Shown here in pieces: positions 1 to 64,000 of a stretch of DNA of 64,000 bases. The stretch spans positions 2,049,001-2,113,000 of the forward strand of contig NZ_CP039740.1 in assembly GCF_005153485.1 (NCBI RefSeq), given 5' to 3'. A program made the translations under genes and the position numbers. The stretch is from Pseudolabrys sp. FHR47 (lineage in GTDB: Bacteria > Pseudomonadota > Alphaproteobacteria > Rhizobiales > Xanthobacteraceae). Each line of letters opens with the position of its first letter. Position 1 is the stretch's first letter. The notes under the pieces are model-generated. The model saw only the letters and a list, made by a program, of their open reading frames with translations, did not search any database and had not been told where the DNA came from.

Positions 1-428
1 TTCAGAAAATGGTGGCGCTGGCGGTGTTGGCGCCGATCGTGGCGAGCCAGGGCGGCAATGCCACGACACAGACCATGACGGTCGCGGTGCGGGCGTTGGC
101 GACCCAGCAACTGAACGGCGGCAATGCGCGCTGGGTGATCGCCCGCGAACTGATGGTCGGCCTGCTCAACGGAGTCGCGTTTGCCGTCATCACCGGCATC
201 GCCGCCTATGTCTGGTTCGATGTGCCCGGGCTCGCCGTCGTCATCGGCCTTGCCATGATCTGCAACATGCTCGCGGCGGCGGCCGGCGGCATTCTCATTC
301 CGCTGGGACTGCACCGCCTCAAAATCGATCCGGCGGTGGCATCGAGCCCTTTCGTTACCACCGTAACGGACGTGGTCGGCTTTTTCTCATTCCTTGCCAT
401 CGCGTCTCTGTGGTTCGGTCTGCGCTAA
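1..428 (+). CDS. mgtE: Magnesium transporter MgtE, C-terminal end (partial)
   Basis: The reading frame is open from the window edge to TAA at 426-428, so only about the last 140 residues are present. They are strongly hydrophobic with roughly four membrane segments. The stretch ASQGGNATTQT near the start matches the conserved glycine/asparagine-rich first part of the MgtE transmembrane domain, which lines the Mg2+ pore. The cytoplasmic N-domain and CBS domains would lie to the left of the window. Inferred role: inner-membrane Mg2+ (or related divalent cation) channel. A related SLC41-type transporter is the main alternative. Confidence 0.8.
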   Translation, partial: QKMVALAVLAPIVASQGGNATTQTMTVAVRALATQQLNGGNARWVIARELMVGLLNGVAFAVITGIAAYVWFDVPGLAVVIGLAMICNMLAAAAGGILIPLGLHRLKIDPAVASSPFVTTVTDVVGFFSFLAIASLWFGLR

Positions 429-572
429 TCTCTTAAATGCAGGAATTATCTGTATTTTTCGGCGCATGCATCGACATGGTTACTCTTCATTCACCTCGTT
501 TGCTGACCCTGCATTAAGGCTGTCCGGGTAAAACCTTACTCAATGCCGCGGTGTTCGCGCGGGGGAGTATGT

Positions 573-2462
573 GTGTTGCGTAAGGGCGAGACAGACCTGC
601 CGGGCTTAGGCGCGGACAGCGCCGATTTGCGTCCGGGCTCGGCCGGGACGAACGCGCTCGCATGGCGCGGCAAAGGTCCGTCCTCGCGTCGCATGATTGT
701 GATACTGGCTCTCGTGGCCGTCATCGCCACCATGGTCAGCACCGGCGTCGGCTATCAGATTGCACGCAATCATGACGAGGCCCAACTCCAGGAGCAACGC
801 GCCGCGCTCCGCAACGCTGTTGCCGAGTTCCGGGCCCTTTTCGAGCAAGCCGGCGAAATCGATCCGCGCTTCGTGCGAATGGTCGAGCAGAGTGCCCGCC
901 TCAAAGATCTGAAGTTCGAAGTCGCGCCGATCGACGATGGCCGGGAAATCCAGCCGGTGGTCGATGCCGGCGGCCGCATCGCCGGGTTTTTCACCTGGCA
1001 AAGAAGTGTGCCAATGGCCGAGACAGCCAAGGCTATCATGCCTTTCGTCGCCGTCCTGGCGATGGCGCTTATCGGTTTCGCGGGCTTCTCGGTCTGGCAT
1101 CTGCGGCGTGCGAGCCGGGATTTGATCGAAAGCGAAGCGCTGGCGCGCCGCGCCGCCGACATGGACAAGATCACTGGCCTGCCCAATCATGCCAAACTGC
1201 TCGAACTGCTCGACCTTGCTTTGGCTGAGCGGATGAATGACGAAACCACGGTCTTTGCCGTGTTCGAGATCGACGGCATGGCGGACGTCGCCGCGAATTT
1301 CGGTGTGCTTGGCAGCGACGAACTGATTATCGCATTGGCCGGCCGTATTCGCGAAGCGGCGCCCGAAGGGGCGGTGTGCGCGCGCATCGGCAGCGATGAA
1401 TTCGCGATGTTGCTCACGACGCCGAACGATACAGACATCGGCAAGATCGTCGCAGCGGTAATCGAGAATATCGCGCGGCCCCACTGGTTCGACACCGTGG
1501 TGCGCGTCAGCGCTCACGCCGGCTTTGCGAAGGCGCCGCACCATGCTGCTACTCGCGGCGAACTGACCCGCCGCGCCGAACTTGCGCTGCGCGCTGCCGC
1601 GCAGAAAGGGCCGGGCGCCTGGGTCGCTTTCGAAGCGCCGCTCGATACCGTCTCGGCGGACCAGAAGTTTATCCAGCGCGAATTGCCGCGCGCCGTCAGT
1701 GCCCATGAACTCGAACTGCACTACCAGCCGATCATTGCCGCGCATGGCGGCCGCATCGTCGGCGTCGAGGCCTTGCTGCGCTGGACGCATCCGCAGCGTG
1801 GGGCGATCGGCCCGGCAGTGTTCATTCCGATCGCCGAGCAGATGGGTTTGATGGATGTCATCGGCGCTTTCGTGCTGCGCCGCGCCTTGCAGGAGGCCAA
1901 GCGCTGGCCGGACCTGTACGTCGCCGTCAATCTGTCACCGTTGCAAGTGCGGGACGGCTCGATCGTCGAAACCGTGCGTTCGGCATTGACCGAGAGCGGC
2001 GTGCCGCCGTCGCGGCTGATGCTGGAGATCACCGAAGGCGTTCTGATCGACAACCCGGAAGAGATGGTTCGCCGCATCGAGGATTTGCATGCGCTCGGCG
2101 TACGGGTGGCGCTCGACGATTTCGGCTCCGGCTATTCGAACCTGAGTTATCTGCAGCGCTTTCCGCTCGACAAGCTCAAGATCGACCGCAGCTTCGTCAC
2201 CGCGCTGGGCTCGTCCGCCAATGGCGGCGTTATCATCCAGGCCATCGTCGCGCTCGGGCGGGCGCTTGGCCTGTCGATCCTGGTCGAGGGCGTTGAAACC
2301 GAGCAACAGCGGGTTCTGCTGCGGCTTGCCGGCTGCGACGAGATGCAGGGCTTCCTGTTTGCCAAGCCTGCGCCGGCGGTTGCGATCGACCGGCTGCTGA
2401 AGCAGCAGAAGCACAATGGTGGAAAAACGCTGCCGGACCCGGATCAGGCGCTGACGGCGTAA
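573..2462 (+). CDS. Membrane-anchored GGDEF/EAL protein, probable c-di-GMP phosphodiesterase
   Basis: Two membrane segments (about residues 40-60 and 150-173) flank a short periplasmic sensor, followed by a GGDEF domain (about 180-345) and an EAL domain (about 370-610). The GGDEF signature reads GSDEF (273-277). The EAL domain keeps its metal and catalytic motifs: EALLRW near 399, [26 protein letters not shown] and EGVET. I infer c-di-GMP hydrolysis, with the GGDEF half either regulatory or weakly active. The start is set at GTG 573 because GGGGGAG (561-567) lies 5 bases before it; ATG 543 in the same frame has no visible ribosome site, and TTG 576 is also possible. Confidence 0.88.
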
Positions 2463-2610
2463 CTTTCTTCCACTCGCACCTTCCCGGACGAAGCGGATAC
2501 CGGTTTGCGGCCGGCACAAGCGACACGATAAACTTTCGGCGTATCGCCGTTTCGCGGACGCGGCGATTGCGGCTAGAGTTGCCGTTCCAACCTGTGCCGG
2601 AGACACTTCC

Positions 2611-3783
2611 ATGATCCCCAATGCCTGGTCGGGCTTCGATTTCGGGCTCGGCGACGACGTCGACATGTTGCGCCAGTCGGTCGGCGATTTCGCCCGCGAC
2701 CGCATCGCGCCCCGTGCCGACGAGATCGACCGCACCAATACCTTTCCGCGCGAGCTGTGGCCCGAGATGGGCGCGCTCGGTCTGCACGGCATAACCGTCA
2801 GCGAGGAATATGGCGGATCCAGCCTCGGTTATCTGGCGCATTGCGTGGCCATGGAGGAGGTGTCGCGGGCGTCCGCGGCGGTCGGTCTGTCCTACGGCGC
2901 GCATTCCAATCTCTGCGTCAACCAGATCAGCCGCAACGGCACCGACGCGCAGAAGAAGAAATATCTGCCCAAACTTGTATCCGGCGAACACGTCGGCGCG
3001 CTGGCGATGTCGGAACCGGGGGCGGGCTCCGACGTCGTGTCGATGAAAACGCGCGCTGACAAGGTCGGCGATCGCTACGTGCTCAACGGCTCGAAGATGT
3101 GGATCACCAATGGGCCGGTCGCTGACACTTTGGTGATCTATGCCAAGACCGATCGCACCGCCGGTTCGCGCGGCATCACCGCATTCATTGTCGAGAAGGG
3201 GTTCAAGGGTTTTGCGCCGGCGCAGAAACTCGACAAGCTCGGCATGCGCGGCTCCGACACCTCGGAGCTGGTGTTCACCGATTGCGAGGTGCCGGAAGAG
3301 AACGTGCTCGGCGTCGAGGGCAACGGCGTGAACGTGTTGATGTCAGGCCTCGACTATGAGCGCGTGGTGCTGGCTGCGGGACCGCTCGGCATCATGCAGG
3401 CCTGCATGGACGTGGTGATCCCATACGTCCACGACCGCCATCAGTTCGGCCAGGCCATCGGCCGCTTTCAGCTCATCCAGGCCAAGCTCGCCGACATGTA
3501 TGTGACGATGAATTCCGCGAAGGCCTATGTCTACGCGGTGGCGAAAGCCTGCGACGACGGCCGCACCACGCGCGAAGACGCCGCTGGCGCGATCCTCTAT
3601 GCGGCGGAGAAGGCGACCTGGATGGCGCTGGAGGCGATCCAGTGCCTCGGCGGCAATGGCTACATCAACGATTTCTCGACCGGACGCCTGCTGCGTGACG
3701 CCAAGCTCTACGAGATCGGGGCGGGGACGAGCGAAATCCGCCGCATGCTGATCGGGCGCGAGATTTTCGAGAAGACGCGGTAA
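2611..3783 (+). CDS. ivd: Isovaleryl-CoA dehydrogenase (leucine degradation)
   Basis: This is a full-length 390-residue acyl-CoA dehydrogenase. It carries the FAD/substrate motifs MSEPGAGSD and WITNGPVAD and the C-terminal [10 protein letters not shown] and GAGTSEIRR. The catalytic base is Glu250 in GLDYERV, the position used by isovaleryl-CoA dehydrogenases rather than the late glutamate of medium-chain enzymes; the late position here is Gly in EIGAGTSE. Known reaction: isovaleryl-CoA to 3-methylcrotonyl-CoA, passing electrons to ETF. The next enzyme, methylcrotonyl-CoA carboxylase, is encoded at 23089-24696 and 32456-34405, so the pathway genes are scattered. It converges with the minus-strand gene that ends at 3793. 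Confidence 0.92.
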
Positions 3784-3792
3784 AGCGCCCGC

Positions 3793-5022
3793 TCAATCCA
3801 GCTTGTCGAGGATGTCGGCGATCGGATTGCCGGTCCAGGCTTCGGTGACGAAGTCGCGGTGGCGCACGGTGTTTTCGGTTTCGATGAGCGCCACGCCGCC
3901 GCGCCGCCACAAATTCTTGCGGATCGAGGTGTCATAGGCGATGTGCTGCGCCTTAAGCCGCTCGGCTAGCGCCATGTTCTGCCGTCGCGTCGACGACGTG
4001 TAGGATGAAATGAAGAACGACGATTTCGAATTTCTGATGAAGTGGATGAAGTCGTCCATCTCGCCATAGAGGCCGTCCATCAGGACAAGGCCCTTGAGCT
4101 TCTTGCCGAGCCCGCCCTGGCGAATGGCGTAGGCGGCCGGCGAATAGCCGCCGCTATAGGCGACGATGATCACCGGCAGACTGCCGAAGCGCAGGGCTGC
4201 GGCCGGGTTGTTGTCGAGGGCGGCGAGCTTCTCGCCAGCTTCCTTGACGAACCGCTTGAAGCCCCCGGGCTCCCAGAAGCGGCCGGCGCTGGAGTCGGCG
4301 GCATCGACGGCGAATTGCGGCGCAACCAGCACGGCGTTCATGCCTGAGGCGGTGATCTGTTCCGGCACGTTCTGGCGGTTGAGCACGTCGCGCGTCAGCT
4401 CGGCGCCGTGGCCATGGAAGAACACCACCATGACGGCTGGACGCGTCACGTCGAAGCCGCGCGGAATGTGCAGCAGCACACGGTTGTCGCCGAAGGTGGT
4501 GTTTTCCCACAGCACGCCGCCGCGCCAGGTGCGGTGTCCCTTGCGGCCGTTCTCGGTGACGTTGAGGAACGGCTCACCGGTCGCCGGTACGGTGCCGTTA
4601 TAGGGGAAGGGCGCGGAGGCGAATTTGACCAGCGCGGTGCGCGGCGCTGCCCGGGTCGGATTGTGCGCCGGCGGTGTGATCGCAGCTTGGCGTTCCATGC
4701 GGGGTTGCGGGCGCGGAGCGGGCAGCGGGACGGTTTTGACGCCAACAGTGCCCGTTACATCATTGGCCGGCCAGCGCGCCGCAAAAACATCGCTATTGGT
4801 CTGTGAATAGGCGGTGCCGCCCGCGAACAGGCCGGCCGTCAGCACCAGCAGCATCCAGCCGCGGCGGCGCCGTGTCGTTCGCGCGTCTGGGCCTGCGCGG
4901 TGGTCACGCAAGGTCGGATCGTCTCCGGTATCGCCTGCCGGTTGCTCCCGCGGCTGTGCCCATTCGGGACGGCAACGGCGCTGTATACGTAAAACGCCTT
5001 TGGGATGACATTGCGGCGGCAT
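3793..5022 (-). CDS. Membrane-anchored alpha/beta hydrolase-like protein
   Basis: A basic, arginine-rich N-terminus of about 55 residues is followed by a single hydrophobic segment (WMLLVLTAGLFAGGTAYS), so the C-terminal domain should face the periplasm. A proline-rich linker leads to a domain with hydrolase hallmarks: FFHGHGAE (oxyanion-type HG), VAYSGGY with the probable nucleophile serine, LMDGLYGEMDD, and a late histidine in VRHRDF. Substrate unknown; an esterase or peptidase fold is inferred. The start at 5022 has GGAG three bases upstream, but the long basic leader makes an internal start possible. It is divergent from the permease at 5076. Confidence 0.65.
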   Translation of the reverse strand: MPPQCHPKGVLRIQRRCRPEWAQPREQPAGDTGDDPTLRDHRAGPDARTTRRRRGWMLLVLTAGLFAGGTAYSQTNSDVFAARWPANDVTGTVGVKTVPLPAPRPQPRMERQAAITPPAHNPTRAAPRTALVKFASAPFPYNGTVPATGEPFLNVTENGRKGHRTWRGGVLWENTTFGDNRVLLHIPRGFDVTRPAVMVVFFHGHGAELTRDVLNRQNVPEQITASGMNAVLVAPQFAVDAADSSAGRFWEPGGFKRFVKEAGEKLAALDNNPAAALRFGSLPVIIVAYSGGYSPAAYAIRQGGLGKKLKGLVLMDGLYGEMDDFIHFIRNSKSSFFISSYTSSTRRQNMALAERLKAQHIAYDTSIRKNLWRRGGVALIETENTVRHRDFVTEAWTGNPIADILDKLD

Positions 5023-5075
5023 CCACTCCGGCAGCGTCCCATCTTGGGTGTTGCCGTCCGTGAGGTCATATCAAT

Positions 5076-6470
5076 ATGATCAATAAAGAATTAACGACTC
5101 GAGCGGCGCGGGGGCGTTTCGTGGCGGGAGCAAAGGGGGAGGCGGCCGGAGCATCGGGTATCACGATGTTCGCGGCGACGGCGCTGGTTATTGCCGACAT
5201 GGTCGGCGTCGGCGTTTTTACGAGTCTTGGCTTCCAGGTCCAGACGCTCAGCTCCGGCTTCTCGCTGATCCTGCTCTGGGTGGTCGGCGGCATTGTCGCG
5301 CTGTGCGGCGCCGCCTGTTACGCCGAACTCTCCGGGATGTTTCCGCGCTCGAGCGGCGAATACAACTTCCTGCACCGGACCTATCACCCGGCGGTCGGAT
5401 TCATGGCCGGCTGGCTGTCGGCGACGGTCGGCTTCGCCGCGCCGGTCGCGCTCGCGGCCATGGCCTTCGGCGAATATGCGCGACCTTTGCTGCCCGGCGT
5501 GTCGCCTTTGGTGCTCGGCCTCGGTGTCATCTGGATCGCGACGGCCTTTCATCTGACCGGTCTGCGCACCGGCGCCGCCTTCCATAATGTCTCGACGGTG
5601 ATCAAGCTGTTGCTGATCGTCGCTTTCATCGTCGCCGGGCTTGCCTATAGCGAGCCGCAGCCGATCTCGTTCGCGCCGGCAGCCGGCGACCTCGGGCAGA
5701 TATTCACCGCGGCTTTCGCCATCAATCTTGCTTTCGTGATGTATGCCTATTCGGGCTGGAATGCCTCGACCTACATCATCGGCGAAATCCGCGATCCGCA
5801 CCGTACCTTGCCGTTCGCGTTGTTCGCCGGCGTCCTCGTCGTGCTGGTGCTCTATGTCGCGCTCAACGCGGTGTTTCTCTACACCACGCCGGTTGCGAAA
5901 TTCGCCGGTCAGATACAGGTCGCGACCATTGTCGGCGAGCATGTCTTCGGCGCGTTCGGGGGCAATCTGGTTGGCGCGCTGATCTGCATCGGGCTCATTT
6001 CGTCGATCAGCGCGATGATGTGGATCGGGCCGCGCGTCACCATGGTCATGGGCGAGGATTTCCGGCTGCTGCGCCTTTTCGCCTGGCGTTCCCGCTTCGG
6101 CGTGCCGTCTTTCGCCATCGGCTTCCAACTCGTGGTGGCGAGCCTGCTGTTGCTGACGCAGAGCTTCGAGGCGGTGCTGGACTTTATCCAGTTCAGCCTG
6201 ACCTTGTGCTCGTTCTGCGCCGTGCTCGGCGTGATGGTGCTGCGCTTCACAAAGCCCGACCATCCGCGGCCTTATCGGACCTGGGGTTATCCGGTGACGC
6301 CGCTGATCTTCCTCGCCGTCACTGGATTCATGCTCTACTACCTCATGGTCAGCCGTCCGGCCCAGGCTTTGGCCGGCGTCGCGTTGATGCTGGCGGGTCT
6401 CGTCATCTACTCCATCGCACAGAACCACGCGGCCGTGCCGGCCGCGGAGAAGGCCACGGTCATTAAATGA
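5076..6470 (+). CDS. APC-superfamily amino acid permease
   Basis: The 464-residue protein has about 12 hydrophobic segments. The first contains IADMVGVGVFTSLG, the unwound-helix Gly-rich motif of APC transporters, and SGMFPRSSGEYNFLHRTYHP follows segment 2, as in amino acid/polyamine antiporters. Inferred role: proton- or exchange-coupled amino acid uptake in the inner membrane; the substrate cannot be read from sequence. GAGG lies about 9 bases before the start. The stop codon overlaps the next gene (ATGA at 6467-6470), which suggests co-translation with the secreted protein downstream. Confidence 0.85.
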   Translation: MINKELTTRAARGRFVAGAKGEAAGASGITMFAATALVIADMVGVGVFTSLGFQVQTLSSGFSLILLWVVGGIVALCGAACYAELSGMFPRSSGEYNFLHRTYHPAVGFMAGWLSATVGFAAPVALAAMAFGEYARPLLPGVSPLVLGLGVIWIATAFHLTGLRTGAAFHNVSTVIKLLLIVAFIVAGLAYSEPQPISFAPAAGDLGQIFTAAFAINLAFVMYAYSGWNASTYIIGEIRDPHRTLPFALFAGVLVVLVLYVALNAVFLYTTPVAKFAGQIQVATIVGEHVFGAFGGNLVGALICIGLISSISAMMWIGPRVTMVMGEDFRLLRLFAWRSRFGVPSFAIGFQLVVASLLLLTQSFEAVLDFIQFSLTLCSFCAVLGVMVLRFTKPDHPRPYRTWGYPVTPLIFLAVTGFMLYYLMVSRPAQALAGVALMLAGLVIYSIAQNHAAVPAAEKATVIK

Positions 6471-7555
6471 ATCGCATCGCTCTTGTCGCCGCGCTCGCTT
6501 TGAGCTGGCTCGGTCTTGTCGTCACGCCTGCGCGCAGCCTCGAGGCCACGGCGGCCGACACCGCGCGCTTCCTCGCCGGCCTGCCGCCGTCGGTCGGCTC
6601 GCCGCTCGAAACGCTGACCAAGAGCGCGCATTGGCGCAGCCATGCCAAGACGATGGACGCGGCCTTCGCCAGCATCGAAAAGAGCACGCTGACGAAAGTG
6701 CGGGCGTGGTCGCGCGACAACGTCAAGTCGCCACAGTCGACGCTGCTCTATATGTTCGGCGGGCCGGACTTCCTGTTCGCCAATGCATTCTATCCCGACG
6801 CGTCGACTTATCTGCTGGTCGGCCTCGAACCGTCCGGCGATATTCCCGACCTCATGAAAATGCAGCGGCGCGGCGAGGTGCCAGGGCTCGGCAATCTGCA
6901 GAATGCGATGCGCACGCTGCTCGCGGTCAGCTTCTTCATCACCAAGGAGATGCAGGAGACCCTCGGCGGCTCGAACCTGCGCGGCACCATTCCGATCCTC
7001 TACGTCTTCCTGGCCCGCTCGGGCATGGACGTTCGTGATGCCAGCCTCGTGATGGTCGACGACGAGGGCGAGGTGAAGCCGGACGACAAGAAGGGCAAGA
7101 CCTCGGCGCGCGGCGTGAAGATCACTTTCGCCGGTCTGGATGGCCGCGCGCGCACGCTCTATTACCTGACCACCGATCTTTCCAATGGCGGCGTCAAGCG
7201 CGGCGGCTTCCTCAAATTCGCCGGCAAGCTTGGGCCCGCCGATGCGTTCCACAAAAGCGCTTCGTATCTGATGCACACCGACAACTTCTCGCAGATCCGC
7301 TCTTTCGTGCTGGCGCAGACGAAAACCATCGTCCAGGACGATAGCGGCATTCCGCTGCGCTACTTCGACCGGAATGTCTGGGACCTCTATCCCTTCGGCA
7401 AGTATCACGAGCCGCTGGACCTCTTCCCGGAAGGCCGGCAGAGCAAGCTTGCCCGCGAGGTGTTCGGCAAGGCTGCCAAGATCGACTTCGGGCTCGGCTA
7501 TCGCTGGCGCACCGGCGAATCCAACCTGCTGATGGCGGTCAAGAAGCCGCAGTAA
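6467..7555 (+). CDS. Secreted protein of unknown function, coupled to the APC permease
   Basis: The protein has 362 residues, and the first 24 form a typical signal peptide ending near PARSLEA. I do not recognise the family. The body contains FGGPDFLFANAFYP and STYLLVGLEPSG, and is rich in aromatic and basic residues. It lacks further membrane segments and has very few cysteines, so a soluble periplasmic protein is likely. The ATGA overlap with the permease gene suggests a shared transcript and possibly a helper or binding role, but that is inference from position only. Confidence 0.7.
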   Translation: MNRIALVAALALSWLGLVVTPARSLEATAADTARFLAGLPPSVGSPLETLTKSAHWRSHAKTMDAAFASIEKSTLTKVRAWSRDNVKSPQSTLLYMFGGPDFLFANAFYPDASTYLLVGLEPSGDIPDLMKMQRRGEVPGLGNLQNAMRTLLAVSFFITKEMQETLGGSNLRGTIPILYVFLARSGMDVRDASLVMVDDEGEVKPDDKKGKTSARGVKITFAGLDGRARTLYYLTTDLSNGGVKRGGFLKFAGKLGPADAFHKSASYLMHTDNFSQIRSFVLAQTKTIVQDDSGIPLRYFDRNVWDLYPFGKYHEPLDLFPEGRQSKLAREVFGKAAKIDFGLGYRWRTGESNLLMAVKKPQ

Positions 7556-7561
7556 CGCGCG

Positions 7562-7627
7562 TGATCCCGAAAAAGCCTGCCCCCGACTTGATCGGGGGTG
7601 GAAACCGGTTTTCGGACAAGATCATGC
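7562..7627. repeat. Palindromic intergenic repeat, family A (copy 1)
   Basis: The sequence runs from GATCCCGAAAA through an internal stem (CCCCGA/TCGGGG) to GGAAACCGGTTTTCGG and ATCATGC. A second copy in inverse orientation is at 51431-51480. I recall very similar palindromes in many Bradyrhizobiaceae intergenic regions, which I could not check here. Confidence 0.65.
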
Positions 7628-7681
7628 GCAAAAGAAAAAGGGGCGCGTATCATTAACTTTTGCTTCGGCCGAATCGCCTAG

Positions 7682-7706
7682 CCCATTGGACGACCTAACC
7701 AATGGG
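7682..7706. promoter_or_regulatory. Inverted repeat CCCATTGG-N9-CCAATGGG, candidate operator
   Basis: Perfect 8-base arms at 7682-7689 and 7699-7706 overlap the first possible start codon (7702) of the XRE-family regulator. The spacing suits a dimeric helix-turn-helix protein, so autoregulation is inferred. No other long inverted repeat is visible just upstream. Confidence 0.4.
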
Positions 7707-8001
7707 AACCGAAGCCATGATGCGGGTACGCTTGAAGGCGGATGGGCGCATCGTCGAAATTGCCCCGGACGGCAGTGAAATCGCGGTCGAGCATCGCGAT
7801 CCGGCGGCTTTCGTCCGCCAGGTGCGGGCGCGCTGCGGCCTGACCCAGGCAGCCTTCGCCGAGAAAATCGAAGTGCCGATCGAAACGGTGCGCAACTGGG
7901 AGCAGGGCAAGCGTAATCCGCGCGGTCCGGCTCGCGCGCTGCTCAAGGTGATCGACCGCTCGCCGGATGCCGCCTTCGCCGCGCTTGGCGGCCGGCGTTA
8001 G
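7702..8001 (+). CDS. XRE/Cro-family helix-turn-helix regulator, antitoxin-like
   Basis: The 99-residue protein has an N-terminal strand region and then a classical HTH, LTQAAFAEKIEVPIETVRNW followed by EQGKRNP, as in YiaG/HigA-type proteins (COG2944). Such proteins act as DNA-binding repressors or antitoxins, but no toxin gene is adjacent: the upstream gene is a secreted protein and the downstream gene is on the other strand. Starts at ATG 7717 or 7720 are equally plausible, because the nominal ATG lies inside an inverted repeat and lacks a ribosome site. The stop overlaps the stop of the convergent FTR1 gene by three bases. Confidence 0.75.
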   Translation: MGTEAMMRVRLKADGRIVEIAPDGSEIAVEHRDPAAFVRQVRARCGLTQAAFAEKIEVPIETVRNWEQGKRNPRGPARALLKVIDRSPDAAFAALGGRR

Positions 8002-8822
8002 GCTTCGATCGGCCGCGCCGCCGGCCGGTAGCGCGCGATCCGCATCAGCAGGAACATCGCGAACAGCGCAGCGATATAAACGACGAGCTGCAGTTCGGTC
8101 GGCCGCGACACGTAGCCGACCAAAGTGTGCATGAGCTGGCCGAACAGGCTCTTTTCCGTGAGCAGCCACGACGTATCCCACATCGTCTCGCCGAGCCGGT
8201 TGATGATGCCGGCGGCGTAGAGGAACTGCGCCGACTGCGCTGCCATGCCGGCGGCAAGCAGGGCGATCAGCCAGCTCGTCACCGCGAAGATGTAGCGCTG
8301 CGGAATGGCAAGCAGCCCCGCATAAGTGAGTCCCGTGAACGCCGCGCCGGCGAGGATGCCGAGCGCACCGCCGGTGAGCAGCGACAGAGCCGACGTGCCC
8401 TGGGCGAAGATGCCATAGAGAAACAGCACCACTTCCGAGCCCTCGCGCAACACGGCAAGACCGACGACCACGGCGAGCGCGGCCAGCGATTTGGATCCTT
8501 CGCTCACAGCGCTACCGACCTGACGCATCTCCATCGCGATCTCGCGGCCGTGTCTCGCCATCCAGGCGTTGTGCCACATCAGCATGATCACGGCGGCGCC
8601 GAGCACCAGCGCGTTGAACAGCTCCTGACCGATACCTTCGAACGCGTCGGCGATGACACCGGCAAAGGCGGCAACGATGGCCGCGCCGAGAATGCCGGCA
8701 ACGACGCCAATCGTGACCCATCGGCCGCGCCCAGTGACGCCACGCGTTGCCGCCATGACGATGCCGATGATGAGACCGGCTTCGAGAACTTCGCGAAAGA
8801 CGATGACCAGGGCGCCAAGCAT
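7998..8822 (-). CDS. FTR1-family iron permease
   Basis: The 274-residue protein has seven hydrophobic segments and two REXXE iron-binding motifs, REVLE at residues 10-14 and REGSE near residue 125, the hallmark of FTR1/EfeU/FtrC permeases. It should move oxidised ferric iron across the inner membrane. It lies 23 bases downstream of the periplasmic cupredoxin-fold gene on the same strand, giving a two-gene operon like the ftrBC core, without the FtrA and FtrD partners. An Irr-type box at 9250-9266 precedes the operon. Confidence 0.88.
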   Translation of the reverse strand: MLGALVIVFREVLEAGLIIGIVMAATRGVTGRGRWVTIGVVAGILGAAIVAAFAGVIADAFEGIGQELFNALVLGAAVIMLMWHNAWMARHGREIAMEMRQVGSAVSEGSKSLAALAVVVGLAVLREGSEVVLFLYGIFAQGTSALSLLTGGALGILAGAAFTGLTYAGLLAIPQRYIFAVTSWLIALLAAGMAAQSAQFLYAAGIINRLGETMWDTSWLLTEKSLFGQLMHTLVGYVSRPTELQLVVYIAALFAMFLLMRIARYRPAARPIEA

Positions 8823-8845
8823 GGGGAAGCTTTCTTCAATCTCGA

Positions 8846-9178
8846 TTATTCGGCGATCACGACGCCCTTGGCGGTGTCTTCGTGAAACTCGCCGAAGAAG
8901 CCGTAGCGGCCCGGCTTGAGCGGTCCGACGCGCACGATGGCTTTCGAATTCCCGGCTATGATCTTCTCGACCTTGAGCTCGTCGCTCTCGAATTCTTCAG
9001 GGGTGGGGTCGGCGTTGACGACTGTGATGGTGACGCGCTTGTTCGCCGGAACCTTGAGTTCGGCGGGCGAGAACTTGTGGTCCTTGATGGTCAGCGTGAA
9101 GTCGTCGACGGCCTTGGCGGTGAGCGGTGCAATTGCGAGGGCGGCGGCAATAGCGGCAGAGGCGAAGAGGCGGCGCAT
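8846..9178 (-). CDS. Periplasmic cupredoxin-fold protein of the iron uptake operon
   Basis: The protein has 110 residues, with a signal peptide ending at AKA (about residue 23) followed by a single cupredoxin-like beta sandwich. The order DHKFSPAEL, NKRVTITVVN and GRYGFFGEFHED fits the Cupredoxin_1 family found beside FTR1 permeases (FtrB or EfeO N-domain type). The mature part has no cysteine or methionine, so a standard blue-copper site cannot form; a role in binding or handing on iron is inferred. It is the first gene of the operon with the FTR1 permease. Confidence 0.8.
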   Translation of the reverse strand: MRRLFASAAIAAALAIAPLTAKAVDDFTLTIKDHKFSPAELKVPANKRVTITVVNADPTPEEFESDELKVEKIIAGNSKAIVRVGPLKPGRYGFFGEFHEDTAKGVVIAE

Positions 9179-9249
9179 GAGGTCCCCGGCTGTACAGATT
9201 GTCGCACCACCAAATCACGATCACGATGCGGCGCAAGTCCTTAAATTTG

Positions 9250-9266
9250 TTTGGAAATGTTCTAAT
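9250..9266. promoter_or_regulatory. Candidate Irr box (iron control element)
   Basis: TTTGGAA-ATG-TTCTAAT differs at two of 14 fixed positions from the ICE motif TTTAGAA-N3-TTCTAAA bound by Irr in Rhizobiales. It lies about 72 bases before the start codon of the cupredoxin-FTR1 operon, which is where such control is expected. Confidence 0.55.
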
Positions 9267-9473
9267 CAGGCCGTCCTGGAGCCAACTGACTGACAGGACG
9301 GGTGATGTTCGCCCGGAGGGCCAATATTAAATCTGAGCAACATCCGCGATGGTTTGTCCTGGCGCATGGGCGGTTGGCAGGTTCTTACCGGGGAGTCATT
9401 CTCGCGGCCCGATCCGGCGCCTCGAGAGGAAACCAAGGGCAGGCCTGTACGGGTCGCATGAGGGGAGGTCGCG

Positions 9474-10289
9474 ATGCAAGCCGTTGAAGCCAAAGGCTTC
9501 AAGATCCCGATCATTGGACTGGGCACCTGGGAACTGCGCGGCCGCGAATGCGCGCGCCTCGTCGAGCAGGCGATCCACCTCGGCTATCGCCACATCGACA
9601 CGGCGCAGATGTACGCCAACGAGGCCGAAGTTGGGGAGGGCGTGCGCAAATCGGGCAAGCGCTCAGAGGTGATGGTGACGACCAAGGTCGCGCATACCAG
9701 CATGGCGCCGCAGGATGTCGAGCGCTCGGTGAAGGAAAGCCTGCGCAAGCTGCATATCGACGAGATCGATCTTCTCATCATTCACTGGCCGAACGATCGC
9801 GTTCCGCTGGCCGAGACCCTCGGTGCGATGGCGAAGATGAAACAGGCGGGTTACGTGAAGCAACTCGGCGTATCCAACTTCACCGTGAAGCTGCTGGACG
9901 AAGCCGTGAAGGCGACCGACGAGCCGCTGGTGTGCAATCAGATCGAGTATCATCCCTTCCTCGACCAGACCAAGGTCGTGGCCGCCACCCGTTCGCACAG
10001 CATGGCGGTGGTCGCCTACAGCCCGATTGCGCGCGGCTCGGCGTCCGGCCATGCAGTGCTTGAGCGCGTCGGGCGCGCGCACGGCAAGTCGGCGGCGCAG
10101 GTGTCACTGCGCTGGTTGATCCAGCAGGGCATCGTCGTCATCCCGCGGACCAGCAAGCGCGAAAGGCTTGAAGAGAACTTCGCCATTTTCGACTTTGCGC
10201 TGTCGCCGGCCGAAATGGCCGAGATCGCGGCGCTGTCGGTGACGCAGAAGCGGATCGTCAACCTCGCCTGGTCGCCGGAGTGGGATTGA
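9474..10289 (+). CDS. Aldo/keto reductase (AKR, diketogluconate reductase-like)
   Basis: The 271-residue TIM-barrel oxidoreductase has the full AKR tetrad: Asp42 and Tyr47 in HIDTAQMY, Lys71 in TTKV, and His104 in IIHWP. The NADPH-binding end contains VIPRTSKRERLEEN. It most resembles 2,5-diketo-D-gluconate reductases (DkgA/B), but substrates in this family cannot be predicted. GAGGGGAGG lies about 6 bases before ATG. The 295 bases upstream contain the Irr box and promoter region of the divergent iron operon and no other gene. Confidence 0.9.
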   Translation: MQAVEAKGFKIPIIGLGTWELRGRECARLVEQAIHLGYRHIDTAQMYANEAEVGEGVRKSGKRSEVMVTTKVAHTSMAPQDVERSVKESLRKLHIDEIDLLIIHWPNDRVPLAETLGAMAKMKQAGYVKQLGVSNFTVKLLDEAVKATDEPLVCNQIEYHPFLDQTKVVAATRSHSMAVVAYSPIARGSASGHAVLERVGRAHGKSAAQVSLRWLIQQGIVVIPRTSKRERLEENFAIFDFALSPAEMAEIAALSVTQKRIVNLAWSPEWD

Positions 10290-10335
10290 ACCGGCTGTGC
10301 GAATGTGAGAAGGCGCAATTATGCGTATTGCTGTC

Positions 10336-10404
10336 ATGGTCCGCGCACGCGGACCATCCAGCCCTTGGTTTTCAAGCGCTGGATCGCCCGCCTTCGCGGG
10401 CGAT
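10336..10404. repeat. Two-hairpin intergenic palindrome (REP-like unit 1)
   Basis: There are two perfect hairpins, ATGGTCCGC/GCGGACCAT (10336-10356) and ATCGCCCGC/GCGGGCGAT (10383-10404). The layout matches units at 26881, 34962, 35557 and 46523. It fills the gap between the reductase and queC. Confidence 0.65.
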
Positions 10405-10425
10405 GACGTCTGAGGAATCTAGCTT

Positions 10426-11151
10426 ATGACCATCGCCAATGATGCCGCGCTCGTCCTGTTCTCGGGCGGGCAGGATTCGACGACATGCCTCGGCTGGGCG
10501 CTCGATCGCTTCGCGCGGGTCGAGACTGTCGGCTTTCGTTACGGCCAGCGTCATGCCGTCGAACTGGAGGTGCGGCCGCGGCTGCGCGAACTGATCGCCG
10601 CGCTCAAGCCCGAATGGCAGCAGCGGCTGGGCGAGGACCATATGGTGACGCTCGACGCGCTGGCGGCGATCTCCGATACTGCGCTGACCCGCGAGACCGC
10701 CATCGCCTTTGCCGACAGCGGGCTGCCCAACACCTTCGTGCCAGCGCGCAATCTGATCTTCCTCACCTTCGCCGCTGCGCTTGCCTACCGGCGCGGCGCC
10801 CGTCACATCGTCGCCGGCATGTGCGAGACCGATTATTCGGGCTATCCCGATTGCCGGGATGACACGATCAAGGCCATGCAGGTCGCGCTCAGCCTCGGGC
10901 TCGACCGGAAAGTGACCATCCATACCCCGCTGATGTGGGTCGATAAGGCAGGAACTTTCGCCATGGCCCGCAATTTGGCCCGCGATATCGCGGGGCGGGC
11001 ATTCCTCGACCTTATTGTCGAACATACCCACACCTGCTACTTGGGCGACCGCTCGCACCGCCACGCTTGGGGGTATGGCTGCGGCACGTGCCCGGCCTGC
11101 GACCTGCGCCGGCAGGGCTACGATAAATTCCTCGCCGATAATCCGAATTGA
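10426..11151 (+). CDS. queC: 7-cyano-7-deazaguanine synthase QueC
   Basis: The 241-residue PP-loop ATPase carries [10 protein letters not shown] (ATP loop, residues 12-21). A C-terminal zinc site is formed by the cysteines in HTCYLG and [11 protein letters not shown]. The motif [14 protein letters not shown] is characteristic of QueC. Known reaction: 7-carboxy-7-deazaguanine plus ammonia plus ATP gives preQ0, the precursor of queuosine in tRNA. The next gene encodes a probable queuosine-precursor transporter 13 bases downstream, supporting the assignment. Confidence 0.95.
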
Positions 11152-11164
11152 AACAGTCCTCGCA

Positions 11165-11728
11165 ATGACCATCGAAATACGCAAGAACGTCGAAGGCGCG
11201 ATCTTCCTCGTGCTGTTCTGTCTCACGATTCCGGCCGCCAACTGGATGATCGGAAACGTCGGCACGGTATGCCCCGCCAACAGCCCGTGCCTGATCCCGG
11301 TGGCGCCGAATCTCATGGCGCCCTCAGGCGTGCTGATGATCGGCGCGGCGCTGGTGCTGCGCGATCTGGTGCAGCGCCGCCTTGGCGTCGAATTCGGTAT
11401 CGGCGCGATCATTGCCGGGGCAGGGATTTCGGCGGCGATCGCGCCGCCGGCGCTGGTGGTGGCTTCGACCGCCGCCTTCCTGCTGTCCGAGCTGGCCGAT
11501 TTCGCCGTCTATACGCCGCTGGCGCGTCGCCGGCTGGTGATGGCCGTGGTTGCCTCCGGCCTGGTCGGACTGGTGATCGACTCCATCGTATTCCTCTGGC
11601 TGGCCTTCGGCTCGCTGGAATTCCTGGCGGGGCAGGTGGTCGGCAAGAGCTGGATGGTGCTGTTCGCGATCCCGTTGGTGGCCTATCTTCGCCGCCGTGA
11701 CGCGCGGCTTGGCCTCGCCTCCGTTTGA
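11165..11728 (+). CDS. VUT-family transporter, probable queuosine-precursor uptake
   Basis: The 187-residue protein has about six membrane segments. It shows the VUT/YhhQ features VLRDLVQRRLG after the first helices, ELADFAVYTPL, and DSIVFLWLAF near the C-terminus. Members of this family import preQ0/preQ1 or queuine. The position directly behind queC points to the same pathway and suggests salvage alongside synthesis. The start is taken at ATG 11165, just after the queC stop; the frame stays open further upstream, but that part lies inside queC. Confidence 0.8.
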   Translation: MTIEIRKNVEGAIFLVLFCLTIPAANWMIGNVGTVCPANSPCLIPVAPNLMAPSGVLMIGAALVLRDLVQRRLGVEFGIGAIIAGAGISAAIAPPALVVASTAAFLLSELADFAVYTPLARRRLVMAVVASGLVGLVIDSIVFLWLAFGSLEFLAGQVVGKSWMVLFAIPLVAYLRRRDARLGLASV

Positions 11729-11746
11729 AACTTTAGCGAGATATCC

Positions 11747-12496
11747 ATGACCACGCCCGTGCAGCCCATGACCATGACATCGCCCGCGACCGCAACGGTG
11801 AGCGCGGCGACCCTCGATTTGCTGCGCACGGTCACGACCGGCACCGTCACAACGATGCTGCTGAAGAAGGGCATTCGCCATGCCTGGATGAAGGGCGCGA
11901 TGCCGTTCGGCCATACCGGCAAGCGCATCGTCGGCCCGGCCTTCACCTTGCGCTTCGTGCCGGTGCGCGAGGATCTCGCTACGCCGGCGAGTTGGCTCAA
12001 CCCGATCTCGACGCGCTCGGCCATCGAGGCCATGCCGGAAGGCTGCATTTGCATCGCCGACGCCATGGGTGTGACCGGCGCCGGCATCTTTGGCGACATC
12101 CTCTGCATGCGCATGGTCAAGCGCAAGGTCGCGGCGCTCATCACCGACGGCGTCATGCGCGACCGGCACGGCGTGCTCGGCACCGGCTTGCCGGTGTGGT
12201 GTCAGGGCGTCGCGGCGCCGGCTTCCGTCAACCAGTTGACCTTCGTCGGCTGGAACGAGCCGATCGGCTGCGGCGGCGCGGCGATCTTCCCGGACGACAT
12301 CATTGTCGCCGATGACGACGGCGCGGTGGTGGTCCCGCGGGACCTGGTCGAATTCGTCGCGCATGAAGGCGCCGAGCACGAGCTGATGGAAAGCTGGCTC
12401 GTGCAGGAAGTGGAGAAAGGCGAGAAGCTGCCCGGCCTCTATCCGCCGAACGAAGAGAACAAAAAGCGCTACGAGGATTGGAAGAAGTCCCGGTAA
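11747..12496 (+). CDS. RraA-like protein (RraA / HMG aldolase superfamily)
   Basis: The 249-residue protein has the family signature GDI, about 15 residues, then ITDGVMRD, which forms the divalent-metal and oxaloacetate-type binding site in 4-hydroxy-4-methyl-2-oxoglutarate aldolases and RraA proteins. ADAMGVTGAGIFGD gives the glycine-rich loop. It is longer than E. coli RraA (about 160 residues), with extra N- and C-terminal parts, and fits the proteobacterial branch annotated as ribonuclease activity regulator. Aldolase, decarboxylase or RNase E regulator cannot be separated by sequence. Nineteen bases separate it from the transporter gene. Confidence 0.8.
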   Translation: MTTPVQPMTMTSPATATVSAATLDLLRTVTTGTVTTMLLKKGIRHAWMKGAMPFGHTGKRIVGPAFTLRFVPVREDLATPASWLNPISTRSAIEAMPEGCICIADAMGVTGAGIFGDILCMRMVKRKVAALITDGVMRDRHGVLGTGLPVWCQGVAAPASVNQLTFVGWNEPIGCGGAAIFPDDIIVADDDGAVVVPRDLVEFVAHEGAEHELMESWLVQEVEKGEKLPGLYPPNEENKKRYEDWKKSR

Positions 12497-12588
12497 GAAG
12501 GGCGCTCGGGACGCGACGATGTGCACCAAGGCGCGGCGCGTGCCCGGTGTGATACGGTAACGGCCGGAAAGGGTACCCGCCGGCCGTC

Positions 12589-13392
12589 ATGTTCTTCATC
12601 CTTTCAAAAACCGTCACGGTTCTGCTGCAGCCGTCGAACCTGATCCTGCTGATCGGGATCGCCGGGCTGGCGCTGATGCTGATGGGTTGGCGACGCGGTG
12701 GTACCCGGCTCGTCGTGACCAGCGTCGTCCTGCTGTTCATTGCCGGTCTGTTGCCGTTGGGGCCATACCTGACCCATGCGCTCGAGCGCCGCTTTCCGCC
12801 CTGGGAGCAGGACGGTGGCATGTCGCGTGGGGCACCGACCGGGATCGTCGTCCTAGGTGGTGTGATCTCGCCATTACTGTCGCGGCAGACCGGCCTGGTC
12901 TCCGTCAATGGCGATGCCGGCCGTGTCATTGCGCTGGCGCATCTGGCGCGCGCCTTTCCCAAGGCACGCATTATCTATTCCGGCGGCGATGCCAGCCTGT
13001 TCGGCAACAAGCGTCCCGAGACGGACTTTGTCGGTCCCTTGCTCGACGATTTCGGCCTGGCGCGCGCGCGCGTCGAACTGGAAACGCGCTCGCGCAATAC
13101 CGCCGAGAACGCCGTGTTCTCGAGGGAGATCGCGCAGCCAAAGCCGGGCGAGCGCTGGCTGCTGGTGACCTCGGCGCAGCATATGCCGCGCGCGGTCGGC
13201 GCCTTCCGTGCGGCCGGGTTTCCGGTCGAAGCCTACCCGGTCGCATTCCAGGTCGAGCGGCATCTGCGGCTGCGGCCCGGTTTCACCGTCGGCAATAATC
13301 TCGCGCGCTTCGATCGCGCGGCGAATGAATGGGTCGGCCTCATCGCCTATTGGGTGACGGGCCGCAGTTCGGCCTTGCTGCCGGCACCCTGA
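12589..13392 (+). CDS. YdcF/ElyC-family (DUF218) membrane protein
   Basis: Two N-terminal membrane segments (about residues 15-35 and 43-62) precede a DUF218 domain with IVVLGG near residue 86, SGGDAS, ETRSRNTAENA and VTSAQHMPRA, the conserved acidic, asparagine and histidine motifs. ElyC and SanA of E. coli, in the same family, affect envelope integrity and peptidoglycan precursor use. A periplasm-facing role in envelope upkeep is inferred. There is no strong operon link; 92 bases precede it. Confidence 0.85.
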   Translation: MFFILSKTVTVLLQPSNLILLIGIAGLALMLMGWRRGGTRLVVTSVVLLFIAGLLPLGPYLTHALERRFPPWEQDGGMSRGAPTGIVVLGGVISPLLSRQTGLVSVNGDAGRVIALAHLARAFPKARIIYSGGDASLFGNKRPETDFVGPLLDDFGLARARVELETRSRNTAENAVFSREIAQPKPGERWLLVTSAQHMPRAVGAFRAAGFPVEAYPVAFQVERHLRLRPGFTVGNNLARFDRAANEWVGLIAYWVTGRSSALLPAP

Positions 13393-13547
13393 AACAGGCG
13401 TCGCGCGTCGCGAAGATTGTGATCGCTGCAACCCGCCGGTAACATTTCCTTCACTGGGCGATTCGTGCGCCCGAGTGCGCGTTGAGCGTTCTCGAGCACC
13501 ATCCGCGTGTTTCTTCCGCGTGATGCCTTCAACAGAGGGGGATCGCA

Positions 13548-13733
13548 ATGGCTGCCAAGAAAGCGTCTGGCATTCTTTCACCGTCGATGCGCGCGTCCGA
13601 CAGCGACGCGGCGGATTTCTATGACGACCTCGGCCTGAGCGCCCATTGGGGCGAGAAGATCATCACCGCGGTGGCCGCCACTTTGGGCATTACCATCGTC
13701 GCGGCGGTTGCGCTGTTGATGGGCATGTCCTAG
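13548..13733 (+). CDS. Small single-span membrane protein, unknown
   Basis: This is a 61-residue protein: a polar N-terminal half (with DSDAADFYDDLGLSAHW) and a C-terminal membrane helix (about residues 37-59). Its layout is like that of short accessory subunits such as aa3-oxidase subunit IV, but the typical motif of that family is not present, so no function is given. GAGGGGG lies about 6 bases before the ATG, supporting translation. Confidence 0.6.
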   Translation: MAAKKASGILSPSMRASDSDAADFYDDLGLSAHWGEKIITAVAATLGITIVAAVALLMGMS

Positions 13734-13766
13734 CCCCGACCACGCCCTCTGAGGTGCACCGGCTGA

Positions 13767-14465
13767 TCAGTCCGGTTTGCCGCCGTCCGCCTCGAAGGCG
13801 AGGCGCGAGATGGAGGCAAATTGCCGGCGCCACATCACGATCACCACGCCGATGGTGGTGAGCGCCAGTTCGATCGGGCCGAGAAACCAGCCAAGATAGC
13901 CCAGCGCGAAGAAGAAAGCGCGCTGGCCGCGGTTGAACTGCTTCCCGGCGTCCTCGCACAGCCGCGCGCCGCGATGCGCGAAGATGCGCGCCGCCTCGCT
14001 GTCTTTCTGCGTGTGCGGCGGCGCCGCGCCGACCATGATGGCGAGGTAGTTGAATAGCCGGTACGACCAGGCGAATTTGAAGAAGGCATAGACGAAGATC
14101 ACCGACAGTCCGACGATCTTGGCCTGCCACATCTCCGCCGTGTTCGGCACGGCGAAGGGCAGCATGCCCATGACATGCACGATCTCATCGGAAGCGCGCA
14201 GCAAGGTCAGCGCGCCGCCGATCGCGATCAGGCTGGTGGAGGCGAAGAACGCCGTGCCGTTCTGCAGCGCCGCGGTGACCTGAGAGTCGACGATGCGCAC
14301 CTCGCGCGCCAGCAATTCCTTCATCCACTGGTCGCGATAGACATGCATCAATGAATTGAGACTGCGCGCGCCATGCGCGGTCTTCTCGATCAGGATCGAA
14401 TAGCCGATCCAGGCGGCGAGGAAGAGGGCGAGCGCAAGTGCATCCGGCAGGCTCAGTGACAGCAT
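13767..14465 (-). CDS. DUF599 family membrane protein
   Basis: The protein is about 232 residues with four membrane segments. After the first helix come HGARSLNSLMHVYRDQWMKE, then QNGTAFFASTSLIAIGGAL and RLFNYLAIMVGAAP, all typical of DUF599, a proteobacterial inner-membrane family without known function. Start ATG 14465 has AAGGGG about 10 bases before it; GTG 14495 would add ten residues. It converges with the small membrane protein at 13548. Confidence 0.85.
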   Translation of the reverse strand: MLSLSLPDALALALFLAAWIGYSILIEKTAHGARSLNSLMHVYRDQWMKELLAREVRIVDSQVTAALQNGTAFFASTSLIAIGGALTLLRASDEIVHVMGMLPFAVPNTAEMWQAKIVGLSVIFVYAFFKFAWSYRLFNYLAIMVGAAPPHTQKDSEAARIFAHRGARLCEDAGKQFNRGQRAFFFALGYLGWFLGPIELALTTIGVVIVMWRRQFASISRLAFEADGGKPD

Positions 14466-14573
14466 GGCGGTCCGACCCCTTGGCGCGGGCGGCACGCTTG
14501 TCGCGATGCCGCCGTTCCGTTACACCGCCATTCTAAGGGCCGGGCGTAGCGGCCGAACAGGGAAATCCGGACG

Positions 14574-14981
14574 ATGCCGCAGAATATCACCATCGGTTAC
14601 AAGGAGCTGTGCGAGGCCGCCGAGCGTGAGATCGAGACTCTCGACACCGCCGAGGCGATCAAGCTTGCCGGCCGCGACGACGTCGTCTTCGTCGATATCC
14701 GTGACATCCGCGAACTGCAGCGCGACGGCAAGATGCCAGGCGCCTTCCACTGTCCGCGCGGCATGCTCGAGTTCTGGATCGACCCCAACGGCTCGTACTA
14801 CAAACCGGTGTTCGGCCAGGACAAGAAATTCGTGTTCTTCTGCGCCGGCGGCATGCGCTCGGCCCTGGCCGCGCAGACCGCGCACCGTATGGGTCTGAAA
14901 CCCGTTGCCCATATCCGCGGCGGCTTCGGCGCCTGGAAGAAGCAGGGCGGCCCGACCGAGGCGCCGGAAGCAAAGGATTAA
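14574..14981 (+). CDS. Rhodanese-domain protein
   Basis: The protein is a single rhodanese domain of 135 residues. VFVDIRDIRELQRDG is the first conserved part and FFCAGGMRSALAAQ the active-site loop, with Cys near residue 89 as the persulfide carrier; HIRGGFGAWKKQGG closes the domain. No signal peptide, so cytoplasmic sulfurtransfer is inferred. It precedes two glutathione S-transferase genes by about 100 bases, a setting that suggests thiol chemistry without proving a shared pathway. Confidence 0.9.
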   Translation: MPQNITIGYKELCEAAEREIETLDTAEAIKLAGRDDVVFVDIRDIRELQRDGKMPGAFHCPRGMLEFWIDPNGSYYKPVFGQDKKFVFFCAGGMRSALAAQTAHRMGLKPVAHIRGGFGAWKKQGGPTEAPEAKD

Positions 14982-15081
14982 AGGCGGGCGGACCGATCAA
15001 CGGCGCTGCTGGCGGCCATCGCCAAAATTCATTTGCCGCGATGGCGCTGCTTCCGCACCATACTGTGAATCCGAGGGGCAA

Positions 15082-15795
15082 ATGGCGCTGACGCTGATTA
15101 TCGGCAACAAGAACTATTCGAGCTGGTCGCTGCGGCCGTGGATCGCCATGAAGGCGGCCGGCATTGACTTCGATGAAGAGCTCATTCCGTTCGAGACCGA
15201 GGACTTCAAGACGATTGTTCCAGCGGTGTCCGGTACGGGCAAGGTGCCAGTGCTGGTCGATGGCGATATCCGGATCTGGGAATCGCTCGCCATCCTCGAA
15301 TATCTTGCCGAGAAGTTTCCCGATTTCGCGCTGTGGCCGAAGGACGCCGCGGCGCGTGCCCACGCCCGTGTCGTCGCCAACGAAATGCATGCCGGCTTCC
15401 AGGAATTGCGCAATCACCTGCCGGTCAACTTCGCCCGCCGCGTCATGAAGCGCGATCTACCGCCGCCGGTTGTCGACAATGTCCGCCGCATTGAGGCCCT
15501 GTGGGCCGACTGCCGGGCACGCTTCGGGCAGGGCGGTCCGTTTTTGTTCGGCGCGCGCTACACCAATGCCGACGCCATGTACGCGCCTGTGGTGTCGCGC
15601 TTCCACACTTATGCGGTCGATGTCACGCCGCGGACCCGCGCTTACATGGATGCGGTGATGGCGCTGCCGGCGTGGAAAGAATGGGAAGCAGCCGGCATTG
15701 CCGAGCCTTGGCTTTTTGCCGAGGACGAAGTCGATTGGCCGATGGTCCACCGCGTCGACAAGCCGTCATTTAACGCGCAACAAAGCGAGCCCTGA
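15082..15795 (+). CDS. Glutathione S-transferase, tandem copy 1
   Basis: The 237-residue protein has an N-terminal thioredoxin-like GST domain (NKNYSSWSLRPW with the probable catalytic serine; GKVPVLVDGD; WESLAILEYL) and an all-helical C-terminal domain with FGARYTNADAMYAPV. The start is ATG 15082 after GAGGGG; the frame is open upstream but without family similarity. Its paralogue begins four bases after its stop, and the two agree in most N-terminal residues, indicating a local duplication. Confidence 0.88.
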   Translation: MALTLIIGNKNYSSWSLRPWIAMKAAGIDFDEELIPFETEDFKTIVPAVSGTGKVPVLVDGDIRIWESLAILEYLAEKFPDFALWPKDAAARAHARVVANEMHAGFQELRNHLPVNFARRVMKRDLPPPVVDNVRRIEALWADCRARFGQGGPFLFGARYTNADAMYAPVVSRFHTYAVDVTPRTRAYMDAVMALPAWKEWEAAGIAEPWLFAEDEVDWPMVHRVDKPSFNAQQSEP

Positions 15796-15799
15796 CCTC

Positions 15800-16486
15800 A
15801 TGTCCCTTAAACTGGTGATCGGCAACAAGAACTATTCATCCTGGTCGCTGCGGCCGTGGATCGCGATGAAGGCGGCCGGCATCGCCTTCGAAGAAATCGT
15901 CATCCCGCTTTACGTGCCGGGCAGCGCCGAGGAGATTTTGAAATACTCGCCGGCCGGCAAGGTGCCGATTTTGCATGACGGCGATCTCAAGATTTGGGAT
16001 TCGCTGTCGATCCTTGAATACCTGGACGAAAAATTCCCGGATGCCGAACTGTGGCCGAAGGACGCTGCGGCGCGCGCGCTGGCGCGCTCGGTGTCGGCCG
16101 AGATGCATTCCGGCTTCCAGGCACTGCGCCAGCACTGCACGATGAATCTCTGGCTGCCGCCGAAGCCGCGGCCGATGCCGGATGAGGTCTATGCGAACAT
16201 GAAGCGCATCGAGACCGTCTGGGCCGAGTGCCGCGCGCAATACGGCAAGGGCGGTCCGTTCCTGTTCGGCGCGCGCTTCGGTAATGCCGATGCGATGTAT
16301 GCGCCGGTGGTGGCACGCTTTAACAATTACGGCCTGCCGGTTTCTGCCGCAACCAAAGAGTACATGGACGCCGTGATGGCGACCACAGCGTGGCGCGAAT
16401 GGTACGACGCCGCCATGAAGGAAACCTGGGTCATGCAGAACAACGAAGTCGATTGGCCGCTGGTGCGCGGCGTGAAAGTCGGGTGA
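15800..16486 (+). CDS. Glutathione S-transferase, tandem copy 2
   Basis: The 228-residue paralogue of the previous gene opens with the same NKNYSSWSLRPWIAMKAAGI stretch and has GKVPILHDGD and FGARFGNADAMYAPV. The two diverge in the substrate-binding helices (NLWLPPKPRPMP here), so different substrates are likely. The start is taken at ATG 15800, four bases after the stop of copy 1; translational coupling is probable. Confidence 0.88.
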   Translation: MSLKLVIGNKNYSSWSLRPWIAMKAAGIAFEEIVIPLYVPGSAEEILKYSPAGKVPILHDGDLKIWDSLSILEYLDEKFPDAELWPKDAAARALARSVSAEMHSGFQALRQHCTMNLWLPPKPRPMPDEVYANMKRIETVWAECRAQYGKGGPFLFGARFGNADAMYAPVVARFNNYGLPVSAATKEYMDAVMATTAWREWYDAAMKETWVMQNNEVDWPLVRGVKVG

Positions 16487-16510
16487 CGGTTCTCGAACGG
16501 GGCGGTCGCG

Positions 16511-17719
16511 TCAGTATTTGATCGACAGGCCTGTCTTGAAATCCCGCACGTCCTGTCCGATGCCCGGCAGGTCGCCCTGGCGATAGGTCGCTTTGATGGC
16601 GGCGTGCCCGGCCTCGTCGAGATTGTAGGCGAGGTTGGCCTGCCAATATCGCAGGTCCTTCTGCATGCCCGAGCCGGCGTTGCCCCAAAGCTGTCTGAAC
16701 TGTCCGCCGAATGTCAGGCGTCGCAGCGGCTCCGGTCCGTCGAGGAACCAGAAGCTCGCCTGCAGGATCGGTCCTGCGCGGAAGTAGTGATCGCCGTCGC
16801 TGATATTGGTGAGGGGCCCGGCCGCCGCGACCTTCTCGACCTCGAAATGTGCGATCGGGTCGAAACGAAAGCCGAGCGGCAGCGACGGGGAAATGCGGAA
16901 ACCGCTGCTGATGTGATGCACGTTGGACACCGGCTGCCATTCGAGTGAACCGCCCCAGACTTTCGTCTGGCCACGCGAGTCGGTGTTGTAGTAGCCGGCG
17001 ATACGGAAGAGTTGCCGGACTGTTTCGCCGGGCAGGGCAAATTCGGCGACCATGCGCGGCGACAGGTAGTCCACGTTCTTGTTTGGATTGGAGCGGTTGC
17101 GCTGCTGGTCGAATTCGATGCCGGGAGCCCATGTCACGCGATCGAATGGACCGGTTATGCCGGCGTCCTTGGGTTGGGGGAAAATGTCCTTGTACAGGTA
17201 GACCGCGCCGCTGAGGGCCGTTATCTGATTGTCATTCTCGATATCGCGCGTGTAGGAGAAGCTCGCGCCATCGGCCGATTTCTTGGCTGTCAGTAGTTGT
17301 TGAACCGATAGCACGGAACGGGCATCGCGCACGATCAGCGGCGGTGTGCCGTCTTGCGTCTTGATCTCGAAGCCGCTGTCGATGTCGTTGGTCGCGACAT
17401 TGGGCGTCGTTGTGTGGCCCTTCGTTTGTTGTTTGATCCTCTGAATGTCCCTGAGCTTCAATGACGCTTCGAACTCAAGCTTGTTTTTGTAGTCGAGCCG
17501 CTCTTTGTCGGTCATCTCCGGCCGGCAACCCTTTGTATTCTCCGCTAGAACGCTGTCCGAGAGCAGCCGGGCGAGCGCCCATTCGTTCTTCTCCGGTATG
17601 TATTGCTTCCCTGTCGCAGGGTCGGTGATGCTGCAGCGTTGTGTGATTTCGGCCTCTGTGACGGCTAGCGCTGGCTGACAAAGAACAAGAACCGCGACTG
17701 CAGTGCACGAAAAACGCAT
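16511..17719 (-). CDS. Secreted protein, possible outer-membrane beta-barrel
   Basis: The protein has 402 residues with a signal peptide (cleavage near ALA, about residue 19). After a charged N-terminal part (about 25-115) the rest is rich in short alternating strands and aromatic residues, and the chain ends in SIKY, an aromatic C-terminus common in outer-membrane barrels. I recognise no family. Its 3' end lies 24 bases from the stop of the convergent GST gene. Confidence 0.6.
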   Translation of the reverse strand: MRFSCTAVAVLVLCQPALAVTEAEITQRCSITDPATGKQYIPEKNEWALARLLSDSVLAENTKGCRPEMTDKERLDYKNKLEFEASLKLRDIQRIKQQTKGHTTTPNVATNDIDSGFEIKTQDGTPPLIVRDARSVLSVQQLLTAKKSADGASFSYTRDIENDNQITALSGAVYLYKDIFPQPKDAGITGPFDRVTWAPGIEFDQQRNRSNPNKNVDYLSPRMVAEFALPGETVRQLFRIAGYYNTDSRGQTKVWGGSLEWQPVSNVHHISSGFRISPSLPLGFRFDPIAHFEVEKVAAAGPLTNISDGDHYFRAGPILQASFWFLDGPEPLRRLTFGGQFRQLWGNAGSGMQKDLRYWQANLAYNLDEAGHAAIKATYRQGDLPGIGQDVRDFKTGLSIKY

Positions 17720-17765
17720 GACACAACCCCCAACCGTTGCGGACCTAATCGCCTTGTTTGAATTG

Positions 17766-18230
17766 CTATTCGTAAGCTGCGACCACGACGTAGCAGACGT
17801 CCTGAACCTTGGCGCATTTCTTCAGCGCGGGGCGGCTAAGAGCTTTGGGAATTTTCATGCCTGCGGATAGGAAGCAAGGCGGTAAATCGTCGGCCAACTG
17901 GATGAAGTTGTTGTCATCCCAATTGAAGCGCGTCCGAAGATTGGTGTTGTAAAGGATGGTCGGGTCGTTGACCAATTTGGCAATACAGGCGCGGGTCTGC
18001 TCGCAAATCCGCAGCTTCTGATCGACCGATAGTGTGAGAGCGAGCGTCGCGGTGGCAGCGAACGTCGTGACGCCTCGTTTGCGCCGGACGATGGCCTTTG
18101 TCTTTTTGGCGCCGACTTTTTTCTTGCTGGTTTTCTTGCTGGCGCTCTTCTTGCGAGCCTTCGATTTGTTGCGAGCCTTCGATTTGGCCACCGTTTTAGG
18201 CGCGCTTTTACGCTTCGCTTTCTTTGCCAT
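17766..18230 (-). CDS. Lysine-rich, histone H1-like tail on a small cysteine-containing domain
   Basis: Residues 1-52 are almost only Lys, Ala, Arg and Ser (for example KSKARNKSKARKKSASKKT), as in bacterial H1-like nucleoid proteins. A short hydrophobic stretch (TFAATATLALTLS) follows, then an unrecognised domain of about 90 residues with five cysteines (RICEQTRAC, PPCF, KKCAKVQDVC). It could be a DNA- or polyphosphate-binding protein, or a membrane protein with a basic cytoplasmic tail and a disulfide-bonded outside. The gene behind it on the same strand (16511-17719) encodes a secreted protein. Confidence 0.55.
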   Translation of the reverse strand: MAKKAKRKSAPKTVAKSKARNKSKARKKSASKKTSKKKVGAKKTKAIVRRKRGVTTFAATATLALTLSVDQKLRICEQTRACIAKLVNDPTILYNTNLRTRFNWDDNNFIQLADDLPPCFLSAGMKIPKALSRPALKKCAKVQDVCYVVVAAYE

Positions 18231-18411
18231 GGCTCTACCCCCCGATGTCGCCCGACAGACAATGGTAATACCACAGGTTGTTTACCGTCAATCTGCAAAC
18301 CCGGCCGTTTCGACGCCGTTTCGGTAAAGAACCAATGTTCCATCTGTGCGTTGAAAGCCCATCGGGGAGGGGAATCCGCGTCGGGTTCCTTCCATCGATG
18401 GGACTGGACGC

Positions 18412-20514
18412 ATGCTTCTTGAACCTGGCTATAACGTCTGGCGCATCGCGCGTGCTGGCCGCGCGTCGATGCTGATCGACGCCGCGAATTATTTCGCGGC
18501 GGTGCGTAGCGCCATGATCAAGGCCGAACGCTCGATCCTGATCGCAGGTTGGGACATTCACAGCCAGACCCGGCTGGTCGGGACCGATGGCCGCGCCGAC
18601 GATGGCTATCCTGAGACTTTCGCCGAGTTTCTGGCAGCGTTGGTGGCAAAGAAGCCGCGGCTCGAGATACGGCTGCTGTTATGGGATTTCTCGGTGCTCT
18701 ATGCCACCGAGCGCGACCCGTTTCCGACCGCGACACTGCAATGGAACACGCCGCACAATATCCGCTTTTGCCTTGACGATTGCGTGCCGATCGGCTCGTC
18801 GCAGCATCAGAAACTGGTGGCCATCGACGACAAGGTCGCTTTTTCCGGCGGCCTCGATCTCACGGTGCGCCGCTGGGACACCTGCGCCCACAGACCCGAC
18901 GACCCCCTGCGTGTCGATCCAGCCGGCAAGCCCTACGGTCCTTTCCACGACGTACAGATGGTCGTCGACGGCGATGCCGCGCGCGCCTTAAGCGAATTGC
19001 TGCGCAGCCGCTGGGCTTGCGCGGCGCTGGAGGATGTCGCCGCGGTCAAGGTTGACGGCGATCCGTGGCCGGACGGCGTGAGGCCCGACTTCACCGAAAC
19101 GGACGTCGGCATTGCCCGCACCGAGCCGCGTTTCGATGGCCGGCCGGAAGCCCGCGAGGTCGAGAAGCTGTTCTTCGACATGATCGATGTCGCTGAGCGT
19201 TCGATCTATATCGAAAACCAGTTCCTTACGACCTTACCGTTCGCTCAGTGCCTCGCGGACCGCTTGCGCGCGAAGCCTGAGCTCGAAGCGCTGATCGTCT
19301 CGCCGCAAACCCATGTGTCGTGGCTCGAAGCGCAGAGTATGCGCGCCGGCCGCGCCCGTTTTGCCGAGGTGTTGAGCGAGTTCCCCGAGGAACGCGTGGC
19401 GCTGCTTTACCCCCGTGTCGAGACCAAGGGCGCCGCAGCCAATATCATGGTGCATTCCAAGGTGATGGCGGTCGATGACCGCATCATCCGCATCGGCTCT
19501 GCCAATCTCAATAACCGCTCGATGGGCACCGACACCGAATGCGATCTTGTCGTCGTCGCGCAGACGGAAGGGCAGCGTGAGACCGTGGCCCGCCTGCGCA
19601 ATACGCTGATCGGCGATCACTGCGGTGCCACGGCCGAAGAGGTGGCGCACGCCATCGCGCAAAACGGCGGCTCTCTGGTCAAGACGGGCCGGGCGCTGGC
19701 CCGCAACGGCCATAGCCTGCAGCCGATCGTCGACGATCCCAAGGTCTCGGAGGCATTCGGGCTCATCCAGGGCGTGGCCGATCCGGAAAAGCCGATCGGC
19801 GCCGAGGAATTCATCAGCAACATGTTCGGAGGATACGTGCCCGCCCGCCATTATTCGACCGTGCTCAAGGTGGTTGCCGCGGGTCTCGTGATCGTGGGGC
19901 TCGCCATGGCGTGGCAGTTCGTGCCGCTCGCCGATCCCAAGTCGGTCAAGGAAGCGTTCAGCGACATCGCCGGCAGCCATTGGGCGCCTTTCGTCGTCAT
20001 CGGCAGCTTCGTCATTGCCGGATCGCTGATGTTCCCGGTGACGGTGCTGATCGCGGCGACGGCAGCGGCTTTCGGTCCGTGGACCGGCTTCACCTATGCC
20101 TTTATCGGCGCACTGGCGAGCGCGCTGACGACCTATGCCATTGGCGCAGCCATCGGCAAACGCACGGTGCAGGATTTGCTCGGGCCGCGGCTCAACCGCA
20201 TCCGCCAGAAGATCGCCGCGCGCGGGGTGGTGTCCATTGCGGCTATCCGTCTGGTTCCGGTCGCGCCCTTCACGGTGGTCAATCTCGCCGCCGGCGCCAG
20301 CGCCATTCCGGTGTTCGATTACATGGCGGGTACCGTCATCGGCATGCTGCCCGGCATGATCATGATCTCGGCGGTGGGCAACCAGTTCGCCCGCATCCTG
20401 ACGTCGCCGACGCCGTTCGATATCGCGGCGCTCGTGGTGGCAGTGGGCGCCTGGGTGGCGCTGTCGATCGGCGTACAGGCGGCTGTGTCGCGCTACTGGA
20501 GCGCCGGCCGGTGA
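18412..20514 (+). CDS. Phospholipase D-like / VTT (DedA-type) fusion protein
   Basis: The protein has 700 residues. An N-terminal phospholipase D domain carries two HKD motifs: His132-Lys134-Asp139 in HQKLVAIDD and His348-Lys350-Asp355 in VHSKVMAVDD, with SANLNNRSMG after the second. From about residue 480 a membrane part carries the VTT/SNARE-associated domain (FGPWTGFTYAFIGALAS; RLVPVAPFTVVNLAAGAS). The pairing suggests a phosphatidyl-transfer or hydrolysis activity, such as cardiolipin turnover, held at the inner membrane by a lipid-handling VTT domain. The stop overlaps the start of the next gene. Confidence 0.88.
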   Translation: MLLEPGYNVWRIARAGRASMLIDAANYFAAVRSAMIKAERSILIAGWDIHSQTRLVGTDGRADDGYPETFAEFLAALVAKKPRLEIRLLLWDFSVLYATERDPFPTATLQWNTPHNIRFCLDDCVPIGSSQHQKLVAIDDKVAFSGGLDLTVRRWDTCAHRPDDPLRVDPAGKPYGPFHDVQMVVDGDAARALSELLRSRWACAALEDVAAVKVDGDPWPDGVRPDFTETDVGIARTEPRFDGRPEAREVEKLFFDMIDVAERSIYIENQFLTTLPFAQCLADRLRAKPELEALIVSPQTHVSWLEAQSMRAGRARFAEVLSEFPEERVALLYPRVETKGAAANIMVHSKVMAVDDRIIRIGSANLNNRSMGTDTECDLVVVAQTEGQRETVARLRNTLIGDHCGATAEEVAHAIAQNGGSLVKTGRALARNGHSLQPIVDDPKVSEAFGLIQGVADPEKPIGAEEFISNMFGGYVPARHYSTVLKVVAAGLVIVGLAMAWQFVPLADPKSVKEAFSDIAGSHWAPFVVIGSFVIAGSLMFPVTVLIAATAAAFGPWTGFTYAFIGALASALTTYAIGAAIGKRTVQDLLGPRLNRIRQKIAARGVVSIAAIRLVPVAPFTVVNLAAGASAIPVFDYMAGTVIGMLPGMIMISAVGNQFARILTSPTPFDIAALVVAVGAWVALSIGVQAAVSRYWSAGR

Positions 20515-21221
20515 GGAGTGAGGCCGAGCGGGCAAGCACCGTCCGCGTGATGACCTGGAATATTCACGGCACGCTGGGGCGCAATCCGCGTTTCGACCTG
20601 GTACGGGTTGCCGATCTCATTCGCCGCTGGGACCCGGACATCGTGGCGCTTCAGGAAGTCGATTCCCGCCGCGCGCTTGCCGACGCCGCCAATCCGTTCG
20701 AGTATCTCACCGGCGCGGTCGGGCTGTATGGCATCGGCGCCAAGTCGCTGACCAGCACCGACGGCGATTACGGGCAGATGCTGATCTCGCGCTTTCCGCT
20801 GCGCGGACATGAGATCCATGACATCTCGTTTGGCGAACGCGAGCCGCGCCGCGCCATCCGCGCCGAGGTGGAGACGCCGCTCGGGCCGCTGACCGTGGTC
20901 GCGACCCATCTCGGCCTGAGCATCAATGAGCGCCGCAGCCAGGCCAGCATGCTGATCGAACTCGCGGCAGGGGAGAATGCTGCGGTGGTGATCGGCGATT
21001 TCAACGACTGGTTCTGGCCGAACTCGGTGCGCGGAATGTTGTCGCGCATTCTCGCCGGCCGCACACGGTTCCGCACCTTCCCGTCCATATGCCCGTTGCT
21101 CAGGCTCGATCGCATCTACTGCCGGCCGCGCGCCGCGCTTGTTCGCAGCTTTGTCGATCGCAGCGCGCGGGCGCTGTCCGATCATCTGCCGGTGATTGCT
21201 GATTTGCGGCCCAACGCGTGA
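20511..21221 (+). CDS. Endonuclease/exonuclease/phosphatase family protein
   Basis: The 236-residue protein has the EEP fold motifs MTWNIHG, LQEVDSR (metal-binding Glu), THLGL, GDFNDW and SDHLPV (catalytic Asp-His). Members cleave phosphodiesters of DNA, inositol lipids or sphingomyelin. GTG 20511 overlaps the TGA of the phospholipase D-VTT gene (GTGA), so the two are probably co-translated, which favours a lipid head-group role over a DNA role. The alternative start ATG 20550 would cut into the first motif. No signal peptide. Confidence 0.85.
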   Translation: MRSEAERASTVRVMTWNIHGTLGRNPRFDLVRVADLIRRWDPDIVALQEVDSRRALADAANPFEYLTGAVGLYGIGAKSLTSTDGDYGQMLISRFPLRGHEIHDISFGEREPRRAIRAEVETPLGPLTVVATHLGLSINERRSQASMLIELAAGENAAVVIGDFNDWFWPNSVRGMLSRILAGRTRFRTFPSICPLLRLDRIYCRPRAALVRSFVDRSARALSDHLPVIADLRPNA

Positions 21222-21245
21222 ACGCAATGAGCGATGCGCAAAATA

Positions 21246-21273
21246 AAAGCCCGGTGCGTTCGCACCGGGCTTT
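21246..21273. terminator. Bidirectional hairpin terminator
   Basis: The stem AAAGCCCGGTGCG/CGCACCGGGCTTT encloses TT and is flanked by A and T runs on both sides. It separates the convergent EEP and CsbD genes. Confidence 0.8.
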
Positions 21274-21294
21274 AGCGTTCGAAGGTCGGCGCTC

Positions 21295-21477
21295 TTAGTT
21301 GTCGAGCGCTTCCTTCATCTTGTCCTTGGCGCCGCCGACGGCATTCTGGACCTTGCCCTTGACCTGATCGGCCTTGCCTTCGGTTTCGAGCTTGGCGTCG
21401 CCGGTTACCTTGCCGGCGGCTTCCTTCACCTTACCCTTAGCCTGGTCGAACGAGCCTTCAATACGATCCTTGTTCAT
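21295..21477 (-). CDS. CsbD-family stress protein
   Basis: The 60-residue protein is highly charged and almost wholly helical: MNKDRIEGSFDQAKGKVKEA, then GKVTGDAKLETEGKADQVKG, the CsbD signature. CsbD-like proteins are general-stress markers of unknown mechanism. GAGGAG lies 6 bases before ATG 21477. An exact EcfG-type promoter lies at 21533-21558, giving an untranslated leader of roughly 50 bases. The frame is open further upstream but without similarity. Confidence 0.92.
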   Translation of the reverse strand: MNKDRIEGSFDQAKGKVKEAAGKVTGDAKLETEGKADQVKGKVQNAVGGAKDKMKEALDN

Positions 21478-21532
21478 GGATGCTCCTCGTTTCGTTGCTG
21501 TGAAAATTCGTATGCGGGGATCTCGTGCGGAC

Positions 21533-21558
21533 AACGCGCGAGCGCGGCGCCATGTTCC
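21533..21558 (-). promoter_or_regulatory. EcfG-type promoter for the CsbD gene
   Basis: On the minus strand this reads GGAAC-N17-CGTT, the consensus for sigma-EcfG (general stress response) promoters of alphaproteobacteria. Transcription would begin near 21526. Confidence 0.75.
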
Positions 21559-21673
21559 GCCGATTGATGGTCGCAGGTTGCGGTGGGAACCACGCACAAG
21601 CAAAGGCCCGCGACGCGGTGCATCGCGGGCCTCGCATTCCACGGCCGGGTGAGTGGCCGATCCTGTTGGCTGG

Positions 21674-22099
21674 TTACTTGCCGGTGCCGCCGGCGTTATC
21701 GAGCGGCTTGGCCGACGGCGACGACGGCTTCACGGCCGGTTGCTCCGCCGAAGTGCCCGTGGTGGCGCGCGGCGCCGTGCCGGACGGCATATCGGCCGTG
21801 CTCTTGGGCTGCATGCCGCTCTTGCCAGCGTTGCCTTCCTGGGTCGGGGCGGCGTTGGGATTGGCCGGATTGGTCGTCTCAGCCTGCTGGCCCTGCTTGC
21901 CCTTCATCGAGCCGGACGCGCCTGGCATGTCCTTGGTCGCCTTCGGCTGCATGCCGCTCTTGCCGGTGTTGCCTTCCTGGGTCGGCGCGGCGTTGATGCT
22001 GGACGGATTGGTGGACTTGCCGTCGTTGGTCTGGGCACCGGCAACCGATAGGCCCGCGATCAGCGCGGCAACAGCCGTCATCGTGGTGAGCGTCTTCAT
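21674..22099 (-). CDS. Secreted low-complexity protein with a tandem repeat, stress-linked
   Basis: The protein has 141 residues: a signal peptide (to about AGA, residue 22), then two copies of a 30-residue unit with the core NAAPTQEG followed by N(T/A)GKSGMQPK, then a Ser/Pro/Ala tail. No catalytic motif is visible; the mature part should be disordered and periplasmic. I know no family. The start is ATG 22099, because AGGAGG sits 6 bases before it; ATG 22105 directly abuts that ribosome site. An EcfG-type promoter lies at 22156-22181. Confidence 0.7.
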   Translation of the reverse strand: MKTLTTMTAVAALIAGLSVAGAQTNDGKSTNPSSINAAPTQEGNTGKSGMQPKATKDMPGASGSMKGKQGQQAETTNPANPNAAPTQEGNAGKSGMQPKSTADMPSGTAPRATTGTSAEQPAVKPSSPSAKPLDNAGGTGK

Positions 22100-22155
22100 C
22101 GTCATCCTCCTTGCTATTTGAATTTGTTGCGGTTCGCTTCCGAACACGCGGGGAC

Positions 22156-22181
22156 AACGAGCGGTGCGAGTTTCATGTTCC
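22156..22181 (-). promoter_or_regulatory. EcfG-type promoter for the tandem-repeat protein
   Basis: The minus strand reads GGAAC-N17-CGTT, about 57 bases before the start codon at 22099. Exact match to the consensus. Confidence 0.72.
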
Positions 22182-22268
22182 CGGAACCCGCGCGATTTTC
22201 GCGTGTAGACGAAGAGTCGCGGCGCGGAATGTCGGGTTCCGCGCCGCTGTTGTTTGCACTGCCGAAGA

Positions 22269-22931
22269 TCAGGCTTCGAGCACGGCAACGATCTCGCGCG
22301 TTCCCGGATCGATGACGACAATAGTCGAGCCGACGATGATGTAGTCGAAGCCGCGCCATTGCGGATAGATCGTCACCACCTCGGCCGGCAGCGGGTAATA
22401 GCGCACATGCTCCGGCACCCGCGTGCCGACGCTGATCGAGATGTTGAGATTGACCGGTTCCACCTTCTGCCGCTTGATCACCGACGTGATCTTGGTGCGC
22501 TGCTCGGTGGTCAGGTTGGCGCGCGCGCCGGCCGAGCCCTGGCCGGTCGTCGAGGATTGCGTATCGCGCGCCGTCGCACCGGACTTGGTCTCAGCACCGG
22601 ACTTGCCGGCATTCATACCGGCCTTGTCATCCTTGACCCCGGATTCCGGCGCCGCGCCGCTGCGCTGCGGCGGCTGGGCTTTCATGTCCTTGATGTTGGT
22701 GTTTTCGCCGCTGCCGGGGCTGAGTCGCTGAGGCGAACCTTGACCGGTGGTTTCGGGCATGCCGCGCTTGCCTTCGCCGGCATTCATCGATGGCGCGACC
22801 TTGGCGGGCGGCGCGCTCTGCTGCGCCGCGGGGGCGCGTTCCGGCGAGGCCTGATTTGTCTGGGCGTAGGTGGCACCTGCGCCGATCACGAGCGCCAGCG
22901 CCGCGGTGGTCAGAAGTCGGGCTTGAGTCAT
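22269..22931 (-). CDS. DUF1236 secreted protein
   Basis: The protein has 220 residues: signal peptide to AQA/TYAQ (about 23), then a long disordered part rich in Pro, Ser, Gly and Ala (about 24-140) that contains NAGEGKRGMPETTGQG and NAGKSGAE, words like those of the neighbouring repeat protein. The C-terminal DUF1236 domain (about 145-220) has VPEHVRYYPLPAEVVTIYPQ and IVVIDPGTREIVAV. The function of DUF1236 is unknown; it is common in Rhizobiales. EcfG-type promoter at 22976-23000. Confidence 0.85.
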   Translation of the reverse strand: MTQARLLTTAALALVIGAGATYAQTNQASPERAPAAQQSAPPAKVAPSMNAGEGKRGMPETTGQGSPQRLSPGSGENTNIKDMKAQPPQRSGAAPESGVKDDKAGMNAGKSGAETKSGATARDTQSSTTGQGSAGARANLTTEQRTKITSVIKRQKVEPVNLNISISVGTRVPEHVRYYPLPAEVVTIYPQWRGFDYIIVGSTIVVIDPGTREIVAVLEA

Positions 22932-22975
22932 GCGAGTTCCTCTCTGCTGACCCCCCGAGGCATTCCAGCGCGGTC

Positions 22976-23000
22976 AACGCGGTGTCGCGCGCACCGTTCC
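22976..23000 (-). promoter_or_regulatory. EcfG-type promoter for the DUF1236 gene
   Basis: The minus strand reads GGAAC-N16-CGTT, about 45 bases before ATG 22931. Exact match to the consensus. Confidence 0.72.
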
Positions 23001-23088
23001 GCCTCCATTGCCTTGCGGTTCCGGCCGGGGCACCTTGCCGCCGTGAGACAAGACGGCCGGCGATTCCGCCGCCGGGGAGGCACTGACT

Positions 23089-24696
23089 TTGACGGTCCTG
23101 ACATCGACGATCGATCGCGCATCAGCGGAATTTGCCGGTAATTCCGGCCGCATGCGGGCGCTGATCGAGGAACTGCGCGCCCGGCGCGCCGAGGCCGCGC
23201 TCGGCGGCAACGAGAAGGCGCGGGCGCGCCATGTCGGGCGCGGCAAATTGCTGCCCCGCGACCGCGTCATGAACCTCATCGACCCCGGTTCGCCGTTTCT
23301 GGAGATCGGCGCGCTCGCCGCCTTCGGCATGTATGACGACGCCATCCACGGCGCCGGCATGATCGCCGGCATCGGCCGCATCGAGGGCCGCGAATGCATG
23401 GTGGTGTGCAACGATAGCACCATCAAGGGCGGCACTTATTATCCGATGACGGTGAAGAAGCATCTGCGCGCTCAGGAAATCGCGCGCGAGAACCGGCTGC
23501 CTTGCGTCTACCTCGTCGACAGTGGCGGCGCCAACCTGCCGCACCAGACCGAGGTGTTTCCCGATCGCGAGCATTTCGGCCGCATCTTCTACAATCAGGC
23601 GACGCTCTCGTCGTTGCGCATTCCTCAAATTGCAGTCGTGATGGGGTCCTGCACCGCGGGCGGCGCCTATGTGCCGGCGATGTCGGATGAGACCATCATC
23701 GTCAAAAATCAAGGCACCATCTTCCTCGGCGGCCCGCCGCTGGTGAAGGCGGCGACCGGCGAGGTGGTGAGCGCGGAGGATTTGGGCGGCGGCGACCTGC
23801 ATGCGCGCAAGTCCGGCGTCGCCGATCATCTGGCGCAGGACGATCATCATGCGCTGTCGCTGGCGCGGCGCATCGTCGCCAATCTCAACAGCCGCAAGTC
23901 GCCCGACATCGCGCTCGAGACGCCGCGCGATCCGCTCTTTGACGCCGCCGAACTCGACGGCCTGGTGCCGGTCGACCTCAAGAAGCAGTACGACATTCGC
24001 GAAGTCATCGCGCGGCTGGTCGATGGCTCCGAGTTCGACGAGTTCAAGCAACTTTACGGCACGACGCTCGTCTGCGGCTTCGCGCGCATCCACGGCATGC
24101 CGGTCGGCATCCTCGGCAATAACGGCATCCTGTTTTCGGAGAGCGCGCTCAAGGGTGCGCACTTCATCGAGCTGTGCTGCCAGCGCCGCATTCCGCTGCT
24201 GTTCCTGCAGAACATCGTCGGCTTCATGGTCGGCCGCGATTACGAGGCCGGCGGCATCGCCAAGGACGGCGCCAAGCTGGTCACCGCGGTCGCCTGCGCG
24301 CAGGTGCCGAAGATCACCGTCATCGTCGGCGGCTCCTACGGCGCCGGCAATTACGGTATGTGCGGCCGCGCCTATTCGCCGCGCTTCCTGTTCACCTGGC
24401 CGAATGCGCGCATCTCGGTGATGGGTGGCGAGCAGGCGGCCTCCGTGCTCGCTACCGTCAAGCGCGACAATATCGAAGCCGGCGGCGGCAAATGGAGCGA
24501 GATCGAGGAAGAGGAATTCAAGACGCCGATCCGCGAGCAATACGAGGAAGAGGGCAATCCCTATTACGCCACGGCGCGGCTGTGGGACGACGGCATCATC
24601 GTGCCGAGCGAGACCCGCCGCGTGCTGGCCTTGGCTTTCAGCGCGGCGCTCAACGCGCCGGTGCCGGAGACAAGGTTCGGGGTGTTTAGGATGTGA
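23089..24696 (+). CDS. mccB: Methylcrotonyl-CoA carboxylase, carboxyltransferase (beta) subunit
   Basis: The 535-residue carboxyl transferase has a crotonase-like double fold: [19 protein letters not shown] and [17 protein letters not shown] in the N-half, and [20 protein letters not shown] and [16 protein letters not shown] in the C-half, typical of MCC beta (LiuB) rather than propionyl-CoA carboxylase. Known role: transfer of carboxyl from biotin to 3-methylcrotonyl-CoA in leucine breakdown. The start is TTG 23089 with GGGGAGG about 9 bases before it; the next in-frame ATG would remove conserved residues. The biotin-carrying subunit is 7.8 kb downstream. Confidence 0.93.
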
Positions 24697-24711
24697 GGGG
24701 GGTGGGTGGCT

Positions 24712-25158
24712 ATGCAGGTTTTTCTGACGGTCTTATCGGCGGTACTTGTCTTTGTAATATCGCAAGCGCTTCTCAGGTTTTTTTTCGAGCCGTTACAAAA
24801 CTTTAACCGAGAGCGCGGCGACCTCTCGTTCCTTTTGCTTTATTATGGAATTCCAGGACTCGATAGGGCCAAGACAGTTCAGGACGATGATTATAATCTC
24901 GGCTTAATTGGCCCGTCACTTCTCGCCTGTATCGCGCAGATTCCATTTTACGATTATTTTGCTGCGTTGTCGTTTCTAGGTCTGCCTAATAGAGGCGATG
25001 TGCAGAACGCGATTGTGCTGACTGCAACGGTCACGGCGGATATTCGAAAGGAAACGGCGAAAGCGCGAGATAGCTCGGTAGATACTAGGTTGATTGAGAT
25101 CGCTCGGTTATTGAAGGTTCCTGAGCCCCGAGTATCTTCGGTAAGCGAACGAGCGTAG
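24712..25158 (+). CDS. Hypothetical membrane-anchored protein with atypical base composition
   Basis: The 148-residue protein has an N-terminal membrane helix (about 3-22) and a second weakly hydrophobic stretch near 60-85. No family recognised. Its codon use stands out: TTA, ATA, AGA and AGG codons and an AT-leaning third position, unlike the GC-rich neighbours, suggesting recent acquisition. ATG 24712 follows a G-rich ribosome site; GTG 24706 is also possible. It sits directly behind mccB and before an intergenic inverted repeat. Confidence 0.55.
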   Translation: MQVFLTVLSAVLVFVISQALLRFFFEPLQNFNRERGDLSFLLLYYGIPGLDRAKTVQDDDYNLGLIGPSLLACIAQIPFYDYFAALSFLGLPNRGDVQNAIVLTATVTADIRKETAKARDSSVDTRLIEIARLLKVPEPRVSSVSERA

Positions 25159-25176
25159 GGGGCAAAGGCGCGTAGC

Positions 25177-25281
25177 CCGTAGGGCGGGTTAGCGCAGCGC
25201 TATCCGCCATTCCATTTTGCGACACGGCGCGTTACGCCTTCGTCGCCGCTTTCGCGGGGACAAGCCTAACGCGCCCTACGG
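25177..25281. repeat. Intergenic inverted repeat (CCGTAGGGCG ... CGCCCTACGG)
   Basis: The arms at 25177-25192 and 25265-25281 match over about 15 of 16 bases and enclose some 70 bases with a further small stem. It occupies the gap between two small genes and is a non-coding repeat type common in proteobacterial intergenic DNA. Confidence 0.6.
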
Positions 25282-25296
25282 ACTGCGAATTGCTCC

Positions 25297-25515
25297 ATGC
25301 CCTCCCGCCCCAAAAAACCGCCCGGCCATGCCTGGGAAGTCTTCATCCGCTATCTCGACGATGGCGATGATGACAGCATGCTGGTGGAAGGCTGCTGGAC
25401 GCCGGAGGAGGCGATCGCCAAGGCGCGCGAGGCGCTGAACGCCTATGCCAAGAGCGACGACGACAAGGATCAGTTCGAGGTCATGGCGGTGGTGCGATCG
25501 GATGCGGTGATTTGA
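25297..25515 (+). CDS. Small acidic protein, unknown
   Basis: The 72-residue protein opens with SRPKKPPGHAWEVFIRYLDD and continues with an acidic, helical C-terminal half (TPEEAIAKAREALNAYAK). It is conserved-looking, with a clear codon pattern in this frame, but no family is recognised and no motif points to a function. It is flanked on both sides by intergenic inverted repeats. Confidence 0.55.
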   Translation: MPSRPKKPPGHAWEVFIRYLDDGDDDSMLVEGCWTPEEAIAKAREALNAYAKSDDDKDQFEVMAVVRSDAVI

Positions 25516-25521
25516 GGCCGT

Positions 25522-25591
25522 GTAGCCCGGATGGAGCGCAGCGAAACCCGGGACTACCGCCCCGCATTGCGCTTCGCTCCATGCGGGCTAC
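25522..25591. repeat. Intergenic inverted repeat (GTAGCCCGGATGGAGCG type)
   Basis: The arms 25522-25538 and 25575-25591 match in 16 of 17 bases. A related partial sequence is at about 34877-34935, after the DUF1489 gene. Confidence 0.6.
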
Positions 25592-25672
25592 GGGCCGTGT
25601 CCCGCAACGCGCGCGGGCATGACGAATAAACACTTTCAGTGTAAGCTTTTGTTCCCGCCAAAGGTGAGCATC

Positions 25673-26131
25673 ATGGACCATTTCAAGAAAGAACTCTTGG
25701 CGATTGTTACAGGTGTTACTTTGTGGGCGTATCCCGCCTTCGCCGCCACCCAGCTCCAGCCCGGCGAATGGCAGACGACCGAGACCGGCACCGAGAACGG
25801 CAAGCCGGTGCCGCCGGCGGTCGAGAAGGAATGCATGACGGCTGAGGAGGCGCGCGACGCCACCGGCCTGGTCAATGAAATGAAGAAGGCGATGACCGGG
25901 CAGGGCGCGCAGTGCCAGACCGCCGATATCCAGCAGAATGGCGACACGGTCACCTACACGCTGAAATGCGCGATGGAGAAGCAGTTCATCTTCAACATCT
26001 CCGGCACCTACACGCTGCAATCGCCGACGCGCTATGCGGGGCGGATGAAGTCCGAGATCACGATGATGGGACAAAAGACGACGGCCGATAAGGCGATCGA
26101 GGCCGTCCGCATCGGTGATTGCAAGAAATGA
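25673..26131 (+). CDS. DUF3617 family secreted protein
   Basis: The protein is about 152 residues with a signal peptide (cleavage after AFA, about residue 24). The mature domain begins LQPGEWQTTETG and has paired cysteines (KECMT, AQCQT, LKCAM, GDCKK), typical of DUF3617, a periplasmic beta-rich family of unknown function. ATG 25673 is chosen because a signal peptide follows directly and AAGGTGAG precedes it; ATG 25619 would put 18 polar residues in front of the signal peptide. Confidence 0.8.
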   Translation: MDHFKKELLAIVTGVTLWAYPAFAATQLQPGEWQTTETGTENGKPVPPAVEKECMTAEEARDATGLVNEMKKAMTGQGAQCQTADIQQNGDTVTYTLKCAMEKQFIFNISGTYTLQSPTRYAGRMKSEITMMGQKTTADKAIEAVRIGDCKK

Positions 26132-26170
26132 CGTGGCTCGGCGGCCGCCATTTGCGCTAGATACCGGTCC

Positions 26171-26863
26171 ATGAAACACACCTCGGCTCTCATCGTCGGT
26201 GCCGGCTCCGGCCTGTCGGCCTCGCTGGCGCGGCTGATGCTCAAGGACGGCCTGCAGGTCGCGCTCGCCGCGCGGTCGGCGGTCAAGCTCGCCGAATTTT
26301 CCGAGGCCACCGGCGCGCGGACGTTCAATTGCGATGTCGCCCGGCGCGACGAGGTCGAGGCGCTGTTCGCCGATCTCGACGCCGCCAAGCTCACGCCCGA
26401 TGTCGTGGTCTACAATCCGAGCTACCGCGTGCGCGGCGCCTTCATCGATCTCGATCCCGCCGAGGTCGAGAAGACCTTGGCCATCACCGCCTTCGGCGGC
26501 TTCCTGGTGGCGCAGCAGGCGGTCAAACGCATGTTGCCGAAAGGCGAGGGTGCCCTGTTGTTCACCGGCGCGTCGGCCTCCGTAAAAGGCTATGCGCAGT
26601 CGGCGCCCTTCGCCATGGGCAAGTTCGCCTTGCGCGGCCTGGCGCAAAGCCTCGCCCGCGAACTCGGCCCGCAAGGCATTCACGTCGCGCACTTCGTCAT
26701 CGATGGCGGCATCCGCAGCGCGCGCCGTCCGCCCGATCCTGCCAAGCCCGATGCGCTGCTCGATCCCGACGCCATTGCCGAGACCTATATGCAAACCTTG
26801 AGGCAGCCGCGTAGCGCGTGGAGCTTCGAGGTCGAACTGCGGCCATGGGTGGAGAAATTTTAG
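26171..26863 (+). CDS. SDR-family protein lacking the catalytic tyrosine
   Basis: This is a 230-residue Rossmann-fold protein with the nucleotide-binding loop VGAGSGLSASLA near residue 10 and an NPS motif in place of NNAG. At the usual YxxxK site the sequence is FAMGK: the lysine is kept and the tyrosine is Phe. RGLAQSLARELGPQGIHVAH follows. Such Tyr-less members form a known-looking subfamily of short-chain dehydrogenases; they may be non-catalytic or use another residue. Substrate unknown. Confidence 0.85.
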   Translation: MKHTSALIVGAGSGLSASLARLMLKDGLQVALAARSAVKLAEFSEATGARTFNCDVARRDEVEALFADLDAAKLTPDVVVYNPSYRVRGAFIDLDPAEVEKTLAITAFGGFLVAQQAVKRMLPKGEGALLFTGASASVKGYAQSAPFAMGKFALRGLAQSLARELGPQGIHVAHFVIDGGIRSARRPPDPAKPDALLDPDAIAETYMQTLRQPRSAWSFEVELRPWVEKF

Positions 26864-26880
26864 GGGAACGGCTTCGTCAT

Positions 26881-26972
26881 TCTCCGTTCATTCCCGCGAA
26901 AGCGGGAATCCAGTTTGCTGTGATTTGTGAGCGCCTCATCTGGGTCCCCGCTTTCGCGGGGACGAACGGAGA
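26881..26972. repeat. Two-hairpin palindrome with outer stem (REP-like unit 2)
   Basis: The hairpins ATTCCCGC/GCGGGAAT (26890-26909) and GTCCCCGC/GCGGGGAC (26944-26963) are closed by an outer 9-base stem TCTCCGTTC/GAACGGAGA. It lies between two plus-strand genes. Confidence 0.7.
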
Positions 26973-27016
26973 GAGCAGGCTTTTCATCGGGGCTATAGCT
27001 CGATAAACCTGCGCTC

Positions 27017-27754
27017 ATGCTCGACCTCTCTCATCTCAACGATCTCGCTCCCACCGGCACCTTGCGCGGCGGCGTTGTCGTCGCGCCGGCCAAGTCGATG
27101 TCGTTTGCGACACGCGCCGATGATGCCGCGGTGCAGGGCGTGCCGGTCGATCTGCTGCACGGCTTTGCCGCGGTGCTGAACGTGCCACTGGCGCTCACCG
27201 AGTTTTCGAATTCAGGCCAGCTCACCGACGCGATTGCCGAAGCCCGCTGCGATATCGGCTTCATGCCGCGCGATGCGGCGCGCGAGGCCCGCGTCGCCTT
27301 CGGCCCGTCGTTCTATTTGATGGGCAGCACCTATCTGGTGCCGGCGGGCTCGGAAATATTCACCATCGAGGCCGTCAATCGCGAGGGCATCCGTATCGTC
27401 GCCATCGCCAACACCACGACAGCGCGCGCCGCCCGGCGCACCGCGCCGCTGGCCATCGTTGAGGAAGTGGGAAGCGTCGACATCATGACCGCGATGGCGC
27501 AGCGCGGTGAGGCCGATGCCTTCGCGCTGTCGCATGACTCGTTCATCGGTCTGCTTCCGAAGATACCCGGCGCGCGCGTTTTGCCCGGGCAATTCCAGCA
27601 GACCGGCATTGGCGTTGCCGTGCCGCCGGGGAGGCCAGGTGCGCTCATCCTTGCGCGGCAGTTGATCGAGGAAGCGAAGGCGAGCGGCCTCGTGCGCCGC
27701 GCCTTCGATGCCGCCGGCTTTGTCGATGCGGCGGTCGCGCCGCTCGAGATCTAG
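27017..27754 (+). CDS. Solute-binding-like protein without signal peptide
   Basis: The 245-residue protein has the layout of a family-3 periplasmic binding domain: LRGGVVVAPAKSMSF, VDLLHGFAAVLNVPL, CDIGFMPRDAAREARVAFGP and YLVPAGSEI. It starts directly in the mature-like fold with no signal peptide or membrane anchor, and no transporter genes are adjacent. It may act in the cytoplasm as a ligand sensor or enzyme of the cyclohexadienyl dehydratase type, or the true start may have been missed. It overlaps the convergent gene by four bases. Confidence 0.7.
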   Translation: MLDLSHLNDLAPTGTLRGGVVVAPAKSMSFATRADDAAVQGVPVDLLHGFAAVLNVPLALTEFSNSGQLTDAIAEARCDIGFMPRDAAREARVAFGPSFYLMGSTYLVPAGSEIFTIEAVNREGIRIVAIANTTTARAARRTAPLAIVEEVGSVDIMTAMAQRGEADAFALSHDSFIGLLPKIPGARVLPGQFQQTGIGVAVPPGRPGALILARQLIEEAKASGLVRRAFDAAGFVDAAVAPLEI

Positions 27755-28287
27755 TCCGCGCGCACCCGGATCGGCGCTTCGGCCATGCGCCGGTACAGAT
27801 TGATGCGGCGGCGGATCGGCACCCAGTCGTAGAGATAGATCTCGATCGGCTTCCAGTTGGCGACCCAGCCGACGATGATCAGGCTTTCCTCGAGCACACG
27901 CGCCACCACGCGGTTGGGAATGGCGGCGGCGGCGATCTGGCTGGCCACGAGGCAGGCGATCAGCACGACAATGCCGATGCCGAGGAAGCGGCGGCCGAGG
28001 CGGAACAGCTCGCGCAGGTCCTGCTCGGCGTGGATCGCGCGGTCGGTGAAGTAGTGCGCGAACGCCTCCGGCACGCGCGCCGCGTCGGGCTTCTCCGCCT
28101 CGCTCTGCGGCAGATGGACGACGATCTCGAAGGCTTCGGCTGGCGGCAGCTCGCGCACCCAGCCGGTGATGAATTCCTCGACGCCGGCGTCGAGGTCCTT
28201 TTGCCGGAACGGCGAGGGGTCGAGCGAACTGAACAGATGCGCGATCGTCTGCGTCCGCAGCGCGATGGTGGTGACGGACGCGCTCAT
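27751..28287 (-). CDS. Conserved-looking membrane protein, unknown
   Basis: The 178-residue protein has a polar N-terminal half (about 1-100) ending in HAEQDLRELFRLGRRF, then one clear membrane helix (FLGIGIVVLIACLVASQIAA, about 101-120) and a weaker second (ESLIIVGWVANWKPIEIYLY). The C-terminus is basic (RRRINLYRRM). No family recognised. It may be transcribed after the quinone reductase gene 37 bases upstream on the same strand. Confidence 0.65.
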   Translation of the reverse strand: MSASVTTIALRTQTIAHLFSSLDPSPFRQKDLDAGVEEFITGWVRELPPAEAFEIVVHLPQSEAEKPDAARVPEAFAHYFTDRAIHAEQDLRELFRLGRRFLGIGIVVLIACLVASQIAAAAIPNRVVARVLEESLIIVGWVANWKPIEIYLYDWVPIRRRINLYRRMAEAPIRVRAD

Positions 28288-28324
28288 GATCGTTTCTGTG
28301 GCCCTATCGCGGCCCCTCTGGCCG

Positions 28325-29293
28325 TCAGATCGTCACGACGACCTTGGCGGTGGCGCCTTGTTCGACAGCCTGATGCGCGGCGGCGGTGTCGTCCAGTCCG
28401 AATTTCCGCGGATCGACGCGGTTGATCAGTTTGCCCGCCGCCAGCGCGGCGCTGATGCCGCTAACGGCGCGGGCGCGCTCTGCGGCGTCGAGATCGAACA
28501 CCAGGAAGAACTGGATGCCGATCGAGTTCGACAGGCAGAACTGTGCCGGCAGCGTCAGCTCCGGCCCGGCGATGCCATAGACCACGACGCTGCCTTTGGG
28601 CCGCAACACATTGGGCAGAAGCTTGGCATTGGCAGTGATGTTCATCTCGACCACGGCATCGACGCCGCGCTTGTCGGTCAGCGCCATGACGCGCTCGCCG
28701 ACATTTTCGGTCTTGTAGTCGATGACATGATCGGCGCCGGCTTGCCTGGCGATCTTCGCCTTCTCCGCCGAGGAAACGGTGGTGATCACGGTCGCGCCGG
28801 CGAGTTTGGCGAACTGGATGGCGTAATGGCCGACCGCGCCGGCGCCGCCGGAAATCAGCAGCGTCTTGCCGGAGCGCATCGCGCGTTCGACGGCATGAAA
28901 CGCCGTCATCGCCGGAATGCCGAGGCAGGCGCCTTCGGCGAAGCTGACTTTGTCCGGCAATGTCACCGCCTGCGCCGAAGGCAGCACGATATATTCCGCC
29001 GCGGTGCCGAAGGGGCGCTTCCACTGCGCGTTCCAGATCCACACGCGCTCGCCGATGCGCTTCTTGTCGACGCCATCGCCGACCTGGTCGATGGTGCCGG
29101 CGCCGTCGCTGTGCGGAATGATGCGCGGCCAGGGCTGCTTGCGTCCGGCGCGGACTTTCACGTCGACCGGATTGACGCCGGAAGTCGCGAGCTTGACGCG
29201 GACGTCGCCCGGTCCGCATTCGGGTGTCGGCACGTCGCCGGTGCGCAGAACGTCACCCGCCGCGCCGATATCGTCGTAGTAACAAGCTCGCAT
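28325..29293 (-). CDS. Zinc-free quinone oxidoreductase (MDR superfamily)
   Basis: The 322-residue protein has the medium-chain dehydrogenase layout: GroES-like N-domain (SGVNPVDVKVRAG; HSDGAGTIDQVG) and a Rossmann domain with the NADPH loop GGAGAVGHYAIQFAKLAGA. The zinc-binding cysteines of alcohol dehydrogenases are absent, placing it with the NADPH:quinone reductases (Qor). Known activity: one- or two-electron reduction of quinones or alpha,beta-unsaturated carbonyls with NADPH. The upstream gap is shared with the divergent 77-aa stress gene. Confidence 0.9.
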   Translation of the reverse strand: MRACYYDDIGAAGDVLRTGDVPTPECGPGDVRVKLATSGVNPVDVKVRAGRKQPWPRIIPHSDGAGTIDQVGDGVDKKRIGERVWIWNAQWKRPFGTAAEYIVLPSAQAVTLPDKVSFAEGACLGIPAMTAFHAVERAMRSGKTLLISGGAGAVGHYAIQFAKLAGATVITTVSSAEKAKIARQAGADHVIDYKTENVGERVMALTDKRGVDAVVEMNITANAKLLPNVLRPKGSVVVYGIAGPELTLPAQFCLSNSIGIQFFLVFDLDAAERARAVSGISAALAAGKLINRVDPRKFGLDDTAAAHQAVEQGATAKVVVTI

Positions 29294-29332
29294 TTCGCTC
29301 CTCCGTGTTGCGCTGGAGCATGCCTGCCTCGC

Positions 29333-29358
29333 GGAACCGCGACAAGCGCGCGCGCGTT
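29333..29358 (+). promoter_or_regulatory. EcfG-type promoter for the 77-aa protein
   Basis: GGAAC-N17-CGTT, exact, with the start codon 63 bases downstream at 29421. It lies in the divergent gap and points away from the quinone reductase. Confidence 0.7.
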
Positions 29359-29420
29359 CTCACAGACGGAACATTAAAGCCGCCAGACAAGGCGGAGCCT
29401 GTTCAAGGAGGACAACATCG

Positions 29421-29654
29421 ATGACCTATCGTGTCTATAGCGGCCCCCAGGGCGCACCCGATCCGTCGCCGCTCGAGAAGCAGCGCATGCTCTACAAGGA
29501 GTTCATGTCGATGGATGAAGCCCTTTGGTGGGCGAGCCATTTGCGCAAGCAGGGCAGGGTCGCGTTGTCGATCGAAGGCGATGACGGCAGCCGGCTGGAC
29601 CGCCGCGCCATCGGCGCCGCGATCAGCACCGCGCCGTTCCTGCGTTCCGCATAA
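29421..29654 (+). CDS. Small conserved-looking protein, stress-linked
   Basis: The 77-residue cytoplasmic protein reads MTYRVYSGPQGAPDPSPLEK, then a helix (FMSMDEALWWASHLRKQGRV) and SIEGDDGSRLDRRAI. No family recognised; the pattern suits a small soluble alpha/beta protein. AAGGAGG lies 9 bases before ATG, a strong ribosome site. An exact EcfG-type promoter is at 29333-29358. A hairpin at 29740-29765 ends the unit. Confidence 0.7.
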   Translation: MTYRVYSGPQGAPDPSPLEKQRMLYKEFMSMDEALWWASHLRKQGRVALSIEGDDGSRLDRRAIGAAISTAPFLRSA

Positions 29655-29739
29655 GTTCGCGCGCGAAATTCGTTTGAGATTTTCGCTGCGCGAAATGGCG
29701 CGGTGGAATTCCTGCCCCGACACCGGCGGACAAACGCAC

Positions 29740-29765
29740 AAAGCCCTGCCGGCCGGCGGGGCTTT
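29740..29765. terminator. Hairpin terminator between convergent genes
   Basis: AAAGCCCTGCC/GGCGGGGCTTT closes on GGCC. It lies between the 77-aa gene and the minus-strand small membrane gene; the tail has only short T runs. Confidence 0.6.
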
Positions 29766-29788
29766 GCGTATCCGCATCTTCGTTTGTG

Positions 29789-30025
29789 TCAGTTGGCGCG
29801 CGTCGCGCGGTCGGCGTTGAGATTGGCGGTGACGCGGTCCCACTGATGCTTGGCGCCTTCGCGCAGGTCGCGCCATTTCACGCTGACGACGTCCCAGTTC
29901 ACCATCGGCCGTTCGGTGGTGATGGTGACATCGTTACTGGCGATGCCGGCATGGTTCCGGTCGTAGATATAGGCGCCCGCGATGGTCAGCGCGGCGCCAA
30001 GAATGATGCCAAACAGAAGTCGCAT
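29789..30025 (-). CDS. Small membrane-anchored protein, stress-linked
   Basis: The 78-residue protein has an N-terminal membrane helix (LLFGIILGAALTIAGAYIY, 3-21) and a short polar part (MVNWDVVSVKWRDLREGAKH). It resembles small Rhizobiales envelope proteins, but no function is known to me. GGGAGAACG precedes the ATG. An exact EcfG-type promoter at 30075-30099 gives a leader of about 45 bases. Confidence 0.65.
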   Translation of the reverse strand: MRLLFGIILGAALTIAGAYIYDRNHAGIASNDVTITTERPMVNWDVVSVKWRDLREGAKHQWDRVTANLNADRATRAN

Positions 30026-30074
30026 GAGTCGTTCTCCCGTCCCGAAAGCGCCCCCTCACGCTTGCCGGGAAACG

Positions 30075-30099
30075 AACGGCTTCGGCCCGGAAAAGTTCC
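30075..30099 (-). promoter_or_regulatory. EcfG-type promoter for the 78-aa membrane protein
   Basis: The minus strand reads GGAAC-N16-CGTT, exact, 50 bases before ATG 30025. Confidence 0.72.
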
Positions 30100-30279
30100 C
30101 TCGGCTGGGTGAGGTCGAGGGGGTAATCGGGGTGGGGCAGCGGAGTCCGACGGCCGGCCCGTGGCATTTGCGTAAAAACAATTCAGACGGGCCATGCAAG
30201 TTCGTAAGCCATTGAAAAACATAGAATATTACATCAAAAAATGTCCCCCGCGCGGCAAATTTCCTGCTATATTAGAAAC

Positions 30280-31056
30280 ATGCGTACACACTCGAGCAAG
30301 ACCGCCGGACGGGCCTCCCAAAAGTCCTCCCGGGGTACCGACAAGAAGACCGCCAAGAGCACCCGGAAGTCCGGCAATACCGCGAAATCGTCGCGCGCCC
30401 GGGCCACGGCGCGGTCGTCCCGTGCTGCTTCCAAGGTCACCAAAGCTGTCAGTAAAGCCGCCAGCAAGGCTGTGACCAAACCGGCGACCAAGACTGTCGT
30501 CAAAGTGGCCGAGAAGGCCGCGGTCAAAACCGTGTCCAAACCGGTGATCAAGGCCGTCACCAAGCCGGTCGAGAAGGCTCCGGTAAAGCCGTCCGCTAGC
30601 GTGGCGGTGAAACCAGCCGAAAAGCCGGCGGCCAAGTCTATAGCCAAAGCCGAATCCAAAACCGTCGCCAAGCAGGTGTCGCGGATCGCCGCCGACATCG
30701 CCGCCAAGGCCGCCGCCAAGGAAGCCATCCGCGCCAAGGCCGGCCTGCCCAAGCCGGGCGCCAAGGTGGAACTGTCGGAAAGCGCGCTGACCGCGCTCAC
30801 CATGATCCGCACCTTCTCGCCGCCGGTACAGCCGATCGAGGCGCCCGAACCGTCACGCGCCAAGGCCGCGCACAAGTATCAGGTCGGCGATGCGGTCTAT
30901 TTCACCTCGCCGAGCTTCGGCCGCGCCGCCGCCAGCGGCACCTATACGGTGATCAAGGTGCTGCCGTCCGACGGCGAGGATCGCCAGTACCGGATCAAGA
31001 GTTCGGTCGAGGCCTTCGAGCGCGTCGCCAAGGAAAGCCAGCTCGAGCGCATCTAG
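30280..31056 (+). CDS. Histone H1-like Ala/Lys-rich protein with a conserved C-terminal domain
   Basis: The protein is about 258 residues. Residues 1-145 are Lys/Ala/Ser/Val-rich with degenerate short repeats of the type TKPATKTVVKVAEKAAVK, like bacterial H1 proteins that coat DNA. The last 60 residues form a compact beta-rich domain: HKYQVGDAVYFTSPSFGR, then YTVIKVLPSDGEDRQYRIK and a closing FERVAKESQLERI, which I recall as a stand-alone small domain in many Rhizobiales. Start ATG 30280 is preceded by TATATT (30271); ATG 30241 would add 13 residues. Nucleoid binding is inferred. Confidence 0.7.
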   Translation: MRTHSSKTAGRASQKSSRGTDKKTAKSTRKSGNTAKSSRARATARSSRAASKVTKAVSKAASKAVTKPATKTVVKVAEKAAVKTVSKPVIKAVTKPVEKAPVKPSASVAVKPAEKPAAKSIAKAESKTVAKQVSRIAADIAAKAAAKEAIRAKAGLPKPGAKVELSESALTALTMIRTFSPPVQPIEAPEPSRAKAAHKYQVGDAVYFTSPSFGRAAASGTYTVIKVLPSDGEDRQYRIKSSVEAFERVAKESQLERI

Positions 31057-31137
31057 TCGGCGCCCGCGCGCGTCGGCGTTCGCTTTGCCGTATAGTCGCG
31101 CCTCGTGAATCGTTTCGTCGCGGGGAGAGCCAGTTCC

Positions 31138-31473
31138 ATGCCGATCTACATCACGCAGGGTCGCTACACGCGCGAGGCCATCAAGGGCATGCTGGTCAAG
31201 CCCGAGGACCGCGCCGAGGCGGTGTCGCGCCTGCTCGCCAAGGTCGGCGGCAAGCTGATCGGTTACTACGTCACCTTCGGCGACTACGATTTCCTGCTGA
31301 TCGCCGAAGCGCCCGATAATACCCGGATGGCGGCGGCGCTGCTGTCGGCCGGCGCCAGCGCCGGCGTAACCGATCTCAAGACCACCGTGGCCATGACCTC
31401 GATCGAGGCCAAGGGCGCCTTCGCCGCGGCGAGCGACGTCGCCCCGAGCTTCCGCGCGCCGGGTGGCCTGTGA
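31138..31473 (+). CDS. GYD domain protein
   Basis: The protein is 111 residues with the GYD family motif GYYVTFGDYDFLLIAEAPDN in the middle, a ferredoxin-like dimer fold, and TDLKTTVAMTSIEA at the end of the domain. Function unknown; often near redox or regulatory genes. ATG 31138 is taken because the domain starts directly with MPIYITQGRYT; an in-frame GTG at 31105 adds 11 unmatched residues. Confidence 0.85.
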   Translation: MPIYITQGRYTREAIKGMLVKPEDRAEAVSRLLAKVGGKLIGYYVTFGDYDFLLIAEAPDNTRMAAALLSAGASAGVTDLKTTVAMTSIEAKGAFAAASDVAPSFRAPGGL

Positions 31474-31541
31474 CCGTGCGCAAGACGCCGACTTTGGCGC
31501 CGACCTTGATGCCGCCACCATTGCCCTGTCGGTAGAGTTTC

Positions 31542-32423
31542 ATGTCAGGCCGCGTTCCCATTTCCGTTCTGCTCGCCCGCACTGCGACCCCGCTGGCGGT
31601 ACTGCTGGGGCTCGGCCTTGCCGCTTTCGCCGTCGCCGATCAGATGGCCGCCGACCGCCGCGCCGCGCATGAGCGCGCGATCATCGCGCGTAACGACGAA
31701 CTCACGGCGCGGGCGATGGCGCCGGGTTCGGCGCTGGCCTGTCTCGATGCCGCGCCGGGTGACGCCACCGAAACCGCCTGCGAGGCCGCCGTGTTCGGCT
31801 CGCCGCAGGCCACCGCCGCCGCCGTCGCTTATATCGGCGCGCGTATGGCACTGCTCGCCGACGCCAAAGACATGCCGGCGCTCGCTTCGCGCCTTGCAGC
31901 CGCGCGCCGCGCCGTCGAACTCGACCGCTTCGGCATCGCCGCGCAGGTCCTGAGCCAGCGCGACGGTTGCTCGGCGGCGCAATGCACCGGCTTTGCGCTC
32001 GTGACCGACTCCAGCATGCTGCGCTCGAACCTGAAGGCGCGCACTTTCGACCAGTACGTTTCCCGCCACGCCGCGACCTGGAACGCACCGGCGGCCGTTG
32101 CAGCCGACAAGCCGGTGGCTTCCACGCAGCCGCCAGTGGCCGTGGCGCCGCAGCCTGCTGCCCCGGTCACTGCCGCAGCCGCACCGCGACCGGTGTCGTC
32201 GAAATACGATTTCCCCTCGGCGGCTTCGATTCCGCCGGTCAGCATCATGAATGCCGAGCCGCCTCTGTCGAAGGAGGCCGCCGACGCCAGGCAGGCTGCC
32301 GCAGCGCAGGGCGCGGCTTTGGGCGACCGGGCACCGCCGGCGCCGCAGCCCGAACGCACCCCGGTGCCGCCGAAGCGTCCACAGGCGGCCAACGAACCGG
32401 CGGACATCGCCCCGGCGCGCTAG
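31542..32423 (+). CDS. Membrane-anchored periplasmic protein with Pro/Ala-rich tail
   Basis: The protein has 293 residues: one N-terminal membrane helix (about 13-33), an Ala-rich helical part with paired cysteines (ALACLDA, ETACEAA, DGCSAAQCTGF) to about residue 175, then a disordered Pro/Ala/Val tail. No family recognised. The tail resembles periplasmic linkers of envelope proteins. It lies 33 bases before mccA, probably on the same transcript. Confidence 0.6.
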   Translation: MSGRVPISVLLARTATPLAVLLGLGLAAFAVADQMAADRRAAHERAIIARNDELTARAMAPGSALACLDAAPGDATETACEAAVFGSPQATAAAVAYIGARMALLADAKDMPALASRLAAARRAVELDRFGIAAQVLSQRDGCSAAQCTGFALVTDSSMLRSNLKARTFDQYVSRHAATWNAPAAVAADKPVASTQPPVAVAPQPAAPVTAAAAPRPVSSKYDFPSAASIPPVSIMNAEPPLSKEAADARQAAAAQGAALGDRAPPAPQPERTPVPPKRPQAANEPADIAPAR

Positions 32424-32455
32424 TATTGTCTCGCCGTCAACGCCGGGCCCGCCGC

Positions 32456-34405
32456 ATGTTCAAATCCGTTCTCATCGCCAATCGCGGCGAAATCGCCTGC
32501 CGCATCATGCGCACGGCCAAACGTATGGGGATGCGCACCATCGCGGTTCATTCGCAGGCCGATGCCAAGGCGTTGCACGTCAAGCTCGCCGACGAGGCCC
32601 ATCTGATCGGCCCGGCCCCGGCGGCGCAGAGCTACCTGGTGATCGAGAAGATCATTGCCGCGGCCAAAGCGTCGAAGGCGGAATGCATCCATCCCGGCTA
32701 CGGCTTCCTCTCCGAGAACACCGCCTTCGCCAAGGCCTGCGCCGATAACGGCATCGTTTTTGTCGGCCCGCCGCCCTCGGCGATCGAGGCGATGGGTCTC
32801 AAGGATCGCGCCAAGGCGCTGATGGAGAAGGCCGGTGTGCCGGTGGTGCCGGGCTATCACGGCGACAAGCAGGATCCGCCGTTCCTCAAGCGCAAGGCCT
32901 ACGAGATCGGCTACCCGGTGCTGATCAAGGCGGTCGCCGGCGGCGGCGGCAAGGGTATGCGCCGCGTCGACAAGCATGCCGATTTCGACGATGCGCTCGA
33001 GGGCGCGATGCGCGAGGCGCAGAACGCCTTCGGCGACGCCCGCGTGCTGATCGAGAAATACATCACCGCGCCGCGCCACATCGAGATGCAGGTTTTCGCC
33101 GACAGCCACGGCAACGCCATCCATCTCAACGAGCGTGATTGCTCGCTGCAGCGCCGCCATCAGAAGGTGATCGAGGAAGCGCCGGCACCGGGCATGAGCG
33201 ACGCCTTGCGCGCCGAGATGGGGCAGGCAGCGGTCGCCGCCGCCAAGGCCGCCGGCTATGTCGGCGCCGGCACCATCGAATTCATCGCCGACGGCGCGGG
33301 CGGGCTGAAAAGCGGCGGCTTCTGGTTCATGGAAATGAACACGCGGCTGCAGGTCGAGCATCCGGTGACGGAAGCCGTCACCGGCCTCGATCTGGTCGAG
33401 TGGCAGTTCCGCGTCGCCCACGGTGAAAAGCTGCCGCTGAAACAGGATCAGGTGCCGCTCGAAGGCCATGCCGTCGAGGCCCGGCTTTATGCCGAGGATC
33501 CCGAGAAGTCGTTTCTGCCGTCGACCGGCAGACTGATCGCGCTCGATTTCCCGAAGGCGGACGGGCTGCGCGTTGATACGGGCGTCGAGAGCGGCGACGA
33601 GGTGACGCCATTCTACGACCCGATGATCGCCAAGCTCATCGCCAAAGGCGAGACGCGCGAGGCCGCGCTGGACATTCTTGCCAATGCGCTCGATGCCACC
33701 GTCGTCATCGGCCCGCGCAGCAATGCCGGCTTTCTCGCCGCGCTCGCGCGCTCTCCCGATTTCCGCGGCGGCGCCTTCGACACCGGATTCATCGACACGC
33801 ATCTGAGCGAACTTGTCGGCGCGCACGGTCTCGATCACGAAGCCGTGGCGTTCGGCGCCGAGGCCTTGATGGCGTCCGAGCATGACCGCGTTGCCGAGCG
33901 GCGCGAGAGCATCGATTCTCCTTGGGATGCCGATGACGGTTTCCAGTTGTCCGGCACACGGCGTCTCATCGTGCCACTGATTGTCGAAGGCCAAAAGGTC
34001 AACGCCGAAGTGACCTACGAAGGCGGCGCGGCCAAAGTCACCGTCAATGGTGCTTCGCCCGCCGCCGACGCCATGGCGATCATCGCCGACGACGCGGTCT
34101 ACGTGTTGCAGAGAGGCCGTCAGACCAAACTGGCGCTACGCGATCTTTCGCTCGGCGAGGACGCCAACGAAGGCGGCGGCGGTCTTGTGCGGGCGCCGAT
34201 GCACGGCAAGGTGCTCGCCGTGCTGGTGGAGCAGGGCGCCACCGTCGCGCGCGGCCAGCGCCTCGCCATCATCGAGGCGATGAAAATGGAGCATACGCTG
34301 ACGGCGTCGGTCGACGGCACGGTGGCCGAGATCGCGGCGTCCGTCGGCGCGCAGATCGCCGAAGGCGCCAAAGTGATGATGATCGCGCCGGCGGACGGCG
34401 CTTAG
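32456..34405 (+). CDS. mccA: Methylcrotonyl-CoA carboxylase, biotin-containing (alpha) subunit
   Basis: The 649-residue protein has a biotin carboxylase N-domain (LIANRGEIACRIMRTAKRMG at residue 6; ATP loop VAGGGGKGMRRV; catalytic EMNTRLQVEHPVTE), a BT linker domain, and a C-terminal biotinyl domain with EAMKMEH, where Lys610 carries biotin. Length and context with mccB favour methylcrotonyl-CoA over propionyl- or acetyl-CoA carboxylase, though the alpha subunits are alike. The start is ATG 32456; the frame is open far upstream but that part lies over the preceding gene. Confidence 0.9.
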   Translation: MFKSVLIANRGEIACRIMRTAKRMGMRTIAVHSQADAKALHVKLADEAHLIGPAPAAQSYLVIEKIIAAAKASKAECIHPGYGFLSENTAFAKACADNGIVFVGPPPSAIEAMGLKDRAKALMEKAGVPVVPGYHGDKQDPPFLKRKAYEIGYPVLIKAVAGGGGKGMRRVDKHADFDDALEGAMREAQNAFGDARVLIEKYITAPRHIEMQVFADSHGNAIHLNERDCSLQRRHQKVIEEAPAPGMSDALRAEMGQAAVAAAKAAGYVGAGTIEFIADGAGGLKSGGFWFMEMNTRLQVEHPVTEAVTGLDLVEWQFRVAHGEKLPLKQDQVPLEGHAVEARLYAEDPEKSFLPSTGRLIALDFPKADGLRVDTGVESGDEVTPFYDPMIAKLIAKGETREAALDILANALDATVVIGPRSNAGFLAALARSPDFRGGAFDTGFIDTHLSELVGAHGLDHEAVAFGAEALMASEHDRVAERRESIDSPWDADDGFQLSGTRRLIVPLIVEGQKVNAEVTYEGGAAKVTVNGASPAADAMAIIADDAVYVLQRGRQTKLALRDLSLGEDANEGGGGLVRAPMHGKVLAVLVEQGATVARGQRLAIIEAMKMEHTLTASVDGTVAEIAASVGAQIAEGAKVMMIAPADGA

Positions 34406-34432
34406 CAGAAGTTGATTGGCTTAGAGTCAGTA

Positions 34433-34873
34433 ATGCCCCTTCATCTCATCAAGCTCTCTGTCGGGACCGACTCCATTGCCGATCTGCAAGGCTGGATCGA
34501 TGACAAGATCAAGGCGCAGAAGAAGCGCGGCGTGAAGAAGCCGGAGCGCATTCATACCACGCGCATGGTGCCCAAGCGTGCCGATGAGCTGAAGGATGGC
34601 GGCTCGATCTACTGGGTCATCAAGGGCCAGATCATGTGCCGCGAGACGATCCTCGATGTGCGGCCCTTCACCGACAAGGACGGCATCCACCGCTGCAAGC
34701 TGGTGCTCGATCCCAAATGCATTCCCGTCGAGCCGCGGCCGCGCGCGGCGTTCCAGGGCTGGCGCTATCTCGAGGACAAGGAAGCGCCGCGCGATCTCGG
34801 CAAGATCAGCAAAGGCGCGCTCGCCATGCCCGAGGAGATGCGGCGGGAACTGATGCAGTTGGGGCTTCTCTGA
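34433..34873 (+). CDS. DUF1489 family protein
   Basis: The 146-residue protein starts MPLHLIKLSVG and includes HTTRMVPKRADELKDGGSIY, WVIKGQIMCRE and FQGWRYLEDKEAPRDL, the signature of DUF1489, an alphaproteobacterial family of unknown function. It lacks membrane segments. TTG 34412 in frame would add seven residues; ATG 34433 fits family starts. It lies 28 bases after mccA. Confidence 0.88.
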   Translation: MPLHLIKLSVGTDSIADLQGWIDDKIKAQKKRGVKKPERIHTTRMVPKRADELKDGGSIYWVIKGQIMCRETILDVRPFTDKDGIHRCKLVLDPKCIPVEPRPRAAFQGWRYLEDKEAPRDLGKISKGALAMPEEMRRELMQLGLL

Positions 34874-34961
34874 GCCGTAGCCCGGATGGAGCCAGCGGGC
34901 CGGCGCGAAGCGCGCCCGGTGACAGGCTACGCGAGATCCGGGACGGTATCTCTCGGCGTCA

Positions 34962-35036
34962 TCGCCCGCGAAGGCGGGCGATCCAGCGTTTTTGGCGAAT
35001 TAGAAAGCGCTGGGTCCTCCGCTTTCGCGGAGGACG
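34962..35036. repeat. Two-hairpin palindrome (REP-like unit 3)
   Basis: Hairpins ATCGCCCGC/GCGGGCGAT (34962-34983) and GTCCTCCGC/GCGGAGGAC (35015-35036). Confidence 0.65.
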
Positions 35037-35556
35037 ACGGTGATTTACCAGCTAGGCCACAGTCGCTCAGAAAATAGTCCTTGACTCTTATTCCTAGGAC
35101 ATTATAGGCTTCCTCCGTCCTGTTCCAGCCGGGGGCGCTGTCATGAGGCGTCGTTTCAGTGGGAGCAGGGCGCGGTGCCCGCGGGCTTGGGGATTACGCA
35201 TCCCGGGCGCTCGGGCGGCGACGGGGCTCCGCCCGGAGGCACTAGGACCTCCTGCAAGGAGCTTGCTGATGGTGAGCGCTACCCGCGAAAGCGGATCAGC
35301 CGCCAGAAGCGCGGCCCGTCATCGTAACGACACCGCGATGGAGCGCCGCGGGGCGCAGGCGTCCCTTCGCAAGGGATGCCTCGCACCCCAAAGGTGCGAA
35401 CATCAAAGGGCGCCTCGCGGCGCTCCATCCCCTCGGCGTGCGCTGAGGGTAGGAAGGGGAAACCGGCGTGACCCGCGCCGTAAAGAACAGGGCCCGCGGA
35501 GCGTTGGCTAAAGGCTGTTTGAAAATTGAAGATGAAGTCGGGATGCAATTGAAATC

Positions 35557-35617
35557 CCGCTCACCCCCGCGAAGGCGGGGGTCCAGACTGGATGCCCGCA
35601 TCCGCGGGCATGAGCGG
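35557..35617. repeat. Two-hairpin palindrome with outer stem (REP-like unit 4)
   Basis: Hairpins ACCCCCGC/GCGGGGGT (35563-35582) and ATGCCCGC/GCGGGCAT (35592-35611), outer stem CCGCTC/GAGCGG. It ends ten bases before the panC stop codon. Confidence 0.65.
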
Positions 35618-35626
35618 AGTTTGTGC

Positions 35627-36478
35627 TCAGACTCCCAGATTATCGATCAGCCGTGTCTTGCCGATCTTGGCCGCGACCAAAAGCCGGATCGGGCCGTCTT
35701 TGATCGAAGCAATCGGCTTGAGGGTCAGCGCGTGGCGCGCCTCGAGATAATCGAGCTTGAAGCCGGCATGGGCAATTTCGCTGGCGCCTTCCTCCATCAC
35801 CATCTCGATCGGCTCGCCGCGCTTGATGCGTGCCGCGCTCGCCTTGAGCACGCGGGACAAGGTCGGCGCGACCGCGCGCTCGGCCTCCGAGAGATAGACA
35901 TTGCGCGACGACAAAGCGAGGCCGTCCTTCTCGCGCACGGTCGGGACACCGATCACCTTGACGCCGAGGTCGAGGTCGCTCGCCATCTGCGTGACGACGC
36001 GAAGCTGCTGGTAGTCCTTCTGGCCGAACATCGCGAAATCGGGCCGCACCTGCGTGAACAGCTTGGTCACGACAGTGGCGACGCCGCCGAAGAAGTGCGG
36101 GCGGAATTTGTCCTCGAGCCCGGCCAGAGCGGCACCTTCGGGCGCGATGCGGGTGGCAAAGCCCTCCGGATACATCGCCGCCGGTGTTGGGGCCCAGACG
36201 GCGTCGACTTTCAGGGCCGTCAGTTCCTTGATGTCAGCCTCGAAGGTCCGGGGATAGCTGCCGAAATCCTCGTGAGGGGCAAACTGGGTCGGGTTGACGA
36301 AGATCGACACCACGACGCGCCGGGCGCGTTTACGCGCTTCGCGCACCAGTTTGAGGTGGCCTTCGTGCAAGGCGCCCATGGTGGGGATCAAGGCGATGGC
36401 CTGGCGCGCGCGGCGGTAGGGCTCCAGCGCCCGGCGCAACGAGGAGACGGTGCGGAGGATCTTCGGTCGGTCGGCCAT
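35627..36478 (-). CDS. panC: Pantoate--beta-alanine ligase
   Basis: The 283-residue protein has all PanC motifs: [11 protein letters not shown] (ATP HxGH site, residues 33-43), [34 protein letters not shown] and SSRNVYL (KMSKS-like). Known reaction: pantoate plus beta-alanine plus ATP gives pantothenate, the coenzyme A precursor. The usual partner panB is not in the window. Divergent from mipZ, with 176 bases between. Confidence 0.95.
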
Positions 36479-36577
36479 GTCTTTAAGGGTCCCGGTGGCG
36501 GCAGGCGTTATCGCCCTGTCGGCGGATTGTCGTCAATCACGGTTAAAACGGCGGGCCATGGTAAATAAGACCGCTCG

Positions 36578-36593
36578 GGTTAATGATTAAACC
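36578..36593. promoter_or_regulatory. Palindrome GGTTAATGATTAAACC before mipZ
   Basis: A nearly symmetric AT-rich site 62 bases upstream of the mipZ start. It contains two TTAA words three bases apart; the CtrA site would need seven between, so CtrA binding is uncertain. Confidence 0.3.
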
Positions 36594-36654
36594 GCCGCAA
36601 ACTTGACGAAAGCCCTACCGGTCATCGAGTATTGCCCCAGTAAGGGACGCCTGT

Positions 36655-37575
36655 ATGTTGGTCCAGCCGATCAATCCGAAGCCGCAATCAGCGCATGTCG
36701 TCGTGCTCGGCAACGAGAAGGGCGGCTCCGGCAAATCCACGACGGCGCTGCATATTGCCGTCGCGCTGATGAAGGCCGGCCAGAAGGTCGCGACCATCGA
36801 CCTCGACTCCCGCCAGCAGAGCTTCACCCACTACATTCAGAACCGCCGCGACTGGGCCGAGCGAGCCAAGATCAAGCTCGAACTGCCGACGCATTACTGC
36901 GTGCCGCGTGCCGACGGCAATTCGGTCGAGGCCAATGAGGCCGCCGAGTTCGCGTCGTTCTCGCGTGCCATTGCCGCCATCGAGCACAGTCACGACGTCG
37001 TCATCATCGACACGCCCGGCAACGACACCTACATGATGCGGCTCGCCCATTCGCTGGCCGATACCCTGGTGACGCCGCTCAACGACTCCTTCGTCGATTT
37101 CGACGTGCTGGCGAAGATCGACCAGACCAATTTCACCGTCAAAGGCGAAAGCCACTATGCGGAAATGGTGCGCGAGGCGCGCCGCCAGCGTCGCCTGGTC
37201 GACGGCAAGCTCACCGACTGGATCGTGGTGCGCAACCGCCTCTCGGCGCTCGGCTCGCGCAACAAGAAGCTGGTCGGCGAGGGCATCCAGGAACTCGCCA
37301 AGCGCATGGGCTTCCGTTACGTCGATGGCTTCGCCGAGCGGGTCGTCTACCGCGAGTTCTTCCCGCGCGGCCTGACCGCTTTCGACGATCTCGACGAGCA
37401 GACGCTGGGCATGCGGCCGAACATGTCGCATCTGACCGCCCGCGAGGAGGTCATCGGCCTCCTCAACGCGCTGCGCCTGCCGATGTCGGAAAACGGCCGC
37501 CGCCGCGCCGCCGCCCGGGCCGAGTGGTATTCGGTCATGGACCAGCCGCTGCAGGTCCACGACCTGCTGGCCTGA
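36655..37575 (+). CDS. mipZ: MipZ, ParA-like ATPase that positions the division plane
   Basis: The 306-residue protein has the deviant Walker A motif NEKGGSGKSTTALHIA (residues 20-35), IDLDSRQQSF (switch I) and VVIIDTPGNDTYMMRLAHS (Walker B/switch II). The C-terminal REFFPRGLTAFDDL stretch is typical of MipZ rather than chromosomal ParA. Known role: ATP-dependent gradient from ParB at the poles that blocks FtsZ assembly near them. The VWA and J-domain genes follow on the same strand. Confidence 0.92.
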   Translation: MLVQPINPKPQSAHVVVLGNEKGGSGKSTTALHIAVALMKAGQKVATIDLDSRQQSFTHYIQNRRDWAERAKIKLELPTHYCVPRADGNSVEANEAAEFASFSRAIAAIEHSHDVVIIDTPGNDTYMMRLAHSLADTLVTPLNDSFVDFDVLAKIDQTNFTVKGESHYAEMVREARRQRRLVDGKLTDWIVVRNRLSALGSRNKKLVGEGIQELAKRMGFRYVDGFAERVVYREFFPRGLTAFDDLDEQTLGMRPNMSHLTAREEVIGLLNALRLPMSENGRRRAAARAEWYSVMDQPLQVHDLLA

Positions 37576-37682
37576 CGAATCCTTCCATTTTGTCGCACTT
37601 TACCGCCCGCCCGCTTTCGCGGGCCGCTGCGCGTGATTAGCTGTTGCCTGAATCGCGCTCAATCCGGTGTAAGCTCAAGGCC

Positions 37683-38405
37683 ATGACCACCCCGACCCGC
37701 AAAGGCACCGATCAAGCGCCCGCGACCTCCTCGCGCGCCGATATCGACGCCTTCCTCGACAAGGTGAAGTCGCTCGGCCCGGCCGTGACCGCCGGCAAGC
37801 GCGGCCGGCTGGTCTTCGCGCTCGACGCCACCATGAGCCGGCAGCCGACCTGGGACACGGCGCAGAAGCTGCAGGCCGACATGTTCCGCGAGGCGGCGCA
37901 AATCGGTGGGCTCGATATCCAGCTCGTCTATTTCCGTGGCATGGGCGAATGCCGGTCGTCCGCTTTCGTCGCCAATGCCGATCGGCTCGCCGAACTGATG
38001 TCGCGCATCGATTGCCGCGGCGGCCACACCCAGATCGCCAAGGTTCTCAGCCACACGCGCAAGGAGCACAAGGCGCAAGCCGTGCAGGCGCTGGTCTATG
38101 TCGGCGATGCCATGGAGGAGGCGGTCGACGATCTCGCCGCTGCGGCCGGCGAACTCGGTCTGCTCGGCGTGCCGGTTTTCATGTTCCAGGAGGGCCGCGA
38201 TCCGGTGGCCGAAAATGCCTTCCGCGAAATCGCTCGGCTGTCACGCGGTGCTTATTGCCGCTTCGATCCGGGCGCCGCGCATCAGCTCGCCGAATTGCTG
38301 CGTGCGGTCGCCGCCTACGCCGCCGGTGGCATGAAGGCGCTCACGGCCTTGTCCAACCGCCAGGCAGGCAGCGCGCAGCTTCTGCTCGCGCAATTGCGCG
38401 GCTGA
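37683..38405 (+). CDS. VWA-like (von Willebrand factor A) domain protein
   Basis: The 240-residue protein is a single VWA-like fold: FALDATMSRQPTWDTAQKLQ (metal site DxTxS), RGGHTQIAKVL with the threonine, and VYVGDAMEEAVDDL with the acidic residue, followed by a helical C-terminus. No signal peptide, so cytoplasmic. It is followed one base later by the J-domain gene, so the two are surely one transcript; a joint role in protein assembly is inferred. ATG 37683 is chosen over the 37644 start, which adds unmatched residues. Confidence 0.8.
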   Translation: MTTPTRKGTDQAPATSSRADIDAFLDKVKSLGPAVTAGKRGRLVFALDATMSRQPTWDTAQKLQADMFREAAQIGGLDIQLVYFRGMGECRSSAFVANADRLAELMSRIDCRGGHTQIAKVLSHTRKEHKAQAVQALVYVGDAMEEAVDDLAAAAGELGLLGVPVFMFQEGRDPVAENAFREIARLSRGAYCRFDPGAAHQLAELLRAVAAYAAGGMKALTALSNRQAGSAQLLLAQLRG

Positions 38406-38406
38406 C

Positions 38407-39102
38407 ATGCCCACGCTCATTTTCGGCATTCTGATCCTGGTCGGCGCCCTGTGGGTGCTGGGCGTCATGTCGCGGGTCGACGCCAAGGTTGCCGCCCGCG
38501 TGCTCAAGGCCGCCGGCGGCTTGGTGTCCATCGGCATGGCCATCTATCTCGGCCTGCGCGGCCAGCTATTCATCGCCGTTCCGCTCGGCATGTTCGGTCT
38601 CGGTCTGCTCGGCTGGATCGGCCCGGCGGGCTTTACCGACCGCATTTGCAAGTCGGGCGGGCAGGTGTCGCGGGTGCGCACCGCCTATGTCGAGATGACG
38701 CTGGATCACGACACCGGTGCCATGAGTGGCACGGTGCTGGCCGGTCGCTATGCCGGTCGCGGACTGGACGATCTGACGGTTGAGGCGCTGCTGTCGTTGC
38801 TCGCTGAGGCGGACGACGAAACCCGCGCGCTATTGATGCCGTATCTTGACCGCCGGGATCCCGCCTGGCGTGAACACGCGCAAGGTGACGCGGCAGCGGG
38901 GCGCGCTGCGGCGGGCACTGCCAAAATGACGGACGAGGAGGCCTATCAGGTCCTTGGCCTGGAACCCGGTGCGCGCGAACGCGACATCACCCGGGCGCAC
39001 CGCGCCCTGATGAAGAAATTTCATCCCGACCAAGGGGGATCGACGTATCTCGCGGCCCGGATTAACGAGGCCAAGGAAACGCTGCTTCGCCGACATCGCT
39101 GA
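38407..39102 (+). CDS. Membrane-anchored J-domain protein
   Basis: The 231-residue protein has two N-terminal membrane segments (about 2-20 and 33-75 in two parts), a linker, and a C-terminal J domain (about 178-231): EAYQVLGLEPGARERDITRA, then MKKFHPDQGG with the HPD tripeptide needed to stimulate DnaK. The C-terminal placement resembles DjlA and Tim14/Pam18 proteins. It probably recruits DnaK to a membrane client. Coupled to the VWA gene one base upstream. Confidence 0.88.
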   Translation: MPTLIFGILILVGALWVLGVMSRVDAKVAARVLKAAGGLVSIGMAIYLGLRGQLFIAVPLGMFGLGLLGWIGPAGFTDRICKSGGQVSRVRTAYVEMTLDHDTGAMSGTVLAGRYAGRGLDDLTVEALLSLLAEADDETRALLMPYLDRRDPAWREHAQGDAAAGRAAAGTAKMTDEEAYQVLGLEPGARERDITRAHRALMKKFHPDQGGSTYLAARINEAKETLLRRHR

Positions 39103-39220
39103 TGCTCTCCACACGCAACATCACCAGCGGCTCCTGTCGTTCGATGCTTCCTGTCTTTCCCGTCGCGATCGGCGCCAGCCCCCGCGACGTTGTTATTGGC
39201 GTCCGTCTAATGCGGGCGCC

Positions 39221-40783
39221 CTAATTCTTCATTAGCAGGCAAGGTATTTCACTGCGCTTAAGGTTCTTGCAGGCCGCTTCCGCCTGGGTCTTTTCCAGGC
39301 CGGCGAAACGGGCGCGGAACAGCGAGCGATCTCCCTTGGCGACCTTCTCTGTGAAAGGCTCGGCATGGCCGAGCTGGGCTTTGGCTTTGCTCTGAGCGGC
39401 TTCGAGGCGCTCCTTGGCGGCCTGTTCTTCCGGGAAAGCACCGACCTGGATCATCCAGCCGCTGCGCGTCTTGGCCGATCCCAACGTGTCCTGAACCGGC
39501 GCGGGCACCGGAACGGCGGCGCCGACCGAGGCGACCTGCTGGCGCGGCGCTGCGGCCTTGGCCGGGAGCGTGCCGAGAATACCGGGTTCAGTATCGACGG
39601 AAGGCGGCGGCAGGTCGCTCTTCACGGTGGCGATGGTCATGACGGTCGCCGGATTGGGGCGTGGCGGCATCAAGTTTCGACCGGCCGGCGGCAGTTCGGA
39701 CAGCGCGGCCATCTGCGTCTTGCCGGGACGCACCAGGACGGTCTTCACCGCACTCGGCTTGATCGGCGCGGATGAGCCGACTTCCGGGCTGTCGATCGAG
39801 GCTACTTCCTCCACGCGCGGATCGGTGACCGGCGTCGGTGGTTTCGCTGGCATCTTGATCTCGGCGACGGCGGTGCCTTCGGCGACTGGCGGCGCGGTGC
39901 GCTTGGCTGCTGCGACTTTGTAGGTGGTGTCGATCAGGCTCCGCACGAGAGCGTCGCGAGCGCCCGCCGAGCGGCCGCCGAACACTGCGGCGACGAGATG
40001 GCGATTGTTGCGATTGACCGAGGTGACGATGTTGAAGCCGGAGGCGCGGATATAGCCGGTCTTGATGCCGTCGACACCATCGACACTGCCGAGCAGGCGG
40101 TTATGGCCGCGGATGGTCCGGCCTTCATAGACGAAAGAACGCGTATTGAAATAGCGGAAGTAGTTGGGGAACCGGTCCTGCAGCGCCCGGCCGAGCAGGG
40201 CCTGGTCGCGCGCCGTAGTGACTTGTTCGTCGTCCGGCAGACCGTTGGCGTTGCGGTAGGTCGTGTGCGCCATGCCGAGAGCCCGGGCCTTGGCGGTCAT
40301 CATCCGGGCGAATGTAGGCTCATCTCCACCGAGATATTCGGCGATGACGGTGGCGACGTCGTTGGCCGACTTCACGACCAGCGCCTTGATGGCGGTTTCG
40401 ACCTTGATGGTCTCGCCGGCCTTGAGGCCCATTTTGGATGGAGCCTGTGCCGCGGCATGGGCCGAGGCGGGCATCTCGGTATTGAGCTTCACTTTGCCGG
40501 AGTCCAGGCGCTCGAACAGCAGATAGAGCGTCATCATCTTGGTGAGCGAAGCCGGGTGCCGGATGGCGTCGGCATTGCTGGCGTGCAGCACGGCGCCGGA
40601 ATTGCCGTCGATGACAATCGAGGCGGTCGGAGGATTGTAGCTGCTCGCGGCCTGTGCGGGCTTGCGCGCCTTGCGCGAACGGGCCTCGGCGCTGACGGTC
40701 ATCGACGCCACCGCCACCAACACGGCAAGGCCGACGGAGCCCCAACGCACCATGCGTTGGCGATCACTGTCTCGCCGCGTCAT
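39221..40783 (-). CDS. D-alanyl-D-alanine carboxypeptidase with SPOR domain
   Basis: The protein has 520 residues: signal peptide to about SAEA, then the penicillin-binding fold of low-molecular-weight PBPs with SLTK (nucleophile Ser), SAND and KTGYIRAS. A long Pro/Ala linker precedes a C-terminal SPOR domain (WMIQVGAFPEEQAA and onward) that binds denuded septal peptidoglycan. Known role: trimming of pentapeptide side chains, here targeted to division sites. The start is ATG 40783, because GGGAGG stands five bases before it; upstream ATG 40837 lacks such a site. Confidence 0.92.
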   Translation of the reverse strand: MTRRDSDRQRMVRWGSVGLAVLVAVASMTVSAEARSRKARKPAQAASSYNPPTASIVIDGNSGAVLHASNADAIRHPASLTKMMTLYLLFERLDSGKVKLNTEMPASAHAAAQAPSKMGLKAGETIKVETAIKALVVKSANDVATVIAEYLGGDEPTFARMMTAKARALGMAHTTYRNANGLPDDEQVTTARDQALLGRALQDRFPNYFRYFNTRSFVYEGRTIRGHNRLLGSVDGVDGIKTGYIRASGFNIVTSVNRNNRHLVAAVFGGRSAGARDALVRSLIDTTYKVAAAKRTAPPVAEGTAVAEIKMPAKPPTPVTDPRVEEVASIDSPEVGSSAPIKPSAVKTVLVRPGKTQMAALSELPPAGRNLMPPRPNPATVMTIATVKSDLPPPSVDTEPGILGTLPAKAAAPRQQVASVGAAVPVPAPVQDTLGSAKTRSGWMIQVGAFPEEQAAKERLEAAQSKAKAQLGHAEPFTEKVAKGDRSLFRARFAGLEKTQAEAACKNLKRSEIPCLLMKN

Positions 40784-40950
40784 GAAACCTCCCATGCCCT
40801 TCGGATCACGTCCCGCCGTACTTCGACTTGTCGACAAATTTATAGCGCATCTTTGACGCCGGAACGGCGGAGGCTAGGCAAACGTCGTTACCAAAATCCT
40901 AATCTATGCCGCTGATTTTATAGTAAATTTTGCGTTGCAACAGAGATTGC

Positions 40951-40978
40951 TTGACTTTATTGTGCAGCGCACTATAAA
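40951..40978 (+). promoter_or_regulatory. Phasin promoter with TGC/GCA-rich operator candidate
   Basis: TTGACT (40951-40956), 16-base spacer, TATAAA (40973-40978). The spacer contains GTGC-AGC-GCAC, and GTTGCAAC lies just upstream. Such TGC/GCA-rich sites are bound by the PHA-sensing repressor PhaR in related bacteria. Confidence 0.55.
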
Positions 40979-41057
40979 TGATTTTCAAGTCCGGGGTCGA
41001 CCGGGCCTATTTCATTCATCGGGAGCGCCGCCGGAGCGGCCGGGAAAGGGAATTACC

Positions 41058-41387
41058 ATGGTCAAGAATTTCGAAGAACTTCAGCAAGCCAGCAAAGAGA
41101 ACATCGACCTCGCCGTGAAGTCGATGGGCAACGTTTCCAAGAGCGCCCAGGCGATCGCCGTCGAGCTCGCCGACTACTCGAAGAAGTCGTTCGAGGACAG
41201 CACCGCCATGATCGAGAAGCTGTTCGGCGTGAAGTCGCTGGAGAAGGCGATCGAAGTGCAGAGCGAATACGCCAAGGCCGCTTACGAAGGTTTCGTCGCC
41301 GAAACCACCAAGCTCGGCGAAATGTATTCGGCGCTGGCCAAGGAAACCTACAAGCCGTTCGAATCGCTGATGGCGAAGGCCAAGTAA
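41058..41387 (+). CDS. Phasin family protein
   Basis: The 109-residue all-helical protein opens with VKNFEELQQASKENIDLAVK and has the Phasin_2 features SAQAIAVELADYSKKSFED and EYAKAAYEGFVAE. Phasins coat polyhydroxyalkanoate granules and control their number and size. The start is ATG 41058 after GGGAAAGGG. A strong terminator at 41487-41516 follows. The gene is monocistronic with its own near-consensus promoter. No PHA synthase or phaR gene is in the window. Confidence 0.9.
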   Translation: MVKNFEELQQASKENIDLAVKSMGNVSKSAQAIAVELADYSKKSFEDSTAMIEKLFGVKSLEKAIEVQSEYAKAAYEGFVAETTKLGEMYSALAKETYKPFESLMAKAK

Positions 41388-41486
41388 GGCGCCAAACAGC
41401 AGCACCTGCCTTTAGTAAGGGTAGCGTCAAGCGTACCGCAGCGTCGCATTTCAAGGACGAAGCGGAAAAGACAATCTGAATTTAAA

Positions 41487-41516
41487 AGCCCGGCAGTTGC
41501 GCCGGGCTATTTTTTT
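41487..41516 (+). terminator. Rho-independent terminator after phasin
   Basis: Stem AGCCCGGC/GCCGGGCT with loop AGTTGC, followed by ATTTTTTT. Confidence 0.88.
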
Positions 41517-41567
41517 GTCGGCCTTGAGGCGAAGCCGTTTACTTGGTCGCGCGGTTACTGCGACGTG

Positions 41568-42932
41568 TTACTTGGCGACGCGGAGCTGCGTCAGGCTCGT
41601 ACCGATCTCGTTGAACACCTTGGCGATGCCGCTGGCGCTCGTTACCGTGAAGAACTTCGAGATGTCGTACATCTTGTCTTTCGAGCCGGCGCAGTTCTGC
41701 AGCAGGGTCGAGGTCGGGTCACCATCGGTGTTGACGTGGATGGTGTAGATGGTGATTCCGGCCTGTTTGATATTGGCGCAAGTGCCTGAGCCGTTGCCGG
41801 TCTGGTACATGCGATTGTCGACCGGTGTGCTGGTGTTCGAGCCGTTGCCGTACCAGCGGTCCTGCGTATTGAGACCGTCCGACATCAGAATGATGATGTC
41901 CGAATACTCATAGTTCGAATCCTTGGCGGGTGCCGTCAGCGGGCCACCGCCGACCAGCGATTGCCAGGCCCAGACCAGACCGATCGGCTGGTTGGTCGCG
42001 CCTTTAGGCTGCATCGTGTCGACAAGATTGTTGAGCGCGGTCCAGTCATAGGTCAGACCCTTCATCGCGACCGGACATGAACTGTATTGCTCCGCCGGCC
42101 ATTTCGAAATGGTCGTATTGTCCGGCAGGGTTGCGACCTGGTCCCAGGTCGAATTGCCGGGCGCGTTGGAAGGGCCGCGGTCGGTGATACATCCGTTCCA
42201 GGTGTTGTGATTTTTGGTCGTGCAGGTGTAACTCCAGCCCCAACCGGAACAGGTCTGGTTGTCGCTGTCCCAATCCGTCCAGTCGATCCAGTTTGCGTTA
42301 TAATTGATGGAGCCGACATTGACGTCCTTGGCGAACGGAATGATCGACACGTAGACGTCGCCGTTTTGCGACGCGGCGTTTTTGAGTTGGGTCAGAAGAT
42401 CCTTGGTCGCCGATTTCAGCGCTGTCATTTTGCCGTCGGACGCCATCGAACCGGTGTTATCGAGCGCAAGCGCGACGCGTAGGCGCGTCGAACCCCACGC
42501 GGTCGTGGACGAGCCGCCGACGGTCAGGTCGTTGTAGCCGATCACGCCGAGGAAGGTGGTCGGAACCGTTGCCGAGCCGTCGACGACGATCTTCGAGCCG
42601 CCGTCCGTGGTATAAGTGGCCTTGATGGAAATGTTCTTGGCCTCTGGCCGGTTGAACAGCGCAGTGAAGTAGGTCAGCGCTTTCGGGCTCAACTGGTCAC
42701 TGCTCAGACTGGTTGCTTCGCGCGCAAGCATCAACGCGGTGGAATCGAGCGCGGCCTGCAGCGCGGCTTTGACGTTGTTGGCGTGGCTGTAGTCCACCGC
42801 ATAGCCGACGGCGCCCACCATCGGCAGCGTGGCGATCGCGAAGGTGATGGCGACATTGCCGCGACGATCGCGGCGAAAGGCGGCGAGGCGGGTCGACAGA
42901 CGGTCGGTCAGGCGGTTCCACATCGTTTTCAT
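41568..42932 (-). CDS. TadG-like pilus-assembly protein with VWA domain
   Basis: The 454-residue protein opens with a basic stretch and a membrane helix (RDRRGNVAITFAIATLPMVG), the TadE/TadG prepilin-like start, followed by HANNVKAALQAALDSTALML. A VWA domain follows with the metal site LALDNTGSM and later ILMSDGLNTQD. A Trp/Cys-rich insertion (WIDWTDWDSDNQTCSGWGWS region) sits in the VWA part. Tad proteins act in Flp pilus assembly, but no other tad gene is near, so it is an orphan copy whose partners would be elsewhere. Confidence 0.85.
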   Translation of the reverse strand: MKTMWNRLTDRLSTRLAAFRRDRRGNVAITFAIATLPMVGAVGYAVDYSHANNVKAALQAALDSTALMLAREATSLSSDQLSPKALTYFTALFNRPEAKNISIKATYTTDGGSKIVVDGSATVPTTFLGVIGYNDLTVGGSSTTAWGSTRLRVALALDNTGSMASDGKMTALKSATKDLLTQLKNAASQNGDVYVSIIPFAKDVNVGSINYNANWIDWTDWDSDNQTCSGWGWSYTCTTKNHNTWNGCITDRGPSNAPGNSTWDQVATLPDNTTISKWPAEQYSSCPVAMKGLTYDWTALNNLVDTMQPKGATNQPIGLVWAWQSLVGGGPLTAPAKDSNYEYSDIIILMSDGLNTQDRWYGNGSNTSTPVDNRMYQTGNGSGTCANIKQAGITIYTIHVNTDGDPTSTLLQNCAGSKDKMYDISKFFTVTSASGIAKVFNEIGTSLTQLRVAK

Positions 42933-43554
42933 GACGGTTCACCAGGCGCTCTACGTTCGCCTGCCGTCATAAACGGTGCTGTTAAACTACACGTATACGC
43001 CGCGATCGAAAAAAGGGGGCGGCCCCTAAGCCTCGACGCAGGCTACGCGACACAAGCCTAGGCGCCGCAAGGGGTTCGGTGGTTAACGAGCCTTGCCCGC
43101 AACCGTGCGAATGCCGACTAGTTCTTAGACGACGTCCTTAATGCCCGGTTGTCGGAATACCGCTCACCGCGAGCCCCGGCGAGCATCGATTGTCCCTTGA
43201 ACGGTTCGAAGTATGACCGATCTGGCGGCGCGGATTTCGCCGAAATCCGGGAGCAATGTGCCGATTCGGGGCCTCTGGCGGGTTGCCAAGGGCCTTTCAG
43301 TGGCTATCTGACGTCTAAAGGCGGAAATTTCGTTGCGGAAGCCCTGGCAGCGACCGCGCCGAAGGCAATTTCGCGGCTTGGAATGACGGCGCCGACGTCC
43401 TTATGATGGTGAATAAGGGCGGTTGCGGGGGGTGACGACGGGGCCGCGCCAATGCGACGCTGATCGAGGCGTTGTCTCGGTGTCCCACTCCTCGCCGGCG
43501 CTGAAATCGGCTTTGCTTGAATCGGCTTTGCTTGGACTTGAATTCTGAACGACC
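42933..43554. other. Gene-free region between the TadG-like gene and clpS
   Basis: No frame shows coding bias; the only open frames are short, with weak starts. I see an A-run (AAAAAAGGGGGCGGCCCC at 43010-43027), a few GTTAA words that suggest promoters for the minus-strand gene, and a perfect 15-base tandem repeat at 43505-43534 in front of clpS. Nothing else is supported. Confidence 0.5.
43505..43534. repeat. Perfect tandem 15-base repeat upstream of clpS
   Basis: Two copies of AATCGGCTTTGCTTG stand directly head to tail, 21 bases before ATG 43555 and about 113 bases before the preferred clpS start. Confidence 0.7.
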
Positions 43555-43647
43555 ATGACCAGGACCGTGACGCTCGACCCTTCCTCTCGCCGGCCGGCGG
43601 CCGCGCCGGAGTGCAGCGCAGGCATGCAGCCGCGCATGGCCGCCTGG

Positions 43648-43986
43648 ATGGCGGACGATGACCGCAAGGGCAGGTCGCCGACTGGCGGCGAACCGAACGT
43701 CGCCGTCATCACCAAGACCAAACCGCAGACCAAGCGGCCAAATCTGTATCGCGTGTTGATATTGAACGACGATTACACGCCGATGGAGTTCGTCGTGCAT
43801 GTGATCGAGCGTTTCTTCGGCAAGGATCACGAAGCCGCGACCCGCATCATGCTGCATGTGCATCACCACGGCATGGGCGAGTGCGGCGTCTATACCTATG
43901 AAGTCGCCGAGACCAAAGTGACGCAGGTGATGGACTTCGCGCGAAAACATCAGCATCCTTTGCAATGCGTGATGGAAAAAAAGTAG
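43648..43986 (+). CDS. clpS: ClpS, N-degron adaptor of ClpAP
   Basis: The protein is about 112 residues: a disordered N-terminus with [13 protein letters not shown], then the core [20 protein letters not shown] (substrate pocket Asn-Asp), [20 protein letters not shown] and [12 protein letters not shown]. Known role: delivers proteins with destabilising N-terminal residues to ClpA. clpA follows after 71 bases. ATG 43648 gives the usual length; the frame is open to ATG 43555 and that longer form (143 residues) cannot be excluded. Confidence 0.92.
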
Positions 43987-44057
43987 GATTCGGGGTGGGG
44001 GACGCTTCGACAGAGACGCTCGCAAAACGTTTCGACATAACGGGACTGGAACACTGA

Positions 44058-46502
44058 ATGCCGACATTCTCCCGCAGCCTGGAACAATCGCTTCATCGGG
44101 CGCTTGCGCTCGCGAATGAGCGGCATCACGAATACGCCACGCTGGAGCATCTGCTCCTGGCCATGATCGACGATCAGGACGCCTCCGCGGTGATGCGGGC
44201 CTGCAATGTCGATCTTGAGAAACTGCGCCGCAGCCTCGTGTCCTACCTCGAGTCCGAACTCGAGAATCTCATCACCGACGGCAGCGAAGATTCAAAGCCC
44301 ACCGCCGGGTTTCAGCGCGTCATCCAGCGCGCGGTCATCCATGTGCAATCGTCGGGCCGCGAGGAAGTGACCGGCGCCAATGTGCTGGTCGCGATCTTCG
44401 CCGAGCGCGAGAGCCATGCCGCCTATTTCCTGCAAGAGCAGGACATGACGCGCTACGACGCCGTCAACTACATCAGCCACGGCATCGCCAAGCGCCCGGG
44501 CCTCACCGAGCCGCGCCCGGTGCGGGGTGCCGACGAGGAAACCGACGCCAAGAGTGGTGGCGGCGGCGACGAGCCCAAGAAGAAGGGCGACGCGCTGGAA
44601 GCTTACTGCGTCAACCTCAACAAGAAGGCGAAGGACGGCAAGATCGATCCGCTGATCGGCCGCGACTCCGAGATCAGCAGGACGATCCAGGTGCTGTGCC
44701 GCCGCTCCAAGAACAACCCGCTGTTCGTCGGCGAAGCCGGCGTCGGCAAGACTGCGATCGCCGAAGGTTTGGCGCGCCGCATCATCCACGGCGAAGTGCC
44801 GGACGTCTTGAAGGGCGCGACCGTGTTCGCGCTCGACATGGGCACGCTGCTCGCCGGCACGCGCTATCGCGGCGATTTCGAAGAGCGTCTCAAGCAGGTG
44901 ATCAAGGAGATCGAGGCCTATCCGGGCGCGATCATGTTCATCGACGAGATCCACACCGTGATCGGCGCCGGCGCCACCTCCGGCGGCGCGATGGATGCTT
45001 CGAACCTGCTCAAACCGGCGCTGTCGTCGGGCACGATCCGCTGCATCGGTTCGACGACCTATAAGGAGTACCGGCAGTACTTCGAGAAGGACCGGGCGCT
45101 GGTGCGGCGTTTCCAGAAGATCGACGTCAACGAGCCGTCGGTGCCGGACGCCATCGAAATCCTCAAGGGTCTCAAACCGTATTTCGAGGAATACCACAAG
45201 CTCAAGTACACCAATGACGCCATCAAGGCGGCGGTGGAGCTGTCGTCGCGCTACATCCACGACCGTAAATTGCCGGACAAGGCGATCGACGTGATCGATG
45301 AATCCGGCGCGGCGCAGATGCTGCTGCCCGAAAACCGTCGCAAGAAGACCATCGGCGTCAAGGAAATCGAGACCACAATCTCGACCATGGCCCGCATTCC
45401 GCCCAAGACCGTGTCGAAGGACGACGCCGAGGTGCTCAAGCATCTCGAGCAGACGCTCAAGACGACGGTCTATGGCCAGGACAGGGCGATCGAGGCTCTG
45501 GCCGCATCGATCAAGCTCGCCCGCGCCGGCTTGCGCGAACCGGAGAAGCCGATCGGCTGTTACCTGTTCTCAGGGCCTACCGGCGTCGGCAAGACCGAGG
45601 TCGCCAAGCAGTTGTCACTGTCGCTCGGCGTCGAATTAATCCGCTTCGACATGTCGGAATACATGGAGCGGCACACGATCTCGCGCCTGATCGGTGCGCC
45701 TCCGGGCTATGTCGGTTTCGACCAGGGCGGCCTGCTCACCGATGGCGTCGACCAGCATCCGCATTGCGTGCTGCTGCTCGACGAAATCGAGAAGGCGCAT
45801 CCGGACCTGTTCAATGTGCTCTTGCAGGTCATGGATCACGGCAAGCTGACCGACCATAACGGCAAGCAGGTCGACTTCCGCAACGTGATCCTGATCATGA
45901 CGACCAATGCGGGCGCGTCCGACATGGCCAAAGCCGCCTACGGCTTCACCCGCACCAAGCGGGAAGGCGAGGACCAGGACGCAATCAACCGGCTGTTCAC
46001 GCCGGAATTCCGCAACCGCCTCGACGCCACGATCACCTTCGGCCATCTGCCGCAGGAGGTCATCGCGCAGGTAGTCGAGAAGTTCGTGCTCCAGCTCGAG
46101 GCTCAGCTCGGGGACCGCAACGTCACCATCGAGCTGTCGGACGAAGCCTCGCGCTGGCTCATCGCCAATGGCTACGACGAACTCATGGGCGCGCGGCCAA
46201 TGGCCCGCGTTATCCAGGAGCACATCAAGAAGCCGCTAGCCGACGAGGTGCTGTTCGGCCATCTCAAGAACGGCGGCCATGTCCGAGTCATCGTCGACAA
46301 GGACGAGAACGGCCGCGATAAGCTCGGCTTCCAGTTCGTCGACGGCCCCGTTACGCCGAAGCCGGAGAAGCTTCCGGCGGTCAAGCCAAAGGCGAAGCGT
46401 CGCGCCGCACCAAAGCCGCGCTCGCACAAGCCGAAAGGCGACGGCGGCGATGGCGGCGGCAAGAAGGGCTCGGTGCCGAAGGTGCCGCTGCTGAAGGCCT
46501 AA
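44058..46502 (+). CDS. clpA: ClpA, ATPase subunit of the ClpAP protease
   Basis: The 814-residue protein has an N-domain with Clp repeats (LEHLLLAMIDDQDA), D1 with Walker A GEAGVGKTAIAEGLA (about 220-235), D2 with Walker A GPTGVGKTEVAKQLS (about 500-515) and Walker B LLLDEIEKAHPD. No middle coiled coil as in ClpB, so it is ClpA. The last 45 residues are Lys/Pro/Gly-rich (KPKAKRRAAPKPRSHKPKG), longer and more basic than the usual ClpA end. It forms the ClpS-ClpA operon; a terminator follows at 46612-46640. Confidence 0.96.
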   Translation: MPTFSRSLEQSLHRALALANERHHEYATLEHLLLAMIDDQDASAVMRACNVDLEKLRRSLVSYLESELENLITDGSEDSKPTAGFQRVIQRAVIHVQSSGREEVTGANVLVAIFAERESHAAYFLQEQDMTRYDAVNYISHGIAKRPGLTEPRPVRGADEETDAKSGGGGDEPKKKGDALEAYCVNLNKKAKDGKIDPLIGRDSEISRTIQVLCRRSKNNPLFVGEAGVGKTAIAEGLARRIIHGEVPDVLKGATVFALDMGTLLAGTRYRGDFEERLKQVIKEIEAYPGAIMFIDEIHTVIGAGATSGGAMDASNLLKPALSSGTIRCIGSTTYKEYRQYFEKDRALVRRFQKIDVNEPSVPDAIEILKGLKPYFEEYHKLKYTNDAIKAAVELSSRYIHDRKLPDKAIDVIDESGAAQMLLPENRRKKTIGVKEIETTISTMARIPPKTVSKDDAEVLKHLEQTLKTTVYGQDRAIEALAASIKLARAGLREPEKPIGCYLFSGPTGVGKTEVAKQLSLSLGVELIRFDMSEYMERHTISRLIGAPPGYVGFDQGGLLTDGVDQHPHCVLLLDEIEKAHPDLFNVLLQVMDHGKLTDHNGKQVDFRNVILIMTTNAGASDMAKAAYGFTRTKREGEDQDAINRLFTPEFRNRLDATITFGHLPQEVIAQVVEKFVLQLEAQLGDRNVTIELSDEASRWLIANGYDELMGARPMARVIQEHIKKPLADEVLFGHLKNGGHVRVIVDKDENGRDKLGFQFVDGPVTPKPEKLPAVKPKAKRRAAPKPRSHKPKGDGGDGGGKKGSVPKVPLLKA

Positions 46503-46522
46503 CGCTGCCGCCTCGGTGTCAT

Positions 46523-46594
46523 CGTCCGCGCAGGCGGACGTTCCAGCGCTGTTGCGAGCTTATTGGTGCTGGATGGTCCGCTTTCGCGGACCAT
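46523..46594. repeat. Two-hairpin palindrome (REP-like unit 5)
   Basis: Hairpins CGTCCGC/GCGGACG (46523-46540) and ATGGTCCGC/GCGGACCAT (46573-46594), between the clpA stop and its terminator. Confidence 0.65.
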
Positions 46595-46611
46595 GACGAC
46601 GGGAATAAACA

Positions 46612-46640
46612 AAAGGCCGGGCTTTGCGCCCGGCCTTTTT
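46612..46640 (+). terminator. Rho-independent terminator after clpA
   Basis: Stem AAAGGCCGGGC/GCCCGGCCTTT with loop TTTGC, followed by a T run. Confidence 0.85.
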
Positions 46641-46744
46641 CATACGCTATCGGCAAATCGCACGGGGCTTATGCGCCCGGTGAGGGGTCTGGCGGCGCAA
46701 AGCCAGTTGCGGTGATAGGAGCCGTATGAGAAACGGGAACGTCC

Positions 46745-47497
46745 ATGCCGGATTCCCGTTCCTTCGATTCATCAGCCGCCGCCTTTTTGGGCGGCGTCAA
46801 GCACGCGCTCACGTCGGTGTTTTTTCCGGTGATGGCCGGCACCTATATCGGCCTCGGCGCGCTGGCGCATGACTTCGGCCTGTCGGCCTGGTGGCTGACG
46901 CTATCGACGATCTTCGTCTGGGCGGCGCCGGCGCAGGTGATCCTGATTTCCGGCATCGGCACCGGTGCGGCGATGATCGAGGTCGCGCTGGCCGTGACGC
47001 TCAGCGCCATCCGTTTGTTCCCGATGGTGGTGGCGCTGTTGCCGCTGCTGCGCACGCGCACGACGCGCACGCGCGAACTGGTGCTGCCGGCGCATTTCAC
47101 GTCGGTCAGCATGTGGATCGAGTCGCTGCATATCCTGCCGAAGCTCGCTTCCGAGCACCGCGTCGCCTATTGCAACGGACTGTCGGTCGCTTTCATGGGC
47201 ACCGCGGCGACATTCGGTCTAGTCGGGTTCTTTCTTGCCGCCGGCCTGCCACCTTTGTACGCGGCGGCGCTGCTGTTCATCACGCCGATCTCGTTTCTCA
47301 TCTCCACGGCACGCAGCGCCGTGACCATGCTCGACCGCGTGGCGCTGGCGCTCGGCATTGTTCTCGGAACCGCACTTGCCGCGCTGCATGTCGAGTTCGA
47401 CCTGATGTGGTCCGGCGTCGGCGGCGGCACTTTGGCCTATCTCGTCAATCGCATATGGAAGTCACGCGCCAGAGCCGGCGACAAGGCGGACCCATGA
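46745..47497 (+). CDS. azlC: AzlC-family branched-chain amino acid exporter, large subunit
   Basis: The 250-residue membrane protein has the AzlC layout: FFPVMAGTYIGLGALAHDFG, a strong helix with FVWAAPAQVILISGIGTGAA, and SAIRLFPMVVALLPLL. Known role in relatives: export of branched-chain amino acids or analogues together with AzlD. The stop overlaps the azlD start (ATGA at 47494-47497). Confidence 0.9.
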   Translation: MPDSRSFDSSAAAFLGGVKHALTSVFFPVMAGTYIGLGALAHDFGLSAWWLTLSTIFVWAAPAQVILISGIGTGAAMIEVALAVTLSAIRLFPMVVALLPLLRTRTTRTRELVLPAHFTSVSMWIESLHILPKLASEHRVAYCNGLSVAFMGTAATFGLVGFFLAAGLPPLYAAALLFITPISFLISTARSAVTMLDRVALALGIVLGTALAALHVEFDLMWSGVGGGTLAYLVNRIWKSRARAGDKADP

Positions 47498-47832
47498 CCG
47501 CGGAACTGTGGCCCTATTTCGTGCTCGTCGTCATCGGCTTTCTGCCGAACGAGGTGTGGCGCGTCCTCGGTCTGGTGCTGGCGCGGGGCCTGAATGAGGA
47601 ATCGCAGATCGTGTTGTGGTCGCGCGCGGTGGCGACGGCGATCCTGGCCGGCGTTGTCGCCAAGCTGATCGTGTTCTCAAGCGGAGCACTCGCCAATATC
47701 CCGCTCGGCGTGCGCATGATCGCGGTGGCGATCGGCTTTTCCGCCTTCCTGCTGGTGCGCCGCTCGGCGCTGGCCGGCGTGCTGGCCGGCGAGGCGGCGC
47801 TGCTGATCGGCGGTTATTACTTCGCGCCCTGA
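47494..47832 (+). CDS. azlD: AzlD-family small subunit of the branched-chain amino acid exporter
   Basis: The 112-residue protein has about four membrane helices, with FLPNEVWRVLGLVLARGL near the start and NIPLGVRMIAVAIGF later, as in AzlD. The ATGA overlap with azlC gives tight co-translation of the two subunits. The frame is open far upstream but lies inside azlC there. Confidence 0.88.
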   Translation: MTAELWPYFVLVVIGFLPNEVWRVLGLVLARGLNEESQIVLWSRAVATAILAGVVAKLIVFSSGALANIPLGVRMIAVAIGFSAFLLVRRSALAGVLAGEAALLIGGYYFAP

Positions 47833-47836
47833 GAGG

Positions 47837-48289
47837 TCAGGCCAGCGCCGCGCTGAGCTTCTTGGCTATCTCGGCCAGCGCCTCGGGCTTTTCCTTTTCG
47901 GCGGCGGGCGGCTTCATCGGCACGCCGGTCTTGCGCGGGATGACGTGGACGTGAAGGTGGAACACCACCTGGCCGCCGGCGCCTTCATTGAACTGCTGCA
48001 CCGTGACGCCGTCGGCGCCGAGCGCGCTCATCGCCGCCTGCGCGACCTTCTGCGCCACCTTGACGACATGGGCGAGATCGTCCGGCGGGCAGTCGATGAG
48101 GTTGCGGGCCGGGGCCTTGGGCAGCACCAGAGTGTGGCCCGGCGCGCGCGGCATGATGTCGAGGAAGGCCAGCGCCTTGTCGTCCTCGTAGACTTTGTGA
48201 CAGGGCAATTCGCCGCGCATGATCTTGGCGAAGATGTTGTTGGGATCGTAGGCGGGCATCGGCGTTTCCCCAGCGGTGGTTGAAGTCAT
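47837..48289 (-). CDS. HIT family hydrolase
   Basis: The 150-residue protein has DPNNIFAKIMRGELPCHKVY and YEDDKALAFLDIMPRAPGHT near the start and the histidine triad HLHVHVIPR, where the middle histidines attack nucleotide phosphates. Known activity in this family: hydrolysis of AMP-linked (di)nucleotides. ATG 48289 overlaps the stop of the DUF482 gene (ATGA), so they are co-translated; ATG 48259 would give the conserved part alone. It converges with azlD with a four-base gap. Confidence 0.9.
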   Translation of the reverse strand: MTSTTAGETPMPAYDPNNIFAKIMRGELPCHKVYEDDKALAFLDIMPRAPGHTLVLPKAPARNLIDCPPDDLAHVVKVAQKVAQAAMSALGADGVTVQQFNEGAGGQVVFHLHVHVIPRKTGVPMKPPAAEKEKPEALAEIAKKLSAALA

Positions 48290-49632
48290 TCCTGCTCGTC
48301 CAAATCCTTGCGGAACGGCGCGGCCGCGGCAAGCTCTTCCGAGGCTGCTTCGACATAAGCGCGCTCGCGCTCGAGATACTGGGCGATGGCACGGCGCAGC
48401 CCGGAATTGGCGATGTAGTGCGCCGAATAGGTGGTATGCGGCAGGTAGCCGCGCGCCAGCTTGTGTTCGCCCTGGGCGCCGGCCTCGACCCAGCGCAGCC
48501 CCTTCGCGATGGCGTAGTCGATGGCCTGATAGTAGCAGACTTCGAAATGCAGGAACGGGTGATGCTCGACGGCGCCCCAGTTGCGGCCATAGAGCGTGTC
48601 GCCACTCAGGAAGTTGATGGCGCCGGCGATATACCGCCCGGCGCGCTTGGCCATGATCAGCACGATGCGGTCGGCCATGGTCTCGCCGATGCGGGAGAAG
48701 AATTCGCGCGTCAGGTATGGGCTGCCCCATTTGCGCGATCCGGTATCCATGTAGAAGGCGAAGAAGGCGTCCCACGCGTCCTCGGTCAGGTCGGTGCCGG
48801 TGAGCCAGACAATATCGATGCCGGGCGAGAGTGCCTCCTTGCGCTCGCGGCGGATGGTCTTGCGTTTGCGCGAGGACAGGGCGCCGAGGAAATTCTCGAA
48901 GCTGCCATAGCCGGGGTTCTCGAAATGAAACTGCTGATCGGTGCGCTGCAGATAGCCGCGCTCGCCAAGAAGCCGCCATTCGGGTTCAGTGCAGAAGGTG
49001 ACATGCGCCGACGACAGGTCGTTAGCGTCCGTCAGCTTGGCCAAAGCCTCGGCGAGCACGTCGCGAATGCCAGCGGCCCCGGGGCCAGGCCGCGCGAGCA
49101 GGCGAGGGCCGGTGACCGGCGTAAACGGCACCGACACCTGAAGCTTGGGGTAATAGGCGCCGCCGGCGCGCTCGAAGGCATCCGCCCAGCCATGGTCGAA
49201 GACGTATTCGCCCCGCGAATGGGTCTTCACGTAGCAAGGAGCCGCGCCGAGCAAGGTTCCGTTCTCGCGCTCGGCGAGCAGGTAACGCGGCAGCCAACCG
49301 GTCTGCCCGCCAACGCAAGAAGCCTGTTCAAGTGAGGACAGAAAGCTGTGAGAAATAAATGGGTTATTGAATTGTCCTCTTGTTGATAATTCAGTGGATA
49401 ACTCGACCTCACAGGCCTCATCAGGGTGGCCCTGAGAGCGTCCCCCGGGGCGCCTGGGGGCTTTATCCTCAGCCAGGTTTTCAACAGGCCGTTGCGCCTG
49501 TGACGTCGTTATCCCGGCTGGGGATAACCGTGGCGGCGCGGCGCCATGCTGGCCGGCGCAAGCATCCCATTCGGCAGCGGGAATCCCGGTCAGGCTCTGC
49601 GCCATTCGGATGCGAATTTCGTCGTCGCTCAT
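48286..49632 (-). CDS. DUF482/FemAB-like acyltransferase with an in-frame insertion
   Basis: The 448-residue protein belongs to COG3146/DUF482 (GNAT-fold, FemAB-like): NPFISHSFLSSLEQ, PRYLLAERENGTLLGAAPCY, SSRKRKTIRRERKEAL, YMDTGSRKWGSPYLTREFF and ARGYLPHTTYSAHYIAN. Members are thought to act on peptidoglycan or small peptides. Between DACAG (residue 27) and NPFISH there is a low-complexity insertion of about 59 residues, coded by 49375-49551, which I do not expect in the family and which contains TTA codons, hairpins and DnaA-box-like words. Start ATG 49632 matches the family; upstream frame has no similarity. Confidence 0.82.
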   Translation of the reverse strand: MSDDEIRIRMAQSLTGIPAAEWDACAGQHGAAPPRLSPAGITTSQAQRPVENLAEDKAPRRPGGRSQGHPDEACEVELSTELSTRGQFNNPFISHSFLSSLEQASCVGGQTGWLPRYLLAERENGTLLGAAPCYVKTHSRGEYVFDHGWADAFERAGGAYYPKLQVSVPFTPVTGPRLLARPGPGAAGIRDVLAEALAKLTDANDLSSAHVTFCTEPEWRLLGERGYLQRTDQQFHFENPGYGSFENFLGALSSRKRKTIRRERKEALSPGIDIVWLTGTDLTEDAWDAFFAFYMDTGSRKWGSPYLTREFFSRIGETMADRIVLIMAKRAGRYIAGAINFLSGDTLYGRNWGAVEHHPFLHFEVCYYQAIDYAIAKGLRWVEAGAQGEHKLARGYLPHTTYSAHYIANSGLRRAIAQYLERERAYVEAASEELAAAAPFRKDLDEQE

Positions 49633-49693
49633 GGGGACAGGATTTGCAGTGTGAACAGCGCCTGTAGAAGACGGGAGCGGGCATTGTGGACAA
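49381..49693. other. Cluster of DnaA-box-like sequences
   Basis: Five 9-mers each differ at one base from TTATCCACA: TTATCAACA (49381-49389, minus), TTATCCACT (49393-49401, minus), TTATCCTCA (49463-49471, plus), TTATCCCCA (49519-49527, minus) and TTGTCCACA (49685-49693, minus). The first four lie in the insertion of the DUF482 gene, next to AT-rich DNA (49341-49395) and three perfect hairpins. Could be a DnaA-binding or titration locus. Confidence 0.4.
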
Positions 49694-49851
49694 GCTGCTT
49701 CGCCGTCCGACACGGCCCTACTGTCGCACGCCGGTGCCGCGTTGACGACAGGCACGGGGTGTCTGCGTCATGACCATCGTTAACGGCCCTTGGACGCAAC
49801 GCAGCGCGCCCGGGGAGCCGGACGCGCTGCGGAGTTACGAGGTGGTTCGGG

Positions 49852-50121
49852 TTAGTTGCAGGTGATCATCTGGTAGCCCGGCTCCAAGCCGGGCTGGGGC
49901 ACAGCCCGGCAGCCGAGCGGCACGGTTTCGCAGCCGTGCTTGGTGCAAGCAACCGTCTCCGGCGCCAGAGCGCGCGCTCGCAGCGCCTCGCTCTGGTAGG
50001 TCGTTTTCTTCGTCGATGCGGCGAAAGCGGACTGCGCAGGCAGAGCAAACGTCGCGGACAGGGTCAGGGCAGACAAAGCGATAACGTTGGCGCGGAAGGC
50101 GCCATTGAACAGACTCGGCAT
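49852..50121 (-). CDS. Small secreted cysteine-containing protein (CTxxGC type) 1
   Basis: The 89-residue protein has a signal peptide to about AFA (residue 34). The short mature part carries VACTKHGCETVPLGCRAVPQ and ends YQMITCN. The four cysteines in the order C-T-x2-G-C-x6-C-x(n)-C are shared with the next gene on the same strand, so the two are paralogues. Two disulfides in the periplasm are likely; function unknown. Start ATG 50121; the frame is open to 50199 without a signal-like start. Confidence 0.65.
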   Translation of the reverse strand: MPSLFNGAFRANVIALSALTLSATFALPAQSAFAASTKKTTYQSEALRARALAPETVACTKHGCETVPLGCRAVPQPGLEPGYQMITCN

Positions 50122-50270
50122 TTTCGGTTCTCTTGGATTTGGATTGATACGCCGCAGCGCGTCATAAGGCGCGATGCGTTCTTGCCCTTGGCAGGGCATT
50201 TAGGTGGCGACCTTGGGGCCGGCTACGGCGTTTTTCGATGAGCAGTTCCGCAAATTTAGCGGCACACCTT

Positions 50271-50340
50271 CAGAGCGTTTTCGAGCGAAGTGGAAACCGG
50301 TTCGCGTGAAGAAAACGCGTCAAAACGAAAATCCAGAGCC
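50271..50340. repeat. Intergenic repeat, family B (GAGCGTTTTCGAGCGAAGTGG type)
   Basis: The unit runs GAGCGTTTTCGAGCGAAG, GGAAACCGGTTCGCGTGAAG, AAAACGCGTCAAAACG. It shares the core GGAAACCGGTT with family A. A short degenerate copy (GAAGCGGATACCGGTTTGC) is at about 2490-2508. I recall this element as frequent in Bradyrhizobiaceae. Confidence 0.6.
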
Positions 50341-50372
50341 TCGGCTTTGATTCCATCAAAGCCGGAAAGGCT

Positions 50373-50639
50373 CTAGCGGCACACCACAACGTCGAAGCCG
50401 CTCGGCATGCCGTCCCACCTGTAGCCGGTCTGCGGTCGGCAATTGGGCGGGATCGGATGGCAGCCGAATTCCGTGCAAGCGATTTGGCGCGGCGAGGAGC
50501 GTACCGGACGCTTCACGATCTTTTTCTTCGGCTTCGTCACCTGCTGCGACGATTGCGCGGCCGCCGGGGCGGCGGGCGCGATGACTGTCGCGGCGAAGGC
50601 CAGAGCCAAAGCGGCGGTGATGGTGCGAGCGATGCGCAT
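50373..50639 (-). CDS. Small secreted cysteine-containing protein (CTxxGC type) 2
   Basis: The 88-residue protein has a signal peptide to about AAA (residue 28), a short basic linker (KPKKKIVKRPVR) and IACTEFGCHPIPPNCRPQTG, ending GFDVVVCR. The cysteine frame C-T-x2-G-C-x6-C-x(n)-C matches the 89-aa protein at 49852. Function unknown; both may be envelope proteins. A family B repeat lies between the two genes. Confidence 0.7.
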   Translation of the reverse strand: MRIARTITAALALAFAATVIAPAAPAAAQSSQQVTKPKKKIVKRPVRSSPRQIACTEFGCHPIPPNCRPQTGYRWDGMPSGFDVVVCR

Positions 50640-50686
50640 GAGACCAGAACCGTTCCAATGTCCAAATGGTTCCGGCGCGCCTTAAT

Positions 50687-51436
50687 TCAAGATGCGCGGA
50701 ACCCTTCGAAGATTATCTGATCAGCATAGCGCGCGGCCGTTGCGCGGTCTTCGGCGCTGCGTACGGTCCAGGTCAGAAGCGGCAAGCCGAATATATGGCG
50801 CGCAACCAGCGGTGCGACTGCCGGCAGATCGTTGACGGACCACGCTATGAAATGCGGGCGTGTCCGTGGTGCATGCAGCAGGAAGGCGAGATTGCGCTTG
50901 GCCCCGGCAGGCAGGGCACTCCATTCGGGGTGATCGTAATGACGTTCGGCGACGATGCCGCGCGTCAGCGTCGGGACCATTTCGCGTAGCGCTGCCACAG
51001 GCGCGGGGTCGAATGACATTGCGGCAGCGGGACCGCGGTAGGCGCCGAGCACTTCGGAGACGCGGCGCGTCAGTCTCAGATCGCCATCGAAGCGGCTCTT
51101 GATCTCGATGACGAGCGGCACGCGGCCGCCGACCTGGTCGCACAGTTCGGCCAGCGTCAGCATGCGGTCGGAAGTCGCCTTGAACGTGACCTGCTTCAGC
51201 GCCGCCGCATCGAGGCCGGCCAGCGGCGCATTGCCCTCAGTGAGGCGGCCGAGCGCATCGTCGTGATGGACCATCGCCTCGCCATCGGCGCTGACCTGCA
51301 CGTCGCATTCGATGCCGTAATTGCCGGCGATGGCCGCTTCAAACGCCGAGCGCGTGTTCTCGATGACGCCGCGCGGGGCGTCGTGCAGGCCACGGTGGGC
51401 AATCGGTCGCGCGGTGAGCCATTCTATGTTGCGCAT
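50687..51436 (-). CDS. Glycerophosphodiester phosphodiesterase
   Basis: The 249-residue TIM-barrel protein has the GDPD motifs IAHRGLHDAPRGVIENT (catalytic His-Arg), GIECDVQVSADGEAMVHHDD (metal Glu-x-Asp and catalytic His), LVIEIKSRF and LPLLTWTVRS. No signal peptide, so cytoplasmic, UgpQ-like: glycerophosphodiesters to glycerol-3-phosphate and an alcohol. It follows the ridA-family gene, and the gap between them is a family A palindrome whose end supplies the ATG. Confidence 0.92.
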   Translation of the reverse strand: MRNIEWLTARPIAHRGLHDAPRGVIENTRSAFEAAIAGNYGIECDVQVSADGEAMVHHDDALGRLTEGNAPLAGLDAAALKQVTFKATSDRMLTLAELCDQVGGRVPLVIEIKSRFDGDLRLTRRVSEVLGAYRGPAAAMSFDPAPVAALREMVPTLTRGIVAERHYDHPEWSALPAGAKRNLAFLLHAPRTRPHFIAWSVNDLPAVAPLVARHIFGLPLLTWTVRSAEDRATAARYADQIIFEGFRAS

Positions 51437-51480
51437 GACCTTTATCCGAAAACCGGTCCCCGCTTTTCGGGGTCATGCGC
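51431..51480. repeat. Palindromic repeat, family A (copy 2)
   Basis: GCGCATGACC ... TCCGAAAACCGGTCCCCGC, then TTTTCGGGGTCATGCGC. Inverse copy of the unit at 7562-7627. It covers nearly the whole gap between the RidA and GDPD genes and overlaps the GDPD start codon (51434-51436). Confidence 0.7.
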
Positions 51481-51483
51481 GGA

Positions 51484-51951
51484 CTACGAGACCTCGAACG
51501 TGCCTTCGACCTCGACCGCGGCATTGGCCGGCAGCGCGGAGACGCCGACGGTGGAGCGGGCGTGACGGCCCTTGTCGCCGAACACTTCGACCATAAGATC
51601 GGAAGCGCCGTTCATGACCTTCGGCCCGTCGGTGTAGCCGGCGGCCGAATTGATAAAGCCGCCGAGCCGCACCACGCGCACCACCTTGTCGAGGTCGCCG
51701 ACGGCCGCCTTGACCTGGGCGATCAGGTTGATGGCGCAGGCGCGGGCGGCTTTCTGGCCGTCTTCCATGGAGACAGACCCGCCGAGCTGGCCGGTCGCCG
51801 TGAGTTTTCCATCGGGCCCGAAGCAAAGCTGACCCGATACGGTCAGGAGATTTCCGCTGCGCACGAAAGCAACATAGTTGGCCACTGGGGCCGCCGGCGT
51901 CGGCAGGGTTATTCCAAGGTCGCTCAGCTTCTTGTCGATGGCGCCGCTCAT
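51484..51951 (-). CDS. RidA family protein
   Basis: The 155-residue protein has the YjgF/RidA fold: YVAFVRSGNLLTVSGQL, VVRVVRLGGFINSAAGYTDG and GRHARSTVGVSALPANAAVE with the conserved arginine that binds the enamine/imine substrate. RidA relatives deaminate reactive enamines; this longer subgroup is less studied. It is the first gene of a likely operon with the GDPD gene. Confidence 0.9.
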   Translation of the reverse strand: MSGAIDKKLSDLGITLPTPAAPVANYVAFVRSGNLLTVSGQLCFGPDGKLTATGQLGGSVSMEDGQKAARACAINLIAQVKAAVGDLDKVVRVVRLGGFINSAAGYTDGPKVMNGASDLMVEVFGDKGRHARSTVGVSALPANAAVEVEGTFEVS

Positions 51952-52098
51952 GGATCGTCTCCGTCTGTCAATCGTCTAATAGGTTCGGCCAACGTCTTGG
52001 CCGATTGAGGCTTTCAGCGCAAGGCAGGGGCGGAAGACACGCCTCGTTATTGCCCCTATCATTGCGTCAGATATGCCGGATTCTTTACAGGGTTGCTC

Positions 52099-52998
52099 AT
52101 GACACCGATCACGTTCCGCCTCGCGCTGCCGGTCCTCGCCGCTCTGGGGACGGCATTGCCGCTGGGGTTGGCCGACGGCCCGGTCCGCGCCGCGCCGATC
52201 GCGGCGCCGGCGGCGGACGCAGCCAGACCGGTGGTGCTGGCGCCGCACCGCGCGGTCTACGATCTCAAGCTCGCCAAATCGAGCGGCAGCCGCGGCATCC
52301 AGGCCGTGCGCGGCCGCATCCTGTACGACTTCGCCGGCAGCACCTGCGAGGGCTATCAATTGCATTTCCGCCAGGTCTCCGAACTCGACTCGGGCGAGGG
52401 CAAGACCATCCTCAGCGATCTGCGCTCGAGCACCTGGGAGAACGCGGACGCCACCAAATTCCGCTTCGACTCGGAGAACCTGCTCAACGACAAGGTCACC
52501 GATACGGTCGATGGCAGTGCCGAGCGCGGCGCTTCGGCAGTCAAGGTCGAACTCAAGAAACCGACGAGCACGAACTTCACCGTTCCGGCCAACGTCGTGT
52601 TTCCGACCGAGCACATGCGCCGCATTATCGAGGCCGCGCGCGCCGGCAAAACCATCCTCGAGTTTCCCGTCTACGACGGCTCTGATGGCGGCGAGAAGCT
52701 CTATCACACGCTGACCGTGATAGGCGCCGCTATCGATCCGGCGAAGAAGCCGGCCGATGATGCCACGGCCAAGGAGCCGTCCATGGCCGGCATGCTGCGC
52801 TGGCCAGTGACGGTGAGCTATTTCGACAAGAAGAGCGAAGACGCCGAGCGCACCGGCGAGCAGACGCCGGTCTATGCGATTGCCTTCGAGCTTTACGAGA
52901 ACGGCATCTCGCGGGCGCTGACGCTTGACTACAACGACTTCACCATCAAGGGCGAGCTGAGTTCGCTGGAGATGAAAAAGGCGAAGGTTTGTAACTAG
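52099..52998 (+). CDS. eipB: EipB-type (DUF1849) periplasmic protein
   Basis: The protein is 299 residues with a signal peptide (to about RAA). The body has LAPHRAVYDLKLAKSSGSRG, GRILYDFAGSTCEGYQLHFR and LYENGISRALTLDYNDFTIK, matching DUF1849. In Brucella EipB is a spiral beta-barrel needed for envelope integrity, with a disulfide between an early and a C-terminal cysteine; here STCEGY and the last residues KVCN give that pair. ATG 52099 is chosen; TTG 52093 is also in frame. Confidence 0.88.
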   Translation: MTPITFRLALPVLAALGTALPLGLADGPVRAAPIAAPAADAARPVVLAPHRAVYDLKLAKSSGSRGIQAVRGRILYDFAGSTCEGYQLHFRQVSELDSGEGKTILSDLRSSTWENADATKFRFDSENLLNDKVTDTVDGSAERGASAVKVELKKPTSTNFTVPANVVFPTEHMRRIIEAARAGKTILEFPVYDGSDGGEKLYHTLTVIGAAIDPAKKPADDATAKEPSMAGMLRWPVTVSYFDKKSEDAERTGEQTPVYAIAFELYENGISRALTLDYNDFTIKGELSSLEMKKAKVCN

Positions 52999-53000
52999 GT

Positions 53001-53702
53001 TCAAGACTGTTGATCGCCGCAAGGTGAGGGCGGTTCCGGCACGACGCCGGGCGATACGAATTGCCGAACGCCGCGATTGTCGAGTGTGAAGAGCGGCTCC
53101 ATATCGTTCAGGAGACCGGTGCTTTCCGACACGGTCAAAGATCGATTGTCGAGAACCAGCCAGCGCGACTGGACGTGAACCGCGATGACGGCGTGGTCGG
53201 CCGGTCGTGTCGTCGGCGGCGTCGATGGTTTGATCCGGACGATAACCAGCCTCACGCGATCCGCTGTAAACCCGGCTTCCAGCAAGGCGGCATATTTCAC
53301 GGCGGCATACTGCTTGCAGTCGCCGGTTCCGGCTGTCAGCGTTTCCAGAGGCGACGTCCATTCGGTCGGAGCGGCACCGGCACGCGCCCGCTTGATGGCG
53401 AGATTGACGGCGCGGTTGATGCGTCCGAGACGGGCGAGTTCGTCACCGCCATTGCCTTCGCGGACGATGGCATTGAATTGCGCGGCGGCGGGCGAGGGGC
53501 ATGAGGACGGTGCGGCCCGGCACCGGCTAACAACTTTCTTTTCCGATCGGAGCTTCTCCGTGATTTGCCGCCACGCGGCATGCAACGTGCCCGGCGCGGC
53601 TTCGACGGTCGCCCGTCCGAACGGTTCGCCGGTATCGCTGGCAACCGCCATGCCGGCGGCGAGCAGGAGCGCGACGAGGGTCCAGGTGATGCCGCGTCTC
53701 AT
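53001..53702 (-). CDS. Bacterial transglutaminase-like cysteine peptidase (BTLCP)
   Basis: The 233-residue protein has a signal peptide (to about AVA, residue 21). The papain-like triad is visible: Cys in GTGDCKQYAAVKYA, His in DHAVIAVH, Asp in LVLDNRS. This is the BTLCP/DUF920 family, related to LapG, which cleaves surface adhesins under c-di-GMP control in Pseudomonas; no LapD or adhesin gene is near. The tail (GVVPEPPSPCGDQQS) adds a cysteine. Its stop faces the eipB stop. Confidence 0.87.
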   Translation of the reverse strand: MRRGITWTLVALLLAAGMAVASDTGEPFGRATVEAAPGTLHAAWRQITEKLRSEKKVVSRCRAAPSSCPSPAAAQFNAIVREGNGGDELARLGRINRAVNLAIKRARAGAAPTEWTSPLETLTAGTGDCKQYAAVKYAALLEAGFTADRVRLVIVRIKPSTPPTTRPADHAVIAVHVQSRWLVLDNRSLTVSESTGLLNDMEPLFTLDNRGVRQFVSPGVVPEPPSPCGDQQS

Positions 53703-53703
53703 C

Positions 53704-54954
53704 TCACTCCTCCTCGATCGCCAGCCCCTTCACCACCGCGGCCTTGCCGAACTTCTCGCGCAGTTTATCGACCGCATGTTCGGCCAGCGCGCCGCGCCGG
53801 TCGAGTAGGTCCGACAGATCTTCGCCGTCGGACTCGACGAGGTGGCTGACGCCAATGCCGATGAGACGGAAGCGCGTCGCACCGACTTCGTTTTTCAGCA
53901 TATCACGACCCTCGGCGAAGATGCGGCTGGCAAGTTGCGTCGGCACGGCGAGGGAGCGGGCCCGGGTGCGAGTCTTGAAGTCCGCGCTTTTGAGCTTGAG
54001 CGTCACCGTCGAGCCGGCGAGCTGCGCCGCCTTGAGCCGGGCCGAGACCTTCTCGGTCAGTTCCCACAAGGTCTGCTCGAGCGGGCGGAAATCGCTGATG
54101 TCGGTGTTGAACGTGGTCTCCGACGAGACGCTCTTGGTGTCGCGCTCCGGATCGACCTTGCGCGTGTCGATGCCGCGCGCCAGCCGCCACAGCCTTTGGC
54201 CTTCCTCGCCATAGCGGCGCATCAGGTCGTGCTCATCGGCACGCTGCAGGTCGCCGATCAGGCGGAAGCCGTCATGGGCGAGCTTGGCGGCGCTCACGGC
54301 GCCGACGCCGTAGATGAAGCCGACCGGGCGAGGGGCGAGGAACTCCGGAGCCTCGGAGGGACCGATCACGGCAAAGCCGCGCGGCTTGTCGAGATCGGAT
54401 GCGATCTTGGCGAGGAACTTGTTGGCCGACAGGCCGATCGAGACCGTGATGCCGATGTCGCGCTCGACGTCCTTGGCGAATTTGGCCAGCACCTTGGCGG
54501 CGGTCATGCCATGCAGCCGCTCAGTGCCGGTGAGATCGAGGAAGGCCTCGTCGATCGACAGCGGCTCGACCTGCGGCGTCAGCGCCAGCATGGCCGTGCG
54601 CACCTGCCGGCCGACCTCGACATATTTGCGCATGTTCGGCTTGACCACGGTCGCCTTGGGGCAAAGCTCCAGCGCCTTGAACATCGGCATGGCCGAGCGC
54701 ACGCCGTAGGTGCGGGCGAGGTAGCAGCAGGTCGAGACCACGCCGCGCTTGCCGCCGCCGACGATCAGCGGCTTGTCGGCCAGCGAAGGATCGTCACGCT
54801 TCTCGATCGTGGCGTAGAAGGCATCGCAGTCGATATGGGCGATGGTCAGGGTCGCAAGGTCGGCATGGCGCGCGAGCCGCGGCGAGCCGCAAGCCGCGCA
54901 ACGCTTTGCGGTATCGGCCGCGTCCTTCAGGCAATCGCGGCAGAAGGCGGTCAC
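53704..54954 (-). CDS. dinB: DNA polymerase IV with N-terminal zinc-ribbon-like extension
   Basis: The 416-residue Y-family polymerase has [20 protein letters not shown] (first metal Asp), [29 protein letters not shown] (catalytic Asp-Glu) and [20 protein letters not shown]. The N-terminus has [20 protein letters not shown], a CxxC pair typical of alphaproteobacterial copies. Known role: error-prone bypass of DNA lesions. GTG 54954 overlaps the TGA of the DUF3572 gene (GTGA), fixing the start. The frame stays open to 57201, but only as shadow of divK-pleD. Confidence 0.93.
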
Positions 54955-55232
54955 GGGATTTCGCGCTCCCAGGGCTGGCCTCCCAGCGCGATATGCGCGC
55001 GGAAAATGTCGTCCGGCGCGCAGCCGGCCTGGGCAACGAAGTCGCGGGCGGTCTCGTCGTCCGAGGCGAGGTAAGCGAGCACGCCGGCGAGGAACCCGGG
55101 CTCGCCGACCTGGTCGCGAATCCCCGAGGGATCGAGGCCGGTGACACCGAAGAAGCGGGTTAACCTTTCCGAATCCTCGGCGAGGAACCCAAGTGCTTGA
55201 ATCGCAAGCGCTTCGGCGGCCTCGGCGGACAT
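54951..55232 (-). CDS. DUF3572 family protein
   Basis: The 93-residue helical protein has [34 protein letters not shown] and [19 protein letters not shown], the DUF3572 signature, an alphaproteobacterial family usually beside dinB or divK. Function unknown. GTG 55250 in frame would add six residues. It is divergent from divK and co-translated with dinB. Confidence 0.85.
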
Positions 55233-55386
55233 GGTGCGGGCGGCTTTCACAGATCGAATTTGCCTTTCCGTAAGAAATCGCGACTAACGTCGAATTGGGA
55301 TCATACCCCATGCCGGCGCGCACCAGACGCCGCCGCGCCGGGGAGACGCTGCCTTTTCGAAGGACCTGGGGACAACGGGGCGGAGC

Positions 55387-55758
55387 ATGGCGAAGACCGT
55401 CCTGATCGTCGAGGACAACGAACTCAATATGAAGCTCTTCCACGACCTCCTGGAAGCGCATGGCTATGAGGTCGTCGGCACCCGCAGCGGTATCGACGCG
55501 CTGGATCTCGCCCGCAAGCACCGGCCGGATCTGATCCTGATGGATATCCAGTTGCCGGAGGTATCGGGCCTCGAGGTCACCAAGTGGCTCAAGGACGATG
55601 CCGAGCTCAAGGCCATCCCGGTCGTCGCCGTCACCGCTTTCGCCATGAAGGGCGACGAGGAGCGCATCCGCGAAGGTGGGTGTGAAGCCTATCTCTCCAA
55701 GCCGATCTCGGTCGGCAAGTTCATCGAGACCGTTCGTCAGTTTCTGGGGCCGGCCTGA
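55387..55758 (+). CDS. divK: DivK, single-domain response regulator of the cell cycle
   Basis: The 123-residue protein is a receiver domain only: acidic pocket EDNE (residues 9-12), phosphoacceptor Asp53 in [21 protein letters not shown] and Lys in [10 protein letters not shown]. Known role in Caulobacter and rhizobia: localised by PleC/DivJ kinases, it controls CckA and so CtrA activity. pleD follows 30 bases downstream, the conserved divK-pleD operon. Confidence 0.95.
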
Positions 55759-55788
55759 TTTTGGCTTTGCCTGGAAGGGAATTTTGTA

Positions 55789-57162
55789 ATGACCGCCCGC
55801 GTACTCGTCGTCGATGACATTCCAGCCAATGTGAAGCTGCTGGAGGCGCGGCTGTCCGCCGAATATTTCGATGTCGCGACCGCCTATTCGGGCGCCGAGG
55901 CGCTGGCTTTGTGTGAGAAGGCCGAATGCGACATCGTGCTGCTCGACGTCATGATGCCGGACATGGACGGTTTCGAGGTCTGCCGCCGGCTCAAGTCCAA
56001 TCCGGTGACGCATCACATTCCCGTCGTGATGGTGACCGCGCTCGATCAGCCTTCCGACCGCATCAAGGGCCTTGAAGCCGGCGCCGACGATTTCCTCACC
56101 AAACCGGTCGGCGACGTGGCGCTGATCTCGCGCGTGCGCTCGCTGGCACGGCTGAAGATGGTGACCGACGAATTGCGCATGCGTGCGCTGACCTCGAAGG
56201 AGATCGGCATCCAGAGCGCCGAGCGTGAAGCGGTCGCCGATACCGGCCGCGGCGGCAAGGTGCTCATCGTCGACGACCGGCCGTCGTCCTACGAGCGTAT
56301 CGCGCAGACGCTTGCCACCGAGCATACGGTCGACGTGCAGACCGATCCTAAGGAAGCCTTGTTCCGCGCCGCCGAGGGCGATTACGAACTGATGATCGTG
56401 TCGCTCGGCCTGACCGATTTCGACGGCCTGCGGCTGTGCAGCCAGGTGCGCTCGCTGGAGCGCACCCGCGGCCTGCCGATCCTCGCCATTGCCGAACCCG
56501 ACAACAATGCGCGGCTGGTGCGCGGGCTTGAGATCGGCATCAACGATTACCTGATCCGGCCGATCGACAAGAACGAGATGCTGGCGCGCGTGCGCACCCA
56601 GGTGAAGCGCAAGCGCTACACCGATCGCCTGCGCGACAATTTCGCCGCCTCGATCGAGATGGCGATCACCGATGCGCTGACCGGCCTGCATAACCGGCGC
56701 TACATGGAAACGCATCTGGGCGCGCTGACCGAGCAGGCGGCGCAGCGCGGCAAGCCGCTGTCGGTGCTGATCCTCGACATCGACTTCTTCAAGTCGATCA
56801 ACGACAATCATGGCCACGACGCCGGCGACGATGTGCTGCGCGAATTCGCGGTGCGCATCCGCAAGGCGATCCGCAACATTGATCTGGCCTGCCGCTATGG
56901 CGGCGAGGAATTCGTCATCGTCATGCCGGAGACGGATCTGGCGGTTGCCGGCATGGTGGCCGAGCGCATTCGCCGCCGCATCGCCGGCGAGGCGTTCTCG
57001 ATCGAGCAGGGGGCCAAGAGCCTCGACGTGACGCTGTCGATCGGCATTGCGGCACTGGGCGCCAATGGCGACACCGCCGCCGCGATGCTCAAGCGCGCCG
57101 ACCAGGCGCTGTACCGTGCCAAGCGCGACGGGCGTAACCGGGTAGTCGAGGAAGCGGCGTAG
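55789..57162 (+). CDS. pleD: PleD, diguanylate cyclase response regulator
   Basis: The 457-residue protein has REC1 (about 1-120, phosphoacceptor Asp53 in LLDVMMPD), REC2 (about 150-270, where the Asp position reads [10 protein letters not shown], so it is an adaptor), and a GGDEF domain with CRYGGEEF near residue 370 and the inhibitory site RNID just before. Known role: on phosphorylation the dimer makes c-di-GMP at the old pole and drives polar development. In an operon with divK. Confidence 0.95.
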
Positions 57163-57195
57163 GCCGTTTCGCTTTTTAAGCAGCCACCTTTTCGT

Positions 57196-57305
57196 CGTCA
57201 TTCCGGGGCGCGGCCTCTTAAGGCCGCGAGCCCGGAATCCATATCCCCAGTACTGCGGCTTATGGATTCCGGGTTCGCTCGCTTTGCCCGCGCCCCGGAA
57301 TGACG
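57196..57305. repeat. Long palindromic intergenic repeat (unit 6)
   Basis: Perfect 15-base arms CGTCATTCCGGGGCG (57196-57210) and CGCCCCGGAATGACG (57291-57305) enclose further inverted words (GGCCTCTTAAGGCC; GGATTCCGGG). It lies just after pleD. Confidence 0.7.
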
Positions 57306-57339
57306 GACGTGATTCATCACCCGCATTGTTTGGTCGGCC

Positions 57340-57821
57340 CCGGGCAGGCCGCAGTCCCGAACCTTAATTCCATCGCCCTCCGATAAAACGAGGGCGCGCG
57401 GAACGCCGGGGCCCGAACGACCCCGCAGCTCTGTGCACGGTGTTTGTAGAAAGTGCACAGACGTCGTCACCACGGAATTGCCGGACCTCCGGCGTTCCGC
57501 GCGCGGTGTTTCTTAGGTTTGCTCCGCATGGCCCCCGGTGGACTCACGACCTTTCAGGCGGGCCCTTCTTACGTCGGGGCAGCCTATCCACCGCTGTGGG
57601 ATTTCTTCAGGACGTAAGGCAACCTCCCGTCACCCCACGCCCAGTTACACTCCCCGTTGCGCGCGGTTTAGCGCGCCAGGACCGATGCGGCTTGGACCGC
57701 CGGGAGGGAAAACCGCGCCGCATCTCCGACGCCCCAAACCCGGCCACCGCTCCCCGCCCCAGCATCTGAAGATGCTGTACAGACACCCCTCGCTAGATGG
57801 GGCGGGATGGATGGGAATATA
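57340..57821 (-). ncRNA. Candidate structured RNA or RNA-like repeat, no gene
   Basis: No frame here is convincing. Perfect stems visible: GCGCGCGGAACGCCGG (57394-57409 with 57489-57504), CTGTGCAC (57431-57438 with 57453-57460), CTTACGTC (57568-57575 with 57611-57618), GCGCGC (57659-57664 with 57671-57676), CAGCATCT (57760-57767 with 57770-57777) and CGCCCTC (57374-57380 with 57390-57396). The last overlaps the first, so two folds compete. A minus-strand promoter candidate precedes it. I recall similar sequence from Bradyrhizobiaceae but cannot confirm. Confidence 0.4.
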
Positions 57822-57845
57822 GGGCTAGGATCGAGGTGAAGTCAA
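57816..57845 (-). promoter_or_regulatory. Promoter candidate for the structured region
   Basis: On the minus strand TTGACT (57840-57845), 18 bases, TATATT (57816-57821). The palindrome TCCTAGGA lies just upstream, as it does inside the spacer of the promoter-like site at 35081-35108. Confidence 0.45.
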
Positions 57846-57885
57846 TAGTCCTAGGAATGTTTTTGCATCGGAATGCTGAAGTGTC

Positions 57886-57974
57886 GTCCCGGGCGAGCGC
57901 CAGCGAGACCCGGGACCCATAGCCACCGTGCTATCGAGAGCACAGGGCGTATGGGTCCCCGCGTTCGCGGGGAC
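57886..57974. repeat. Palindromic intergenic repeat (unit 7)
   Basis: GTCCCGGG/CCCGGGAC (57886-57893 with 57909-57916), GGGACCCATA/TATGGGTCCC (57912-57921 with 57950-57959) and GTCCCCGC/GCGGGGAC (57955-57974). It sits 24 bases from the stop codon of the minus-strand oxidase. Confidence 0.65.
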
Positions 57975-57997
57975 GACGGTTTCGGGGCGCCGGGCCG

Positions 57998-59200
57998 TTA
58001 CGCCCTTAAATAATCCCCCAGCCTTGCCAGCCGGAACGGCGACAGGTCGACATGCCGGGCTTCGCCGGTTGTCAGTTCATCCGCCAGTGCTTCGCCGAGC
58101 GCCGCCGAGTGCTTGAAGCCGTGGCCGGAGCAGGCCGAGGCGAAGGTGATGCGGTCGCTGCGCGGGTCCTTGTCGATGACAAAGCGTGAGCGAGGCACGC
58201 GGGTATAGAGGCAGGTCGCGGTGCGCACACAGCGCGGGCCCAAATCCGGGAAGAACGGCTCAATATAGGTTTTGAAGGTACGTTCGGTCTCGTTCACCGG
58301 ATCGACGTTGCGATCAACGTTGTCGGGATCGGTAGCGGGGCCGCTTTCCTCATGCGTCACCTTGAGGCCGTTGCCCGCATCGCCCTCGAGCGGGAAGCCG
58401 TAAATGCTGCTTGTCACGCCACCGCTGCGTGGCAATTGCCAGATGAACACCGGGCAGTTATTCGGGCGGAAGCGTTCGGGGTTACTTCTGATCTCGAACC
58501 AGTGCAGCACCTGGCGAGTCACGGTGAAGTGTCGCGCAATCTCTCCGGCAACGAAGCCGGGCAGCCAGGCGCCGGCGGCGATCAGCACGCGGTCGGCGGT
58601 GAAGCGCTGGTTGTCGCCGGTCGCGACCTCGACGCCGGTGGCCGAAGGTTCGATCGCCATCACCTGCGTATCGCGCAGGAGCTGAGCGCCGGCCTGCGCC
58701 GCCAGCGACAGCGTCGTGTCGACGCAGCGCTCGACATAGAGATAGCCGGCTTCCTCATCGAGGATCGCCTTGTCGCCACTCTGAACCGCGAATTGCGGAT
58801 AGCGCGCGCGGATTGCAGCAGCGTCATCGAAGGTGCGGGTCGGAATAGCGAAGCGCCTTGCGGCCGTTTCGACATTGGCGAAGAAATCGTCGACGTCGTG
58901 CATTACCACGGCGTCGGCGCCGGAAATGGTCAGGCAGCCATTACGCACGAACAGGGGCTGGCCAGTGAGCGCCTCCATTTCGCGCCACAGCGCATGCGAG
59001 CGTAGCGCCAGCGTCGAATACTCGACGCCTTCGCCGATGGCGGCACGGGTGATGCGGGTGTCGCCATGCGACGAGCCATGTTTGTGCGGCGGTGAGAAGC
59101 GGTCGATGCCGAGCACGCGGGCGCCGGACTTGGCGAGATGATAGGTTGCCGCGGCGCCAACGGCGCCGAGCCCCACCACGATAACGTCGTGTTTCGCCAT
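57998..59200 (-). CDS. N-methyl amino acid oxidase (SolA / monomeric sarcosine oxidase type)
   Basis: The 400-residue flavoprotein has the FAD loop VIVVGLGAVGAAATYHLAKS (residues 5-24), then HKHGSSHGDTRITRAAIGEG, and TATCLYTRVP where the cysteine can link FAD covalently, followed by CSGHGFKHSAALGEALADEL. Known reactions: oxidative demethylation of N-methyl-tryptophan or sarcosine, giving formaldehyde and H2O2. Substrate here uncertain. It may share a transcript with nothing downstream; convergent with pleD. Confidence 0.87.
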   Translation of the reverse strand: MAKHDVIVVGLGAVGAAATYHLAKSGARVLGIDRFSPPHKHGSSHGDTRITRAAIGEGVEYSTLALRSHALWREMEALTGQPLFVRNGCLTISGADAVVMHDVDDFFANVETAARRFAIPTRTFDDAAAIRARYPQFAVQSGDKAILDEEAGYLYVERCVDTTLSLAAQAGAQLLRDTQVMAIEPSATGVEVATGDNQRFTADRVLIAAGAWLPGFVAGEIARHFTVTRQVLHWFEIRSNPERFRPNNCPVFIWQLPRSGGVTSSIYGFPLEGDAGNGLKVTHEESGPATDPDNVDRNVDPVNETERTFKTYIEPFFPDLGPRCVRTATCLYTRVPRSRFVIDKDPRSDRITFASACSGHGFKHSAALGEALADELTTGEARHVDLSPFRLARLGDYLRA

Positions 59201-59215
59201 GACGCGGCAGCCTGC

Positions 59216-59662
59216 TTACGGCCGGACGATGGTCCAGCCCTGTTCGGACAGTTCGATCAGGCTGACGACGCCGGCCTTCACGCGGCTGGCATTCTCGACC
59301 AAAGGTGGTTCCTTGCCTTCCTTTTTGGTCAAGGTGTCGAGCGTGTTTTCACAAGCTTCGAACGCCACGTTCGGCATGCCCTGCTTGAAAGACTTGAGCC
59401 TTGTGGCGACCGGCGTCCGGTCGGCGAGCAGCATATTGAGCCCGGCATTGAAGGCGACGATGCGGATCTCGATCTCTTCGCCTTTGTCCGAGTAGTAGCG
59501 CGAGACATTGGCCGCGACGTTGAGCACGGCATTCATCTTGGTCTCGTCGCCGTCGCTGATCTGCAGCGCGAGGCGGTGCGGCTTGTCGCCGGCTTGGGCT
59601 GTTGGCGCCGCGAGCGGCAAAGCGAGCAGGGCGACAATGAAGACGCGGCGAAGGATCGGCAT
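59216..59662 (-). CDS. Secreted DsrE-like protein
   Basis: The protein is 148 residues with a signal peptide (to about AQA, residue 24). The mature part LALQISDGDETKMNAVLNVA, then EIRIVAFNAGLNMLLADRTP and VAFEACENTL fits the DsrE/DsrF fold, and the cysteine in FEACEN is where this family holds persulfide. A periplasmic sulfur-handling role is inferred from the fold. It lies 15 bases beyond the start of the SolA-like gene on the same strand and probably leads that transcript. Confidence 0.75.
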   Translation of the reverse strand: MPILRRVFIVALLALPLAAPTAQAGDKPHRLALQISDGDETKMNAVLNVAANVSRYYSDKGEEIEIRIVAFNAGLNMLLADRTPVATRLKSFKQGMPNVAFEACENTLDTLTKKEGKEPPLVENASRVKAGVVSLIELSEQGWTIVRP

Positions 59663-59780
59663 GGGAGTCTCCGGCTGAAGGGCTCACTCTAGCAAATCGC
59701 GCCGCGAGCCGGGATATCAGCCCCGTTCCAAAAATCGCGCGCGGCGTGGCATGGAACCACCGCGGCGGGGCGGAAAAGCA

Positions 59781-59806
59781 AATGCCCGGCGCGAGGGCCG
59801 GGCATT
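59781..59806. terminator. Hairpin terminator after rpmG
   Basis: Stem AATGCCCGGC/GCCGGGCATT with loop GCGAGG, in the gap after the rpmG stop on the minus strand. Confidence 0.75.
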
Positions 59807-59833
59807 CGAATAATCCGCGTCAGGCGGACGCAA

Positions 59834-60001
59834 TTACTTGATTTTGCCTTCGCGATATTCGACGTGCTTCTTCGCGATCGGGTCGTACTTCTTCTTCACC
59901 AGCTTGTCGGTCTGGGTGCGCGAGTTCTTCTTGGTGACGTAGAAGTGACCGGTGTCGGCGCTCGACACGAGCTTGATCTTGAGGCTGACGGCCTTGGCCA
60001 T
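59834..60001 (-). CDS. rpmG: 50S ribosomal protein L33
   Basis: The 55-residue protein opens [20 protein letters not shown] and continues with [20 protein letters not shown], and ends VEYREGKIK. It lacks the zinc-binding cysteines of other L33 forms (C-minus type), so it does not depend on zinc. Start ATG 60001; the frame is open to 60049 without similarity. A near-consensus promoter lies at 60068-60095 and a terminator at 59781-59806, so it is monocistronic. Confidence 0.97.
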
Positions 60002-60067
60002 GATTAAAGTCCTTGAATCTCGGGATTTCGTGAGCCGCAGAAGCATCAAGGCGGCTGCGTGGCGCGG

Positions 60068-60095
60068 AAACTAGCCAGACTCGGCCAAATGTCAA
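60068..60095 (-). promoter_or_regulatory. Promoter candidate for rpmG
   Basis: On the minus strand TTGACA (60090-60095), 16-base spacer, TAGTTT (60068-60073), 67 bases before the start codon. Confidence 0.6.
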
Positions 60096-60131
60096 GGAAT
60101 CCCGAAAAGTTAAGCGAATTCAGGCGCCTGG

Positions 60132-60878
60132 TTACAGCAATTCGCGGTGAAACTTCTGGTTTTCCATGAAGTAGAACGGCACCGGCAGGTCGTGCGCCAT
60201 GCCGGCGGCGACCCTTGCCGCCAGTTCCTCCAGCACCACCGAGGTGATGGTCGGCATGTCGAAGCGGGCAGCTTCCTCAATCGGCGCCCAGACCAGCTCC
60301 ACCAGTTCCGAGTCCGGCCCGACCACGCCCTCGATGCGGTGGGCGATGGTGGTGGCATCCGCCGTGAAGAAGCGGGTGTCGAAGCGTTTCGGCCGCCTTG
60401 GCGGCGTGATGGCGCGGGCGATGAAATGAAGCTGGCCGAGGTCGGGATGAATGCTCGCTTTGGAAAATTCGGTCCAGATTTCGCCGGGCGTCTGCGGCGG
60501 CTCGTCACCTTTGACGCCGAGCAGGATGCCGGTTTCCTCCGCCATCTCGCGCACGGCGGCGAGCGCCAGCCCGCGCGCCAGATCGGCGGCGGGATTGCCG
60601 ACTTTCTCGAGCAGCTTGGCCTGGGTGTCGGGATGCAGTTCGCTCACGGCCGTCATGGCGCGGTCATGCGCCTCGATGCGGCCGCCGGGAAATACGAACT
60701 TGCCTGGCATGAATTTGTGGCCGTGATGGCGGCGGCCGAGCAACACCTTGGCTTGCGGGCCCGCGCGGTCGATCAGCATGATGGTCGCGGCATCGCGCGG
60801 TTCGGAATCGGGGAACGACTGGTCGCGCTCCATGTCGCTCATGCGCCTCAGGAGCCGGTCGCCGTCATTGCTGCTCAT
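60132..60878 (-). CDS. Nudix hydrolase with a split Nudix box
   Basis: The 248-residue protein has GRRHHGHKFMPGKFVFPGGR (residues about 48-67), which starts a Nudix box, but the catalytic part AAVREMAEETGILLG comes only about 40 residues later, with an Ala/Leu-rich insertion between. That layout recalls NUDT19-type CoA diphosphatases. Likely activity: cleavage of a nucleoside diphosphate linked to another group. It lies 29 bases after the RNase R gene on the same strand, a common Rhizobiales order. Confidence 0.87.
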   Translation of the reverse strand: MSSNDGDRLLRRMSDMERDQSFPDSEPRDAATIMLIDRAGPQAKVLLGRRHHGHKFMPGKFVFPGGRIEAHDRAMTAVSELHPDTQAKLLEKVGNPAADLARGLALAAVREMAEETGILLGVKGDEPPQTPGEIWTEFSKASIHPDLGQLHFIARAITPPRRPKRFDTRFFTADATTIAHRIEGVVGPDSELVELVWAPIEEAARFDMPTITSVVLEELAARVAAGMAHDLPVPFYFMENQKFHRELL

Positions 60879-60907
60879 GGTCGTTTCGCTTCCCCTTACT
60901 TCCGCTC

Positions 60908-63301
60908 TTACTTTCTTTTGCCCTTGTTCTTGCGAACCTTGTGGCGGGTGTTTTTCTTGCCGTGCTTGCGGCGCCGTTCCTCGCTGCGCTTCTTCTCTTC
61001 ATGGCCCTTGGCGGTGTCGGTCTTGAATTTCGCGCCCTTGAACTTCGCTCCTTTATCGCGCCGCTCCATGCCGCGTCCGAACCGGCGAACGGGCGTGCCC
61101 TGGCTGCCATGCGACAGAATCTCGAAACGCAGTGCGCCGGCCACCGGGGCTGCCTCTACCAGCTTCACGGTGATGTTGTCACCCAGCCGGTAGGTCTCGC
61201 CGGTGCGGCTGCCGACCAGAGCATGGCCGGCCTCGTCATAGGCGAAGAACTCATCGCCGATGGTGCGCGCCGGGACGAAGCCGTCGGCGCCGGTTTCGTT
61301 GAGCTTCACGAACAGGCCGGCGCGATGCACGCCTCCCACTTTCCCCTCGAAGGTGGCGCCGACACGGTCGGCGAGGAAATGCGCGATCAGCCGGTCCTTG
61401 GTCTCGCGCTCGGCCAGCATGGCGCGGCGCTCGGTGGCGGAAATTTCGGCGGAGATTTCTGCCAGCTCGGGAATGCCGAAATTGCCGGGCAGGCCGTCGT
61501 GACCCAGATGCAGCGCGCGGATCAGCGCGCGATGCACGATGAGATCGGCATAGCGGCGGATCGGCGAGGTGAAGTGCGCGTAGCGGCGCAGGTTGAGGCC
61601 GAAATGGCCGTAGTTTTCGGCCGAATATTCGGCCTGCGCCTGCGAGCGCAGCACCACTTCGTTGACGAGCGTTTCGCGCTCGGTGTCCTTCACGCGCTCG
61701 AGGATGAAATTGAAGTTCGAGGCGCGCAGCGTGCCGCCCTTGGCGATGTTGATGTCGAGGCTGGCGAGGAATTCGCGCAGCGCGTTGATCTTCTCCAGAC
61801 TCGGCTCGTCATGGACGCGGTAGATCAGCGGCGTGCGCGCCTTCTCCAAGGTCTCGGCGGCGGCGACATTGGCGAGGATCATCATCTCCTCGATCAGCCG
61901 GTGCGCGTCGAGCCGTTCCGGCACGGTGACGCGATCGACCATGCCGTCTTTCTTCAGGAGGATCTTGCGCTCGGGCAAATCGAGATCGAGCGGGCCGCGC
62001 TCCGCGCGGGCGCGCTTGAGCGCCTCATAGGCGGCATAGAGCGGCTTGAGGATCGGCTCGACCAGCGGTCCGGTGACGTCGTCGGGGCGGCCGTCGATCG
62101 CGGCCTGCGCCTGCTCATAGGCAAGCTTGGCGGCCGAGCGCATCATGATGCGGTGAAATTTGTGCTCGCGTTTGCGGCCGTCGGCGCCGATGACCATCTG
62201 CACCGCGAGCGCGGCGCGATCCTCGTTCGGCTTGAGCGAGCACAGGTCGTTGGAGATGCGCTCGGGCAGCATCGGCACGACGCGGTCGGGGAAGTACACC
62301 GAGTTGCCGCGCACCAGGGCTTCGCGGTCGAGCGCCGAGCCGGGCGTGACGTAATGCGCGACATCGGCGATGGCGACGGTGACGATGAAGCCGCCGGGAT
62401 TGAACGGATCGGCGTCGTCCTCGGCATGGACGGCGTCGTCGTGATCCTTGGCGTCGGCCGGATCGATGGTGATCAGCGGCAGCTTGCGCCAGTCCTCACG
62501 GCCGCCTGACAGAGTCGCGGGCGTCGCGGCCTCGGCCTCGTTGATGGTCTCGCGGCGGAAGACGTCCGGGATCGAATGCGAATGAATGGCGATGAGGCTG
62601 ACGGCCTTTTCGCTCTTCAGCGAGCCGAGGCGTTCGACGACGCGGCCGTTCGGCGGGCCGAAGCGCGAGACACGCTGCGCCTCGACGGCGACGAGATCGC
62701 CGTCCTGCGCATCGCCGGTGGCGCCTTGCGCGATTTGCATGTCGCGGCCGAGCATCTTCTTGTCCACCGGCTCCAGCCGGCCGCCGCCTTTGCCATCGGC
62801 GCGGAAGATGCCGAGAACACGATGCCTGGGCCGCTCGACAATTTTAATGATACGCCCGCGATGACGGATGCCATCCTCGGGCTCGATCTCGTCGGTGTGC
62901 AGCAGCACCTTGTCGCCGAGGCCGGCGGCTTCGCCGGGGCGCGGGCGGCGCGCGGTGAGAATGCGGATGCGTGGCGCCGGGCCGTGTTCCTCCTCGTCCC
63001 ATTCGTCGGGCACGGCGATGAAGTCGCCATCGCGGTCGCGTGCGACGATGTCGGCCAGCACGGTCGAGGGCAGGGCGCCGGGGTGGTGCAGCTTCTTGCC
63101 CTTGTGGCCGCGGCGGGCGACGGCGCCGTCATCGGCGAGTTCGCGGAGCAGGCGCTTCAAGTCGGCGCGCAGGTCGTTCTTCAGATTGAAGGCGCGCGCG
63201 ATTTCGCGAGTGCTGGCCTTGCCGGGATTGGCGGCGATGAAGGCGAGGATGTCGTCCTTCGACGGCAGGGCGTTCGGATTGTGTTTGGGTGTTTTCTTCA
63301 A
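60908..63301 (-). CDS. rnr: Ribonuclease R
   Basis: The 797-residue protein has an N-terminal winged-helix part (SKDDILAFIAANPGKAST), cold-shock domains, the RNB catalytic domain with LITIDPADAKDHDDAV (four metal Asp near residues 280-290), NTRYAHFTSPIRRYADL-type motif (here RRYAHFTSPIRRYADLIVHR), an S1 domain (FEGKVGGVHRAGLFVKLNET), and a Lys/Arg-rich C-terminal tail. Known role: 3'-5' degradation of structured RNA including tmRNA-tagged messages. It is followed by the Nudix gene. Confidence 0.95.
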   Translation of the reverse strand: MKKTPKHNPNALPSKDDILAFIAANPGKASTREIARAFNLKNDLRADLKRLLRELADDGAVARRGHKGKKLHHPGALPSTVLADIVARDRDGDFIAVPDEWDEEEHGPAPRIRILTARRPRPGEAAGLGDKVLLHTDEIEPEDGIRHRGRIIKIVERPRHRVLGIFRADGKGGGRLEPVDKKMLGRDMQIAQGATGDAQDGDLVAVEAQRVSRFGPPNGRVVERLGSLKSEKAVSLIAIHSHSIPDVFRRETINEAEAATPATLSGGREDWRKLPLITIDPADAKDHDDAVHAEDDADPFNPGGFIVTVAIADVAHYVTPGSALDREALVRGNSVYFPDRVVPMLPERISNDLCSLKPNEDRAALAVQMVIGADGRKREHKFHRIMMRSAAKLAYEQAQAAIDGRPDDVTGPLVEPILKPLYAAYEALKRARAERGPLDLDLPERKILLKKDGMVDRVTVPERLDAHRLIEEMMILANVAAAETLEKARTPLIYRVHDEPSLEKINALREFLASLDINIAKGGTLRASNFNFILERVKDTERETLVNEVVLRSQAQAEYSAENYGHFGLNLRRYAHFTSPIRRYADLIVHRALIRALHLGHDGLPGNFGIPELAEISAEISATERRAMLAERETKDRLIAHFLADRVGATFEGKVGGVHRAGLFVKLNETGADGFVPARTIGDEFFAYDEAGHALVGSRTGETYRLGDNITVKLVEAAPVAGALRFEILSHGSQGTPVRRFGRGMERRDKGAKFKGAKFKTDTAKGHEEKKRSEERRRKHGKKNTRHKVRKNKGKRK

Positions 63302-63385
63302 AGCGGGTTCCGGCGCCGATGCGGCGCAACGGACACAATGTAATGGCCGCGAGCCTGCGGCGCCAGCGCCGCAGGCTCATGGTTG

Positions 63386-64000
63386 TCAGGACTGGGCCGC
63401 CGCCGGCTGCGCCTTCGGGAAAGCCACGAAGGCCAGAAGACAGCCGGCAAGACCGCTGATCGCGATAATGACGGCCATCGGCTGCGCCGTGCCATTGGCC
63501 GCGAGGCCGACGGCGAGCGATGCCACGGTACCGGCGCCGAACTGCAGCGCACCCATCAGAGCCGCCGCCGTGCCGGAGATCGCGCCATAGGCCTCCATCG
63601 CCAGCACGCTGTTGAGCGGCAGCACGAAAGCCATCGCCGCGATGACGACGAACAGCAGGACCGCCAGCGTGATCGCGCTGCCGCCGCCCAGTCCTTCGAT
63701 CGCGACCAGCACGACTGCGGCAATCGCGTAGACCGACAGCGCGGTGCGCACGATCGCCTGGGGGCTGAAGCGGCCCATCAGGCGCGGTGCGATCTGCGCA
63801 CCGGCGGTCAGGCCGATGGCATTGACCGCGAACAGCAGGCTGTAGGCGGTGGGGCTCAGGTGATGGACCGAGATGAAGGCGAAAGCCGAGCCGCTGAGGT
63901 AAGCGAAGAATCCGGCCTGCGCGAGCACCATTGTCGCGACATAGGGAATGTAGCGACGGCTGACGATGAGATGCGCGTAGTTCTTGAACGCATCGGTAGG
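63386..64000 (-). CDS. MFS drug-efflux transporter, Bcr/CflA type (partial)
   Basis: The frame is open to the window edge; about the last 204 residues are present, with six membrane helices (the C-terminal half). AFKNYAHLIVSRRYIPYVAT at the edge fits the loop before helix 7 in Bcr/CflA exporters, and GRFSPQAIVRTALSVYAIAA follows helix 8. Role: proton-driven export of drugs or small peptides. The N-terminal half lies to the right of the window. Gap to rnr is 84 bases, without a visible terminator. Confidence 0.82.
   Translation of the reverse strand, partial: PTDAFKNYAHLIVSRRYIPYVATMVLAQAGFFAYLSGSAFAFISVHHLSPTAYSLLFAVNAIGLTAGAQIAPRLMGRFSPQAIVRTALSVYAIAAVVLVAIEGLGGGSAITLAVLLFVVIAAMAFVLPLNSVLAMEAYGAISGTAAALMGALQFGAGTVASLAVGLAANGTAQPMAVIIAISGLAGCLLAFVAFPKAQPAAAQS

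What the first reader, a model, noticed from the sequence alone, without database searches (positions are those of the whole stretch)
21533..30099. Five exact sigma-EcfG promoters mark a local general-stress regulon
Seen: GGAAC-N16/17-CGTT at 21533-21558, 22156-22181, 22976-23000 and 30075-30099 (minus) and 29333-29358 (plus), each 45-63 bases before the start codon of CsbD, a tandem-repeat secreted protein, a DUF1236 protein, a 78-aa membrane protein and a 77-aa protein. Known: this is the EcfG/sigma-T consensus in alphaproteobacteria. Nine fixed bases with two spacers on both strands should occur about once by chance in 64 kb. Inference: the unknown small proteins are stress-response effectors of the envelope or cytoplasm.
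Basis: partly seen in the sequence, partly recalled or inferred. Interest (0 to 1): 0.75.

Follow-up and report, generated by a model that had tools for sequence, protein, structure and literature searches.

The report
Stress sigma-factor promoter cluster
Five genes close together in an alphaproteobacterium, four of them of unknown function, carry the start signal of the cell's general stress response, and related bacteria have kept that signal, so the genes probably help the cell to survive stress.

Summary
All five GGAAC-N16/17-CGTT sites are where stated, ending 44-62 bases before start codons. The genome has a phyR / nepR-ecfG locus with the same site facing phyR. As a bare pattern the motif is not enriched genome-wide (86 sites; reversed pattern 99). 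Position and conservation decide: 48 of 79 sites outside the window are intergenic, against 5 of the 30 control sites examined; and the exact site precedes CsbD in 20 of 20 loci, the 78-aa protein in 20 of 20, the DUF1236 protein in 19 of 20, the repeat protein in 9 of 11, the 77-aa protein in 6 of 13, with permuted-motif means of at most 0.06. These are EcfG promoters, clustered here but part of a regulon of about 40 sites. Added here: the genome's three DUF1236 genes all have the site, as do 11 of 29 DUF1236 loci from other genomes of the order and 33 of 45 homologues of the 78-aa protein. EcfG dependence and protein function are untested. A known kind of system with new predicted members.

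The parts
21533..21558 (-). EcfG-type promoter of csbD (-35 GGAAC 21554-21558, N17, -10 CGTT 21533-21536)
   Evidence: exact site upstream of CsbD in 20 of 20 loci, window included
21295..21477 (-). csbD, 60 aa, the only CsbD gene found in the genome
   Evidence: PF05532 E 7.2e-21; one match in the genome
22156..22181 (-). EcfG-type promoter of the repeat protein (N17)
   Evidence: exact in 9 of 11 loci, window included
21674..22099 (-). 141-aa protein with signal-like N-terminus (by eye) and low-complexity repeats
   Evidence: no Pfam match at E 0.1
22976..23000 (-). EcfG-type promoter of the DUF1236 gene (N16)
   Evidence: exact in 19 of 20 loci, window included
22269..22931 (-). 220-aa protein: signal-like N-terminus (by eye), long low-complexity stretch, C-terminal DUF1236 domain (151-219)
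   Evidence: PF06823 E 1.4e-16; model of low confidence to about residue 137, confident from about 141 to 220
29333..29358 (+). EcfG-type promoter of the 77-aa protein (N17)
   Evidence: exact in 6 of 13 loci, window included; GGAAC-N17-CATT 64-65 bp upstream in 3 more
29421..29654 (+). 77-aa small alpha/beta protein without evident membrane helix; 316 homologues found; no Pfam match
   Evidence: model pLDDT 90.6
30075..30099 (-). EcfG-type promoter of the 78-aa membrane protein (N16)
   Evidence: exact in 20 of 20 syntenic loci, window included, and 33 of 45 homologues
29789..30025 (-). 78-aa protein: one N-terminal hydrophobic helix (by eye), then the invariant residues VNWD (usually PMVNWDVV)
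   Evidence: no Pfam match
18328..18352 (+). Related element before the PLD-like/VTT gene: AGAAC-N16-CGTT, one mismatch, conserved spacer (AACCAAWGTTCC); possible sixth, atypical ECF-type promoter
   Evidence: AACCAAWGTTCC occurs once in the genome

Best explanation
The five sites are promoters for the general-stress sigma factor EcfG. Under stress, PhyR is phosphorylated and sequesters the anti-sigma factor NepR, EcfG is released, and RNA polymerase carrying EcfG starts transcription from the GGAAC / CGTT boxes, giving five separate transcripts: csbD, a secreted repeat protein, a secreted DUF1236 protein, a 77-aa soluble protein and a 78-aa single-helix membrane protein. Shown here: motif, position, conservation, presence of the regulators. 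Inferred: that EcfG binds and drives them, that the partner switch works in this strain as in other alphaproteobacteria, and that the products protect the envelope (repeat, DUF1236 and 78-aa proteins) or the cytoplasm (CsbD, 77-aa protein).
For: Sites exact and well placed. phyR, nepR, ecfG adjacent, with the same site facing phyR. Exact motif retained upstream of orthologues with diverging spacers: 20/20, 20/20, 19/20, 9/11 and 6/13 loci (window counted), permuted-letter control means 0.015-0.06, maximum 3. Neighbouring genes of the same 20 loci: ADH 0/10, EEP 0/12, 258-aa ORF 0/10, SDR 0/18, 245-aa ORF 0/18, 178-aa ORF 0/6, 170-aa ORF 0/2, carboxylase 3/20. Genome-wide, 36 of 79 outside sites are intergenic with a predicted start within 110 bp, against 2 of the 30 (of 99) control sites examined. 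The 20 congeners used all have NepR; one congener of 99 per cent completeness (G004) lacks NepR and also the 77-aa, 78-aa and DUF1236 genes. In Sphingopyxis granuli csbD is a direct EcfG target whose expression falls to 0.00 in the double ecfG mutant (PMC7083833, passages and section 8); GGAAC-N16-CGTT is the EcfG1 motif in Rhizobium etli (PMC3892343, one passage).
Against: The bare motif is no commoner than its reversal in the genome (86 against 99). The 77-aa gene keeps the exact site in only 6 of 13 loci, and in 3 of those at another distance. Three congeners in which NepR was not found (G021, G023, G035, fragmented assemblies) do have the 78-aa and DUF1236 matches. No expression or transcription-start data. 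Another ECF sigma factor with the same boxes is not excluded by sequence.
Confidence: 0.92

Rival explanations
1. The sites are chance matches: nine fixed bases in a GC-rich genome.
For: Genome count 86 is not above the reversed-pattern count 99; 31 of 79 outside sites lie inside predicted genes and are probably chance.
Against: Retention upstream of orthologues in most loci against control means of at most 0.06, near absence at neighbouring genes, and 33 of 45 homologues of the 78-aa gene (control mean 0.03).
Confidence: 0.03
2. The boxes are promoters of a different ECF sigma factor (or of several) that shares the GGAAC -35 box.
For: The AAC triplet of the -35 box is near-invariant among ECF sigma targets (PMC7083833 section 10); no binding data here. 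The PLD-like gene shows a related element that is not GGAAC in any of 14 loci.
Against: Both boxes match the EcfG consensus exactly and the same boxes face phyR; csbD is an EcfG target elsewhere.
Confidence: 0.05
3. Beyond shared control, the five genes form one functional module: their clustering around the carboxylase locus means that they act together in one envelope process. (Compatible with the best explanation, not exclusive of it.)
For: Five sites in 8.6 kb (uniform P 0.0018); the arrangement recurs in 20 congeners.
Against: Separate promoters; the 77-aa gene was not detected in 8 and the repeat gene in 10 of 20 loci; no shared domain; conserved order may be plain inheritance.
Confidence: 0.2

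Closest known systems
EcfG / sigma-T / RpoE2 general stress response of alphaproteobacteria
   Same: Same -35 and -10 boxes and spacing, same phyR-nepR-ecfG locus, csbD as target
   Different: Another organism; the DUF1236, 77-aa, 78-aa and repeat genes are not named in the EcfG passages that I read
csbD, direct EcfG target in Sphingopyxis granuli TFA (PMC7083833)
   Same: CsbD gene behind an EcfG promoter
   Different: Other bacterium; dependence not measured here
DUF1236 gene AMC88_RS16850 of Rhizobium phaseoli, fold change about 8 under aluminium stress (PMC8909678, passages)
   Same: DUF1236 protein with predicted signal peptide, stress-induced
   Different: The passages I read do not link it to EcfG; I did not look at its promoter
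CigR C-terminal domain (4ew5) and 2l1s in the PDB, as a fold resemblance of the DUF1236 domain
   Different: E-values weak (0.010 at best); profile comparison with three RcnB proteins found nothing

Membership tests
EcfG-dependent promoter | -35 GGAAC, 16-17 bp, -10 CGTT | tested here: met
   Five exact sites
EcfG-dependent promoter | Placed shortly upstream of a gene on the same strand | tested here: met
   44-62 bases before start codons
EcfG-dependent promoter | Genome encodes PhyR, NepR and EcfG | tested here: met
   NepR PF18557 E 2.8e-16; PhyR_sigma2 E 9.5e-28 with receiver domain; sigma-70 regions 2 and 4 in the ORF that follows nepR
EcfG-dependent promoter | Boxes conserved in relatives beyond chance | tested here: met
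   20/20, 20/20, 19/20, 9/11; weaker, 6/13, for the 77-aa gene
EcfG-dependent promoter | Transcription start just after the -10 box and lost without EcfG | not testable with these tools
   Needs RNA data and mutants
CsbD family | PF05532 over cut-off | tested here: met
   74.3 bits against 40
DUF1236 family | PF06823 over cut-off | tested here: met
   60.4 bits against 32.4
RcnB/CigR-like periplasmic domain (for DUF1236) | Shared fold with the CigR C-terminal domain | tested here: inconclusive
RcnB/CigR-like periplasmic domain (for DUF1236) | Profile similarity to RcnB proteins (PF11776) | tested here: not met
   hhalign probability 3 per cent against only 3 RcnB sequences; PF11776 is not among the 13 families matched by the 44 members at E 1

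The most novel reading that the evidence does not exclude
DUF1236 proteins, in many genera of the order, and the VNWDVV-motif small membrane protein, in the window's genus and some neighbouring groups, are dedicated envelope effectors of the alphaproteobacterial general stress response: secreted or membrane-anchored factors, the former with a disordered tether and a small CigR-like domain, whose loss would explain part of the stress sensitivity of ecfG mutants.
Probability: 0.37. Interest if true: 0.5.

Novelty: new member of a known kind. Interest (0 to 1): 0.36.

Why it matters
Most target genes of the alphaproteobacterial general stress response have no known function (in Sphingopyxis only 37 per cent have a predicted one; PMC7083833 section 8). 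Conservation of the promoter, not only of the gene, singles out two small families as recurrent targets: DUF1236 (11 of 29 loci from other genomes of the order) and the VNWDVV membrane protein (33 of 45 homologues). That makes them good first choices for deletion tests in laboratory strains.

Full report
What was checked. All five sites exist as described. The window holds 7 matches; 100 dinucleotide shuffles give a mean of 1.21 and one shuffle reaches 7. The two unlisted matches are one overlapping pair on both strands at 46736-46762 with no fitting gene behind it. Distances to the start codons are 44 to 62 bases, and each start codon has a purine-rich stretch in front of it (read by eye).

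Regulators. The window lies at 2049001-2113000 of a single 4.52 Mb contig. NepR is found once (E 2.8e-16). Beside it lie a PhyR ORF (266 aa from a TTG; sigma-like plus receiver domains) on the other strand and a 181-aa ECF sigma factor whose start overlaps the last base of the nepR ORF. An exact EcfG site lies between phyR and nepR, facing phyR; a relaxed search found none facing nepR. The genus is Pseudolabrys-like: congeneric genomes share contig lengths with records titled Pseudolabrys sp. Root1462 and Undibacter mobilis.

Genome scan. The genome has 86 exact sites against 99 for the same pattern reversed, hence no enrichment of the bare pattern. I took 3 kb around the 79 sites outside the window and predicted genes with a codon-usage model. 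48 of 79 are intergenic and 36 have a predicted start within 110 bp downstream; for the first 30 of the 99 control sites the numbers are 5 and 2. The 36 distances run from 21 to 105. With the five of the window this suggests about 41 EcfG promoters with exact boxes. All 36 proteins were scanned against Pfam, with phyR, ecfG and two genes whose site lies in a neighbouring gene. 17 of the 36 have no match at E 0.01. Matches include DUF1328, two further DUF1236 proteins, PLDc_N, YkuD, an outer-membrane barrel, a PAS histidine kinase, PRC barrel, CBS, DUF3175, a polysaccharide export protein, DoxX, a sodium/hydrogen exchanger, glyoxalase, a low-affinity iron permease and DUF3096.

Conservation. 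Three of the five proteins (77-aa, 78-aa, DUF1236) were searched in 60 genomes, 35 of them other members of the genus. From these 35 I took the stretch of 20 in which at least two of the three genes lay near each other on one contig, chosen without regard to the motif. In 200 bp upstream of the orthologues (window counted) the exact motif occurs for CsbD in 20 of 20, the 78-aa protein 20 of 20, DUF1236 19 of 20, the repeat protein 9 of 11 and the 77-aa protein 6 of 13; 200 permuted motifs give means of 0.015-0.06 and a maximum of 3. In seven DUF1236 loci the start was extrapolated because the N-terminus did not align. For the 77-aa gene three more loci have GGAAC-N17-CATT 64-65 bp upstream. 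The spacers differ between species. Neighbouring genes of the same loci serve as controls: 0 of 76 for seven genes, 3 of 20 for the carboxylase. Those 3 come from a symmetric doubling GGAACG...CGTTCC of the DUF1236 site, which could fire in both directions. NepR was found in all 20 of these congeners and in 30 of all 35; G004 (99 per cent complete) lacks it together with the 77-aa, 78-aa and DUF1236 genes, whereas G021, G023 and G035, fragmented assemblies, lack it but have 78-aa and DUF1236 matches.

Wider reach. Homologues of the 78-aa protein were found at 45 places in named genomes, among them records titled Pseudolabrys, Pseudorhodoplanes, Beijerinckiaceae and Methylobacteriaceae; but none of 24 genomes from other families of the order had one, so it is not order-wide. 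33 of 45 have the exact site within 200 bp upstream (300 permuted controls: mean 0.03, maximum 1). The genome has three DUF1236 genes, with an exact site 28, 32 and 44 bases upstream. Of 150 genomes of the order 45, the own one included, have DUF1236; of the 29 loci returned from other genomes 11 have an exact site (control mean 0.10, maximum 3), two of them with the same site sequence (L281, L282). So 18 of 29 do not, and DUF1236 is a frequent, not a universal, target.

The proteins. DUF1236 protein: low model confidence to about residue 137, then a confident domain at 141-220. Its best PDB matches are the CigR C-terminal domain and 2l1s, but profile tests do not confirm a relation to RcnB. 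77-aa protein: confident small alpha/beta model, pLDDT 90.6, 316 homologues found, no clear structural relative. 78-aa protein: hydrophobic N-terminal helix and invariant VNWD in 42 aligned members, 210 homologues found. Signal peptides and membrane helices are read by eye.

Known background. GGAAC-N16-CGTT as EcfG motif: PMC3892343 and PMC7083833 (passages); GGAAC-N17-20-GTT in Sphingomonas melonis: PMC6599016 (passages). csbD is a direct EcfG target in Sphingopyxis (PMC7083833, passages and sections 8 and 10). In Bradyrhizobium EcfG controls more than 100 genes (PMC8092242, passages). A DUF1236 gene is induced by aluminium in Rhizobium phaseoli (PMC8909678, passages). One search lists three papers that name DUF1236; I read passages of one, and its passages do not mention EcfG; the other two I saw only in the listing. 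Subscription papers and supplements were not covered, so a published link is not excluded.

Verdict. Real, well supported, and a new set of members of a known kind. The regulatory claim is strong; the effector claim is plausible but untested.

Noticed in passing
window 18328-18352 (+), before the PLD-like/VTT gene 18412-20514: AGAAC-N16-CGTT with a conserved spacer: AACCAAWGTTCC, then GCGTT, in 14 of 14 loci with an alignable gene (window plus 13 relatives; in 7 of the 20 stretches fetched the gene was not found); the -35 box there is GCAAC, CGAAC, AGAAC or GAAAC, not GGAAC; the 12-base core occurs once in the genome. GCAAC is one of the two most frequent EcfG -35 boxes in Sphingopyxis. Possibly an EcfG promoter overlapped by a regulator site.
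   Followed up: partly
L162:3217-3243, L163:3345-3371, L164:7573-7599, L170:3186-3212: The DUF1236 promoter is symmetric (GGAACG...CGTTCC) and reads as an exact EcfG site on both strands; in the first three it lies within 200 bp upstream of the divergent carboxylase gene.
   Followed up: partly
window 46736-46762: Overlapping exact EcfG sites on both strands at the start of a 250-aa ORF; no gene fits either direction.
   Followed up: partly
L024/L025, genome 1283125-1283209: Two diverging exact EcfG sites 34 bases apart; the minus one precedes a YkuD L,D-transpeptidase gene, the plus one has no predicted gene within 200 bp.
   Followed up: no
genome 1265067-1283209: A second group of six exact sites in 18 kb, one of them inside a predicted gene; PLDc_N, glycine-zipper (below cut-off) and YkuD genes among those behind them.
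   Followed up: no
G004 (congener, 99 per cent complete): No NepR and none of the 77-aa, 78-aa or DUF1236 genes was found, which fits joint loss of the response and its targets.
   Followed up: no
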